Shown here: positions 1 to 64,000 of the stretch, piece after piece
Position numbering within the stretch: the stretch's first letter is position 1
Layout: each line of letters begins with the position of its first letter
Assembly: GCA_019454045.1 (NCBI GenBank)
Contig: SKCR01001887.1
Span: 52,778 to 116,777, forward strand
Length of the DNA stretch: 64,000 bases
DNA from: Zanthoxylum bungeanum
Taxonomy: Eukaryota; Streptophyta; Magnoliopsida; Sapindales; Rutaceae
Reading direction: 5' to 3'
Translations under genes and position numbers: made by a program
Notes under the pieces: model-generated
Seen by the model: only the letters and a program-made list of their open reading frames with translations
What the model was told of the DNA's origin: nothing
The model's database searches: none

Positions 1-331
1 CAATTTGGAAAAATTTGGGGATTTTTTTGCAATTTATTTTTGATGTGTTGGACATGTTGTAAATCATTTGAGAATTGATTTAGAATCATCCAAAATTGTG
101 TTTGACAATTTGAGGACTAAAATGAACAAAATGTAAAGTTTATGGGTCAGACGGTAATTTCCAAGAAATATGATTTCTCGGTTAAAATTTCAGTTTTAAC
201 TATTGGGTAATTAAATAAATAAGTTTATTTAATTGATCCAATAAAAATTATTGAAATCAGAAAATTTTGATTTTTTGCATTCCGCAGCGTTACCGGATAT
301 TCCTATAAAACCCCTACATGCTGCACAAGTA
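1..331 (+). mobile_element. Probable 3' end of a copia-type LTR
   Basis: No coding potential. The stretch ends near 331 in a CCCCTACA-type end preceded by a CCGCAGCG-like block. This resembles the 3' end of the copia LTR at 61113-62211, which ends CCCCTACA just before a primer-binding site. Here no primer-binding site follows, so it would be a 3' or solo LTR end. The assignment rests on a short by-eye match and is weak. Confidence 0.3.
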
Positions 332-653
332 AGCAGTTGCTCATCATACTGAGCGTGCTGTGCTGCAGCGCAACAACCTCTGTTTTTTTTAAAAAAAAAA
401 AAAAAACCTTAAACACTTTCAAAATACCCAAAAATAATTTTAACATCAACACATGTTATATAATAAACATATATATTCTAAATATATATAAGCATTTCTT
501 TGAATAAAAACACAAACCAAATTAGAATTCCACAATGAAGTGACTCATGAATAATTCTAGGTCACTCAAAGGTGGTCAAGTGATTCTAAAATGGTAGCCA
601 TAACTCCAAGCTTCCATCTAGAGTTCTAAACTCTAATTTTATATTGCATGCCT
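332..653. other. Intergenic sequence, nothing recognised
   Basis: AT-rich DNA with an A-run near 390-406. I see no ORF, RNA gene or repeat boundary. It ends where the LTR at 654 begins. Confidence 0.5.
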
Positions 654-3124
654 TGTTAGAGTTGGTGCTCGGAGTGCCAATCCGGATCGTATTTATGTCT
701 GATTCATGAATACGAGCAATTCTATTTTCCATAATATTACTTATTTAATGGTAGCACCTCTTATCTTTTATACACATATTCGATATAATTACGATTAGAT
801 TGAAACTAAATCTGGTTTAGTGATACGTGTATATTAGATAAAGACCCTAGGATTTACAATATAGTGCGTATTTACAACGTAGTTGTAATTGACATTGGGA
901 AGTGCACTATAAGATGTATATCCTTAATTAAAGTTTATGGTCAAGATTTACTAACACAAGTCGGTTAGTAAAATCCACTGAGACCAGTACATGTTGTATA
1001 TCGTGACTTGGTCCGATGGTTTATCCCAATGAACAATGAGTCTCATGAGACTCATACAGACATGTAGGTGTTTATTTGATAAACACTGAATGACTCACTG
1101 AAGATTTCCTAATAGATAGTACACCAACGTCAATAGAAATCTTCTCGAGTTGAGCGAGCATAGTGGTGTTTCGACTTGAGATACCACAATAGATATATGA
1201 GTTATCCTCCACACTTTGATGGCAGTCACGTCACCGATCTATTCATGATCAGACCTCCGCCTGTTCGTTGGGTGTGGACTGATGCTCATGATATCCAGTG
1301 CGTATCAAGATATGATCCGCCAGTCCTGTGTATAGGGCATAGGTATCCTCACGTGTTTACGATCTAGTAAATCCATGGCCATGGTATAACTTCAGAAGCT
1401 TGTTCCGAGTGTTATTTAGAGATCGTAAATTGAAAGTCGACTATATTATACCGAAAGGATTTGACGTTTTTATCTATATCCCATGTATAATATGGATAGC
1501 CTGTGACAGATGGATTATACGTATGTAATGACCTCGGCTTGCATAATTTAGCGAGATTATCTGTGGTCGTCATAATTCATGAGTGGGTGAATTATGGACA
1601 CGAAATTGGATTTCGTGACGGATAAACCTAAACTTAGAGAGTCCCACAATATGAAGTGTACTCGTTGAGTACTTGGGCAACGCGTTATGAATAATACAGA
1701 TTATTCATAATACTTCATCGGATTAAATGAGTTAATTCGAATCGTTTAATCGGTTAAACGAAAACACATGCTTTCGGGAATTTTGGTCAATCGTAATTAT
1801 TGTGTATTTGTATTTGATACATAATTTGATTATATACACATTAATTAATTGTCAAAATGAGATTTTGACACATGCCATAAATATATGTATTTGTTATTTA
1901 ATGTAAATAAAAATACATATATAATAACAATTATATTAATTAATTATTTAGATATTTAAATGTTAAATATTTAAATAATTAAATGATAAACGTTTTTCAT
2001 AATAGTTATGATAAATGTTTAATTATAATTGGTTACATGTGGCATGATTTAATTAAACTTTAAGTGTACAAATTTGATTTGTTAACATAAAGTTTAATTA
2101 TGTTTAATTGATTTAAATTGGACAAATGACCATTATACCCTTGAAAGTCGGTCATGATGTATTTTTAAAGTAAAAAATTTTTCATTTCCTTCCAAGGGAA
2201 GCTTATGGCCGAACCTAGTCCTCCAAAATGCTCTCAAAGTTTGCTTGATGATTCAAGGAGAAAATGAAGAAAAATCAAGAAAAAAGCTTAGGAAATTATG
2301 AGATTAAAAGGTAATCCTCAATGTCCTCAAGCCTAGAAAGCATTTTTCTTGTTTCTTGATTATTTACATTGATTCTAGGGTTTCTTATTTTCTATAAATT
2401 TGGGGCTTTATGGTTTGGAGGATGAATTGGAAGGTTTTAAGCATGTGTGAAGTTGCTTTGGGTGATATTATTATAATATTTATCAATTCGATCATTTGAT
2501 GATATGTTGCTATTCTAGAGTGTTATGAACACTCTTGTAATACCTAGAATTGTTCTTGGGTAGTTCATGTGTGGTGACTTTGATTGGTGTTTTGATTAAT
2601 TGGATTAATTTTGAAAAATTGGATTTAAATCATGAAAATTGATAATTTTTGATTCTGGATCAGATCTGGAAATACTGTTCATATGGTGATGAAAAATATG
2701 TCTTATGAATGTATTGGATGTGTTTTGGGTGTTGGAACAATTACCGGAAATTATTTCGAAGTTGAAATAAGCGAAAATGGCAAAAAACGGCGTTACCGGG
2801 TGACTTTTGAGCCAACCAAGTGACAACTGTCTAAACAGTGAATTTGTCACTGTTTGGGCAGCCCATGAACTGCCCTAATACTATTGGGGCTGACTTGGGC
2901 AGCCCTCATGTGTATTGGGTAGTCGGTTCGGTCAAAAACGCATTTTATGCCATTTTGCGGAAAAAACGTTTTCGTAAAAGTTTCGCGACGTTTCATATAT
3001 ATTTATGTCGCTATTTGATATCGAATAAATGTGTTTAGGTGAAATATGAATAAATTAAAAATTTTAAAATTATCATTTCACCTGAATAACTCTTCTGCCT
3101 CGCCCTTTGCCCAAAACCCCAACA
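654..3124 (+). mobile_element. Copia-type LTR, solo or isolated, about 2.5 kb
   Basis: Begins TGTTAGAGTTGG and ends AAAACCCCAACA, the same termini as the 5' LTR at 55157-57321, with matching interior. Shared landmarks are the GTTGGTGCTCGG block at the start, TCTCGAGTTGAGC near 1143, the TTTGACGTTTTTATCTATAT block near 1460 and TCTAGAGTGTTATG near 2514. No primer-binding site follows 3124, so it is a solo LTR or the 3' LTR of a lost element. The flanking pentamers TGCCT and TGTCC are at best a decayed target duplication. Short reading frames inside are chance frames. Confidence 0.6.
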
Positions 3125-3330
3125 TGTCCAACATGAACATTTTGACCCAATCACAAGCATATTGTGTTTATGCTTCCAAAGATATATACAATTTATTAGG
3201 CTAATTTCAACTTCAAGTTATGTTATTATGTTTCCAATACATAATACATCATTATATATTTCACTAATGATAACAACTCACTAATGAAAACATAGTTTTA
3301 GAGAATATCAGACTTACCTAGTAAGGTTGA
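3125..3330. other. Short spacer between two opposed LTRs
   Basis: AT-rich sequence with no recognised feature. The plus-oriented LTR ends on its left and the inverted LTR copy begins to align on its right. It may be a scrap of the original target. Confidence 0.35.
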
Positions 3331-5968
3331 TTCCAAGATCCAATCTTCTTTCTCCTTGTTGAAATGTTGTAGGTAACTTTTAAAGGTTTTCTCACAAAAA
3401 CTTTACTTAGGCTAATAATTCTTTTAGCTTGTTTGCTTAGCTTTCTCAAGCTTAATTAAAAATTTGTTGAAGCTTGCATTTTATAGTGAAATTTATCCAA
3501 TTTTTAATTTATAAAAGTTCTAATCAACTTTTAGGACTTTTAGGTGGACTTAATCCGATTTGTCCAAATATGTATAATTAGGTGTGACTAACCACATTTG
3601 TCTACCAATTGATTTAATCCAATTAAATCTGGAAAAAATTTAACCAATTGATTAGTTCATTGTCTTCCACTTTAATTTAATCCAATTAAATCAAGCCAAA
3701 GACACATATTATTATGTATTTTGTAATTACCAAAATATCCTCCAATGGTAGAGATATTTATGATATTACAACAAAATCCTTGTTTGATTTTGGATTAATC
3801 CAATTAGGTCAAAGTAAATAATTAATGTTATCCAATAACACTTAATTATTTTAATTGATAATTATAATATCAAATATTATCTATTATCATATCGGCAACC
3901 CAAGTGTTCAACGAGTACATTACATATTGTGGGACTTTTTAAGTTCAGAATACACGAAGAACACGAATGACCTTTCTGAACTATACAAGTCGAGATCATC
4001 ACATATGTTTAACAATCCCTCCGTCATAGGCTATCAGAGTTGTGCTTAGAAAATATAGATTACATGTCAAGTTTCTTAGGCACATCTCATATTGTCGACA
4101 TGTCCATGAATTTTAAAACTTATCAGAACATCATTTCTGATATATGCGATCAACCCTAGGTGATCGGCTTTGGCCAAAGTCTTAAGAATCGTGACTTACT
4201 CACATGGATACCTAAACCCCTTATGGTACACATACGAGCCGACGAATCTTATCTTGATACACAGTTGATTAACGATTATATCAGTCCACACTCAACAAAT
4301 ATCTAGCGGTCGACCATGAAAGTGTTGGACAATTATAACCCACATCATCACTATTTGTAAAAGACATGGTGTTTTTGTACAAATTAACTATGTGACAAAG
4401 GAAATTGCTATTTTATCATTTTGTAATTGGATTACTTGGATATATAAATAATAAAAGTCCATATGGTTAAATCAGATTAATAAGATATGAGACAATATTA
4501 ATCCACGAAAGGTTTAATCATTAAATATCCTTAGTCGTAGTATTATCGAGACTGGACATCGATAATGCGGAATATGCTAGTATTAAACTTGTGCGCGTTA
4601 TGGAAGCTTAACAACATATTTCTCATATATTTAAGTATTGGATACTTATTGCAAGTGTGATAGGAGGTTATGTTTACCGATGGTACGGAAACAACTTCGC
4701 TCTGGATAGACCCATCGGAATCCCATTGGTAGTATGACTATGCGTCTATGGGAATCCGAATCAGGGTAGGTGTATTTGTCTTAACCTGAGACTTGCATCG
4801 CTAATACTTGTGACAATCAGTATACTTTGGTTTTGGTTGTCCGGGGCTTTAACAGGTTCTTTGTACGCCTCTTCTGGGTATACTGAGAATCGTAGTGTAT
4901 TGGGTGTGATGTCAAGATGGAAGTATCACTTCAGTCATATGGAGATGATGATTTTGTAGGGATACAAAACTGGTACTCTTAAATACTGCAGTCATCGGGA
5001 TAATATAACTAGGTCATGATTATCCGATTATAGAGACTAGTTGCTAGTGATCCCATATATGCTTCGTACGGGGCAGACACAATTTCAGCCATAGGCCTAG
5101 CATATGACATCCGATACTGGATCGTATTACGCAATACATTGTATACTATGCCTGATACAGATTATATATTCCTCGTTGAATATTTCTGGAGAATTGGGTA
5201 GGCATGGTGCTTTGCTAGAAGCCAACCATGTCTTGTAAATCGGTGAGAACGTGGTACATGGTACGCACGTGTTCGGATAGTCCGATGATCGTATTTACTG
5301 CCAACATATCCAGAGATCTCTTGGGTCGCTTCCCAAAGATTCACCAATGACATTTGACTCGAACATAATTAATCTGGGATTAATTATGAGAGAGAAAATT
5401 AATCTGGGATTAATTGCGGCAAGAATTTATCTGGGATTAAATTCGTCTAGAAGAGAGAATGTGATTAACTTGGAATTAATCGATTAAATAATATATCGGA
5501 TATATTAATTGAAATCGAATTTCATTACAGAATTAAAATTGGATTTTAATTCGGGTAAACGAATTAATTCGGAATTAATTCGTAAGCGACGTTCATAATA
5601 ATTTTGCTAGGCATTATTATTTAATTAAATTGGATTTAATTACGTCGCGACGGAAAATTCGTTTAATCGGATTAAATGAATCCAGGCCCAAAGTGTATTG
5701 TGTAAGCCAACTTAAATTTGGAATTTAAAATTGGGTGGGACCCACAACTCATATCACTTGTCAAATTGTGATGGTGGTAGTTGGAAAATATAAATTGGAC
5801 CCACAACTCATATCCTATAGTCAAAAGATCACACATATGCTAATCAACTCGAGGAGATTCTTATTGACGGTGGTGTGTACTTCCAACTATTAGGAATCAT
5901 CTGTGAGTCATTCAGTATTCTCTCCAATGAATACCCACATGTCTATACAAGCTTCCTTTACTCATGGT
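3330..5968 (-). mobile_element. Inverted, interrupted copy of the same copia LTR
   Basis: Read on the minus strand this matches the LTR at 654-3124 in two blocks. Bases about 3890-4330 are the reverse complement of its 1250-1680 region (GTGGGACT..., TATCTTGATACAC, GTCCACACTCAAC). Bases about 5800-5968 are the reverse complement of its 1030-1190 region (CAACTCGAGGAGATT, GAGTCATTCAGT). About 3330-3880 fits the LTR's 1750-2350 part loosely. The copy is broken by an unrelated segment (4330-5790) and its outer end is lost where the next plus-oriented LTR starts. Confidence 0.5.
4330..5790. mobile_element. Insertion inside the inverted LTR, LTR-like, family unknown
   Basis: This 1.4-kb block splits the alignment of the inverted copia LTR, so it was inserted later. 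It has no long ORF. It carries four near-copies of a TTAATCTGGGATTAATT palindromic motif between 5368 and 5481, as seen in some LTRs. An ACCCACAACTCATATC segment occurs twice near the right junction (about 5747 and 5800). No protein or primer-binding site identifies the family. Confidence 0.35.
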
Positions 5969-7770
5969 ATTTTTAGGGTTGGTGCTCGGAGTACCAATTC
6001 GGATCATATTTATGTCTGAATCATAAATACGAACAATTATTTTTCCATAATATTACCTACTTAATGGTTGCACCTCTTATTTTTATATATGTATTCGATC
6101 TAATATCGATTAGATTGAAACTAAATATGATTTAGTGATATATATATTAGACAAAGACCCATGATTTACAACGTAGTGCGCAGTTACAATATAGTTTGTA
6201 ATTGACATTGGGAAGTGTCACTATAAGTTTTTTATTCTCAAATAAAGTTCCTGGTCAAGATTTACTAATACGGATCGGTTAGTAAAATCCGTTGAGACCA
6301 GTACATGTCGTATATCAGAACTTGGTCCGATGGTTTATCCCAATGAACCATGAGTCTTAGGAGACTCGTATAGACGTGTAGGTATTTATTTGATAAATAC
6401 TGGACAACTCACCGAAGATTTCTCAATAGATGGTACACCAACTTCAATATTAATCTTCTCGGGTTAAGTACCATAGTGATCATTTGACTTGAGATACCAC
6501 CGTGGATGTATGAGGTATCATCCACACTTTGATGGCAGTCACGTAACTGATCTATTTAGATCGGACCTCCACCTGTTCGTTGGGTGTGCACTGATCCTCA
6601 GGATATCCTATGTGTATCAAGATAGGATCCGTCAGTTCTGTGTATAGCGCATATGTATTCAATATGGGATTAGCAATCGGTTAAATCCATGGGCCTGTGG
6701 TACACTGTAGAAGTAAGTTCTAAGTGTTATTTAAAAGATTTCTAATAGATATCTTGACGAGATTATACCTATAGAGATTTGACGTTTTTATCTATATCTT
6801 TGGGATAATCTGGATACCTGTGACATATGGATTATACGTATGCGATGACCTCAACCTGTATGGTTCAACGAGTTTATTTGTGGTCGTCATAATTTACGGG
6901 TGGGTAGATTATGGACACGAAATTAGATTTCATGACTGATATGTCTGAATCTAGAGAGCCTTTTTAATGAAACATACTCGTAGAGCACTAGGACAACTTT
7001 TATAAATAATATTGATTATTTAAAAATCGTTTAATGGTTAAACGAAATGATACATGCTTAAGGGATTTTTTTTCGGCCATATCCAAGTTAGTGTTTATTT
7101 GGATTTAATACATGATTTTATTAAATACACATTAATTAATTGTCAAATAAAGTATTTGACACATGTCATGAATAAATGTATTATGAAATATTTAAAGTAA
7201 ATATGATACATGTTTTTAGATATTTGTATTAAATAATTATCTAATTATTTAATTGTTAGATAATTAGAATAATTAAATACAAATTATCTTTATCATGATT
7301 ATGGTGAAATATGGCTAAGTGTAATTGGTTACACTTGTATTTGCATTAATGAAAAATGTTGTCAAATTGGATTTTGCTTCTTTTATTTTATAATAAAAAA
7401 AAATACAAAATCTTATTTCCTTTTTTTGCCCATTTTCATTCCTAACCCTACATATATAAGAGTTTCATTTTTTCATTTGCAACTTAGAGTGTTAAGCATC
7501 CAAAAATATTACAAAAGAAAGTTGAGAGAAAACATGAAGAAAAAAAAAGATTTGACGAAAACTTAAAGTCTTGTAAATTTTTTCAATTCCTTTTCAACTA
7601 GAAAAATATTTCTAGGATTCCAAGCTACTACATGTGATGCTTGGTTATTTCTCTACTCTTTTAGTTATTGTAATATTGATGTTGGATGCTTAGATGAAAG
7701 ATGTTTGCATGTATGTTTATAAAGAAAGATTATAAAGTGTTATTAAGCTCTCTTTTAGACATTAGATGAC
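5969..7770 (+). mobile_element. Third copy of the copia LTR, plus orientation, degraded
   Basis: From GGGTTGGTGCTCGGAGTACC onward this follows the 654-3124 LTR closely for over 1 kb. Landmarks are the expected CGAACAATT..., GTTATCCCAATGAACCATGAG, CTCCACACTTTGATGGCAG and ATTTGACGTTTTTATC blocks. After about 7080 the match fades. A GAGAGAAAACATGAAG block near 7530 looks like the leader-side part of this LTR. The terminal TG appears mutated and the 3' end cannot be fixed. Confidence 0.55.
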
Positions 7771-7984
7771 TTGGTTATTTCTCTACTCACTTTTTTTTTC
7801 GTAAAACCAAAACTAAAAAACTTAAAATTTAGACAAGAAATCGAAACAAACACAAAAGAAAAAGATTTGAAACTTAAACACCCACAGAAACTAAATCTTG
7901 AAACCAAAAAAAAACCAAATCTTGAAATCAAGAAGTTGAATCTTGAAATTAAGAATTATACAAGACTTAACAAGACTCGATTAA
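7771..7984 (+). repeat. A-rich tract with short imperfect tandem units
   Basis: Units of the form AATCTTGAAATCAAGAAG recur with drift between about 7800 and 7970. They give a lysine/asparagine/leucine-rich open frame that looks like a by-product of the repeat, not a gene. Confidence 0.5.
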
Positions 7985-8067
7985 ACTGTAACACCCTGTC
8001 ACCTCGGCATGATTCCGACAATTATTTTCTCCATGAGTGATGTATTATGTATAATAAAATCTCATAT
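7985..8067 (+). mobile_element. Short LTR fragment shared with 33420-33530 (inverted)
   Basis: The segment containing GTAACACC, CACCTCGGC, ATGAGTGATGTATTATG and AATCTCATATGA is the reverse complement of 33420-33520. It looks like a scrap of a gypsy-type LTR. It joins directly to gag codons at about 8068, so it marks the 5' truncation of the outer element. Confidence 0.45.
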
Positions 8068-8461
8068 GAAGAAGCAATGAGACTGTGAGTTTTTCCTTAT
8101 TCTTTGAAAGACAGAGCAAAAGCTTGGCTACATTCACTACCAACAGGTTCCATCACAATTTGGAACACTCTAGCCACCAATTCTTTGCAAAGTACTTTCC
8201 ACTAGCCAGAACAGCAAAGTTGAGGAATGACATCACATCCTTCGTGCAGCAAGATTCAGAATCCCTCTGCGAAGCTTGGGAAAGATTCAAAGATTTGCTC
8301 TGGAAATGTCCTCACCATGAGATTCCAAAGTGGCTTCAAGTCCAAACTTTCTATAATGGACTTTTTGGACTAATAAGAACCACAATTGATGTTGCTTCTA
8401 GAGGAGCTTTGATGGCAAAATGAGAAGATCAAGCCTGAGACTTAATCGAAGAAATGACTAA
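8068..8461 (+). pseudogene. gag fragment of the outer (older) gypsy element, left part
   Basis: Encodes a piece of the Retrotrans_gag domain, with the motifs PYSLKDRAKAWLHSLP and then, after a frameshift near 8180, FVQQDSESL and FYNGLFG. It aligns with 10780-11185 of the inner element. A TGA follows the MRL motif near 8085 and another stop lies near 8421. The coding sequence is cut at 8461 by the inner element's 5' LTR and resumes at 18091. It is therefore the target gene of the nested insertion. It is non-functional. Confidence 0.8.
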
Positions 8462-10296
8462 TGATGAGTGGTAAAACTATCACTATTTCCCACTCAATTA
8501 ACTTAATATTTTGTATAGTTTCTTGAGTTTTGTGAATATTTTGATGTGTTTTGTGTTATTTTGTAGATAAATAAAGTTTAAGGACATTCTGGAGGTGATT
8601 TGGAGCAAAACTATGAAATTTGGCAAAAAAAGGTATTTTGGTAATTTTGGGCGTCTCGACACCGAAACCCTTGGCATCCCGACCTCTAACGTGCACCGGA
8701 GACTGCTAAAATGCGCCAGGTCAACACGTCAAAGTTGCCAAGTTTGACTTTGCTAACGTGCACCATGCCACGTGTCATCATCACAAGCAATCTGCTAACG
8801 TGCACAGCATGCCACGTGTCAAAAATTCAACGAGCCGTTTTTTTTTAGCCACCATGCCACATGTCGAAAATTCAGCGATCCAAAAAAAATTAATAAAAAA
8901 AAAATCAGAAAAATAATAATAAAGAATTGGATTTTCTTGCCTATAAATTGAGTTTGATTTCTTAAGTTTCAAATGTACCTCATCCTCTGAAATCCTTATA
9001 AATAAATTGAGAGTTCTCTTCTTTAGTTTCTTTTATTCAGTTTTATTTACGTTTGTAGTAGTAATTCTCTTCTATAAATAGTAGTTTTCATTCATCCATG
9101 AGGGGGTAACTTCTCTATGCTGAGGTAATAAGGTAATTCTTTTACTTTTGCTTTTTAGATTAATCTCCCTTAAAATATAATATATAAACTATTTAAAACC
9201 TGAATTAATAAAAAGATACCGCCATTCTAGGTCGGTTGGTTATTCAATTTAAACTGGTTAAACCTCACTTAATGAGGATACCGCCATTCTAGGTCGGTTG
9301 ATTTAATTTAGTTCCGCCTTATGGCTGGTTTATTTTTCTGTTCCGCCTTATGGCTGGTATATTTGAATTTGACTTAATCAGGATACCGCCATTCCGGACG
9401 GTTGGTTTAAAATATTACAAGTATATATATTATTATTTTATGGGAGATATCTAAATAGTATATAGTAGAAGTATTTCCTTTTACCTTAGCATTTCATTTC
9501 TTTTTATTGCAATTCATTATTCTACAATTACTTTTCAGCAATTTCATTTTATGTCTTTTAAGTTTTTATCATCTTAGGTATGTGTTGTAACTAAGTTAAA
9601 TATCTAGGGTTGTGATAAAATCTAATATCACCGGTTTAAAAAGGGTTAGATTATAGTTTGGGTAATTAAAAGATTTATTTATTGAGTCATAATCTTAAAG
9701 CTTTTTATTAACTGGCCACTAATAAAATTGATTAGGTAAACTTAAATAAACTAGACATAGGGATTTTAAGTTTAAAAACCTTAAGACTCAATAGCCCACG
9801 ATCTTCTTTAATGATAGATAAACCTTTAATAGATTTCCTTACAGGATATGAATATACCTGTTTGGCGGGAATAATCATAATTGGAATTCAAACTTAATGA
9901 ATCTAGGTAATTTGGTTGACATAGACATATGATTCAATTGAATTAAACTAGGTATTTGTAAATGACCATCGGAAGAGGCTTTTACATAATTTAATATTCC
10001 AGATTAATAAATCAATATTTACCCAACTATGATTTAACTACTTCATCTTTTAATTAATATTGGAAGAATTCACAACCCTAAATAGTTTTTAATTCTCATT
10101 AATCTACTCTCAATTTCTTTTACTTGTTTTAAATTTAGAATCATCGTCATTTCAAAATAATAAACTTTAGATATTAGTAATAACTTGACCTCATAAAATT
10201 AATAGAATAGGTAATAAGTCCTCGTGGGATCGATACTTTTTATACTACTTGAACGATACGTGCGCTTGCGTTATACGCGTATGATTACGCCGGTCA
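8462..10296 (+). repeat. 5' LTR of the LOG-carrying element
   Basis: 1835 bp, TG...CA ends, nearly identical to 16252-18090. Two TATA-like sites lie at about 8941 (CCTATAAATTG) and 8996 (CTTATAAATAAA). Upstream, between 8749 and 8870, three near-copies of GTGCACCATGCCACGTGTC supply CACGTG and CACATG cores. The 3' half holds three ATACCGCCATTC..GGTCGGTTG-type repeats and two TTCCGCCTTATGGCTGG units (9226-9410). Confidence 0.88.
8749..8868 (+). promoter_or_regulatory. Repeated G-box/ABRE-like motifs upstream of the LTR TATA
   Basis: GCCACGTGTC occurs twice (about 8767-8776 and 8811-8820) and GCCACATGTC once (about 8856-8865). GCTAACGTGCAC precedes the first two. CACGTGTC matches the plant ABRE/G-box core bound by bZIP and bHLH factors. 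The set is repeated in the 3' LTR at about 16539-16660. A regulatory role is inferred from motif type and its position 75-180 bp before a TATA-like site. Confidence 0.45.
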
Positions 10297-10302
10297 AGTT
10301 TT

Positions 10303-10320
10303 TGGCGCCGTTGCCGGGGA
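10303..10320 (+). other. Primer-binding site, tRNA-Asp type
   Basis: TGGCGCCGTTGCCGGGGA lies six bases after the LTR end. It is complementary to the 3' end of plant tRNA-Asp (ending CCCCGGCAACGGCGCCA). This is the usual minus-strand primer site of Athila/Tat-type gypsy elements and fixes the element's orientation. Confidence 0.85.
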
Positions 10321-10428
10321 CTTCGTTATCTTTTACTATTAGTTTAAGGGTTAGATACGTTACTTGTATCTAATTTTCTTTTTACTTATTGTTTTCGTTT
10401 TATTGTGTTTCAAGTTATCAGAATCTTA

Positions 10429-11870
10429 ATGAGACGAACCAGAAGCTTTGAACTACGACCGCTTGACCCAGAAATTGAAAGAACCATCAGACAGTTGAGA
10501 AGGCAAATGAGACAAGGCCAAGAAGCAGTTGTTAACATGGAACCTGACCCTTTGGAGAATGCACCACCAATTCCCATTCGAGACAGAACCATTCCGGTGG
10601 TAGATGGCCTCACTTCATGTATTGTACTTCCTCATTTACCAGCGAATGCAGGTGACATCAAAACTTGCATTCAGATGATTCAGCAATCAGTGCAATTTTG
10701 GGGAAAAGCAACTGAAGATCTTAATACCCACATCAGCAACTTCCTGGAAGTTTGCGGCACTTTCAATTACAATCGAGAAGCTGAAGAAGCAATGAGACTA
10801 CGTGTTTTTCCATACTCATTGAAGGACAGAGCTAAATCTTGGCTACATTCACTTCCAGCTGGTTCTATCACCACTTGGAACGCTTTAGCCACCAAATTTC
10901 TTGCAAAATACTTTCCACCAGCCAGAACTGGAAAGTTGAGGAATGACATCACATCCTTTGTACAACAAGAATCAGAAACTCTCTACGAAGCTTGAGAAAG
11001 GTATAAAAATTTGCTCCGGAAATGTCATCACCATGAGATTCCAAAATGGCTTCAAGTCCAAACATTTTATAATGGACTTTCTGGAATAATGAGAACCACA
11101 ATTGATGCTGCTGCTGGAGGAGCATTGATGGCAAAAGGAGAAGAACAAGCCTGGGACCTAATCGAAGAAATGGCCAACAACAATTCATTGTGGCCAACAA
11201 AAAGGAGCATGATTCAATGAATTGCTGGAATTTATGAAGTTGGAGCCAATACAGCAGTCAGAGCCAAACTGGATCAGATATGCAAATTCATGGAGACTCT
11301 CGGCATGCAAAGCAACATTGGATCCACAAATTCGCCATATGGAGGAGCAAAAGAACAAAATCAACATGAAGAAACGGTGAATTATGTCAACAATTTCAAC
11401 AGACAGGAGAATAATCCATATTCCAACACCTACAATCCAGGGTGGAGGAATCATCCCAATTTCTCATGGAGCAACAATTCAGGGCAAAAGAACTATCCAC
11501 CACCAAGATTCCAACAGCAAAATGAGGAGTTTGAAAAAGATCCAGAAATGAAAGATTGGCTTGCAGAGATGTTAAAAAGCAACAAGCAGCAAATGATGCT
11601 ATGTTTCAAAGCCAATCTGCTTCCATCAAAGCACTGGAGAATCAAATTGAACAACTAGACAATGCTCAGAGTTACAGACCACCAGGAAATCTTCCCAGCA
11701 ATACAGAACCAAATCCAAGGAACCAAGGGAATGAGCAATGTCAAGCTATCACTTTGAAAAGTGGTACTGAAATCAACAAAGATGTTGGAATCAAAGCAAC
11801 CATTGAAGATGTTCCAAAAGAAGCAGAGAAACAGATGGAGGAGAAAGAAACAGATGAAAAAAAAAGCTAA
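10429..11870 (+). pseudogene. gag of the LOG-carrying element (broken)
   Basis: The first ATG (10429) opens a gag protein with a Retrotrans_gag domain (motifs RVFPYSLKDRAKSWLHSLP, FLAKYFPPARTGKLRNDI). It is followed by the asparagine-rich YVNNFNRQ..NPYSNTYNPGWRNHPNFSW block typical of plant Athila-like gag. No classic CCHC knuckle is seen. The frame is broken by TGA at 10993-10995, TGA at 11218-11220, a frameshift between about 11530 and 11650 and another at the A9 run 11857-11865. These defects are not all shared with the outer copy, so they arose after the copies diverged. The product would assemble particles if intact; here it cannot be made whole. Confidence 0.82.
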
Positions 11871-11871
11871 G

Positions 11872-12611
11872 GGAAAAGAACAGATCACTCCACCTCCACA
11901 TTTTCCTCAGTGTCTTCAGAAAAGCAAATTGGACAAGCAGTTTGCTCGATTCTTGGAGGTTTTCAAAAAGCTGCACATCAACATCCCTTTTGCAGAAGCT
12001 TTGGAACAAATGCCTAGCTATACTAAATTCATGAAAGATATTCTTTCACGAAAACGGAGATTGGGAGATTATGAGACAGTAGCATTATCAGAAGAATGCA
12101 GCGCCATCATTCAGAGAAAACTTCCCCCAAATTGAAGGATCCTGGAAGTTTCACCATTCCTTACATCATTGGAGAACATAACTTCGATAAGGCTTTATGT
12201 GATTTAGGTGCAAGTGTTAATTTAATGCCTTTTTCTATTTTCAGGAAACTGCAGATTGGAGAAACAATGCCCACCTCAGTCTCTCTACAACTTGCTGATA
12301 GAATGCTCGTATTTCCAAAAGGCGTTGTTGAGAATGTGTTGTTTAAGGTTGACAAATTCATTTTCCCAGCATATTTTATTGCCCTTGATATGGAGGAAGA
12401 CGTAGACGTGCCAGTCATCATCGGGAGACCATTCTTGGCTACAGGTCGAACCATTATTGATGTACAAAAAGGAGAATTAACCATGAGGGTACATGACCAA
12501 GAAGTAACATTCAATGTTTCCAAGGCCATGAATTTCCCAGATGAAAAGAAGGAGGAATGTTTCAGACTTGATGTGATACATAGTACCATTCAGAACTTCA
12601 ATGCAATGTAA
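11872..12611 (+). pseudogene. gag-pro linker and retroviral-type aspartic protease
   Basis: After a linker (KLDKQFARFLEVFKKLHINI, a conserved block before plant gypsy proteases), a one-base frameshift near 12125 leads into the protease. It has the catalytic triplet context CDLGASVNLMP at about 12198-12230 and the flap/hydrophobic-Gly motif [10 protein letters not shown] at about 12418-12447. The stop is at 12609-12611. Plant gypsy proteases often have DLGA in place of DTGA/DSGA. The domain itself is complete, but it is detached in frame from gag. Confidence 0.78.
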
Positions 12612-12693
12612 AGTTCTACTGACAAACTTAAAACATGTCAATTGTCTGTGGAGCCTGAAGATAAAGCGTCTTTTGTACTGAAAGAGCTAATTC

Positions 12694-13062
12694 TTGCACT
12701 ACAAGCAACAGAAGAGAAAGAGATCCACCAGCTCAACGAATTGGAGGAATTTCACAAACAGCCTTTTGAGGATGCCAAATTGTACAAAGAAAAGACATGA
12801 TGATAAATTAGTGCGCATACAACTGGAACCAGGGCAGAATGTACTGTTAAACAAATCAAGGGTAAAATTCTTCCGTTGGAAGCCAAAATCACGGTGGTCA
12901 GGTCCATTTTTGATCACCATGGTTTTACCAGATAGAGCCGTTGAGATATATGATCCTGACTCCAACAAAACTTTCAAGGTTAAAAACATGCGTGTTAAGC
13001 ACTATTTGGGAGAACCGTTGGAGCGACAAAAAGAAAGTGTCACACTTTCAGATTCAGCATAA
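12694..13062 (+). pseudogene. Integrase C-terminal tail fused after protease (pol core deleted)
   Basis: Codes for the last part of a gypsy integrase: YKEKT..HDDKLVRIQ, then LLNKSRVKFF, RWSGPFLITMV and NKTFKVKNMRVKHYLGE, ending in TAA at 13060-13062. RT, RNase H and the D,D-35-E core, which would occupy over 3 kb, are absent. In the outer copy the same junction is in frame (19440-20027), so the deletion is ancestral to both copies. The upstream part here (12612-12700) has stops and frame changes. Confidence 0.75.
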
Positions 13063-13079
13063 CGTTCAAGAAGTCACGT

Positions 13080-13128
13080 CTAGCTGACGACATTAAACTT
13101 AGCGCTCGCAGGGAGGCAACCCATGCAA
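13080..13128 (+). other. Conserved post-pol motif (AAACTTAGCGCT..GGGAGGCAACCC)
   Basis: Directly after the integrase tail stop. The same motif with drift recurs at 20043-20085, 42840-42880 and 46725-46755, each just downstream of pol remnants of different elements. I know similar AGCGCT...GGGAGGCAACCCA strings from the 3' end of Athila-type pol regions. Function unknown. Confidence 0.6.
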
Positions 13129-13200
13129 TTTTTGTATATATTGCAATTTGGTATGATTTAATTTTATGTGTTTAGTTTTTACAGATTAAGACATTTCAAG

Positions 13201-13740
13201 ATGGAAGAAGCTCTCGCAAATCTTCACAAGCAATTTCTTTCTCTCCCTAAAAAATCTCTGATGAAAGTTTACAAAGCTCGCTTGGAACGGATGAGGTTAC
13301 TGATGATAAAAGGTATTCCTACTGACATTCGTTGGATTATTGAAGCACGGGTCAGATTGGCAGGTGAGTCTTCTGACTCTTTTAGTTCACATCTGTCTGG
13401 TTTTGGAAGAAGCACCTATGCAAAGAAACGTAGAGCTAAACAAATGGGTGTTTGTTACAAATGTGCACGTTGGAATTCCAATACTCGTTGTCATTATTTA
13501 GGAATGGTGTCTGATAATCGTGAAGATAAAATTAAATTCATTAGGGATGGCTTGAGTAAGGAGTCTGTAGATGATATATCTTCGACTCTTGAGACGCATC
13601 CCAGTGGATATGTTCATATAGCCATTCACAGTTACACACACAATTCCAAAAAGAAGACAACAGTTAAGTATTGGGAATCTGACTCAAAAAGACCCTGTTT
13701 GCCAATTTATAAGAAAATTGGATGGGAAGCTTGTTCCTGA
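13201..13740 (+). CDS. ORF-X: unrecognised accessory protein of the element family
   Basis: An open frame of 179 codons from ATG 13201 with no internal stop. The protein is basic. It starts MEEALANLHKQF, has a KVYKARLERMRLLMIKG helix-like segment and an arginine/lysine-rich GRSTYAKKRRAKQMG patch. Next come CYKCAR and a cysteine some ten residues on (possible small metal site), then FIRDGLSKESVDDIS and THPSGYV. A copy at 20165-20677 aligns over almost the full length, mostly with substitutions, so the frame has been kept between copies while gag and pro decayed. A TTTTTACAG acceptor-like string sits just before the ATG. I do not recognise the family; it could be a captured host sequence or an element-specific protein such as a nucleic-acid-binding factor. 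Confidence 0.6.
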   Translation: MEEALANLHKQFLSLPKKSLMKVYKARLERMRLLMIKGIPTDIRWIIEARVRLAGESSDSFSSHLSGFGRSTYAKKRRAKQMGVCYKCARWNSNTRCHYLGMVSDNREDKIKFIRDGLSKESVDDISSTLETHPSGYVHIAIHSYTHNSKKKTTVKYWESDSKRPCLPIYKKIGWEACS

Positions 13741-13992
13741 CGCATAGATGTCAATCAAGTTGTAAATTCTTGCAAATATTATATCTCTTTGTCTTTTTCC
13801 TAATAATTGTGATTTTTTTTTGTTTTCTTTATTTTCTCCGACAGAATCCAGACCTTTTTGACTATCACGATTTATTTTACTATTTTGCTACTAATCGTCC
13901 TTTGGAAGATACTTGTGCTATTTTTACTCACCCTTTTCAGGTACTATAAATTCAACTTATCATTGTACTTTTGAAGACATCCAGAGTAAAAC
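13741..13992 (+). other. Intron-like segment and possible small exon before LOG
   Basis: After ORF-X comes a T-rich tract ending TTTTCTCCGACAG (about 13840-13850), which looks like a splice acceptor. An open stretch of about 95 bases follows, ending TTTTCAG just before GTACTA near 13941-13942, like a splice donor. The outer copy matches only up to TTCTCCGACA (20812) and then diverges. No transcript evidence is available; splicing is a reading of consensus signals only. Confidence 0.35.
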
Positions 13993-14646
13993 ATGGAAGC
14001 CACTTCAAGAAGACGAGTTGAAAATATCTGTGTGTTTTGCGGTAGTAGTGTTGGTATTAAACCACAATACGTAGAAGCAGCACAAGAATTGGGTCGAGTC
14101 TTAGCTGCAATAAATATACACTTAGTATATGGCGGAGGCAATCTTGGACTAATGGGGATGGTTTCAAAGGCCGTACAGGAAGGAGGCAATCATGTTTTGG
14201 GAATCATCCCAAAACCCTTGGCGGAAGAAAATCTTATTGAACCATCAAACGGAGAGGAACTAATCGTCCCAGGTATGTCTGAACGACTGGTAGAAATGAT
14301 TAATCGTTCTGATGCTTTTATTGCTTTGCCAGGTGGCTTGGGTACATTGGAGGAAATTTTTATAGTATTATCTTAGGCGAACCTGAACATACACCAGAAA
14401 CCAATTGGACTGCTCAACGTTGATGGATTTTATGATTTTCTTTGTGTGTTTCTTGATGATGCCCGGAGAAATGGGTTCGTGTCAAAACCTATGAAAGAAC
14501 TCCTTTTTACTGCCAGGTCTGCTCCAGATCTAATAGACCAACTCATAGCCTATGAACCACAAGTTGACCCTATCCTTTCAAAGATAAATTGGTCTGAGGA
14601 CGATCGTGGTAAGATGCGTCAAATAAATCTGGATCTTAACCTTTAA
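13993..14646 (+). pseudogene. LOG-like: Captured LONELY GUY-type cytokinin riboside 5'-monophosphate phosphoribohydrolase
   Basis: LOG enzymes release active cytokinin base from its riboside 5'-monophosphate in the cytosol and nucleus. This frame has 217 codons, the usual LOG length. It shows ICVFCGSS near residue 12, the nucleotide-binding YGGGNLGLMG (46-55), VLGIIP (68-73), an Arg at 98 in MSERL, and the family signature PGGLGTLEE (113-121) with its catalytic Glu. Plant LOGs usually have Arg-Lys at 98-99; here it is Arg-Leu. Codon 128 is TAG where the family has Trp, and the frame then continues intact (NIHQKPIGLLNVDGF...) to TAA. It ends LDLNL. Plant LOG genes normally have several introns; none are present here, so it was probably captured as cDNA. 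It lies inside an LTR element on the same strand as gag. Written as a pseudogene because of the stop, but otherwise well preserved. Confidence 0.85.
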
Positions 14647-15418
14647 TTTTCTTGTAGTAATTCAGCTAACCATGTACTATCTTCTAAACTCTTCTTCTAC
14701 TGTTTAAGACATTGGGGACAATGTCTCATTTAGGTTTGGGGGTGAGGAATAATTAATAGTATCTTATTTTTATTGTATTTTTATTTTTAGTCCAAAATTT
14801 TTCGAAAAATTAAAAAACAATCAGCAAAAACAAAGGCATATTTAAAGCTAGGTGATGGTTTGGTGTCTTCCTTCACTCACTACCTCTCTATAAGGAAAAG
14901 TTGTGAAGGCACCTAGATAATCATTCACCAGTAGCTTGTTATGATAGACTAGTTTGGAGGACTCGTTGTTTATTCCTGTCACCAAGCGATAAGAGCCTAA
15001 GAGGCTTGAGTACTTAAGTGAGCCTCGCTCCACCCTCCCTCTAGGGAATCTACAACGGGAATTCCATTCGACAGTTAGTCACACACCATGACCAGTAAAA
15101 ATTATTTCTTTATGGTTTTGTTTTTATGTTGACTAAAAAGGTGAAATTGGTAAGAAATAGCTGTGTAAGGAATTCTCACTCCTGATACGTATTTCAAAAC
15201 CCATTTTTTCGAAACAAGTTAATTTTTGTTTATTTACTTTTGAATTATTTAATTTGCAAATTCTCCATAAAACTGACTAAAAATAGATCTTCATATACTT
15301 AGTTGGCAGATATTATCAACATACATGGTAACATACGGACATAGAATAAAATTGAAAAGATTGTAATATTCAGTGCTATAGTTTAATTGAAGAAGCATCT
15401 CAAAAAGTGATGGAATAA

Positions 15419-15454
<36 letters not shown>

Positions 15455-15690
15455 TGAAATCCGAGTTATTAAGTCTGTAAGGGTATTTTAATACCTAGTG
15501 CCCTAAAACCAACTGGTTTGGGAGTCATTGGCCCAAAGCTCGTTACATGGATAAAAAATGATGAAAAAAAAAAATATATATATATATGAAGTCTGAGTAA
15601 TTAAGTCTGTAGGGGTGTCTTAACACCTGGTGCCTTAAAGCCATCTGGTTTGGGAGCCACTGACCTAAAGCTCGCTACATAGATGGAAGG
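15455..15690 (+). repeat. Duplicated 105-bp block in the 3' UTR
   Basis: Two copies of the series AATTAAGTCTGTA, GTGCCYTAAARCCA, CTGGTTTGGGAG, CTAAAGCTCG, TACATRGAT separated by an AT-rich spacer. The copies differ at many sites, so the duplication is old. Confidence 0.6.
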
Positions 15691-16064
15691 TATTGTATAT
15701 GAATAAAAAATAGAAAAAAAATCAAAGAAAAAAAAAATCAGAAAAATCAGAAAATTTATTCCATTACTACAAAAGATGTGAACTTTGATAAAACTTTAGG
15801 ACAAAAATATTACTCTCTTATCAACTGCACTTATGACTGTTGTGGGAAAAAATGAGTTGAATAAAACTTTGTTAGCTGTGTATATGAAGAATGATAAAAA
15901 TAATCGGATAATTTACTTATTCAGTAATTTAGAATGAAACAAAACAACTAGTAAACTTGGAGTAGAAGTTTCACCTAAAATAGTCACTAACTTCTTTATT
16001 CTCTTTTCTATTGTCTTTTTGCTTTTGTGTGCATTAGTTTCACTACCATTTTACTTTTGTAAAA

Positions 16065-16190
16065 TGTTGTGGGTATCATTGCTGTAAACCCTCACGAGAC
16101 TATAACTCGTCCACTAGGGACACCTAGGGGTTTAAAGGCTTATTGCATATGCTAAATGCAATCGTGATCCCTACGAAAGTGGCTTAGTTA
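16065..16190 (+). other. Conserved 3' module upstream of the polypurine tract, copy 1
   Basis: Contains TGGGTATCATTGCTGTAAAC, CACGAGACTATAACT, GGGGTTTAAAGGCTT, GCTAAATGCAATCGTGATCC and CTACGAAAGTGGC. It recurs at 43960-44075 and about 47800-47915 in elements whose LTRs are clearly different. Confidence 0.6.
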
Positions 16191-16235
16191 AATTTTTATT
16201 ATGTTATTTTATTTTGCTCGAGGACTAGCAAAATG

Positions 16236-16251
16236 TTAGGTTTGGGGGGTG
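16236..16251 (+). other. Polypurine tract of the LOG element
   Basis: TTAGGTTTGGGGGGTG abuts the 3' LTR, where plus-strand DNA synthesis of LTR elements is primed. Confidence 0.75.
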
Positions 16252-18090
16252 TGATGAGTGGTAAAACTATCACTATTTCCCACTCATTTAACTTAATATT
16301 TTGTATAGTTTCTTGAGTTTTGTGAATATTTTGATGTGTTTTGTGTTATTTTGTAGATAAATAAAGTTTCAGGACATTCTGGAGGTGATTTGGAGCAAAA
16401 CTGTGAAATTTGGCAAAAAGGGTATTTTGGTAATTTTGGGCATCTCGACACCGAAACCCTTGGCATCCCGACCTCTAACGTGCACCGGAGACTGCTAAAA
16501 TGCGCCAGGTCAACAAGTCAAAGTTGCCAAGTTTGACTTTGCTAACGTGCACCATGCCACGTGTCATCATCACAAGCAATCTGCTAACGTGCACCGCATG
16601 CCACGTGTCAAAAATTCAACGAGCCGTTTTTTTTTTAGCCACCATGCCACATGTCGAAAATTCAGCGATCCAAAAAAAATTAATAAAAAAAAAAATCAGA
16701 AAAATAATAATAAAGAATTGGATTTTCTTGCCTATAAATTGAGTTTGATTTCTTAAGTTTCAAATGTACCTCATCCTCTGAAATCCTTATAAATAAATTG
16801 AGAGTTCTCTTCTTTAGTTTCTTTTATTCAGTTTTATTTACGTTTGTAGTAGTAATTCTCTTCTATAAATAGTAGTTTTCATTCATCCATGAGGGGTAAC
16901 TTCTCTATGATGAGGTAATAAGGTAATTCTTTTACTTTTGCTTTTTAGATTAATCTCCCTTAAAATATAATATATAAATTATTTAAAACCTGAATTAATA
17001 AAAAGATACCGCCATTCTAGGTCGGTTGGTTATTCAATTAAAACTGGTTAAACCTGACTTAATGAGGATACCGCCATTCTAGGTCGGTTGATTTAATTTA
17101 GTTCCGCCTTATGGCTGGTTTATTTTCTGTTCCGCCTTATGGCTGGTATATTTGAATTTGACTTAATCAGGATACCGCCATTCCGGACGGTTGGTTTAAA
17201 ATATCACAAGTATATATATTAAATATTTTATGGGAGATATCTAAATAGTATATAGTAGAAGTTATTTCCTTTTACCTTAGCATTTCATTTCTTTTTATTG
17301 CAATTCATTATTCTATAATTATTTTTCAGGAATTTCATTTTATGTCTTTTAAGTTTTTATCAGCTTTAGCTATGTGTTGTAACTAAGTTAAATATCTAGG
17401 GTTGTGATAAAATCTAATATCACGGTTTTAAAAAGGGTTAGATTATAGTTTGGGTAATTAAAAGATTTATTTATTGAGTCATAATCTTAAAGCTTCTTAT
17501 TAACTGGCCACTAATAAAATTGATTAGGTAAACTTAAAATAAACTAGACATAGGGATTTTAAGTTTAAAAACATTAAGACTCAATAGCCCACGATCTTCT
17601 TTAAGGATAGATAAACCTTTAATAGATTTCCTTACAGGATAGGAATATACTTGTTGGGCGGGGGTAATCATAATTGGAATTCAAACTTAATGAATCTAGG
17701 TAATTTGGTTGACATAGACATATGATTCAATTGAATTAAACTAGGTATTTGTAAATAACCATCGGAAGGGCTTTTACATAATTTAATATTCCAGATTAAT
17801 AAATCAATATTTACGCAACTATGATTTAACTACTTCATCTTTTAATTAATATTGGAAGAATTCACAACCCTAGATAGTTTTTAATTCTCATTAATCTACT
17901 CTCAATTTCTTTTACTTGTTTTAAATTTAGAATCATCGTCATTTCAAAATAATAAACTTGTTTGATATTAGTAATAACTTGACCTCATAAAATTAATATA
18001 ATAGGTAATAAGTCCTCGTGGGATCGATACTTTTTATACTACTTGAACGATACGTGTGCTTGCGTTATACGCGTGTGATTACGCCGGTCA
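16252..18090 (+). repeat. 3' LTR of the LOG-carrying element
   Basis: 1839 bp, near-identical partner of 8462-10296 with scattered substitutions and small indels (for example CTCATTTAAC for CTCAATTAAC near the start). Followed by GCTAA, the right target duplication, and then by the resumed gag of the outer element. Confidence 0.88.
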
Positions 18091-20027
18091 GCTAACAATA
18101 ATTCCTTGTGCCAACATAAAGAAACATGATCCAGAGAATTGCAGGAATATATGAAGTTGGAGCCAACTCAGCAGTGAATACTAAGGTGGATCAGATGTGC
18201 AAATACCTGGAAACACTCAGCGCACAAGTTGTAAACATTGCCGAAACCACAAGTTCACCATATAGAGGAACACCAAAGCCAAACCAACATAAAGAAATTG
18301 TGAATTACGTCAACAATTTCAACAGACAGGGGAACAATCCATATTCCAACACCTACAACTCAGGGTGGAGGAATCATCCCAATTTCGTATGGAGCAACAA
18401 TTCAGGGCAAATGAACAACCCACCACCCTGATTCCAACAGCATAACAAAGGCCAGGAGCAGGCAAATGAATCAAGAATAACAGAAGTGCTGACCCACTTG
18501 AAAAATATAGAAGCAAAACACGACTCTCAAGCAGCTAGATATGATGCTATGTTTTAATCCCAAGCAGCATTAATTCAAAGTCAATCTTCTTCCATTAAAG
18601 CACTGGAAAATCAAATTGGACAACTGGCCAATGCTCAGAGTTACAGACCGCCATGTAACCTTCCTAGCAACACTGAACCAAATCCAAGAAACATATGGAA
18701 TGAGCAATGTCATGCCATCATGTTAAAGAGCGGTACTGAAATCAACAAAGATATTGGAGTCAAGGCAACTGTTGAGGAAGTTCCAAAAGAAAGTAGCGAA
18801 ACAGTTCCACAGATGAAGGAAAAAGAAGCAAAGGAAAAAGATCAAGAAATAATCACTATACCTCCACCTATTCCACAGCGTCTCCAGAATAATAAACTAG
18901 ACAAGCAGTTTTCTCGATTCTTGGAGATCTTCAAAAAGTTGCATATCAACATTCCATTTGCAAAAGCGTTGGAACAAATGCCCAGCTATGTCAAATTCAT
19001 GAAAGACATTCTTTCACGAAAACGGAGATTGAGGGATTACGAGACAGTAGCATTATCAGAAGAATACAACGCCAACATTCAGAGGAAGCTTCCCCCAAAG
19101 TTGAAAGATCCTGGCAGTTTCATTGTTCCTTGCACCATATGAGAACATGACTTCGGTAAGGCTTTGTGTGATTTAGGTGCAAGTGTTAACTTGATGCCTT
19201 TTTCTATTTACAGGAAACTGTAGATTGGAGAAACAATGCCCACCTCAGTCTCTCTACAACTTGCTGATAAAACACTCGTATTTCCGAGAGGTGTAGTTGA
19301 AGATGTGCCGGTCAAAGTTGATAAATTCATTTTCCCAGCAGATTTTATTGTCCTTGATATGGAGGAAGACGAAGACATGCCGATCATCCTCGGGAGACCA
19401 TTCTTGGCTACAGGTCGAACCATTATTGATGTACAAAAATGAGAACTAACCATGAGGGTACATGACCAAGAAGTAACATTCAATGTTTTTAAAGCCATGA
19501 ATTTCCCGAATGACGAGAAGAAGGAATGTTTCAGACTTGATGTGATACATAGTACCACCCAGAACTCCAATGTAATGCAAAGTTCTACTGACAAACTATC
19601 TGTGAAGCCTGAAGATAAAGCGTACTGCGTACTGAAGAAGCCTATTCTTGCACTACAAGCAACAAAAGATAAATAGTTCCACCAGCTCAATGAATTTGAG
19701 GAATTTCACATACAGCCTTTTGAGAATGCTAAACAGTACAAAGAAAAGGCCAAGAAGAGACATGATGAAAAGTTAGTGCGCATACAACTAGAACCAGGGC
19801 ATAAGGTACAATTAAACAAATCAAGGTTGAAACTCTTCCCATGGAAGCCAAAATCATGGTGGTCAGGTCCATTCCTAATCACCAAGGTTTTACCAGATAG
19901 AGCCGTTGAGTTACATGATCCCGACTCCAACAAAACATTCAAGGTTAAAAACAAACGTGTCAAGCACTACTGGGGAGAATCAATTGAACGACAAAAAGAA
20001 AATGTCGCATTTTTAGATCCAGCCTAA
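18091..20027 (+). pseudogene. Outer element gag-protease-integrase tail, right part
   Basis: Continues the gag interrupted at 8461. One single reading frame runs from about 18096 to TAA at 20025-20027 with six internal stops (near 18429, 18555, 19139, 19220, 19440, 19674) but no evident frameshift. Motifs are MIQRIAGIYEVGAN, YVNNFNRQ..NPYSNTYNSGW, KLDKQFSRFLEIFKKLHINI, CDLGASVNLMP (protease), [10 protein letters not shown] and MRVHDQEVTFNV. These run straight into the integrase tail (KRHDEKLVRIQLEPGH, WWSGPFLITKV, KVKNKRVKHYWGE). The RT-RNase H-integrase core is missing at the same place as in the inner element. Confidence 0.82.
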
Positions 20028-20042
20028 CATTCGGGTAGTCAT

Positions 20043-20085
20043 GTCTAGCTGACAACTTTTACTTAGTGCTAGCAGTGAGGCAACC
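20043..20085 (+). other. Conserved post-pol motif, outer copy
   Basis: GTCTAGCTGAC followed by TTAGTGCTAGCAGTGAGGCA and ACCC, the same block as 13080-13128, again just after the integrase tail stop. Confidence 0.55.
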
Positions 20086-20164
20086 CATGTAACTCATGTA
20101 TATATTATGATTTGGTGTGTTTTATTTGTGTGGGTTTCATTTGTGTAGGTAAAGTCATTTCAGG

Positions 20165-20677
20165 ATGGAAGAAGTTCTCGCAAATCTTCACAAGCAATTT
20201 CCTTCTCTCCCTCAAAACTCTCTAATGAAAGTCTACAAAGCTCGCTTGGAACGGATGAGACTATTGATGATCAAAGGTAATCTTAATGACATTCGTTGGA
20301 TAATTGATGCACGGGTCCGATTGGCAGGTGAGTCTTCTGACTCTTTTATTTCACATCTGCCTGGTTTAGGAAGAAGCACATATGCTAAAAAGAGAAGAGC
20401 CAAAAGAATATGTGTTTGTTATAAATGTGCTCGTATGTTTTATGATACTCGTTGTCGATCTTTAGGAATGGTGTCTGATAACCGCAAATATAAGATTAAT
20501 TTCATTAGGGATGGCTTGAGTAAGGAGTCTTTGGATGACATATCCAAAACTCTTGAGACGCATCCCAGTGGATATATATATCATGAATTTCGCATGTTAT
20601 ATACACAATTCCGAAAAGAAAGACAACAGTTAAGTCTCGGGAATCTGACTAAAAAGACCTTGTTTGCCAATTTATAA
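20165..20677 (+). CDS. ORF-X, outer copy
   Basis: An open frame of 170 codons from ATG 20165 without internal stops, aligned along nearly its whole length with 13201-13740. Shared motifs: KVYKARLERMRLLMIKG, RWII.ARVRLAGESSDSF, GRSTYAKKRRAK, VCYKCAR, LGMVSDNR, FIRDGLSKES, LETHPSGY. The C-terminal ends differ because of a small indel. That this frame is open while the adjacent gag-pro frame carries six stops is unusual for a dead element. Function unknown. Confidence 0.58.
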   Translation: MEEVLANLHKQFPSLPQNSLMKVYKARLERMRLLMIKGNLNDIRWIIDARVRLAGESSDSFISHLPGLGRSTYAKKRRAKRICVCYKCARMFYDTRCRSLGMVSDNRKYKINFIRDGLSKESLDDISKTLETHPSGYIYHEFRMLYTQFRKERQQLSLGNLTKKTLFANL

Positions 20678-20689
20678 GAAATTTGGATG

Positions 20690-21436
20690 GGAAGCTTGTC
20701 CCTGACGCATAGACGTCAATCAAGCCGCTACTTTTCTTGTAAATATTACATCTCTTTGTCTTTTCCTAATAATTGTGATTTGTTTTGTTGTTTTCATTTA
20801 TTTTCTCCGACATCTCGATGGCTCTGTCCGAGACACCATAGGAACAAAAATGAAGATCCTTGCAAGACAGATCAGAGTAAGCAAGGATGAGACCATACTA
20901 TCAGGCTTAGACATGGATCTAGTTCGCATGCTAAGCCGAATCAAGATGACATAAGAATATTTCATAGTAGACTCAAGATCTACGCAAAACCATAAAAATG
21001 GTACCCAAATTCTCAATGCAGATGAACACCCTTGGATCACGAATATCGTTCATTTATAGCTCGTAATTCCGAAATGACAAATCATATTACAATTATGTCT
21101 CTAACTCAAGCCACATTTCCCAAGTCATGTTTCTAGTTCACGATTTACAGACGTACGACGGGCCCATGGTCTTCAACTCGAGTCATGACTTCTAAGTCAC
21201 ATCGGACAAGCCTTATCATATAGACCATATCCGCTTACATCAAAACTTCAACTTATAAGAGTCGGCCGAGATATATCACTTTGCAGTTGGGAAGTAGTTG
21301 TAGTTCTTGACAACATTCGATCACTATGAGTCAGTTGGCAGTATTACAGGGCTAGGAAGTAGCATGATGACTCAAGTAAGTTTTTGAAAAACTACTTAAC
21401 TCTATGATATTTCATGTCTTTTTTAAATGATCAGCT
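20690..21436. other. End of outer element and unassigned DNA
   Basis: Up to 20812 this follows the inner element's post-ORF-X sequence, and then the match stops abruptly. An open stretch of about 50 codons (20813-20960) encodes nothing I recognise. From 20960 to 21436 I see no gene and no LTR end. No LOG sequence and no 3' LTR of the outer copy are present. Confidence 0.45.
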
Positions 21437-21439
21437 ATT

Positions 21440-22987
21440 TCATTTATTGGGTTTCCAATAGGGTTTCTCCCAGTTCGCTGTTTGGGATTCCCTTTGATTT
21501 CTTCTAAGCTCAGGGATTCAGATTGTGCTTCTCTTGTTGAGTGTATCGTCCAGCGTGCCAAGAGTTGGAGTAGCATGTTTCTTTCTTTTGCAAGACTGCT
21601 TCAGCTCATCAAGTCGGTTTTGTTCTCTATTCAAGTTTATTGGTCTTTTTTATTCCTTCTTCTTATATCTGTTATTAAGAAGGTAGAGCCGACTCTCAGA
21701 TCATTCCTTTGGAAGGGTAGTGAGCTTTATTCCTCAGGGACGAGTGTGTATTGGAGGACTGTTTGTTTATCTTTGAAAGATGGGGGTTTGCGGATTAAGA
21801 GTTTGGCAATATGGAATAGAGCGGCTATTGTTAAGCATTTATGGTTTCTTTGCTCTGGTCAGGTCTCCTCTTGGTCGAATTGGGTTCAATCTTACTTGCT
21901 TCGGGGTCGGAGCTTTTGGGAGTTGTCGTGTCCTGGAGATTGCTCTTGGAGTTGGCGAAAGATTCTGAAACTTCGTTCTTGGGCTCGCCGAAGAATGAGG
22001 TTTAGGATTAGGAATACTGAGAAGACACTGCTTTGGTTTGATAACTGGCATCCGCTGGGTCCGATTGTGGATACGTTGGGCGAGAGAGTTATTTATGACT
22101 CTGGCTTGGATAGGATGGCTACAGTTGCTACTATTATCTCTGATTTTTCTTGGCGTTGGCCCCCTGTTAGGTCAACAACCCTTGTTGAGCTGGCTCGGAC
22201 CCTTCTTTCGGATCCTTCTTGTTTGAGGGATGATGAGTTGGTTTGGGAGGATGATAGTAAATGGAGGTTTTCTATGTCTAGTGCTTGGAATACGATGATG
22301 ATGAGGGGCACTTTGATTCGCTGGCACCGGGTTGTTTGGTTTAGTAAAGATATTCCGCGCCATTCTTTTTGCTTTGGATGACTATTTAGGGTGGCCTTTG
22401 TACCCATGATCGTCTTATGGTTGTTCAAGTGAGGATGTTGATCACCTTTTCTTCTAATGCTATTTCTCTTCACGGGGTTTGGACTACGATACTAGCAATG
22501 TGTGGGTTAGATTGGAGTTCTCGGGTTTAGTTGCAGACGGTTGAGTTGATGTATCAGTTCACCGACCCTCATTATATCATCTTCTTGTTCGGTTTTCTTT
22601 TGTTGTGACAGTTTACTATATCTGGAGGGATAGGAATGCCTGCATGCATGATGTGACCCCTCACCCTGTCAGTACTCTACTTTGTGTATTGTGTTTACTG
22701 TCCGGTCTCGTGCCAGTTTACTACGGAGGGTGAAACCATCTTATGATAATAAATGGCTTCACCTTTCTTGGCGTCTGCCTGATGACATTTTCTGATGGTT
22801 TTGTTTTGATTATAGCCTTTCAGATTTTTTCTAGAAGGGTATGTCCTCTCTAGTTTTCTAGGGTTTGCCTCTTTTAGCTTTTTGCTTTGTTGCTATGAGG
22901 GTTTGTCCTACCTAGCTGTCTGGGGTATGCCCATGTGCTTTTGTTTCTTTTTGTTAATACATACTTAACTTATCCAAGAAAAAAAGA
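21440..22987 (+). mobile_element. 5'-truncated L1-type LINE, RT C-terminal part and tail
   Basis: The frame at 21482-22381 encodes the segment after the RT catalytic core of plant LINEs: LGFPLISSKLRDSDC, AKSWSSMFLSFARLLQLIKSVLF, then KDGGLRIKSLAIWNRAAIVKHLW and LLWFDNWHPLGPI. It ends in a zinc-finger RVT-type region (VWFSKDIPRHSFCFG). Beyond 22381 the coding is broken. The element ends with TTAATACATACTTAACTT and a short A tail near 22980-22987, typical of plant LINE 3' ends. The endonuclease and the RT catalytic motif are missing through 5' truncation. Confidence 0.75.
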
Positions 22988-22989
22988 CT

Positions 22990-23900
22990 ATGCATGTAGT
23001 AGCCCACTTAGAACCTCAAGAGGTATGTTTTGTGTGCAATGAGACTGATCATCTGGCACAAGAGTGCCCTGTAAATGGTGAGATGGGGGGACATAATATG
23101 ACCAATGTAATGCATTATGGATGTACAGAAAGCCTTATACACCTTACTCAGACACTTATAACCCTGGTTGCAGGAACCATCCCAACTTTAGTTGGAAACA
23201 AGAGTCTCATCAGCCGAGTCAGACATCACAACCTAGAGGTTATAGTGCTCCCCAATATCACACACATGTCGTTCCTAGGAATTCTTTAGAGGATACTATG
23301 CAAGCATTTGTGGAGGCCTAGAAAGCAATTGTCGAGCCCCATAAATAATTTGTGGAGACCCAGAGCAAAACCAATCAAAGGTTTGAGTCACTAATGACCC
23401 AAATGGCTGAGGAGAATAAGGAGATTAAGAGCCAAGTCTACAAATTGACTAATGCCCTAAGTGTGAAAGAACCGAGCAAATTCCCATCTCAAGCTCAACC
23501 TAATCCACAAGGGCAACACATGGCACATGCTGATCATGAGGGTGCCAATGTAAAGGGTGTTAATGCCATAATCACTAGAAGTGGAAAGGAGGTAGGGATG
23601 CAGGACACCTCCAACGCTGTAGGTGCCACTCAGGATAATAGTGAAAATACTCCTCATGAAGAACAAGAGGCACCATGCCAAGTTAGAGTACTTTTCCCTC
23701 AAGCTCTTAGGCCCACTGCGAGAGCTACAGACCCAAATGGTGAGATCATAGAACATCTTAAGCAAGTAATGATCAACCTTCTTTTGTTACATGTGATCAT
23801 ACATGTACCCACTTATGTGAAGGTTTTGAAGGATCTATGCACCATGAAAAGAAAACATCACGTGAAGAAAACTGCATTCCTGACAGAATAAGCAAGTGCA
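22990..23900 (+). pseudogene. Athila-like gypsy gag, C-terminal part
   Basis: Carries a zinc knuckle CFVCNETDHLAQECP (about 23035-23080), then after a frameshift the PYSDTYNPGCRNHPNFSW block and a helical NQRFESLMTQMAEENKEIKS segment. The linker ITRSGKEV follows. Stops at about 23320 and 23346 and frame changes make it a relic. The 5' part and any LTR are lost at the LINE junction. Confidence 0.75.
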
Positions 23901-23904
23901 ATGA

Positions 23905-24471
23905 TTGAGCAAAAGGCGCCACCAAAATATAAAGATCTGGGCTGTCCCACTATCACTTGCCACATTGGCACCTATCGGTTTGGTCTATATGCAGTTGGGG
24001 CTTAGAGAGATTAAGCCGACATCAGTGGTTTTGCAATTAGCTGATCACTCTATCAGAACTCCACGGGGAGTAGTTGATGACGTCTTACTCCAAATCGATA
24101 AATTCTACTACCCAGTTGATTTTCTGATTCTAGACACTCAGTCGGTTGTTAAAACTGAATCTAAAATTCCTCTTATCTTGGGTAGACCTTTCCTTGCCAT
24201 AGCCAGTGCCCTTATTAATTGCAGGAATGGTCTCATGAAACTGTCATTCTGGAACATGACATTGGAAGTGAATATTTTTCACGTCGGGAAACAACCACCA
24301 GATGATGACGAATGTCATCATACATACTTGATAGACGCAGTTGCGCCAGAAATAGCCCCCACTCAACATGATTCTGACCCCTCTAAACAGATTCTTCTTC
24401 ATTCAAATATCTTGGATACTCTTGAATCAACTGAAATTCCTGATATCTCTATCGGTTGCTCCGTTTTGTAA
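23905..24471 (+). pseudogene. Gypsy protease lacking its active site
   Basis: The block before the protease (GCPTITCHIGTYRFG) is followed directly, in another frame, by YMQLGLREIKPTSVVLQLAD. The part that should hold the D-L-G-A catalytic motif is deleted. The rest is present: [36 protein letters not shown]. The stop is at 24469-24471. It cannot be an active protease. Confidence 0.75.
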
Positions 24472-24639
24472 AAACATGGACCAAGAGTGTGGCATCCACA
24501 ATTTGAGGCTCTACCAGGAGACATGGAGAAACCAAAGCCTTCCGTAGTTGAAATGCCAAAGGTTGAACTGAAACTATTCCAGTGGGTCTTCAGCATGCGT
24601 TTCTGGGGCTATGAGACATCTTCCCTGTTATTATTTCAT

Positions 24640-26050
24640 CGGAGCTAAGTGCATCACAAAGTAAGAAATTAATTCACATGTTGGGTGAGCACAAATCTGT
24701 ACTTGGCTGGACCATATGAGACATTAAACGTAACTGTCCCTTAAATTGTTCCCATAGGATTCACCTAGAAGAATGAGTTGTTCCTCGTAGAGACCCTCAG
24801 AGTAGACTTAACCCTACTATGAAAGAAATGGTGAGAAATGAAGTTATAGAATTACTAGATGCGGGTATTATATACCTAATTGATGATAGTAAATGGGTTA
24901 GTCCTACGCAGGTTGTCCCTAAAAATTCAGGTGTTATCGTTGTGCAAAACGAGGCAGGGGAACTGGTTCCTACCAAGGTAGTCACGGGTTGGCGCATGTG
25001 GATAGATTATAGGAAGTTGAATGCTGCCACTCGAAAAGACCATTTCCTGTTTCCTTTTATTGACCAGATTCTCGAGCGGGTAGCAGGTCATCCATTCTAC
25101 TCTTTTGTAGATGGTTACTCAGGATACTATCAAATTGAGATTTCCTTAGAAGATCAAGAGAAAACCACATTCACCCCGTTTAGCTCTTATGCTTTTCACC
25201 GCATGCCATTTAGGTTATGTAATGCCCCTGCGACTTTTCAAAGATGCATGCTGAGCATTTTTAGCGACATGATTGAGAAATGCATGTAGGTGTTTATGGA
25301 TGACTTAACAGTGTTTGGCGATTCCTTTGATGTATTCTTACTTAATCTAAAAGCAGTGTTAAATTATTGTCAAGAAAAAGGCCTCGTTCTGAATTAGGAA
25401 AAGTGTCATTTCATGGTCTATTCGGGGATTGCTCTAGGTCATATTGTCTCTTCCAAAGGTATTGAAGTCGACAAATCAAAAATTGAGTTAATATCTAAAC
25501 TACCCATACCCAAAACTGTGAAAGATGTTCGATCTTTTCTTGGGCATGCTGGTTTCTATATGAGGTTTATACAAAAAATTTCTTCTATCTCTAGACCACT
25601 GTGTAACCTCCTTGTTAAAGATTCTTTGTTTGAATGGGCACAAGAATGTGAAGATGCCTTCAAAACGTTAGTCACTAAACTCACCTCTGCCACAATTATG
25701 CAACCATCTGACTGGAACTTGCAATTTGAAATTATGTGTGATGCTAGTGATTATGCAGTTGGGACATTTTTAGGACAAAGAAGAGAAAGGAAACCTTTCG
25801 TTGTCTATTATGTTAGCAGGACCTTAAATAATGCTCAAATGAACTATTCCACAACTGAAAAATAACTATTAGCTGTAGTTTTTGCTTTGGATAAATTTTG
25901 TGCATACCTTATCGGCTCACCCATCACTATTTTTAATGATCACGCACCTCTTAAGTATCTTCTTTCGAAGAAAGATGCTAAGGCAAGATTGATTAGGTGA
26001 ATCATGTTGTTGCAGGAATTCGATCTAACCATCAAAGATAAAAAAAAAGT
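24640..26050 (+). pseudogene. Gypsy reverse transcriptase and RNase H
   Basis: RT motifs in order: MVRNEVIELLDAGIIY, WRMWIDYRKLNAATRKDHF, FYSFVDGYSGYYQI, FRLCNAPATFQRCM and the catalytic VFMDDLTVFG (MDD at about 25296-25304). Then FLGHAGFYMRFI and RNase H motifs CDASDYAVGTFLGQ and SRTLNNAQMNYSTTEK. It is broken by stops at 25287-25289, 25395-25397, about 25863 and about 25999 and by a frameshift in the A-run at 26038-26048. Family: Athila/Tat-type Ty3/gypsy by close resemblance of these motifs. Confidence 0.85.
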
Positions 26051-26051
26051 G

Positions 26052-27289
26052 TTGAAAATGTGGTGGCAGATCACTTATCTTGCTTGGAGTTTAACGACTC
26101 TGCCAATGGCCCACCAATTCGTGATGATTTCCCTGATGAACATTTTTTTGTGGTCACTCGAGCACCATGGTTTGCACATATTGTCAATTATTTAGTCTCC
26201 AGTGAGTGTCCATCCATTTGGAGTGCACAAGACAAGCGTAAATTCCTTGTCGAGGTACATAATTTTTATTGGGATGATCCTTATCTATTTAAGTACTGTC
26301 CTGACCAAATACTGCGACGTTGCATTCCTGAAGATGAGGTTTTAAGTGTACTTATCTTTTGTCATTCCCATGCATGTGGAGACCATTTCTCAATAAAGAA
26401 AATTGTTGTAAAAATCTTACAATGTGGTTTTTATTGGCCCACTCTATTTAAAGATACAAATGGGTTATGCCGCTCTTGTGAAATGTGTCTAAAATTAGGT
26501 GCTCTATCACATCATCATATGATGCCTCTTAACCTTATTCTTGTCATTGAAGTATTTGATTGTTGGGGTATTGATTTTATGGGACATTTTCCACCTTCTT
26601 TTGGATACCTTTACATTCTTCTTGCAGTAGATTATGTGTCTAAATGGGTTGAGGCAGTGGCGTGCCGAGCAAATGATAACACTACAGTGGTTAAATTCTT
26701 AAAGGAAAATGTATTGTCACGCTTTGGTACTCCACGTGTCATTATTAGTGATCAATGGACACATTTTTGTAATCGATCATTTGAGGCCTTGATGCGCAGA
26801 TACTGTGTGGTGCATAAAATTTCTACTGCTTATCACCCCCAGACAAATGGCCAGACAGAGTTAGCAAATAGGGAGATAAAACATATATTGGAGAAAACAG
26901 TAAACCTCGACTGCAAGGGTTGGTCTTTATGCCTTCCGGATGCACTTTGGGCATACCATAATGCTTATAAATCCCCAATTGGGATGTCTTCTTACAGGCT
27001 TGTATTTGGAAAGGCTTACTATTTACCTGTTGAGTTAGAACATATAGCCTATTGGGCTATTAAAACTCTTAACTTTGATCTGAGTACTGCAGGTACACAA
27101 AGGAAGCTACAACTGACAGAACTTGAAGAATTACAGAATGATGCTTATGACAACTCCCGCCTCTACAAAGCAAAGATGAAAGCTGCCCATGACAAGCAGA
27201 TAATGAGGAAGAATTTTGAGCTCAACCAAAAGGTTTATCTCTATGATTCCTGTCTCTATCTTCACCTAGGCAAGTTGCGATCCCGATGA
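26052..27289 (+). pseudogene. Gypsy integrase, open frame over 400 codons
   Basis: Open from the poly-A frameshift to TGA at 27287-27289. It has an HHCC-like zinc-binding region (H104, H109, C140, C143 counting from 26060), catalytic Asp in GIDFMGHF (172), Asp in IISDQWTHF (231) and Glu in NGQTELANREI (267). The last two are separated by exactly 35 residues, as in the D,D-35-E signature. YHPQTNGQTE and LVFGKAYYLPVE are typical of plant gypsy integrases. The C-terminal domain continues in the same element (27290-27430, GPFIVKQVFPHGAFEVE) after the stop. Upstream frame damage means it cannot be made from a normal polyprotein. Confidence 0.83.
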
Positions 27290-27700
27290 ACTGGACCTTT
27301 CATTGTGAAGCAAGTCTTCCCCCATGGAGCTTTCGAAGTAGAAGATACCATGGATGACATAGTGTTCAAAGTTAATGGACATAGACTAAACCGTTCCTGG
27401 AAAATAAGATTCATGCAGCAGAGGATACCCATTTGGCTGACCCTACTTATGCGGATTGATATTTTTTTCCTTATTGTTGTACATTATTTATTTATGTCTT
27501 TATTTATTATCTAGTTATTTTTATTTTTTCTTCTTTCTTCATTTTGTTTTGTTTCGTTCATTATTTCTTTTACAGGATAACACAATATTTCATCCAGGGT
27601 CACGAACTCTCTAGGTAGGTGAACTTTTTCCTTGTCTTTTGTCTTTCTTGTTGTTACATTGAGGACAATGTTTCATTTAGGTTAGGGGGTGATATTATCG
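27290..27700 (+). other. Integrase tail, 3' untranslated part and internal purine tract
   Basis: Codons for PFIVKQVFPHGAFEVE and VNGHRLNRSW belong to the integrase tail. They are followed by T-rich sequence and ACATTGAGGACAATGTTTC..TTTAGGTTAGGGGGTG (27653-27691). That string also occurs at 14709-14745 of the LOG element. No LTR follows; the element is truncated at about 27700. Confidence 0.6.
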
Positions 27701-27756
27701 TGTATTTTTCCTTTTGGAATCTCATCATCAACCTCACTATCAGTAGAGTAAACCTC

Positions 27757-28992
27757 TCAACTCTTCTTATCAATCACTAAGGTGCGCCTGTTGGGACATT
27801 GTGAAGCATAGTGTCCCATGCCCAAATATTTGAAACACTTGACATCCTTAGTTCTAGTTTTGCTCGATTCTGCAACCTCTTTACCCTTGGCACTAGGTTC
27901 AGCTCTAGGCTTATTAAAGCCTCCACTGAACTCGCCTCTAGGCTTGTCAAGGCCTCCATCCCGCTTCTTATTCGGCACTCATTTCCCTTTCCATGTAGAA
28001 GTAGCCTAAGTACCAAATCTAGATGTGGATTTTTTCTTGAGTTGCCTCTCTACCTTGACAGCCATGTGAAACATATCCTCCAAATCAACATAATGATGCA
28101 ACTCCACCATGTTGGCAATCTCTCTATTTAAGCCCCTAAAAATCGTGTCATAGTAGCCTCTGCATCCTCAACCACACTTGCCCTGATCATGGCAACTTCC
28201 ATCTCTGTGTAATAGTCCTCAACACTCTTGGTCCCCTGATACAGATGCTGTAGTTTCTGATATAACTCTCTATAGTAATGGTTGGGTATAAACCTCTTTC
28301 TTATGAGACCTCTAAGTTCTTCCCATGTCGAACCGGTCTCTCATAATTTCTCCTCCGAGTAGAAACAATCTGATCCCACCAGATCATAGCATAATCAGTA
28401 AACTCAATTACTGCCACATTGATCTTCTTCTCGTCTGAATAGTGATGACAGTTGAAAATCAGCTCAATTTTCATTTCCCATTCTAAGTAAGCATCGAGAT
28501 CATTCTTACCCTGAAAGGTTGGTATCTTGATCTTGATGCTACCTAGATCACCATCTACATCTCATCGTCTATCATATCCCCTCCGATCATAATCCCATAT
28601 TATGTCATCAAATGCACCTATACCATCAAATCTTCTTTCCCTTCTATCATTCCTCTTATCAAACCTCCTATTAGGCCTCCTATCATGCCCTGGCTGAAAT
28701 CTCTCCTCCACATCATCAAGACCATCAGAATAATCTAACTCATTTTCAGCTTCCTCTTCATCTGGTGGCATATGAACTGTGGTGGTACACGTCGAGGTGG
28801 CACATTCTGAGGTGGTGGTACATTCTGAGGTGGTGGTATATGCTGGGGTGGTGGTGCTCTGGGACCACTACCAGTTTGAATACTCTCTACACTCTTGGAA
28901 AATCCCTCCAAAGCAGTATTCATGTTCTCCATCATATCTGTAAATTTTCTATCTAAAGCCTCAAGCTTTTCATCAATAGTTAGACCTGCCAT
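27757..28992 (-). pseudogene. gag of a second gypsy lineage, minus strand
   Basis: Starts at ATG 28992 (MAGLTIDEKLEALDRKF). A proline-rich repeat PPPQHIPPPQNVPP and an arginine-rich RRPNRRFDKRNDRRERR region follow. Next is a Retrotrans_gag domain (IKIPTFQGKNDLDAYLEWE, SDEKKINVAVIEFTDYA). A knuckle-like CFKYLGMGHYASQCP lies near the end, where the second Cys is Tyr. Several frameshifts and stops lie between 28100 and 28560. Gag of this type differs from the Athila-like gags elsewhere in the window. Confidence 0.75.
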
Positions 28993-29246
28993 CTTAACAC
29001 TAAACAAACATATTAGAAATAATAAGAAATTAAAGCAAATATGTAAATCCTCACAATCTCATGTGTTTACACTCGAATGATATCATTACACTTGTGTTTG
29101 CACTCTATTGGCTTTCACCCGATACTGTGCTCACAATCATTACATTTTACCACTCTTGAGTTCTTCCTCAATTCAAATGCGAATCACACTCAATCCAAGA
29201 ATACACAACTAAATGTAGTCCTCAATCAACATGAAACACAAAGACC

Positions 29247-29336
<90 letters not shown>

Positions 29337-30204
29337 GGTGCAAAAATGCGAATAAGAATAGTAATGACGAAGACTCAATTAATAATACTTAAGCTAGAGT
29401 ATTTGGAATAAGGAAATAAACAATTAGCACGATGAGAAACAAATAAGCATGCAAATTCACGGTCGTATGCAATTTTGGGAGAAAATTTGGCACCTTTATA
29501 GAAATTTTGATGAAATACCCTCCACGGACACCTAAATGATAATATGAAACAAACTAAATTAAACCAAAAATTTGAACTTTTTCACTTTTTTTTTGCTCAA
29601 GTGATCACTGTCACTCAAGTCCGAAAAAAAAAAAGGCTAAGTATCAACTCACTGATGTTCAAGTCCGATATGTAATGGAATTCAAAGTCTAATTCTTTAA
29701 AAAGTCTGATGTTGATGTTCTCTTTTCAGGATGATGTTCAACTCACTGATGTTCTTTCCTTTTTTCTTTTTCCTCTTTTTTTTTTAAAAAAAAATGATTC
29801 ACTAGGTTTTCAGGAATAATTCACACAACCACTTTGAACATGCTTATTTCTTCAACACAGGCTAAAGAACAGAATGTTAATGATGAACTATATGAAGAAA
29901 CAACAAAAAACCCAGATACAAAAATAAATATATATGACGAACTGATATGAAAAAATACAACAAAAATCCATATCCAAAAAGTAATAATAATGACGAACTA
30001 ATATGAAGATGGAAAAGAAAGCCTAGATTTTGACAGAAAATTTCAGAATAAAGTATTAACCTAAAAATAACAAAACGAAAACAGAAACAAGATCCAACAA
30101 GAACTGAAACAAGAACAACAAAGAACAAAATTTTAAACAGAATCAAACAACGAATAAATATAGGAAATCAGACATTGGAACCCTGAAGCTTTGATACCAA
30201 ATGA
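28993..30204 (-). other. 5' leader of the minus-strand gypsy element
   Basis: Non-coding, between the gag ATG and the primer-binding site. It contains an 81-bp (TA)n microsatellite (29252-29332) and T- or A-rich runs near 29590 and 29780. Three variants of a TATATGA(A/C)GAA..AACAA segment recur between 29880 and 30020. Confidence 0.5.
29252..29332. repeat. (TA)n microsatellite, 81 bp
   Basis: Continuous alternating TA with one interruption at 29282. The length makes it prone to slippage and hard to assemble, so the exact count is uncertain. Confidence 0.85.
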
Positions 30205-30490
30205 CAAGAAACTCACTTGGATTCTAAAATCAAGCAAACCTCAAGTATTCTTCTTAAGCCCCAAGAACCTTAATCAATGATTTTGTAAGAACAAAATCCA
30301 TCCAAGATCAGCCCTAAACAACCATGAAACGTTGCCCATGATAACTCGAAACATGAAATCTGTGTGTTTTGCTAAGAAATGGAGACGCTACTAAGTTTGC
30401 TAAACTTAGATAAGTAGATTCAAACTTGAAAAGGGGAATATCTCCCTTATAAGAAATTCGGCCATAGCCAAAAGCACAAGCTTAAGGTCA
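30180..30490 (-). mobile_element. Primer-binding site and LTR remnant of the minus-strand gypsy element
   Basis: On the minus strand TTGGTATCAAAGCTTCAGG (about 30182-30200) resembles the initiator-tRNA-Met primer site TGGTATCAGAGC and is preceded by TGTCA, a plausible LTR end. The LTR sequence then extends to about 30490, where the LINE fragment begins, so it is only a remnant. Confidence 0.5.
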
Positions 30491-30494
30491 TCTT

Positions 30495-31240
30495 TGTTTT
30501 GCAGATGACCTTATGATTTTTGTAAGGCGGATGCTCCCTCGGTCTCTTTGGTCAAAAATGTCTTGGGCAGTTTATGGGTTTATGTGGTTTGGTCCCGAAT
30601 CTAGCGAAGACTCATCTTTTCTCCTCGGTATCTCTCATTCTTTAAAGGATCGTCTGCTTCATTTGTTGGGTTTCCAATAGGGTTTTCTCCCAGTTCGCTA
30701 TTTGGGAGTCCCTTTGATTTCTTCTAAGTTTCGAGCTTCGGATTGTGCTTCTCTTGTTGAGCGTATAGTTCAGCGTGCCAAAAGCTGAAGTAGCAGGTTT
30801 CTTTCGTTTGCAAGGCGGCTTCAGCATATCAAGTCGGTTTTGTTCTCTATACAAGTTTGCCCTTAGATCATTCCTTTTTTAGATGGGGGTTTGAGGATTA
30901 AGAGTTTGGCAATATGGAATAGAGTGGCTATTGTTAAGCATTTATGGTTTCTTTGCTCTGGTCAGGTCTCCTCCTGGTCGAATTGGGATCAGTCTTACTT
31001 GCTTCGGGGTCGGAGCTTTTGGGAGGTGTCATGTCCTGGAGATTGCTCTTAGAGCTGGCGGAAGATTCTAGAACTTCGTTCTTGGGCTCATCGGAGAATG
31101 AGGTTTAGGATTGGGAATAGTGAGAATACGCTGCTTTGGTTTGATAACTGGCCTTCGTTGGGTCCGATTGTGGATACGTTGGGTGAGAGAGTTATTTATG
31201 ACTCTGTCTTGGATAGGATGGCTACAATTGCTACTATTAA
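30495..31240 (+). mobile_element. Second LINE fragment, RT with catalytic FADD
   Basis: Begins within RT at LCFADDLMIF (catalytic Asp pair near 30502) and runs parallel to the LINE at 21440: LGVPLISSKFRASDC, AKS, FLSFARRLQHIKSVLF, then LAIWNRVAIVKHLW and LLWFDNWPSLGP. Relative to the other copy it lacks about 120 bp near 30860. It carries stops, and it ends abruptly at about 31240 inside the protein, so both ends are truncated. Confidence 0.7.
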
Positions 31241-33000
31241 CATGTAATTTTGTTCATTAAACATGAAAATCATGACATTGAACATGAAATGAGTAATTTT
31301 TCATGTTCGTTGCCATAATTTTCATATTTATTGCCAAAGTTTCAGGTTCATGAATAAAATTTCAAGTTGGACAATTTTGCATATTTGTTGCATAAATTAT
31401 CATGTTTAATGACTTATTTTCATGTGTGAAATGTCAAATCAATGTCACATGTGCTTAAATTTTAAACATTAAAATGAAATTTTGTAAATTAAGTATGCAA
31501 AAAAGGGCGTTGCATATGAATTAAGAAGTTTTTCATATTTGATGTCAGACTTTTCATGTTTAATGCCCAAATTTCAGGTTAACGATATAAAATTTCAGGT
31601 TGTGCAATATTTGCATGTTTTTTTTTGTCTAAATCATCATTTTAATGCCTTAAGTCATGTTTATTACCAAAAGTTACATGTTTGAATCTTAAACGCGCGT
31701 GAAATGTCAAATCAATAAAGTTGTGATGAAATTATTAAGCATTAACATGACGTTTGGGGCATTAAATATGAAAATAATGGCATTGAACATGAAGATGGAG
31801 TAATTGTATGTTTGTTGCCACTCATTTCATATTTGCATGTTTGTTATCCCAAATTTCATGTTTATTGCTAATATTTTTAATTCGGTAATTTATGCACGTG
31901 TAAAATATCAAATCAGTCACATGTATTGAAATTTTTAAGCATTAACATGAAAATTTGTACATTAAATATGAAAATAAAGGCATTGAACATGAAAATTATT
32001 TATTATAATCACAATCTTATTAACTTCACATGAATCTTATTTTTATGTTCAATACATGTTTATTGTCTGAATTATCATGTGTAATGCTTTTATTTGCATG
32101 TGTAATACTTGAAATTGCATGTTTCGTGCCTTAGAAAATAAAATTGATAATTTTTAATTTCTAATTAAAGCGTATATTTTCTAATGGGCCTGCTACAATC
32201 CAATACTGCTCCAAATTTCAACAAGATATAAAATTTAGAGTAAAGTTTTATTCATGTTTATTGCCCAATTTTTCAGTTACTATCCGAAAAATTGCATATT
32301 TGATGCTTCAAATTGCAAGTTAATCAATGTCACTGTTTCATATTTATTGAACAAAATTGCATGTTAACGTTAAATTTTGCACGTTTAATGCTTCATTTGT
32401 GTTTTTTATTACATATATTATCAAGGTTGAATGCAATCAAATTTATAAAATTTTCATGTTTAATGCCAATATTCTCATGTTTAATACTAAAATTTCATGA
32501 TAATACTATATATTTGCAGGTTATGCATTGTTTGTATGTATAATACTCTTACTTGTATTTTTATTGCCCATATTTTCATGGATAAGCCAAAGTGTCATGT
32601 TAATGCTACAATTATCCCTAGACGCGTTACATGTTTGTTGCCTATATTTTTCATCTTTATGCCAGATACTACATTTTAATGCCCTCATATTTATATTATG
32701 CAATCAATTTCGTGTTTTGTAAAATTTGCATATTTATTGTCTTTATTTGTATGTTTGATACTCCAAAATTCACGTTTAATGCTTTAAATTGTAAGTTCAT
32801 GATGTAAATTTTTTTATTTATTTAATGCAAAGCAAGTTTTATATTCACGTGTAAGCTTAAATAACTGCATGTTAAATGCTCCGATATTCATCAAGATATA
32901 TTTAATGACCATACTTTCAGTTAGTTTCCCCTCAATTACATGTTTGATGCTCCAATTCCAAGTTAGTTAACGAGAACCACACAAAGGTGTGAGAGCCTCA
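31241..33000 (+). repeat. Degenerate array of short CATGTTTAATGCC-like units
   Basis: AT-rich sequence in which variants of TTTCATGTTTATTGCC and its complement GGCAATAAACATGAAA recur every 20-35 bases for about 1.7 kb. Most of the array reads in the CATGTTTAATGC sense; the first 60 bases read in the opposite sense. No protein is encoded; the short frames here are chance. Confidence 0.65.
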
Positions 33001-33079
33001 ATAGCTACTTGTCATCATTATTCATGAATTTGTACAGTACATGCCAAAAAATACGCATTTGTGACCTTATTATGGTTGA

Positions 33080-33535
33080 AATTTGAAAAAATATTCAACA
33101 TGATAATAGATGGAGAACGAGGGAGGACCGAAGGACAGAGAATGGGGACCGAGGCTCGGATCATATCTGGAGGCACAAGAGGCTGGCAGGAGTAAAGGAA
33201 GAGCCCGACTTAGAGCTAGTCAATGATGAATGATTGAAGCTACGATTCTCAAAGTTGTATAACTTTGTCTAAGCTTTCCGATGATAATAAGATCATTGAA
33301 ATCGGACATTGACAGCCCAATGTATATCCAAAATACTAAAGGATATCCAGAACGCGACTAAAAGTAACCGCGTATCGGAACTATAAATAATTCTCCAAGT
33401 TTTAGAAAAATTATTACAATAATACAATCGCACTCATATGGGATTTTATGATACATAATACATCACTCATGAAGAAAATGATCATTGGAATTACGCCGAG
33501 ATGACCAAGGTGTTACATTTTCCCCCATTTGGGGT
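33080..33535 (-). mobile_element. Gypsy-type LTR fragment
   Basis: Non-coding block ending GATGACCAAGGTGTTACATTTTCCCCC. On the minus strand this reads like the start of a plant gypsy LTR (TGTAACACC..TCGGCGTAATTCC). Bases 33420-33520 match 7985-8067 in reverse complement. Family assignment is tentative. Confidence 0.45.
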
Positions 33536-33539
33536 TGAG

Positions 33540-33775
33540 TTCATGTATCTGCACATGAAATTAAAGCATTAAACATAAGAATTTTGGCAACATACATGCA
33601 AATATTATCCAACTTGAAATTTTATAGCATTAATATCATTAACAATAAACATGAAAACTTTTGCAATCACCTTGAAAATTGTGTATTAATATGAAAATTT
33701 AAGTATTAAATATGAAAATATGATCATTATACGTCAAAATTAATAACATGAAAATTTGGACATGATTTAACACCG
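33540..33775 (-). repeat. Short-unit array again, opposite orientation
   Basis: Units such as AAAGCATTAAACATAAGAA, AATAAACATGAAAACTTTTG and TATTAAATATGAAAATAT are the reverse complement of the units at 31241-33000. The two arrays therefore form a large, imperfect inverted repeat around 33000-33535. Confidence 0.55.
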
Positions 33776-34116
33776 AATTGGCAAATTCATTTTATTAAAT
33801 TTTTAAATAATTTTTATATTTTATTTTATTAATATTATAATAATATTTTAAAAATTATATTTTTTTTACACCAACCAATACAATTATCTATTGGTGTGGG
33901 TGATTTAAAATACTTGCGTGCCAAATGGCAGCCAACCAAAATTGGGTACCCCCGAGTATTGATACCGGGGCTACCATAGTCAATAGTCATGCCCCCAAAA
34001 CAATCATTCCCATCCACGACAATCTTTTGAATCATAAAGAATCACGACCGTCCAATCTTTAAATAAAATATCTCAATCCTTTATCCTTATCTACTAACCA
34101 GGCCCCACCTTTGCTC

Positions 34117-34124
34117 TTTATATC
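34117..34124 (+). promoter_or_regulatory. TATA-like box of the CBP1 gene
   Basis: TTTATATC about 63 bases before the ATG, followed by an (AAAACC)n run (34136-34165) that would lie in the 5' leader. The 33776-34116 stretch otherwise holds no recognised feature apart from a CCAAT string near 33876. Confidence 0.45.
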
Positions 34125-34186
34125 TTCCCCCAAGCAAAACCAAAACCAAAACCAAAACCAAAACCACTCTCTATTTGGTGGGCAAG

Positions 34187-35276
34187 ATGATGTTGAAGTC
34201 GGGCTTTGTTGGGTCATGCTCTGTTCCGTTACCGGTGGAAGCTAAGGATACTGTGAGTGCAAGAACATGTATTTCTTCTGAAACAACAAGATTTGCTTCA
34301 GTTGTTTGCTGTTCTTCAAGAACCAACAACGCTTATAATGTTCCAAAACTCGAGCCCTTTAGCCGTACTAAGTTCGAACGTGCCGTTAAAGAACCCCCCT
34401 TGATAGAAAAATCTGAAACCGAACTTGCAGGTGCATTTTCTCTACTTTTTTTAACCTTTTTTTTTTATTTAATTTTTATTTTTTAGTAAGTGTCTTTGTG
34501 TGGTTTCTGTTCAGATTATTGTTCTACACTTGAAGGAGATGATTCCTACAGTTGCTGGAAAGCTTACTTTGAGCTTAAAGATCTTAAAGTAAGTTTAATT
34601 ATTTATTATTAATTATTAATCAGAATATCAAATTTAATTTTATGATTGATTGGAATCCATTGACTGAACTCAGTTTATAGTTCTAAACCTAGTTCCTCTT
34701 TTAGTTTACTTTATTCAGTAAAAGGGGACTTTAATTCTTTATATTTCACAATAGAAATGATACTAATAGATCAGAAGTGGCTGTGGCGACGTCCACAAAG
34801 GCAGCTCCTACGGTAGATTTGTAAATATTATTAGACTGATTATAGTTCAATAAAATATTTATAATGTAAAGCAGCTTGAAACTATCAAACTTATGCTTTC
34901 ATTAACTTGATAATTTTGTGAAATTGATGTTTGTATCTAATTGAAATGATTACTACAGAGAGTCGTGCCAAAAGAAGATGTTGAGAAGCTAATTCTGCAA
35001 TCGGGTGGTGTGAAATCTTTAATTGGGTGCTTACATGGGATTTCATCAATACACAAAGGAAAGACTAATAATGGGTTTGCTTTGGAAAAGCCATTGGGTT
35101 CTGAGGGAGTAAGAAGTAGGCCATGTCCTGTCCCGGATGGATTGCCGAAGACACTGGAAGAGTTAGCGGAAGAAGAGAGAGGGAGATTGCCTGATTCTCC
35201 TTACACGAGATTGCTTAGAACGAAAGGCAGGTTCCCTGCTTGGTACTCGCCTGCCCCTGATCATGAAACAGGTTGA
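34187..35276 (+). CDS. CBP1: CCG-binding protein 1 (CBP1/MEE14-like), three exons
   Basis: Exons 34187-34430, 34515-34588 and 34959-35276 join in frame to 211 residues. Donors are CAG/GTGCAT and AAA/GTAAGT; acceptors are TTCAG and CTACAG. Alternative frames at these sites do not continue. The product has a serine-rich N-terminus (about residues 1-47), then VPKLEPFSRTKFERAV, a conserved DYCSTLEGDDSYSCWKAYFE in exon 2, PKEDVEKLI..GGVKSLIGCLHGI and a C-terminal SPYTRLLRTKGR..AWYSPAPDHETG. I recognise these blocks from proteins annotated CCG-BINDING PROTEIN 1. In Arabidopsis that protein links the CCG regulator to transcription in the central cell for pollen-tube guidance. The first ATG is preferred over upstream TTG/GTG. 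It has no frame damage and is the only host gene here that looks intact. Confidence 0.78.
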
Positions 35277-35743
35277 TAAATGAGCTTATGGTTCGATTAG
35301 AAGAGAGGTTTAGCAAGTTTGTGTTGGTTCTTTGTGGAGATATATGGTCATGGATCTGGTTGTTTATGTTTTGCCACATAAAGCAGACGATCGTATCAGT
35401 TGGCAAGTTATTGTCTTGATATTGAAATATCTACTTCCAAGCAAACTCTTTTTGCAAGCTTTGTGTATATAACATCATATATTCAGTTATTGAAAATTTT
35501 ATGCAACTCTCTCTTATGGCAAACTGATCCGAAATATACTCTTACCTACTTATGTTATGCTTACTGAAATTAAACAGCTAGGTGAGCTGTTTTTACAAAA
35601 GAAAAGCTTGAGGCACAAAAACTTGGTTTAATATGATTTTTCTCTCTTTTCATTCCAATTATGTATAATTATTAGGTTCATATATCCGAATTCAGAAATG
35701 AACCTGAAAAAGAAATCCCAGTGGAAAAATACATATCCTAATC
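35277..35743 (+). other. 3' flank of CBP1
   Basis: Contains the likely 3' UTR. Nothing else recognised before the receptor-kinase relic starts on the other strand. Confidence 0.5.
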
Positions 35744-35991
35744 CTACAAGTCATGAATAATCTCCACCACTCCAGCCATGGGAGGCCTTGCTAGTGGATT
35801 CCGACCTAGACAAGCAAAGACTAGCCATTCCAATTATTTCAACCATGTGTTACTTCATTTCTCCAAGTCTCGTCATATTTAATCTAGTAATCTTCAAACC
35901 CTTCCTGCTTTCTCTTCTCTATTATGTATTCTCCCAAGTCTGTCATCCTAGGCCTTTGCCCTGTAGTAAGCTCTAATAGAAAGACTCTAGA

Positions 35992-36389
35992 TGTAATGAA
36001 GTCCAGCTAATGCATGGCTTGCATGAAGGAAGTTTCATAATTCCAGCTTGAAGAAACACATCTATCAACAAGTGACCAAACAACTTTACTTTCGGTGGCA
36101 CTTTGACATTTGAAGAAAAGCAGCCAACAACTCTTGATAATGCCATGAAATGTGGAGTGAAAGGTGGCATGAAATCAGGAATGAATAGTAGTCGTTTTTG
36201 GGCTATAAATACAACCCTTTGTAGTAAGCTCAGATTATCCTAGAGAAGTGTAAATACAGAGAGAAAGTGAGGTTTTTCATTTGTTTCAAGTTTTGTAAAC
36301 ATTTGTAATTCTATTCTTGTAGTAATAGAATTGGATTCAGTTTTTTTTTTTTCTCAAAATACTCTCTAGAGTGATGGTGAATCACAACA
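35992..36389 (+). repeat. 5' LTR of the small copia element
   Basis: 398 bp, with a TATA-like GGCTATAAATACAACCC (about 36199-36215) and an AGAATTGGATTCAG block near the end. Ends ATCACAACA. Confidence 0.85.
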
Positions 36390-36391
36390 AG

Positions 36392-36405
36392 TGGTATCAG
36401 AGAGC
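36392..36405 (+). other. Primer-binding site, initiator tRNA-Met type
   Basis: TGGTATCAGAGAGC two bases after the LTR end; the core TGGTATCAGAG is complementary to the 3' end of initiator tRNA-Met. Confidence 0.75.
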
Positions 36406-36539
36406 TTCGATTGTTTATTGGGATCGTAAAATCGATTAACCGAGCTTCCGATCGGAAAATCGATTTTGACGAAAGTTGTCAAAAATCCAATTTGAGGGCA
36501 CCATCAGCTAGTTCACGACGAGACGAGCTCGGTGGTATT

Positions 36540-36785
36540 TTCCGGCAATCGACCGGAGGTCTGGGTGAGCCGCACGCGCCACACGCACCGTCCAGAGGCC
36601 AACTCACGCGCCACCACGCGCAACACGCGCTCCAGAGGTAGAAGACGATACACGTGGAAGCCACGTCAGCGCCACGTTAGCCCCAGTCAGCACCCAGTCA
36701 GCGCACAGTCAGCAGACACATCAGCCGCCACGTCATCAGCCACGTCAGCAAATTCGTCCCACTTTGCCACATCAGCAGCCTGGTA
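36540..36785 (+). repeat. GC-rich leader with CACGTCAGC-type repeats
   Basis: This stretch is far richer in G and C than its surroundings. It has repeated CGCCACGCGC, CACGTCAGC, CCAGTCAGC and CACATCAGC units between 36645 and 36780. No protein family is evident in any frame. Confidence 0.6.
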
Positions 36786-36857
36786 AATTCATTTAGCCCC
36801 CTGAAGTTTTGAAATTTACAGTTTTGTTTCATAACTTTTATTAATTTACAAATTAGC

Positions 36858-38116
36858 TTGGTAGCCAGATTGAACTTGGAGCTTGAACAGATGAATGTCA
36901 AAACAACATTTCTTCATGGTGATTTGAATGAAGAAATCTACATGGAGCAGCCAGAAAGATTCAAGGTTTCAGGAAAAGAAAATCTTGTCTGCAAGCTAAA
37001 AAAGAGCTTGTACGGGCTCAAGCAAGCACCGAGGCAGTGGTACAAGAAGTTCGACTCATTCATGGTGGGTCAAGGCTACAAAAGAACTGCATCAGATCAG
37101 TGTGTATACATTCAGAGGTTTCCAGATGGAAATTTCATTGCTCTTTTACTGTATGTAGATGACATGTTGATTGTTGGACAAGAAGCAGCGAAGATCAGCC
37201 AGCTGAAGAAAGAACTCTTAAGTCTTTCGACATGAAAGACTTAGGACCAGCTCAACTGATTTTGGGAATGGAGATTGTTCGTGATAGACAGAACAAGAAG
37301 TTGTGGCTTTCATAGAAAAGTTATATTGAACGGATAATCAGGAGGTTCAATATACAGAAAGCTAAACTAGTCAGCGTTCCGCTAGCGCACCATTTCAAAT
37401 TGAGCAAGAGTTCGTGCCCCTCATCCAAGAAAGAGATAGAGGAAATGTCAGCAATATCATATTCTTCAGCTGTTGGAAGCCTTATGTATGTAATGGTATG
37501 TACCATGCCAAATATTGCACACGCAGTGGGTGTAGTGAGCCGTTTTCTCTCTAACTCTGGAAAGCAACACTAGGAGGCAGTCAAATGGATTCTCAGGTAC
37601 CTCAAGGGTACATAGAAGTTTTGTCTGTGTTACGGGGGAGCTGATCCAATCTTGGAAGGCTATAAAGATTCAGATATGGCAGAAGATCTTGATGGTAGGA
37701 AATCTATATCAGGATTCATCTACATTTTTGTGGGGGGAGCTGTATCATGGCAGTCAAGATTGCAGAGGTGTATTGCATTATCAACAACAGAAGCTGAGTA
37801 CATCGCTATAGCTGAGGCAGGAAAGGAAATATTGTGGCTAAAACTTTTTCTCCAAGAGTTAGGGATCAAACAGACAGATTACAAGAAACATTGTGACAGT
37901 CAGAGTGCTCTGGACTTGATCAAAAACTCAATGTATCATTCCCGGATGAAACATATTGATATTCGCTATCACTGGATACGCGAGGTAATGGATCAACAAC
38001 TACTGAGACTAGTGAAGACCCATACAGATGAGAATCTAGCCGACATGTTAACGAAAGTGGTTACTCGAAACAAGCTAGAGTTGTGCAGAGACATAATCGG
38101 GATAGCTGACAGATGA
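36858..38116 (+). pseudogene. Copia RT (C-terminal half) and RNase H
   Basis: RT motifs QMNVKTTFLHGDLNEEIYME, LYGLKQAPRQWYKKF and the catalytic LLLYVDDMLIVG (about 37150-37185). After a frameshift near 37232 come DMKDLGPAQ, GMEIVRDR and YSSAVGSLMY. The RNase H frame (37652-38116) is open: WQSRLQRCIALSTTEAEYIA, HCDSQSALDLIKN, HSRMKHIDIRYHWIRE, ADMLTKVV. Stops near 37313, 37571 and 37615 break the middle. Confidence 0.85.
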
Positions 38117-38149
38117 CGATTGTTTCAAATACAGCTGGAGTGGGAGAAT

Positions 38150-38537
38150 TGTAATGAAGTCCAGCTAATGCATGGCTTGCATGGAGGAAACTTCATAATT
38201 CCTGCTTGAAGAAACATTTATCAACCAGTGACCAAACAACTTTCGGTGGCACTTTGACATTTGAAGAAAAGCAGCCAACAACTCTTGATAATGCCATGAA
38301 ATGTGGAGTGAAATGTGGCATGAAATCAGGAATGAATAGTAGTCGTTTTTGGGCTATAAATACAACCCTTTGTAGCAAGCTCAGATTATCCCAGAGAAGT
38401 GTAATACAAAGAGAAAGTGAGGTTTTTCATTTGTTTCAAGTTTTGTAAACATTTGTAATTCTATTCTTGTAGTAACAGAATTGGATTCAGTTTTTTTTTC
38501 TCAAAATACTCTCTAGAGTGATCGGTGAATCACAATA
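38150..38537 (+). repeat. 3' LTR of the small copia element
   Basis: 388 bp; the last bases read CACAATA where the 5' LTR has CACAACA. Small deletions relative to the 5' copy. Followed by CTAGA. Confidence 0.85.
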
Positions 38538-38752
38538 CTAGAGCCATAAACATCAGACTTCTGTGTCAACACCAAGTCATATTATGTTGATTGTACAAAG
38601 TCAGTTCAGGCGCCACCTGCCCAAGATTCCATTTTTGCCAGAGAAACTATATAAAGTGTTTCGTAGCTGGAGAGGCAAGTGGAGCATTTTATTAGAGACT
38701 TTATCACACCACAAACTAGTGCATCACCATTTGGCTGCTGAAAGTGCTATTG

Positions 38753-40290
38753 TGTCCTAAAATCTGTTGTATATGCTATACTTTAAGACGTAATATTTTG
38801 TAATAAAATTTTTTATTTATTAATAAAAGATATTTATTTTCTACACATTGTTATATCCTTATTTTTTTTTGTATATCCCGAGATATTTTGTCGGATGAAT
38901 ATCGTTAATTCAAAAGACGTTTGTGATTATGAGAATTAAAGATATTTATTATACGAGACAATAATATATCACTCGACCAATATTGTTATGTGTTTCCTAG
39001 ATTGACATTTGATGTTAATAGAATGGATGATAAGTCTCATATCATAAGGACATGAAAAATAGATGTTTTCATTAGTAGAATGAAATGTCGAATACGACCA
39101 CAGAAGCGTAAGATCACATGGTAATATCATAAGGATGATGAGTCTCATATCATAAGGACATGAACAATAGATGTTTTCATTAGTAGAATGAAATGTCGAA
39201 CACGACCACAGAAGCGTAAGATCACATGATAATATTATTTAAGGTCATTGATTTTCGTAATAATATATTAGTGTCATTATATAATCTAACCTGAGATCAC
39301 ATGTTGACTTGTACGATAGTACTAATGGTTCACTAGTATATCATCATTCGACTAAACACGTCTTTTGAATAAATGTTAGATGGTCTTGAGCTAATAACGT
39401 ACGAATTCATATGTGCTTTAAGAAGAGATCTGATATCATCCCGCTACTACTCGATAATGAACCTAGGGCGTCGTACAAATACAGTTCTTGTCTATGTTAT
39501 AAATCCAATGATGTTTATTAAAAATTAATAAATGATTATTTTGAAAATTAATATGTAAATTAGAATTTCGATTAAAATAAGATTTCCTAAAAAGATTAGG
39601 ATATTCAGAATATTTCAGAAACATTAATTTGATTAATAAATTCGTAAATTTAATTATTTAAATAAATATTTGATATTATATTAAATATATTAAATATAAT
39701 TAAATGTAATTTTGATTAATTGTTAATTAAAATTAAGTAAGTTAAAATTAATTAATAGTTAATTAATTAATAGGCCAAAAAAATATTTAATCTATTGTGC
39801 CTTAATTTAGTATGCTAGCACTCTAATTAATTATAGTCCTAATATAGATTGAATATGGAAAACTTATTTAATAGGGAATTCTTATTTAGTTAAGTTTCCT
39901 AATTTAATTTTTAAAGAATATTAAAAAGACCTAATTTAATTTAGAGAGATCTTAAATTGTCCTTATTATAATGGAATATAAACAAGGCAATCCCCATTCT
40001 GTAAATACATTAAGAATTCGGCCAAGGGTTGTAGGGTTCTCCCCAGGACGAACTTATCCCCCCCTCTCTCTCTTATTTGTTCCAAATTATTATAAGGTTA
40101 ATTTAAGGATAGTTGTTTCTTTGATCTCTAATCGAAGACTTCAATCCAAGAAAGAAAATTATTTTCTTTATTTTCAAAGTGGGAGTGATTTATTCGTAGA
40201 ATAGTTCTAGCCTGTCAACTAGACATGCAAAGCTTGATGCACTACTACAAGGAAAGCTCAAGAAAGAGACTCAATAAAGGCTCTAATAAG
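38753..40290 (+). mobile_element. Probable degenerate LTR with internal tandem duplication
   Basis: Starts near TGTCCTAAAATCTG and carries long AT-rich U3-like sequence. Later parts are CCAGGACGAACTTATCC and a CT-rich run (about 40040-40075). It has no coding sequence. The organisation is LTR-like but I could not pair it with another LTR in the window. Confidence 0.35.
39031..39236 (+). repeat. 103-bp tandem duplication
   Basis: GATGATAAGTCTCATATCAT at about 39027 and GATGATGAGTCTCATATCAT at about 39134 each begin nearly identical copies. Both run through AATAGATGTTTTCATTAG and CACAGAAGCGTAAGATCACA. Only a few substitutions separate them. Confidence 0.75.
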
Positions 40291-40294
40291 GAAA

Positions 40295-40328
40295 ATATAT
40301 TCAGGTATGATATGTGAGATATGCGGGG
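40295..40328 (+). pseudogene. Left scrap of an Athila-like gag, target of the next element
   Basis: Ends GAGATATGCGGGG, the left half of a CEICGG-type gag motif that resumes after 45422 as GGGGTAACCACCCTATTGATC. The intact arrangement is seen at 45884-45930. Confidence 0.5.
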
Positions 40329-41620
40329 TGATAAGTGTGGTTTATACCCACTTATTCCTATATTCTTAACTTACTATTTCGTTAGTTTCCGTATCATTTA
40401 ATGTATTTTGCAGTTCTTTTATGTTTTATTTATAGGAAGCATTAATACATGGATATTGGGGCATTTGTACGTGTTTTGGTACCATTTGGACACATCGGAA
40501 ACACATGAGAAGAGCAGAGACGCAAGATGAGCAACCAGTTAAGAGAAACACAGGCGTCGTGGCGCCCAACGTCTTGGCACAGCGGCGCCTCTAGCGTACC
40601 ATATAGTTTCCAGAGGTTTTGGCACCGCGACGCCAACATTCCAGAACCGCGACGCCCCGCAATGACCCAGAACACCAATTTCAGTGTTTTAGATGCACAA
40701 GGACCCCAAGGCTTTATTATAAATATATAAGTTCGTCCAAGACTTAAGGGAGAGCCGAATACACAACATAAAACACAAAACACATATTGTTAGAGAGATC
40801 CAAAGAGGAGGATTGAAGAGCAATAAGAGAAGACGAATGCGGTGACGTCCGAAGAGGAATGGATTCAATTCGGGTTAAATCTTCTAGTTTCTTTCTTAGA
40901 ACTCTGATGATTTCCATTAGATTCATGACATGTTTTTATTGATTTTATCTTTAGTTATGAACTAACTCCTTAATTCTGGAGAATGATGTAATTGATGTTT
41001 GAACCTTGTATTGTTTACTAATATTGTTATGAAGTTATATTTCAGTTTATTTATATTCTTTTAAGTTTAATGGTTCTTGTTTACTGGCCAAAAATTAAGA
41101 TGATGAATGTTTAGAGTCTATCACTCGAGAGAGGGATTTTGAATAAGATCTATAGAAAATGACCTAGGATTTTATAGAATTTGAGAGAATCTGTAGTGCC
41201 TTTGAAGTCGTTAACATAGAGTCACAAGACGTAATGAGTTGTTAATACTAGATTTTTATAATGATATCGAAATCTGTAGTTGATAATATTTTCACTGTTA
41301 CTCGAGAGAGGGAGTGAATACTTGAGGATTCTTGACTTATAAACAATACAACTGAACAAGTTAATTGGCATGACAAATACATAGTGGATAGTTAGATGAA
41401 ATCAGTCTCTAAAATATCTATCGTATTAGTTCCTCCTATCTAATTATTTTATTTATTTATTTAAATCTATATTATTTATCTTCTAAATAAAGTTAGGATT
41501 ATCAATTGTAGTATTTAGTGTGAGTGAACATAATCCTTGTGGGTTCGACACTCCACACTCATCTTTACTAAAACTTGACACCGTATACTTGCGGTACGAT
41601 ATAAAATATCACAACAAGTT

Positions 41621-41640
41621 TTAGGCGCCATTGCCGGGGA
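41621..41640 (+). other. Primer-binding site, tRNA-Asp type, slightly diverged
   Basis: TTAGGCGCCATTGCCGGGGA, two changes from the site at 10303-10320. Confidence 0.7.
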
Positions 41641-41763
41641 TTATTTGTTTAATTCACATTAATACTATTTCCAAGTAATCTTAGCTTTAATTTAGATTTG
41701 TATTTATTTATTATTTATTATTTTTTTTTAATTTTTTTTGTTATATATTGTTTCTTTCGTGCA

Positions 41764-42760
41764 ATGAGAGTTGGAAAATAAGCAATGGAAAATCCTATTA
41801 TTACATCGATAGCTCAAGTATCATCCTTCACGACTCATCTCATAGTATTGACAAATCAAATGAGCCAACCGTCTATTGAAGCTGCTTTGCTAATTGAATG
41901 CTCTTACCCAATAGAGGAGCAGGATTTGAGCAAGTACAGTATGTGAACAACCTAAAATTCAACAACTATATAAGCAATCATATGCCTAACTATTATCATT
42001 CGAATTTGTCATATGCTAATATAGAGAACGCCTTGTAAACTCCTCATGGCTTTAACTATCCAAAAACTAAGCAGAAACCTTCTTTATAAGACCTCATGAG
42101 CATATTTGTAGCTACAGCGTCAGAGAGGTTTGAGAAGAATGAGTCGAGGCTGGACAACATCGAAACATATATGGACATTATAGGGGCAAAAATAAAATCT
42201 TTAGAAGTGCAAATTGGGTTGCTTGTTTCTTTCATGGCCAATCAACAGATATACTGAATTCAACCCCAGAGAGCAATGTCAAGTCATAACTCTTAGGAGC
42301 GAAAAAGAGATTAAAGACATCCATCAGGACTTAGGCAGTAAAGAACAAGAAGCGGTATTTCAAGAGGAGACGGTAATGAAAGAAGAGAATAAAGGTGAAT
42401 TGAAAATGAGAGTTCAAGATGAAGAAGTCACCTTAGTGTTTTCAGAGCCATGCCGAGTCCTTAAGGTGATGCAAAATGTCACAGGGTAGATATAGTAGAG
42501 AAGAGAGTTTCAAACACGCGGGGTGAATCAATATTTCAGCAACCTACAACCATACAAAAAGGAAGATTCTCCGCAGCTAGACCTGAAACCATTCCCAAAT
42601 CGCCGAAAAAAGAGGAAAAGAAGGGTCAGTTCTCACTTGAAGATGATCTCTGGAAGGTTAAAAAGGAGGTCAAGCCAATTTTGCCAAATGTACAGTCCCA
42701 ACTTTCATCCATTGGTAGACCCTGGAGGACCATCCATGGATAAATTTCCACAGCCCATCA
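41764..42760 (+). pseudogene. gag C-terminus, protease end and linker of the 40.3-kb element
   Basis: Codons for VQYVNNLKFNNY and YHSNLSYANIENAL, then SERFEKNESRLDNIETYM and a GAKIKSLEVQIGLL helix typical of plant gypsy gag. QCQVITLRSEKE follows, and then a jump to the protease end KMRVQDEEVTLVF. After a frameshift a linker HRVDIVEKRVSNTRG follows. The protease active site and everything after the linker are deleted. Many stops; not functional. Confidence 0.65.
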
Positions 42761-42839
42761 AGCCATCCTTTTCATGTCACAGTAGCCGGTGGATACAAAA
42801 GAAGAAGCCACCATGACCATTTGGATGGTTGCGTCTGGT

Positions 42840-42880
42840 TGAAGACGTTAAACTTAGCGCTAGCGGGGAGACAACCTTTG
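42840..42880 (+). other. Conserved post-pol motif, third copy
   Basis: GAAGACGTTAAACTTAGCGC then TAGCGGGGAGACAACC, as at 13080-13128, although pol itself is deleted here. Confidence 0.6.
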
Positions 42881-43959
42881 CATTTGTTTATTTTTATTTT
42901 TATTTTTATTTTCTTTATTTTTATTTATATTTTATTGTGCGCTATTTATCTATTTATTAGTTTGCTTACTATTTATAAAGGTAGCATGAAACACACAAAG
43001 CCCGCACAACCAAAATCTTTTTCTTATTTGATTAGAAGAAAAAGCCTTCTGATTTCCCATACCTTGGCTAACCAGTAGGAGCCTAATCAACTCCATACAC
43101 GGTAGTGTTGTTCCCTAATTTTGTTTCTTTATGTTTATCTTTCATTGAAGACAATGCAAGTTTTAAGTTTGAGGATGTGTGCCTGCAGTGATAGTTCTTG
43201 CTATTTTTTTTAAAAATTTAATCATTGATAGTAAAACATAAGTCTAATGATGGATTTGTTTGCTTTAGATGAAATCTTAGAAATAATAAGTCATAATTGA
43301 TTTTTATCTGATGCTTTGAGTAGATGATCTAGGTTAGACTCGTAAGCACTTAATAATAGGTTTTCAGCAGTAAGAACCTAAGTAGTTGGCAAAGTGACTA
43401 GTTGAAGAAATTGTTTGCCGATGAATGATTGTTTGCTTAGATATCTATCTCAATATGCTAGTATTATGACATATGGTATGATAAGAAAAAGAAACCACCT
43501 ATAACCGATAAGCGTGAAGCTACCCATGGGCGAGTTTTAGGACCATCATGAGGAGAAATGCTACCTTAAAGGGTAGGTGTGTTGAGAAAAAAAATTAAAA
43601 AAGAAGAGAATAAAATCATACCATACGGAGCAAAGAACATCAATTACAAACTCAATTTGAGATATCTAGGTTGGTTTGACCCACTGGATCTCAATTTTCG
43701 AGACGAAATCATAGAGTTGGCTTACTTTGGAGTCGAGCTGTGAATGAACCTTGACACACACACACACTGTGAGTCTAGCTTAGATGATTTATTCAAGAAC
43801 TTAGATTTTAGGTGCAATTGCGCACTTGGAAGGTTATATGATTTCATTGATAAACATTCTTTGAGGACAATTTTATGCGTAACTATCGGGATTATTTTAT
43901 TTGTTTGTTTTATTTATTTTATTTTTTTGCATGATTGCATGTTTGTAAATGACATTTGT

Positions 43960-44075
43960 GGGTATCGTCGCTGTAAGCCTTCACGAGACTATAACTAGTT
44001 CACTGGGGCCGCCTAGGGGTTTAAAGGCTTGCATATGCTAAATGCAATCGTGATCCCTACGAAAGTGGCCTAGTT
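43960..44075 (+). other. Conserved 3' module, second copy
   Basis: GTGGGTATCGTCGCTGTAAG, CACGAGACTATAACTAG, GGGGTTTAAAGGCTTG, GCTAAATGCAATCGTGATCC and CTACGAAAGTGGCC, closely matching 16065-16190. About 80 bp before the 3' LTR. Confidence 0.65.
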
Positions 44076-44152
44076 AATTTTGTTATTTATTTATTTAGTT
44101 TTTTTTTTTGTCTTTTGCTCAGGACTAGCAAAATCTTAAGTTTGGGGGTGTT

Positions 44153-45422
44153 TGATAAGTGTGATTTATACCCACTTATTCCAACATTCTTAGCTTAATA
44201 TTTTGTTAGTTTCCGTATCATGTAATGTATTTTGTAGTTCTTTTATGTTTTGTTTGTGGGAATCATTAATACATAGATCTTGGGGAATTTGTACGTGTTT
44301 TGGGACCATTCGGATGCATCGGAAGCACACGGGAAGAGTAGAGATGCAAAACACGCAATCAGTGAAGAGAAACATTGGTGCTGCGGTGCCCAACTTCTTG
44401 GCGCCGCGGCGCCTCCAGCGTACCATTCAATTTCTAGAGGTTTTGGCGTCGCGAGGCCCCGCAATGACCCAGAACACTAATTTTAGGCTTTTTAGATGCA
44501 CAAGGACCCCAAGGCTTTATTATAAATACATAAGTTTGTCCAAGACTCAAGGGAGAGGCGAATACACAACATAAAACACAAAACACATATTTTTAGAGAG
44601 ATCCAAGGAGGATGATTGAAGAGCAATAAGAGGAGACGAATGCGGTGACGTCCGAAGAGGAAGAGATTCAATTCGGGTTAAATCTTCTAGTTTCTTTCTT
44701 AGAACTCTGACAATTTCCATTAGATTCATGACATGTTTTTATTGATTTTATCTTTAGTCATGAACTAACTCCTTAATTCTGGAGAATGATGTAATTGGTG
44801 CTTGAACCTTGTATTGTTTGCTAATATTTTTATGAAGTTATATTTCAGTTTATTTATATTCTTTTGAGTTTAATGCTTCTTGTTTGCTGGCCATAAATTA
44901 AGATGATGAATGTTTAGAATCTATCACTCGAGAGAGGGGATTTTGAATAAGATCTAAAGAATATGACCTATGATTTTATAGAATTCGAGAGAATTCATAA
45001 TGCCTTTGAAGTGGTTAACATAGAATCACAAGACGTCATGAGTTGTTAATTACTAGATTTTTATAGGGATATCAAAATCTGTAGTTGATAATAGTTTCAC
45101 GATTACTCGAGAGAGGGAGTGAATACTTAAGGATTCTTGACTTATAAATAATATATCTGAACAAGTTAATTGGCATGAAAAATACATAGAGGATAGTTAG
45201 GTGAAATCAGACTCTAGGATCTCTATCGTATTAGTTCCTCCTATCTAATTATTTTATTTTATTTATTTAAATCTATATTATTTATCTTCTAAATAAAGTT
45301 AGGATTATCAATTGTAGTATTTAGTGTGAGTGAACACAATCCTTGTGGGTTCGACACTCTACAGTTATCTTAACTAAAACTTGACACAGTACACTTACGG
45401 TACGATGTAAAATATCACAACA
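44153..45422 (+). repeat. 3' LTR of the 40.3-kb gypsy element
   Basis: 1270 bp, pairs with 40329-41616 along its full length with scattered differences (for example GATTTATACCC for GGTTTATACCC). Confidence 0.85.
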
Positions 45423-45965
45423 TGGGGGTAACCACCCTATTGATCATTGCACATTCAACTATAATCCAGGTTGGAAAAACCATCAAAATTTTACATGGCA
45501 CAATAATGAAGGTCTTGTATATCCCACTGAATCATTATATCACTTTTATCCACCACAAGCTCAAAAATTTCATCAAGAGCCGTTGAGGACCTGCTTATGC
45601 AGTTGGTAAACCAGCAGGTAGAGAATTTGAGGGATATTTCCAGGCTTGAAGCATTAATGCAGAGTTAAGTGGCATCCTTGAAAACACGGGAAACCCAAGG
45701 GAGACAGCTAGCCAACAACCAAAGCGATATACCACAAGAGACATTGCCATGTGACACTGAAGAAGACTCATGGAATCAAGAGATTTATAAGGACACCACA
45801 ATTGGGAGAAATGATTTACCAAAAAGCGAGTAGTTTATAATCTTTAGCCGTAGTTTCTGGTGCAAATTAGTTTATAGTCCTTATGAGATATGTGGGGGCA
45901 ATCACCCTAGTGATCATTGCACGTTCAACTATCATCCAGGGTGGCAAAATTATCAATCCTTATTT
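45423..45965 (+). pseudogene. Athila-like gag relic with a repeated segment
   Basis: First block: NHPIDHCTFNYNPGWKNHQN and TWHNNEG, then EDLLMQLVNQQVENLRDISR with stops. Second block (45875-45965): SPYEICGGNHPSDHCTFNYH and PGWQNYQS, a second version of the same gag segment. The first block is the right half of the target site of the element at 40329-45422. Confidence 0.65.
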
Positions 45966-46490
45966 GATATTCTCGCTCTTTAGTTTTCTTGAATAGTTGT
46001 TGTGTTTAGAGAGTATTTTTAAATAGACTTATTTTTCTCTCCAAAAACGTATGTGAAGTAACCATAGATGTTCCCCTTATATAGATATCATAACAACCAA
46101 GTTTCCTATTCAATTTTTGAGTCTTCTGCATTTGCATCGCGACTCAAAGGCATTTACGTCACGATACAAGCCTTTTTTGAGTCACTGGATCAATTTTTAA
46201 ATAACTTGCATCGTGATGCAAGCTGACAGTGTAGTATATTATTAGCTATTAAAAATTACAATTTAATCTTCGATATACACTAAAAAGTTGTAGATAATTG
46301 GGTATTCTTTTCAAATGAACTTTAATCACCTCAATTGGACATCGCATGCAAAAGTTATGGTCAAAATACTAAAAACTTCACAAATTATGAAATCACAAGT
46401 GCAAATCGAAAATTTTAAGATTTTCACTCATTTTTGCTCAATTCTTCATATAATGCATCCTAGACAATAAAAAATAAATATTAGTACATT
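45966..46490 (-). mobile_element. Inverted LTR fragment of the 48.1-kb element
   Basis: Reverse complement of about 48180-48720: shares GTCCAATTGAGGTGATT, GATCCAGTGACTCAAAA, AAATTGAATAG.AAACTTGG and AGGATGCATTATA in inverted sense. It is truncated at both ends. Confidence 0.7.
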
Positions 46491-48091
46491 TAACACATTC
46501 AAGAATATAATTTAAGAGGGAAGTCAATTATAAATACGCTTAAAATGTATATTATAAAGATAGCAGAAGCACAGAGTATATAAGTCTCTATTTGCCCTCT
46601 CATGTTTGGAAGAGGAGCTTGAATAGTATTGCTCATGGTATTTTCTTGTCGAGGACATCTAAAGCCATATGGAAACCTCCTTAAAGGAAGTTCTTCAGAG
46701 AAAATTTGGATAAGGATTATAACTAAGCACTTTATGGGAGGCAACCCAAGCGTTTCTATTTTTTTTACTTTATTTTTATTTTAATTTGTTATGTTAAGTG
46801 TTTTTTTCCTTCTTTCGATGATTTAGGTTTCAACATAAGTTTGGGCGTCGCAACTTTGGCTTCACTATCCAACAAATAAATTTCTACATCATCATCGCTC
46901 AAATTGGGGAGTATCTATCTTTTCCCTATATTTTTATTTTTCAACATTGAGGATAATTTTTATTTTTAAGTTTGGGGGTAGTGAATAAAAATTTATATTT
47001 ATATTTTAATTTTTTTGAGTCATATGTCAGTTAGAATATCACAAGCATATGATATATATTTGATCTATATTTAGATTTTTAGCTATTAGAAAATGATAAA
47101 TATTGGTTGATTTCAAAGCTGAAATCTTAAATTTAGTTTGTCTTGAGATGATTCTTTGCACATTCAAGCATATATATCAATTCTGTTTTATTTTAGACTT
47201 GAAATATAAGATTGAGACAGTTTGAATTGAGATAATTGGAATGAATGAATAACCGTTAGCCTAGATATCTATCTCTATTTTAAAATTATATGAAGGCTAG
47301 CATATAAAAGAGTCACCTACCTTTAAGCATGAAGCTACCCATGGGCAAGTGTAAAGCTACCATGAGAAGAAATGCTACCTTAAAATGCAGTGTGAAAACT
47401 CAAGAAAAAAATGAAAAAAAGAAAAAGGAAAAAAAATGGAATAACAATAAATGATAAAGCTAATATACATGAGGTTAATGATAAGACATAGAGATTTTAG
47501 GATACATAGATTGGTTTGACCCATTCTAGTTTGATTATAGAGATGAAAAACTGTTAAGATTGATGATTTAAGGGATAAACTCTGATGGATTTGACTCACA
47601 CGCACACTGTAAGAATTTAATTGAGATGAATTTGATTTTTGAATGAAGTTATGTCTGTTTATAGCATTTTTAAGTTTTCTTTAAGCCATTGGCATCTCTT
47701 ATAATTATTTTTGATGCATTATTGTGAAAATCTGACTATGTTATGTCTATTGCATCTTTTTATATTTGTTTATTTAGTAGTTTTAGATGACGTTTGTGAG
47801 TGTCATCATTGTAAGCCCTCATGAAACTATAACTTATCTACTAATGTCACCTTGGGGTTTAAAGGCTTGTTGCACACGCTAAATGTAATAGCGATCCCTA
47901 CGAAAATGACTTAGTTAGTTTATTTGTTATTTATTTTGTTATTTATGTTTGCGTCATTGCTTGCTTGTTGCACACGCTAAATGTAATAGCGATCCCTACG
48001 AAAATGACTTAGTTAGTTTATTTGTTATTTATTTTGTTATTTTTGCTTGCGTCATTGCTTGCGGACAAGTAATAATTCAAGTTTGGGAGTG
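46491..48091 (+). mobile_element. 3' internal part of a third gypsy element
   Basis: No long ORF. Contains the post-pol motif (AACTAAGCACTTTATGGGAG and GCAACCC, 46722-46748) and an internal purine tract TAAGTTTGGGGGTAG (about 46966). The conserved 3' module follows at about 47800-47915. A partial second copy of its right half lies at about 47955-48020, and the final purine tract CAAGTTTGGGAGTG (48079-48091) precedes the LTR. Confidence 0.6.
47800..48062 (+). repeat. Conserved 3' module, third copy, with partial tandem duplication
   Basis: TTGCACACGCTAAATGTAAT, AGCGATCCCTACGAAAATGA and the following CTTAGTTAGTTTATTTG occur twice about 98 bp apart, with GCGTCATTGCTTGC after each. Confidence 0.7.
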
Positions 48092-49544
48092 TGATGAGTA
48101 CCTATAATATACAATTTTCAAGTATATTTATAATTGATTTCCTTCATAAATTACGTTCTTGAATTTGTTATATATACTAATATTCATTGTTTTATTATCT
48201 AGGATGCATTATAAGAAAAATTGAGAAAAAAAGAGTGAAAATCTTGAAATTTCCAATTTGTACCAGTAACTTCCTAATTTGCACAACATTCAGTATTTTG
48301 GCCATACCTTTTGTATACGATGTCCAATTGAGGTGATTCAAGTTGTGTTGGAAAGAATACTCAATATCTAAAACTTTGTAGTTTACATCAAAGACTGAAT
48401 CAGACTCTTTAATGGCAAACATCGAGTGTGAAACTGACAACTCTACACTGTCAGCTTGCATCTTGAAGTAAAATATTACGTCACGATGCAAGATAGTTAA
48501 AAATCGATCCAGTGACTCAAAAGGGGGTCGTGTTGCGATGCAAATGCCTTTGGGTATCGATGCAAATGTGGAAGTCTCAAAAATTGAATAGAAAACTTGG
48601 TTGTCATGATATTTTCATATATTTTTTAGGAGGAAAGTAAACCTCATTTGAGGCCAAAACACTATCTAAACATAACAACCATTCAAGAACAACCAAGAAC
48701 AAGAAGAGCAATCAAGGACTAAGAAGAGATGATTGAAGGACTTGGAGATTTAAGATTAACAACCTTCATGATTTGTTTTCTTTATCTTTTTTTTAATTAA
48801 TTTTTTATTATTTATCATGTTGAATATCATGATGATTTTTTTTATCTTCTTCATCAAAAACTAAATCTTGTTCTAAGATTACAATGGAACCCAATATGAA
48901 CTTTAATTAATTGAATCTCTTTTGTGATCTTCCATTTGGATTGTTTGTCATTCTCCATTCTTAATGCTTTCTATTGCTTGGCCAACAATAAGATAGTTGT
49001 GATAATCCCTATGGAACTTGGAAAAGGGAATTTTGGTTTAGCCCTGTGAATTGATAACGTGTGATCTCATTCTATTGAATAGATTTTCATGCATGATAGG
49101 ATTATACCTACAGGGCATGCGTAGCTATAATTAGAATTGGTTGTAATGAGTTTGACTTAAATTAATTATCATAAGAATGTAGGTAATTAAACTAAGTTGG
49201 GTATTTCTACTTGACCATCGGAAGAAGCTTATAGATAACTTCGTATTTTATGTTAATAATTCATCGTAGTTGATCATTTATAAAGGGAATAGAAAGATTT
49301 AAGGGAATATTGTGAGGAAATTATGATCTTAGGTTTTTCTTACGTTGCTACTTTCACGTGTTTCAATTTCTTTTCTTTTACTTTAGTTTATTAGTTAATA
49401 TATCTTTCTTCAAAATTATTAGTCTAAATAAGGTATATTGATAAAATTTTAGTATTAGAGATTAATAATAATTCCTTATAGGATCGATATTTTTATAATT
49501 TTTGTGCGATACTTATGCTTACGTACTATACAAAATCATGATCA
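48092..49544 (+). repeat. LTR of the third gypsy element
   Basis: Begins TGATGAGTACC directly after a purine tract and ends about ATCATGATCA. It has the ACCATCGGAAGAAGCTT and GGATCGATATTTTTATAATT blocks that are also found in the LOG element's LTR, showing a common LTR lineage. No primer-binding site follows, so it is a 3' LTR. Confidence 0.65.
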
Positions 49545-50900
49545 CATATTTATGATGTTTTTATCACTTCTTGTTTGCATCGTATTTTTTTTCTAATTTG
49601 AAATGCTATGAGGTTGATTGTAATATCTAGAATTTTCAAATTACTTATAATTAGGGAAAAATACTTTAATTTTCAAAGAAGTGGAACTAGAAATGGAAGT
49701 GGGGTTAAAAATGTGGGTTGGAAATGAGAATTACTTGGATAATAATGAAAAGATTGTATCCATTATACAAAACTTCCATTATAAGCAAGGTCTAGGGAAT
49801 GTCATGATGTTTTCCCCCATTTTTTTTTCACAAAGATGTTTTTTTTTTATGTTTCGAACTTGTGACCAAGTAGATAATAAGTTAACACTTGACCATCACA
49901 TTAGGTAAGCCTGATAGCAGTTCGGTTCCAGAACAGAACCGAGCTGAACCGGCGGTTCCGGTTCTTACTGAAAACACCAAAACTGAACCGTATAGTGTAT
50001 GGTTCAATTCCGGTTCCCCTTCAATTCCTGTTCGGTTCCGAATCTAGGAACCAGAACCAAATTACAACTAAGGATTTGACAAAATTTATTTTATTGTATA
50101 CATAATATAGAATTACAACTCACTATATAACAATTGCAATTGAAATTAAATTGAATTCCTAATCCAATGACATGTAATGTCTATGTATGAATGCGCACTT
50201 CAAATATCACTCCAAAGAAATTTGTAATTGAGAATTAGTTGTAGGAGAATATGGAAAAATGAAATTGATTAAATTATTTGAGATGCCTTCAAAAAAGAAT
50301 ACTTAAACTGGATCAAGTACAGAGAAAGTGAGATTGGAGCAAACCAACCAAAATCGCGTCCTTACTATATTGGAGCATTTTGAGTGCTTGATGGAAGGAA
50401 GTCGCTATGAGACCATAAGGGAGCTGAATTGTAATATGATGCGGTCATTGTTTCGCGATTTCCCTCAAGATGTGGTTTAACAAGTTAGACTTCATAATAA
50501 TCATAATATGAATAAGTTTATTTCAACCAATAACTTATATTATGAAAATATTACCAAATATATGAGTGCTTTAAATGACTTAATGGGAAAATGCATGGGT
50601 ATTGGTAATTTACCAGAAGGAAGTTATGTGCCTCCTAACATGTTAAATTCAGCTGTAATAATGACCTAAATCATGATCATTTTAATATATGATCAATGAT
50701 TGAGGGTCAGAATGATGGGCTTAGTAATGACATGTCGTCATAAGGGACACATGTCTTAGGGTCACCCCGTGGAGAAACACCTCATATTGGTAATAGCCAT
50801 ATTTTAGGACCAACTGAAAGGAATCCACCAGTTAAGGGGATCCGGAATGAAAAAGTGTTACCTTAAGGTCCACAAATGCAAGGCCAGCATAATGGTCCAC
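49545..50900. other. Mostly unassigned; possible hAT-like terminal sequence
   Basis: Bases 49917-50065 are dense in GGTTC/GAACC strings (CCGGTTCTTAC, CGGCGGTTCCGG, TGTTCGGTTCCG, GGAACCAGAACC) and can fold on themselves. Such GGTTCCGG-rich sequence is seen near ends of plant hAT elements. No transposase is visible. The rest is AT-rich with scattered stops. Confidence 0.35.
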
Positions 50901-51600
50901 CCATTTATAGGCCACAACCACCAACCAGAGTTCTATTTGATGGAAACACCATATTAAAGGAACAAATGGCTGAGATTCTCAAAAACCAATTCAGTTTCTG
51001 AGTGAGACCGATTCAACTTAGATACAAGAAGCCATATCCTAATTAGATTGATTCAGACTACCTTTGGCCAAGTAGTTATTAAATATCAGAATTTTCTTTG
51101 TTCATTGGATTAGGTGAGATCTCAATTGTGGAACACATAGGGAGATTCACTCTCCAGTGTGAGGTAAATGATTTTCGCAATTTAAGGCTATTATATACCT
51201 CCTTATCAGGAATGGCTTTCTCTTGATGTATCAACTTAACACCAAACTCGGTAGAAAATTGGTATCAAATGTAAAAACTTTTTCATGCTCAGTTTTACAA
51301 GACTGAGTTAGAAGTTACCATGGCCAATTTAGTGAACTTGAGGCAGTTACCAAATGAATGGTCGAAACTTTCATAGAAAGGTTTAAAATGGCCAGGAGTA
51401 AATGCTTCACACATTTGCTAGAAAGGAAATTTGTGAAGATCGCCAAGAGTTGCCTAAGCTCTGATTTGAAAAAGAAATTTTAGGACAGAGAGTTCTAAGA
51501 CCTCTTTTAGTTCACCATTAACGTGGTTAGGTATGAATGACTATTGAGAGAAAATGAGCAGATGAAAAATTGAATTAGAGGTACTTACTACAATGATGTC
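50900..51600 (+). pseudogene. Gypsy gag relic
   Basis: Frames give SEFSLFIGLGEISIVEHIGR, FTLQCEVNDFRNLRLLYTSL, NLTPNSVENWYQM and LFHAQFYKTELEVTMANL, the pattern of a Retrotrans_gag domain. At least four stops and a frameshift near 51363. It belongs to the same relic as the protease at 52300. Confidence 0.6.
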
Positions 51601-52299
51601 AATTGTGATATGAGCGAGGTTGAGGCTAAAATGGATTCGGTCGATCTGTGTCTGGTTGAGCAAGTCGAAGGGAAGTATTATATATATATATATATATAAG
51701 GCTTTGCTCAAATCATGGATGAGAGTTGAAGTTGGCAATTTAACTCAGGAAAGTAGGAAAGTTAGGATGTTCACATTCGATGTAATCAAAGCAGACTTTG
51801 TATTTGAAGCTCAGGATATGGAAAAGAAAGTGTACAGTATTGAAGAACTAGAAGCAGTAGCCTTCAGTTTGGAAGATATAGACGAACTTCAAGAGAATAC
51901 GATGACTGATATTGAAGAGGAGATTGACTTACGTGACGAAGCACAAATGAGGAAAATATCCCAGAACGGGCTATTGAATAATCTGTACGAGGTAGGAAAT
52001 CCGATTGTTGGGACTTTGGGAGAAGATTTAAGGCATTCTCAATACTATGTGTTATACTGAAAACCTAAGTTAAAATAGAAAGTACCACATTCAGAAAAAT
52101 GGTTGGCATTGTCCAACAATATGGATAATGGAGCATCAATAAGGCCTAGGAATGCCATGGAATAGTAAGATGAACCCAAGCGAGAGGTGGAAGATGTTTT
52201 AAACAATAAGGCCTAGGAATGCCATGGAATAGACGATAATAATAGTAAACAAAAGATAAAGATAGAGGTAGCTAAGAGGGTGATATTTTAGAGGCCTTC
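51601..52299 (+). pseudogene. Gag-protease linker of the same relic
   Basis: An acidic open stretch (51700-52060) with SWMRVEVGNLTQESRK, then SIEELEAVAFSLEDIDELQ. It matches the kind of linker preceding the protease in plant gypsy elements of this type. A (TA)n run at 51678-51698 and a repeated AGGCCTAGGAATGCCATGGA (about 52141 and 52209) are present. Not a recognised domain. Confidence 0.4.
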
Positions 52300-52716
52300 A
52301 CAACAAATGACTAAGCAACTCAAGCCATTGTGCGTGAAGGAAACAGTTAATAGATTGTTTATATCAAATGTATTAGTCGATAATGGAGCAGCCATATACG
52401 ACATTCCAGTAAGAATTCTAAAGAGTTTTGTGAAGTTAGAGGTTGATCTTATTCCAACAAATGTCGTCTTGACAAGCTTTAATGGGGAAGCCATGATGGC
52501 AAAATGAGTTATCTTTTTTTGGATATTAAGATCATAAGCGCAACTAGAACAACCGTGTTCTTCGTCATAGAAGGACCAATTAGTTACAAAATGTTTCTAG
52601 GTCATGATTGGATTCATGGAAATAGGGTGATACCTTCTTCCCTTCACCAATGCTTGGTTTTTTGGAACAAAAAAGATGAAGCTGAAGTGGTATATGTAGA
52701 CAGTCGACCATTATAA
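52300..52716 (+). pseudogene. Gypsy protease relic
   Basis: LKPLCVKETVNRLFISNVLV is followed by DNGAAIYDIP (DNGA in place of DxGA), and, after a TGA at 52505-52507, FFVIEGPISYKMFLGHDWIH with SSLHQCLVFW. This order, a protease with a LGHDWIH motif, is typical of plant gypsy polyproteins. Confidence 0.65.
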
Positions 52717-53233
52717 CATCCTTTCGATGGCAAGACATTACCGGTAAGAGACATGAAAAACTTATCTCCATGAGCCTCGGAACTAATAAAAAAAGAACAT
52801 GATGCACCCTAAAATTAGACAACTTAGAACGTAGTCCGACACCAAAATGACCTGTCATAAACGTCAGATATGTAAAAAAGACCTACGGTCTAAACTCAAA
52901 AAAATCACATCACATCATCAATACTCAAGGCTTTATGCCCAACTCAATGCATACTGACCAATATGTTTAATTCCATAAATATAATTACGTGCATTGCACA
53001 ATACAAAACATAAACAAAAGCAAATTGATTATAAACTATATGATTCTTCCCATGACTCTAGAGTGTGTGACTGCAACATGGGTGATCCTTCGTCTCGAGC
53101 ATAAGTATCCAAAGCTTGATGGCTAATTGTTCTAGTTACCAACCTATAAAACTAGCAAACTATTGTGGTGTGAGTTATAAAACTCAGTAAGTAACCATGC
53201 ACGTACTATAAAAGTAAGAATAATTTGAAAATA

Positions 53234-53264
<31 letters not shown>

Positions 53265-53722
53265 AAATATTTATGCGAATATGGTTATCTATCAGAAAAC
53301 CTTTAAACTTCATTCTATTCATTACGCTCTATAAATACACAGTTGTTTGGAGATAATTACATAATCGATCCACGCATTCAAATTACATATATATATATAT
53401 ATATATTCAGAAACTTACCTTACACACGTTTCCTTATTTTCTTCATAACAATCTTACCATAACCGATGAAACAAACTAAACGAAGATATACCAATATATA
53501 TACATGCCAAAGACAAACGAGAGAACAACCCAAACATACTCACGTAAATCATACACTGATACGAGCAAACAAAGCTCGTACGAGACTCATTACCTATTTT
53601 AGAATATGTATGAGATGAATTCCGTTTGAATGAATACCCTATCTAAAGCTACTAGGACACGAGTCAAATCGTCAACCAAACTAACTACACACACATAACC
53701 AATACTAATGTCATAGGGGCAA
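52717..53722. other. Non-coding, possibly minus-strand LTR sequence
   Basis: After 52780 the sequence (TGATGCACCC, ACGTAGTCCGACACC, GACCTGTCATAAACGTCAG) reads like the reverse complement of a gypsy LTR. It includes two (TA)n runs (about 53237-53264 and 53386-53407). No pair was found. Confidence 0.35.
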
Positions 53723-54240
53723 TCTTATCTATCAACAGAAACAGAAAGTATATTGCGAAATCTATACAGTCAATCACATTCATCATTAGAAACAGAATCA
53801 TAATACAAATTCTTTACAGGCATTCACATTCATTATAAGATACGAAAACATAATATGGATTCTTAAAAGGTATTCACATTCATTATTAGATATAGAAACA
53901 TAATACAGGTTCTTTAGAAGTAGTTACATTCATTATCAGATACGAAAACATAAAATGGATTCTACACACTTAATCTCATTTATTATCATAAAAAGAAATC
54001 ATGATACAAATTTCATACAACTGATCTCATTTATCATCAGAAACATAAATCACAATACAAATTTCTTGCGTTCAATCTCATACATCATCAGAAATGGAAC
54101 ACATAATGCAAACTCCATACAGTCATTCTTATCTACCATCAAATACAGAAATCATAATATAAATTTCATACAGTCAATCTTATCCACAATCAAAATTGGA
54201 AAACATAAAGAAACCACTTTAATCTCATTTTTTTGAAAAT
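53723..54240. repeat. Tandem array, about ten units of 50-51 bp
   Basis: The TC(A/T)(C/T)ATT.CAT.ATCA(G/A)A unit start recurs at 53723, 53774, 53824, 53874, 53924, 53974, 54025, 54076, 54127 and 54178. The period is 50 in the first half and 51 in the second. Units are diverged (CATAATACAAATT... CATACAGT). The 93-codon frame across it is a by-product. Confidence 0.8.
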
Positions 54241-55156
54241 GCATTATAAAACAAGTCTTTTGAAAATACTTCAAAAAACTAACCAGAAGTCTAATGTCCA
54301 AGTCGCGTACTCTAATCAAACATTTTTTGAAACAGGACCATGTCGATATAGGGTAACAGGTCGTGCCATTTTAGATGGATGAACCCTATATAGACACCAC
54401 AATGAGTCAAAATCATGAAAATAAATAAAATGTAGTACGAGCATCATGGTAGAAACAGATCATATTATGTCGTAAACGAAATCAAATATATCTAAATCAG
54501 AAAGAAGTTGAATTGAAAGCAACTTCTTCAAAAATCTTTCTTTTTTTAGAAAATCATAAAACAAGGATATGAAAAAGATAACATAAAGGTATTTTGTTGA
54601 AAACGAAATCAAATCCCAAACCAAAGTCATCATAAATTTGTATTAAGCATTCAGGGACCAATTCGACGAATATGCTAGGCGTCCAGGAACCAAGTCAGCC
54701 GGATAAAAATATCAGGCGTCCAATGCTTGGGTCGCGCCCACAGATCAGACTTTGTCTGGAATATGACCATGTCGACAAATGATAATGGGTCGATCCACTA
54801 TAATTGGACAAGGCCCTTATAGGCGCCACAAAAGTTTTAAAATCCATAAAACAAACTCAACATACAAGCACAGTGGCGAATCACACATCATATATATCCA
54901 ATCAAATATATCTGAAGAAATAAATTTTATTCAAACTTATCTTTATCAAAACAAAAGTAGCAGTTAAACATAAAACAAAAATATCAACATAAAGTAAAAC
55001 AAAAGCATCAATAAAAAAATAAAATATACCCACTCACATTTCAGGCACATAACACATTATATTTTGAATCCATCATCCATTGACAAGTACTCACAAATTA
55101 CAAAACGATGACATTATACCGTATATATGTTCAAAAGTACGTCACCATCATATCTC
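54241..55156. other. Non-coding with one diverged direct duplication
   Basis: A segment with CCATGTCGATATAGGGTAAC and GGTCG near 54342-54410 recurs as CCATGTCGACAAATGATAAT and GGGTCG near 54767-54835. Each copy leads into TATAGRC/TATAGGCGCCACAA and AATC..AAA. Probably part of the same LTR-like unit as the array before it. No gene. Confidence 0.4.
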
Positions 55157-57321
55157 TGTTAGAATTAGTGCTTGTTGTGCTAATTTTTTATTAGATTTCC
55201 CTATAAATATAAATGTAAATATTTTATTTTGAATAAAATAAAGAGTTTCATCAATATATATTCTCTTTTTATATATAGTAAAGATGTAACTGACCCTAAA
55301 ATGATTAGTTATGATAGAGTTTCAAAAGGATTGCAACTAACATTGAGTTTCATTATAACAATATCATTTTTAAACAGTTCATGTTCAAGATTTACATTAC
55401 TTGGTCAGTAAAGTAAACCCGCAGAGATTGGTATATATCGTATATCAGAATATTAGATTCTAGTGATTTTTATCAGTAAACCACGAGTCTAGAGAGACTT
55501 GTATAGACATGTAGGTATTTATAGTGGATAAACACTGAATGACTCACATAAGATTCTTAATAGATGACACACCAATGTCATTAAAAACCTTCTCGAGTCG
55601 AATAGTATAATGGTACTTTAACTCGAGACATCACGGTGGACATATAAGTTATTCTCCACACTTTGATAACTGTAGCATCACCGACCTTCTTAGGTCAGAC
55701 CTCCGCCATTTCGTTGGGTTTGGACCGATGCTTAGTATATCCGATGTGTGTCAATAAAAAATATGTTAGGGCATATTTATCCTACATGTATTTGCGATCT
55801 GTTAAATCCATAGTCGTGGTACACTGCGGAAGCGAGTTCCGAGTGTTATTAAGAGATTGTCAATTTATAAATTGAATATATTATACCTTAGGGATTTGAC
55901 GTTTACATCTATGTCCTCGGTATAATATAGATTATCTGTGACATATGGATTATATACATGCAATGACGTCGACTTGTATAGTTCAACTAGATTATACGTA
56001 GTCGTCATAATTTACGAGTGGGTAAATTATAGACATGAAATTGGATTCCATGAAGGATAAACCTGAACTTGGAGAGTCCCATAATAAGAAGTGTACTCGA
56101 TGAGCACTTGGACAACACATTATAATTAATACAAACTATACATAATATTTTATCGAATTAAGCTAGTTAATTCGAATCGTTAAATCGGTAAATGAAAATA
56201 CATATGCATGGATTTTTTGGATTATTTTAATGTGTATTTGTATTTGATATATAATAAGATTATATACATATTTAAAAGCAAATGGTGAATTGACACTTAT
56301 GAAGCAAGTAAAATTAGTCTAATTAATGAATTAGATTATTATTAATATAAATGTTACAAGTGTCAAAGCTATTAATAATTAATATATATATGATATGTAA
56401 TATATATATTAAATATTATTCCATTTGTCACATTTCATTTCCAAGCATTTTTCATGATTAAAAATTGAAATGAAATGACCATTTAACCCCAAATTTTCAG
56501 CCACGTCAAACCCTAAGTATAGAAATGAAACTTGTTCATTTTTCTCTCACTTTTGGCTTTCAACAACACTTTACAAAGAGAGAAAATTGAGAGAAATCCA
56601 AAGATCAAGCAAGCTTAAGCAATTTTCTTTGAAAAATAAAGTATTTTTCTTAATCCTTTTTGCTTAGAAATGGTTTCTATTGTTTGGATCTTTGGCATAT
56701 GATGTTTTATTTATCTACATCTCTGAAAAATTGTGTTGAAATTATTGGTTGCTAAAAATAATGATTTTGATGCGTGTGTGAACTAGCTAATAAACTTGAT
56801 TAATGTAATATAAAATTATTTGAATTATATAATAACTAGTTCCCATTCTAGAGTGTTATGACCACTTTTGTGATACTTAGAATTATTCTTCAGTGATTCA
56901 TGTGTGGTGGCTTTGATTGGTGTTAAGATTAATATGAATAATATTGAGTAAATGGCAAAAAAGGGAAAAAAACGACGTTGCCCGGTGAATTTTTTTGCTC
57001 ACATGGTAAAGGCTGCCCAAACAGTGAATTGGTCATTGTTCAGGAAGCCCATGGACTGACCGATACTGGTGGGCTGATCGGGACAGCCCAGGTGGAGTCT
57101 CGGTTAGTCAGTTCCCCCAGAAACGCATTTTATGGAAAAACATTTTCATTAAAGTTTCATGATATTTTCTTAATTTATAATATCGTTACTTGATAATAAA
57201 AAAATATGTTTAAGTGAAATATTAATAAATTATTGGTATATAATATCGAATAATTTATTCAGTAAAATTTTTAAACTTATGATGTCGCGTAAACTGCAAT
57301 TCTGCAGCAAAAACCCCAACA
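55157..57321 (+). repeat. 5' LTR of a copia element
   Basis: 2165 bp, from TGTTAGAATTAGTGC to CAAAAACCCCAACA. Same family as the LTRs at 654 and 5969 (shared TTTGATAACTG, CGTTGGGTTTGGACCGATGC, TTTGACGTTTACATCTAT and TAGAGTGTTATG blocks). A primer-binding site follows directly. Confidence 0.75.
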
Positions 57322-57324
57322 AAA

Positions 57325-57340
57325 TTTGTATCAGAGCTGG
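57325..57340 (+). other. Primer-binding site, initiator tRNA-Met type
   Basis: TTTGTATCAGAGCTGG just after the LTR end; one mismatch in the core TGGTATCAGAGC. Confidence 0.7.
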
Positions 57341-58078
57341 TCTAATCCTGCATCCATTACATATTTCATGTTTGATATGTGATATGTGATATTTAATCCA
57401 ATTTATTATTTGCATATGCATATTAAATTAATTCGATTAATTTTGAATTATTTGACAATTTACGGAAAATCCCTTATTAATATGGCTTCAATGGCATTAT
57501 GTATGAGGTTGCATGTTTCTAGGTCCGTCTTGTCAATGCAGTTGTAAATAAATTATGTGGCTATATTCGAGAATGTGCAAAGATGTGAGGGGGGGTGTGT
57601 GTGGGGTGTGTGTGTGTGTGTGTGTATAGTATTAGATAAATTCAAGCGAAAGTGGAAATCCTAAACGTGCCAAAGTTGTCAGGATTACATACGTATATGG
57701 AATTTATCATTGACAAGTAAAGCCTTGATACGCCTCATTTTGAACGTACCAAAACTGTCACAATGAGAAACCTGCATGACCAAAACCTAAGAGTCATAAG
57801 TATGTGATTGACAATGGGTTATCTACCTAATGAATATATGTAAGTGAGAATGTGCCAAAATTGTGAGCCGAAATATATTCATAAGGTCCACTTCTTACTA
57901 TGAAATTTAATTTAATTATTAAATTCTTTGCATTCTCTTTGAGGATTATAGTTTTACATTAAATAGTGGGAGAGCATATTTTTGATTAAAATACTATGAT
58001 CTATTTGATGTTTATATGATATTGTATTAAACTCTTTTCAGGTAATAGTTTTTTCACTATCTATGTGATAGATTTGCA
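57341..58078 (+). other. Leader of the copia element
   Basis: Non-coding. It holds a G/GT microsatellite (57588-57626) and three CGTGCCAAAGTTGTC-like strings (about 57667, 57746, 57850). A related leader lies at 62230-63000 in the next element. Confidence 0.5.
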
Positions 58079-58960
58079 ATGGCGGCTTCTTCCTCAACTA
58101 ATCTGTTTGCTCGTATACTAGATACGAACAAGCTTAGAGGCTTAAAGAATTTCACATACTGGGAAATGGATTTGAGGATTGTCATTGATTCTAAAAAATT
58201 AGATATGTGTTGGAGAACCTGATACCCCTTGCTATACCAGAAGAGTCAACTAAAGAGAAAGTTGAGACTTTCCAAAAATGGAAGGTCGATGACATAAGAG
58301 TTAGTTCATACATTCTCAGTTTTTTGACTCCAGAGCTTAAAAATCAATATTATGATATTCCTTACGTATATAACATGATTACATTGCTCTAGAAACTATT
58401 TATGAATAAAGAACATGTATTAGTTAATAGAATAACAGTCGAACTATTCCACTCAAGACTATATGAGGGTCAGCTAGTAAGTCCACATGTGCTTCATATA
58501 ATCGATTTGATCGAACAATTGAGGTGATGTGATTTTCCTCTAAATGATAATCTAGGCTGGAGTGTGATTCTAGGCTTACTCCCGGGTCATTTCGCTAATT
58601 TGTGTTATATTTCAACATGAATACGATTCATTATTCTTATAGTGAATTACATATGATGCTTCAAATAACAGAGGAAGATTTAAAAAAAGGAGTTTCGATT
58701 CGCCTTCCAAAACCCATTTCACTTTCCATTTCTTCCCAGTTCAAGCCAAAAGGGAAGAAGAATGGAAATAATAAACGTGGTCCCAAAGTTCCTCCGCATG
58801 GTAAGATAGCAAAGTCCAAGAAAAATATTGAAGATAAATGTCATCACTGTAGTAAGATATGACATTGAAAGAGGAACTGTCATGACCATCTAGCCTAGAT
58901 TAGAAAAGAAAAGAAAAATCCTTCACATCAAGTATGTTTATTTTCCCTATTATTGATATC
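58079..58960 (+). pseudogene. Copia gag
   Basis: ATG at 58079 (MAASSSTNLFARI) followed by KNFTYWEMDLRIVIDSKKLD, then in the next frame PLAIPEESTKEKVETFQKWK and SSYILSFLTPELKNQY, matching the UBN2-type gag of plant copia elements. LYEGQLVSPHVLHIIDLIEQ and FNMNTIHYSYSELHMML follow. The zinc knuckle CHHC...H...NC near 58838-58880 carries two stops. Frameshifts near 58205 and 58600. Confidence 0.72.
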
Positions 58961-60300
58961 TCATTAGCTTGTGAAACTATGTATTTCAGTTGGATTTTAG
59001 ATTATGCTTATCCTATTCACATCTGTAATTTGTTACAATGGCTGAAGGAAAGTAGACAGCTAAAACATGGAGAAATGTAATTATATTTTGGGAGTGGTGA
59101 CTCTTTGGATACGGTAGCAGTAGGAGTTTACGAGATTCTCTTGTCTAGTGAGAGCTTTTTGTTGTATGAATGTTATTTTGTACCAAGATGTGAAACGAAT
59201 ATTATATTGATTTTTGTATTAAATACAAATGGATATGGTGTAAATATTAAAAATTGTTATATGTATTTATATGATAAGAATAATATTCAGATTATTGTGT
59301 GTCCAAATGAGTATGGTCATCACATTTTGCATACTTCACAAGATATTTTGAATACTAGGATTAATAAACGCAAATGGTCTGAAATAAATAACACGGAACT
59401 ATGGCATATGAGTTTGGTCATATAGGCGTGTGACGCCTAACTCAGTTGGTTAAGAATGGTCTGATTGAGAATTTAACCATTGAGCCTTATCCGACGAAAG
59501 GAAATTAGAAAGTCATGCATACATACATACACACTAACTTTGTTTTACAGGTTCTTGATATACAAAAGCTCAGGCTTCACTGCCTGTGCCATTCAATAAC
59601 AATGGTCCGTGAAATTGGAAGGAACCTACAACACAATCTGATCAGTTTACGGACCAGAAAGGAATGAAAGGAAATAGACAGTCAAAGGTTCTTACATGTG
59701 TCGCAGTGGTCAGGGTGAGTGTCAAAGGCTACGTCCTCGTTAAAGATAGAGACCGAACCTTCATAGCTTCTTGCATCCATGGTAAAATGACCAAAGTCTC
59801 ATTCACTGGTATATGACATTGGGACACTGACTTATTAGAACATATACATTTTGATGTATGTGGTCCTATGAGTCAGAGTGCTCATAATGGCATTTCATAC
59901 TTTTTTACTTTTATTGATGATTTATCATGGCATGGTTATGTTTATTTGAAGAAACATAAATTGGAAACCTTTGAAAAGTTCAAAGAATTTCGAAACGAAG
60001 TTGAAAAGCAGACTAGAAATATATTAAATTTCTTCGATCGGATCGAGGCAGTGAATATATGAGCGGTGAGTTAATTGATTATTTAAAAGCGAATGTGATT
60101 CTTGCTCAATATACTCCTCCGGGTATCAGATTTTATTATATATGGTTCGATTTATGTTGAGTTTCACAGACCTGCCATTTTACATAAGGGGATATGATCT
60201 TTTAACTGTCGCTCATCTTTTGAATAGAATTCCTTATAAAACTGTTCCTATGACTCCTTATCAAATATAGATAGGTAGGAAACCAAACCTTAAATATGTT
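58960..60300 (+). pseudogene. Copia protease and integrase
   Basis: The protease has SWILDYAYPIHICN where the catalytic LDTG is expected, so the active site is lost. ECYFVPRCETNIILI and ELWHMSLV (the start of the pre-integrase domain) follow. The integrase gives HFDVCGPMSQSAHNGISYFF, TFIDDLSWHGYVYLKKHKLE and FEKFKEFRNEVEKQT, later YMSGELIDYLKANVI-like codons in another frame. About 270 bp of unrelated sequence interrupts the domain at 59495-59770. Confidence 0.7.
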
Positions 60301-61112
60301 AGGGTTTGGGGCTGTCCTGCATACGTCAGAATGGCGCGGTAGGATAAAATTTTACCTCGAGGGTAAAATTTTAGATTTGTCGGATATCCTTCGAATTCAG
60401 AAAGATATTTATTCTATGATATCGAGCATCAAATTTGTTCTTAGCTCGCTTCGCCAAATTTCTAAAGATAGAATATTTGGCTGAAGGTGGTGATGAAGTA
60501 AAACCTGAAGCTGACGAACCACAAGAGGAACATGGGGTTCAAGTAGATGAGGAACTTTCTTCACATACACTCCGTATGTTCAGTAGGGTATCTAGACATC
60601 CTGAGCGCTTGTATTTATTACAAGATATGAGTCTTGATGTGCTCTTAGTAGAAGAGACTGACCCTTACACCTATAGAGAAGTGTGTTAGATATTGACTAT
60701 GTGAAGTGGCAAGAAGTCATGAAATCAGAGTTAGACTCTATGCATCAGAATCAAATATGGGACTTGATTCCGCTCCTTGAAGGAATTATTCCTATCAGCT
60801 GTAAATGGGTTTACAAGAGAAAGTGAGGGCCTGATGAAAAGGTTGAGACCTTTAAGGTCGGACTGGTAGCTAAAGGTTATACTTAGTGACCTGGTGTTGA
60901 CTATGATGAAACCTTTTCGTCACTTGTGATGCTAGAGTGTATTAGGATTTTGTTGGCTATTGCTGTTTACCATGACTACGAAATTTGGCAAATGGATCGA
61001 AAAACAGTTTTTTTAAATGGATTTCTTGATGAATAAATCTATATGGAACAGCTAGAGGGTTTTGTATCTAGAGAGAATTCGGGCATGGTTTGTAAGCTTA
61101 AAAAATCCATTT
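60300..61112 (+). pseudogene. Copia integrase end and truncated RT
   Basis: RVWGCPAYVR marks the end of integrase. Then an acidic linker, and RT codons WQEVMKSELDSMHQNQIWDL, CKWVYKR, GLVAKGYT, GVDYDETFSSLV and QMDRKTVFLNGFLDE. The Asp of the first RT motif is kept. The RT stops at 61112 before the YVDD motif, where LTR-like sequence begins. Multiple stops. Confidence 0.72.
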
Positions 61113-62211
61113 AATTTTTGGCCATACATTGGTCTAAAATATTAGAGTTTCTAGAGTTCTTCATTCACCAAATTTGGGAAAAATTAAAGGAAGGGCAATT
61201 AGAGTTTAAAGACTAAAATTAAGGTAATTTTAATTTTGTAGAAATTATTTTTTTGATTCCATTTATTTATATATATTTATTGATATATATATATTTATTG
61301 ATATATATATATATATATTTATTGATATATATTTATTGATATATATATATATATATATATATATTGATATATATATATATAAATAAATATATATTCCTCT
61401 AATTTTTCGTGATTAGAATTTAGAAATTCAAATTTAGGAACCCTATTATTTAAGCATGTGTAATTAATTGATTTAATTAGTGTAATTAAATCAATTAGGT
61501 TATTTGATAATCGGTTGTCATTTTAGAGTGTATCTACCACTTTAGTTGTGCTTAAAATTATTCTTAAGCACTTTGTACGTGGTGACTCTAGTTGGTGTAA
61601 TTTAATTTGAATTTGAGTGTGTAATTATAATTAATTTGATTAATTTATAAATTAATTCAAATTGGTGTAATTTATGAAATTGATGTGTTGTGAATGCAAT
61701 TGAGCATGTAATAATGCGTAGTAAAAATTCTCAAAATTTTCAGAATCAATCCGAATGAATTTTGGAATTTTCCATAAAACCGCACTTAGGGACAAAATCA
61801 TATTTTATTGAAATTACAGGAATCTGACCATTGCTACAGTGTTCTCCCACAATAGCAGTGTGAATTACATGTAGAAAAATTCTCGAAATTTTTGAAGTAT
61901 TTCGGAAATATTTTAGGAATTTTATGTACTAAGGGTAAAATGATATTTTGTCAAAATTTTCATAATTAACCAATGCTATAGTGAATGTGTTACACGAGAA
62001 ACAAATTAACGTGTAACTGCGGAAAGTGTTTTCGAAAATTTTGTTTTTAGTCTCTGCGTGAAATCCCTATTAATATTTGATATTAATGAATTATTTGGGT
62101 GAAATATGGATATATTAACGATATATGATATCAGTTAATTTATTTGTGCTAAATAATAATTTAAAGGTCAATTTTACCTGTCACCGCACTTCCGCCGTGG
62201 AAACCCCTACA
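61113..62211 (+). repeat. 3' part of a related copia LTR
   Basis: Contains a TTTTAGAGTGT..CTAC and GTGGTGACTCTAGTTGGTG block like the other copia LTRs, and ends GGAAACCCCTACA. TTAGTATCAAAGCGAG then follows as a diverged primer-binding site (62215-62230). Its 5' end is replaced by the RT junction at 61112. Confidence 0.6.
61249..61392. repeat. Compound (TA)n / TTTAT microsatellite
   Basis: Repeated ATATATTTATTGATATATAT units and pure TA runs inside the LTR. Confidence 0.8.
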
Positions 62212-63800
62212 AAATTAGTATCAAAGCGAGTCTGATTCTGCATCCATAATAAATTACAAACTAAATATAAGATATTAAAATCCAAATTAAAGATTACACA
62301 TGTAATTAATTTAGGTATTTCTTGAATCTTAATTTTGTCTTAACCAAAAATGTAACGAAGACTCAATCGTTAAATTAAGTCATGGTTTCCTTGGTAGAAT
62401 TGATTTGTCAAGAAATTGACCTAAATTAAATATATACATTTGATGTAGATCCATGTCAAAAAAGCCAATTTAGGAAAATCCCCATAATAAGGCTTGAGTA
62501 TTAGTACGTGATAGGGTGTTGTGCCTGCTACATGCCAAATCTGAGTATGTATGGTGAAAGGAAACTTGTTTACACTGGTAGAACTTATTTGATAAGAGAC
62601 AAAATTAAGTAAAAAAACATGCTAAGATAAGCCAACATAGTGAGTACCTTGAGAATGTCATTGACAAGTGTAGCCTTGAACACGCTCGAACCAAGATAAG
62701 CAAAAGCAGTGAGGATCGGAAACTGTTCAGGACCAAAATTAGGAGTCAAAGTGAGTGCGATCGACAATTGTTGTCTACCTGTTGGCATACGTAGGCTTCT
62801 ACGTGCAAAAACTGAGAAGCCGAAATATGGCCATGGGTCCAGTTCCTACTATAGAAGTGAATTTGATTATTGAATTCTCATTTCCCGTTGGGAATTACGG
62901 TATTATATAAAATAGTGGGATGTGCTGTTAGGTTAAAAATTCATGACCTAGATAGTTTCTATTATAATAAAAAAATGACCGCTCATGTCACTCTATAACC
63001 ATGTAGAAAATAATTTCTTCTGCAGTAAGGATTGACATAAATTTATTTGTCTTGAGACTATTAGCTAACATTAATAAAACTTCATTAAGTATTTGTTTGT
63101 TCGCCATGACATTCTTAGCTTTACTGACCTTTGGCGGTCAAGTGTCAGATATTGTTTGCTTGTAATTCATTTGCAACAGTTGTAAAAGTTTTGAAGGCAA
63201 TTAAGAAAGCTAAAGAAAGATGATACATATAGATATGTATATATAATATTGAATTTACAAACACGATAACTATGAGTATTTTATACTGCATCTCATGTCC
63301 AGTTGTAGAATAATATTGAATAACTATTTTAATATATGATATTAGGACTAATAGCATAAATATTATCATTTTTTGCCTTAAAAAAAGATTATAGTGTACA
63401 TATTTGGAATAGATCTTTATGCCTACACTATAGTGATAACATTTGGGAGTTATTTTTCATTGACAAATAATTGTTATACATTTGATACATCTAGTAGTGT
63501 CATTGACATAGAGATAAATATTAAGAATATGTTTGGTAATATATAAATAACTTAGAAATGTAGTTTATGAAATTTGGTCATTTAAGCACTAGTAGTTGCT
63601 TATCTTATGGTAAAAGATGGTGATACGAGATCACATGGGATATCTTTGTCAATTTAATAAATTTTATATTCATGTTTACAACAAAATTTCATGTAACCAA
63701 TGATTGTCATTGGACTACAAATTTATTGAAAAAAATATATTGGATGTATGTAGTTTAATAAATTTTATTGCTCTAGATAGTTTTACAAACTTTATAACTT
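62212..63800 (+). other. Leader and decayed gag/protease region of the last copia element
   Basis: From 62460 to 62900 it parallels the leader at 57470-57900 (GGAAAATCCCCATAATAAGG, CATTGACAAGTGTAGCCTTG, AGCCGAAATATGG). After 63000 no readable gag remains. A trace of pre-integrase sequence (AAATTTGGTCATTTAAGCAC) is visible near 63570. Confidence 0.45.
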
Positions 63801-64000
63801 TGTTAATAAATTATCATAACTTAGTTATATGTTTCTGAAGAAATACAGATTGAATAAATTGAAAGTTTTAAAGAAATTTCAATTTTTTCTAAGGAAACAC
63901 AGATCGAATCCTTTGACTGGTTCAAAGAGTTTCAATCTGAAGTTTGAAAACTTACTGATTCATCGTAAGTGTTTGAACTATTTAAAAATATTGATCAGAG
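63801..64000 (+). pseudogene. Copia integrase trace, runs off the window
   Basis: MFLKKYRLNKLKVLKKFQ and, in a second overlapping version, TQIESFDWFKEFQSEV both resemble YLKKHKLETFEKFKEFRNEV at about 59945-60000, suggesting a local duplication. Heavily mutated. Confidence 0.45.

Follow-up and report, generated by a model that had tools for sequence, protein, structure and literature searches.

LOG-type genes and a carlavirus-like companion in a high-copy Ty3/gypsy-type retrotransposon family of Zanthoxylum bungeanum

A LOG-type coding sequence lies inside an LTR element in the window, the 64-kb stretch of the Zanthoxylum bungeanum genome analyzed here, and the question raised by this locus is whether such a sequence is the passenger of one element or a gene in the service of an element family. 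We conclude that it is probably the 3'-most, selected gene of an established, high-copy Ty3/gypsy-type family, of which the window holds a young, non-autonomous, and decaying copy. The behavior of LOG is that of a functional gene of the element and not that of a chance passenger, presumably to the benefit of the element in one of the ways proposed below.

The element and its LOG frame

The LOG-type frame (positions 13993 to 14646, + strand) is enclosed by an LTR element with bounds at 8462 and 18090 and is located on the sense strand between a pol remnant, the integrase C-terminus, and the 3' LTR, as a sequence-only reading of this DNA had proposed. The 5' LTR (8462 to 10296, +; TG...CA) and the 3' LTR (16252 to 18090, +) are 97.4% identical and bound a single element, flanked by target-site copies ACTAA (8457 to 8461) and GCTAA (18091 to 18095) with four of five bases equal. 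A primer-binding-site-like stretch, TGGCGCCGTTGCCGGGGA (10303 to 10320, +), lies just 3' of the 5' LTR, and a PPT-like stretch, AGGTTTGGGGGG (16238 to 16249, +), lies within the 3' tail, both being recognized by reading; we take the former to fit the 3' end of a plant tRNA-Asp, and no tRNAs were found in the 64-kb window. The LTRs, target duplication, and primer site noted in the sequence-only reading are all present, and they are those of an LTR retrotransposon. Its label as Athila-like is our assumption, based on the 3' extra ORFs, the PBS type, and earlier literature. The LTRs differ by 37 substitutions over 1830 sites (K2P 0.0205, with the LTR ends set 1 to 2 bases off), giving an age of 0.8 to 4.1 My at assumed rates of 1.3e-8 to 2.5e-9.

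The interior begins with a gag region in which the frame is interrupted (10429 to 11870, +; identified from ORFs, with PF03732 at 4e-14 over 10429 to 10992) and a protease-region ORF (12096 to 12611, +), which is aspartic-protease-like by eye and has no match in a Pfam scan. An internal deletion junction follows (12611 to 12630, +), at which RT, RNase H, and the core of the integrase are absent, and a search of the element for RT and RNase H returned no match; an integrase C-terminal stub remains (12630 to 13053, +; tblastn with the integrase of contig L001, described below). Next are a splice-acceptor-like TTTTTACAG (13176 to 13184, +) positioned 16 nt 5' of the ATG of an NABP-like gene (ORF-X, 13201 to 13744, +), a second acceptor-like CTTTTCAGGT (13933 to 13942, +) 5' of LOG, the LOG frame itself, and an AT-rich 3' non-coding tail (14647 to 16251, +). 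The tail contains two 132-bp units in tandem (15442 to 15705, +), 77% identical to each other.

This element interrupts the gag of a related and older element, the left part of which is at 8067 to 8456 (+; 86.7% to inner positions 10782 to 11172) and the right part at 18091 to 20812 (+; 82% to inner positions 11173 to 13843). The outer element also codes for an NABP-like gene (20165 to 20709, +), out of frame near its end as well, and within the window no LOG is present 3' of it; similarity to the inner element stops at 20812, close to the inner LOG leader, and the outer element may be truncated there. An Rfam snoR71 match (8217 to 8323, -; 55.8 bits, gathering 40) is antisense within the outer gag, and the snoR71 model may respond to gag sequences of retrotransposons. 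Elsewhere in the window are a further Ty3/gypsy pol with RT, RNase H, and integrase (24576 to 27388, +; integrase 65% to that of L001), beside which neither NABP nor LOG was found within the window, and a repeat (4323 to 5627, -) with 82% identity to sequence 5' of LOG at another locus (L073).

The LOG frame carries the motifs GGGNLGLMG and PGGLGTLEE and has no intron, in agreement with the earlier description of a 217-codon, intronless coding sequence, but it is not intact: codon 128 (14374 to 14376) is TAG, so the open frame comprises 127 codons and a remainder. Pfam recognizes both pieces, the first 127 codons with PF03641 (8.2e-21) and PF18306 (2.2e-17) and the part after the stop with PF03641 (3.8e-8), so that the window copy has the family domain and PGGxGTxxE and lacks a full-length uninterrupted frame. 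A protein search gave 7934 matches among 8000 scored candidates, of which 120 relatives were listed; the best has 86% identity across the full 217 residues and the next listed are 84, 81, and 75% identical, with Xanthoceras and Populus LOGL10 proteins (about 54 to 58% identity) being named among the matches listed. An 86% relative over 217 residues, together with the recurrence of the frame at high copy in its own genome, is beyond chance. The best solved relatives are AtLOG3 (PDB 2a33, 6.2e-58) and AtLOG8 (1ydh, 2.9e-47), which by sequence are of the same fold family and have PGGxGTLEE in common with it. The element LOG differs from plant LONELY GUY genes in being intronless, borne on a repeat, in a separate clade, and terminated by an EAR-like LxLxL motif, here LDLNL (codons 213 to 217, 14629 to 14643, +; beyond the stop); canonical LOGs are not known to have such an end.

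The carlavirus-like companion and acceptor-like motifs

ORF-X, the family of which had been missed in the sequence-only reading, matches the Pfam families Carla_C4 (PF01623) and Viral_NABP (PF05515) at 6.6e-7 and 1.2e-5, both above gathering scores. At an E value of 0.01 or better it has 320 relatives, with Xanthoceras, Rhamnella, Acer, Orobanche, Populus, and Citrus named among the 120 listed, and of 60 relatives scanned, 55 contain PF05515 and 54 contain PF01623. These matches, in the window and in the relatives, rule out its reading as an unknown or env-like gene. The window gene is open to 13740 and is damaged, its homologous C-terminus being in a different frame (13649 to 13744); by alignment it also lacks one of the usual finger cysteines.

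Likeness to carlavirus CRP/NABP proteins extends from the PF05515 and PF01623 domains to the order of a basic stretch followed by a Cys-rich finger and the location of the gene at the 3' end. Finger spacing differs, being C-x2-C-x4-C-x3/4-C in the element family (116 of 119 regex matches) versus C-x2-C-x9-C-x4-C in potato virus H, and unlike the carlavirus CRP the element protein, at about 182 residues, has additional long helices and is retrotransposon-borne. Its AlphaFold model is poor (pLDDT 65, pTM 0.29); a viral fold search with this model gave as its best match the RNA silencing suppressor of fig latent virus 1, which is not significant (E 0.89), a search of solved structures for NABP relatives found none (best E 0.42), and of 36 pattern stretches in viral contigs, none was confirmed as an NABP relative. 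The potato virus H CRP is a local silencing suppressor (PMC3689765), and by analogy the element NABP might suppress silencing too.

NABP can exist apart from LOG, as contig L001 (DAIEQH010000041.1) has an integrase followed by NABP and next by a PPT-like stretch, and no LOG was found on it. This contig is filed as a Candidatus Nomurabacteria MAG, in which the plant retrotransposon integrase and NABP represent plant contamination.

Each of the two 3' genes is preceded by an acceptor-like motif. TTT[TC][AG]CAG occurs no more than 30 nt 5' of the NABP ATG in 29 of 29 copies, against 46 of 5925 30-nt windows of element interior, and all 31 copies have TTT[TC]AGGT no more than 90 nt 5' of LOG, against 83 of 5865 90-nt windows; both sets of copies include that in the window. 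This is as expected if each 3' gene were expressed from a spliced RNA. Between the acceptor-like sites is a short exon-like stretch, NPDLFDYHDLFYYFATNRPLEDTCAIFTHPFQ (13846 to 13940, +), which in part matches the N-terminal extension of one protein relative (P0009; MADTSAIITHPFQ...) as well as other copies, and which may be a third coding piece.

LOG copies and selection within the genome

LOG is a high-copy repeat in its own genome. A search of the 3.96-Gb assembly (51709 contigs) with a LOG relative (P0001) as query identified at least 150 places, each at least 88% identical and covering 216 to 217 of 217 residues, and LOG is stop-free in 122 of the 150 scored (a hand count from the table). 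AtLOG3 as query also gave at least 150 places, all of them single frames with 49 to 52% identity, and as the two sets overlap at 7 places (counted by eye), there are at least about 293 distinct places. First-look candidates (70292 with P0001 and 57829 with AtLOG3, and also 3279) were counted loosely and do not give the copy number. The further copies called for in the sequence-only reading thus exist in number, many of them element-borne, and the possibility that LOG is unique to this locus is ruled out by these places and by the presence of LOG in copies selected on the tail, described below.

In the 30 loci ranked highest by LOG protein score with P0001 (L002 to L031), the element tail is present 3' of LOG in all 30, NABP is 5' of LOG in 29 (one partial), the integrase C-terminus is present in 27, and an LTR start falls inside the fetched flank in 23. 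A match unbroken across 12561 to 12800, the region of the deletion junction, is seen in 14 of these 30, in 3 of 12 further loci (L066 to L077), and in the outer element; in 12 of the 30, the match starts no earlier than about 12630. At one of these 12, L003 (L062), LOG is 3' of a gag-protease-RT-RNase H-integrase run, the integrase of which is interrupted by some 2 kb of other sequence. At L063 the run from gag to integrase is complete, but it is separated by an LTR from the integrase end leading to L005. Of the loci ranked with AtLOG3, 8 of 12 lack NABP by tblastn but have LOG and tail; several of these by eye retain NABP fragments and a gag-like upstream frame. NABP is therefore not required by every family member, and more than one non-autonomous type has kept LOG, among loci that, being picked for LOG, limit how far this extends.

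The enclosed, repeated organization also bears on whether these LOGs are host genes that had a retrotransposon inserted around or beside them, as the annotation of Populus LOGL10 and of Citrus copies as ordinary genes might suggest. The order integrase-NABP-LOG-tail-LTR recurs, however, at scattered places in the 51709 contigs, the LTRs and flanking duplication enclose the LOG frame in the window, and LOG is single-exon at every place scored with P0001 and AtLOG3, so that a host-gene origin of this kind is hardly credible. Among the best 150 places with full-length AtLOG3 there were no intron-bearing host LOG genes, only element-type single frames.

A sample blind to LOG was obtained by ranking 30 loci on 304 bp of tail DNA, the window being one of them. 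An LTR start is present in 28 and a LOG match in 26, three of the latter being just 69 to 72% identical, with no LOG match at 4 loci; besides the window, an uninterrupted 651-bp LOG frame is present in 6 of 29. Twelve in-frame copies, including that in the window, were compared in a site-class test from which indel and partial-LOG copies were dropped. Sites variable in at least two copies number 26, 9, and 43 at codon positions 1, 2, and 3 (chi-square p 1.5e-5), whereas private sites number 50, 50, and 54 (p 0.90), and for positions 2 versus 3 the shared and private classes differ with a Fisher p of 2e-4. Shared sites avoid position 2 and private sites do not, and LOG has thus been under purifying selection while the family moved; the private changes are the expected post-insertion decay, and the shared ones are older than insertion and reflect constraint. 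The tail-ranked sample has a pairwise dN/dS of 0.38 and L002 to L031 one of 0.18, the latter being biased low because those loci were ranked by LOG protein score. For NABP, dN/dS is 0.31 (250 pairs), with values of 0.20 to 0.45, varying with method, between the inner and outer elements, and the shared-site bias is not significant (21, 21, and 36; p 0.056).

These data weigh most directly on the simplest rival, that LOG is a neutral passenger, picked up by chance by one element and kept by descent only. Plant LTR elements are known to transduce genes (PMC7264820), and a passenger would fit the codon 128 stop in the window, the stops or indels in many LOG copies, and the 4 of 30 tail-ranked loci that have no LOG match. 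It is disfavored by the site-class test, in which shared but not private LOG sites are strongly biased to synonymous-rich positions, by the retention of LOG in non-autonomous members from which RT, RNase H, and the integrase core have gone, and by LOG-bearing element gene models in Citrus and Rhamnella, and we regard it as quite improbable. LOG as a selected gene of the family accommodates a broken window copy as one that is decaying after insertion.

LOG elements in other plants and the role of the 3' genes

Both PF01623 and a LOG domain are present in 9 of 120 proteins listed with a Citrus NABP-LOG gene model as query, eight from Citrus x changshan-huyou and one from Rhamnella, and in gene models P0292 and P0259, integrase sequence, NABP, and LOG are read as one model. 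Two pairs of NABP and LOG matches have equal longest contigs (8723 and 4511), which suggests that the two genes are linked in those pairs. In a LOG tree, the window, Citrus, Populus, and Malvaceae forms constitute one clade (98/93), with AtLOG3, AtLOG8, and Xanthoceras outside it (two plant outgroups). Because element LOGs of several plants share a clade, the capture of LOG looks old on phylogenetic grounds and would not belong to the recent past of this genome. The tree proposed in the sequence-only reading as a way to the donor gene recovered a single element-type clade across plants, and the AtLOG3 search did not isolate intron-bearing donors; capture through a spliced RNA, also proposed there, is a plausible, putative route.

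LOG cargo is not new. Steinbauerova et al. in 2011 reportedly described two Athila-like elements with LOGL4-like extra ORFs. YgdH/LOG domains are in print for Gypsy consensuses of Citrus sinensis and C. clementina and, without a filter, of Populus trichocarpa (Alvarado-Marchena et al. 2022, PMC9289625, in which the 2011 work is cited), so the earlier impression that this kind of element lacked a description does not hold: those elements likewise have LOG-type sequence inside a plant Ty3/gypsy element. In the Citrus gene models examined, LOG is 3' of pol as in the window. The element here has NABP, whereas a carlavirus-type companion has no occurrence in the text of PMC9289625, which also has no mention of selection on LOG, of the LxLxL tail, or of catalytic-motif loss in Citrus, and the copy abundance reported here is for Z. 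bungeanum, a genome other than those treated there. Likewise, searches of open-licence papers gave no account of a carlavirus-type companion, or of selection or the LxLxL tail in these LOGs. As an observation the sequence-only reading was therefore partly right, having misjudged the integrity and novelty of the gene. A partial parallel is provided by Gypsy elements of Phalaenopsis, which carry an AlkB-type RNA demethylase and are orchid-specific in the survey of PMC9289625; there too, a single Gypsy lineage has fixed an additional gene of RNA biology, one that flexiviruses also have, but it is a different gene.

The LOG relatives differ in how they keep the tail and the enzyme motif. An exact LxLxL end is present in 84 of the 120 listed LOG relatives, and a basic pair no more than six residues before the end is found in 82 of 120; some relatives and Xanthoceras forms have no such tail. 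PGGxGT[LFM]E[ED] is kept in 104 of the 120, and the terminal Glu of PGGxGTxxE is tied to catalysis. PGGxGT is found in 0 of 68 Citrus-type LOG-like proteins, where a PGD-type replacement occurs in 32, in most of which the last Glu is lost, and an LxLxL-type end is present in 23 of the 32 PGD-type proteins, these counts being rough as annotated gene models may be chopped.

The prevalence of the tail and nearby basic pair, together with the Citrus proteins in which PGGxGT is replaced and an LxLxL-type end persists, raises the alternative that the LOG product is a scaffold and does not release cytokinin, its fold, basic stretch, and LxLxL serving to recruit TOPLESS-type corepressors or to tether the integration complex. 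The enzyme motif is nevertheless also kept outside Citrus, in those 104 listed relatives and in copies from the same genome (28 of 31 by motif match, window included), and LxLxL is short, its corepressor binding putative, and the tail absent in the forms noted above. A purely structural role is thus rather unlikely for the family, and LOG as a selected element gene, whichever activity it has, is the reading that we carry forward.

From these features we infer the following course. Long ago, an ancestor of the family would have taken up a LOG free of introns, either with a carlavirus-type NABP or after it, to give a layout of gag-protease-[RT-RNase H-integrase]-NABP-LOG-tail, and LOG would from then on have been subject to selection as a gene of the element. 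The copy in the window lacks the integrase core as well as RT and RNase H, has kept NABP and LOG, and would since have been decaying, with a stop in LOG and a frameshift in NABP. LTR-driven RNA may be spliced to the acceptors directly 5' of each 3' gene; NABP could bind RNA and dampen host silencing like carlaviral CRPs, and the LOG protein could free active cytokinin, or its LxLxL tail could act on TOPLESS-type corepressors, such that the cell would be kept dividing or less defended during element copying. More broadly, and only tentatively, these may be members of a retrotransposon lineage that in several plant orders has a two-gene 3' module directed at defense and cell state, made up of a silencing suppressor of the kind found in plant RNA viruses and a LOG-derived protein with a corepressor-binding tail, with LOG repurposed in Citrus (the enzyme motif gone and the tail kept) and multiplied to very high copy in Z. 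bungeanum, and a suppressor gene exchanged with carlaviruses; we hold this as a possibility, at less than even likelihood.

The origin and use of the extra genes of plant retrotransposons are mostly unknown, and here one of them, a hormone enzyme, has been maintained by selection in a family of mobile elements. In open-licence papers we have not found the high copy number of LOG in its own genome, its carlavirus-type companion and the recurrence of this pair in Citrus and Rhamnella, purifying selection on LOG, or the LxLxL tail, including its presence in Citrus forms without the enzyme motif. Viral members of the companion's family block RNA silencing, a defense that also restrains transposons, and if the NABP-like protein does so as well, it would represent an anti-silencing factor of retrotransposons whose kinship to viruses can be identified. 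Genes annotated as "LOG" in Citrus, Populus, and similar genomes may in many cases belong to elements, and if so, they would distort counts of the LOG family and studies of the hormone.
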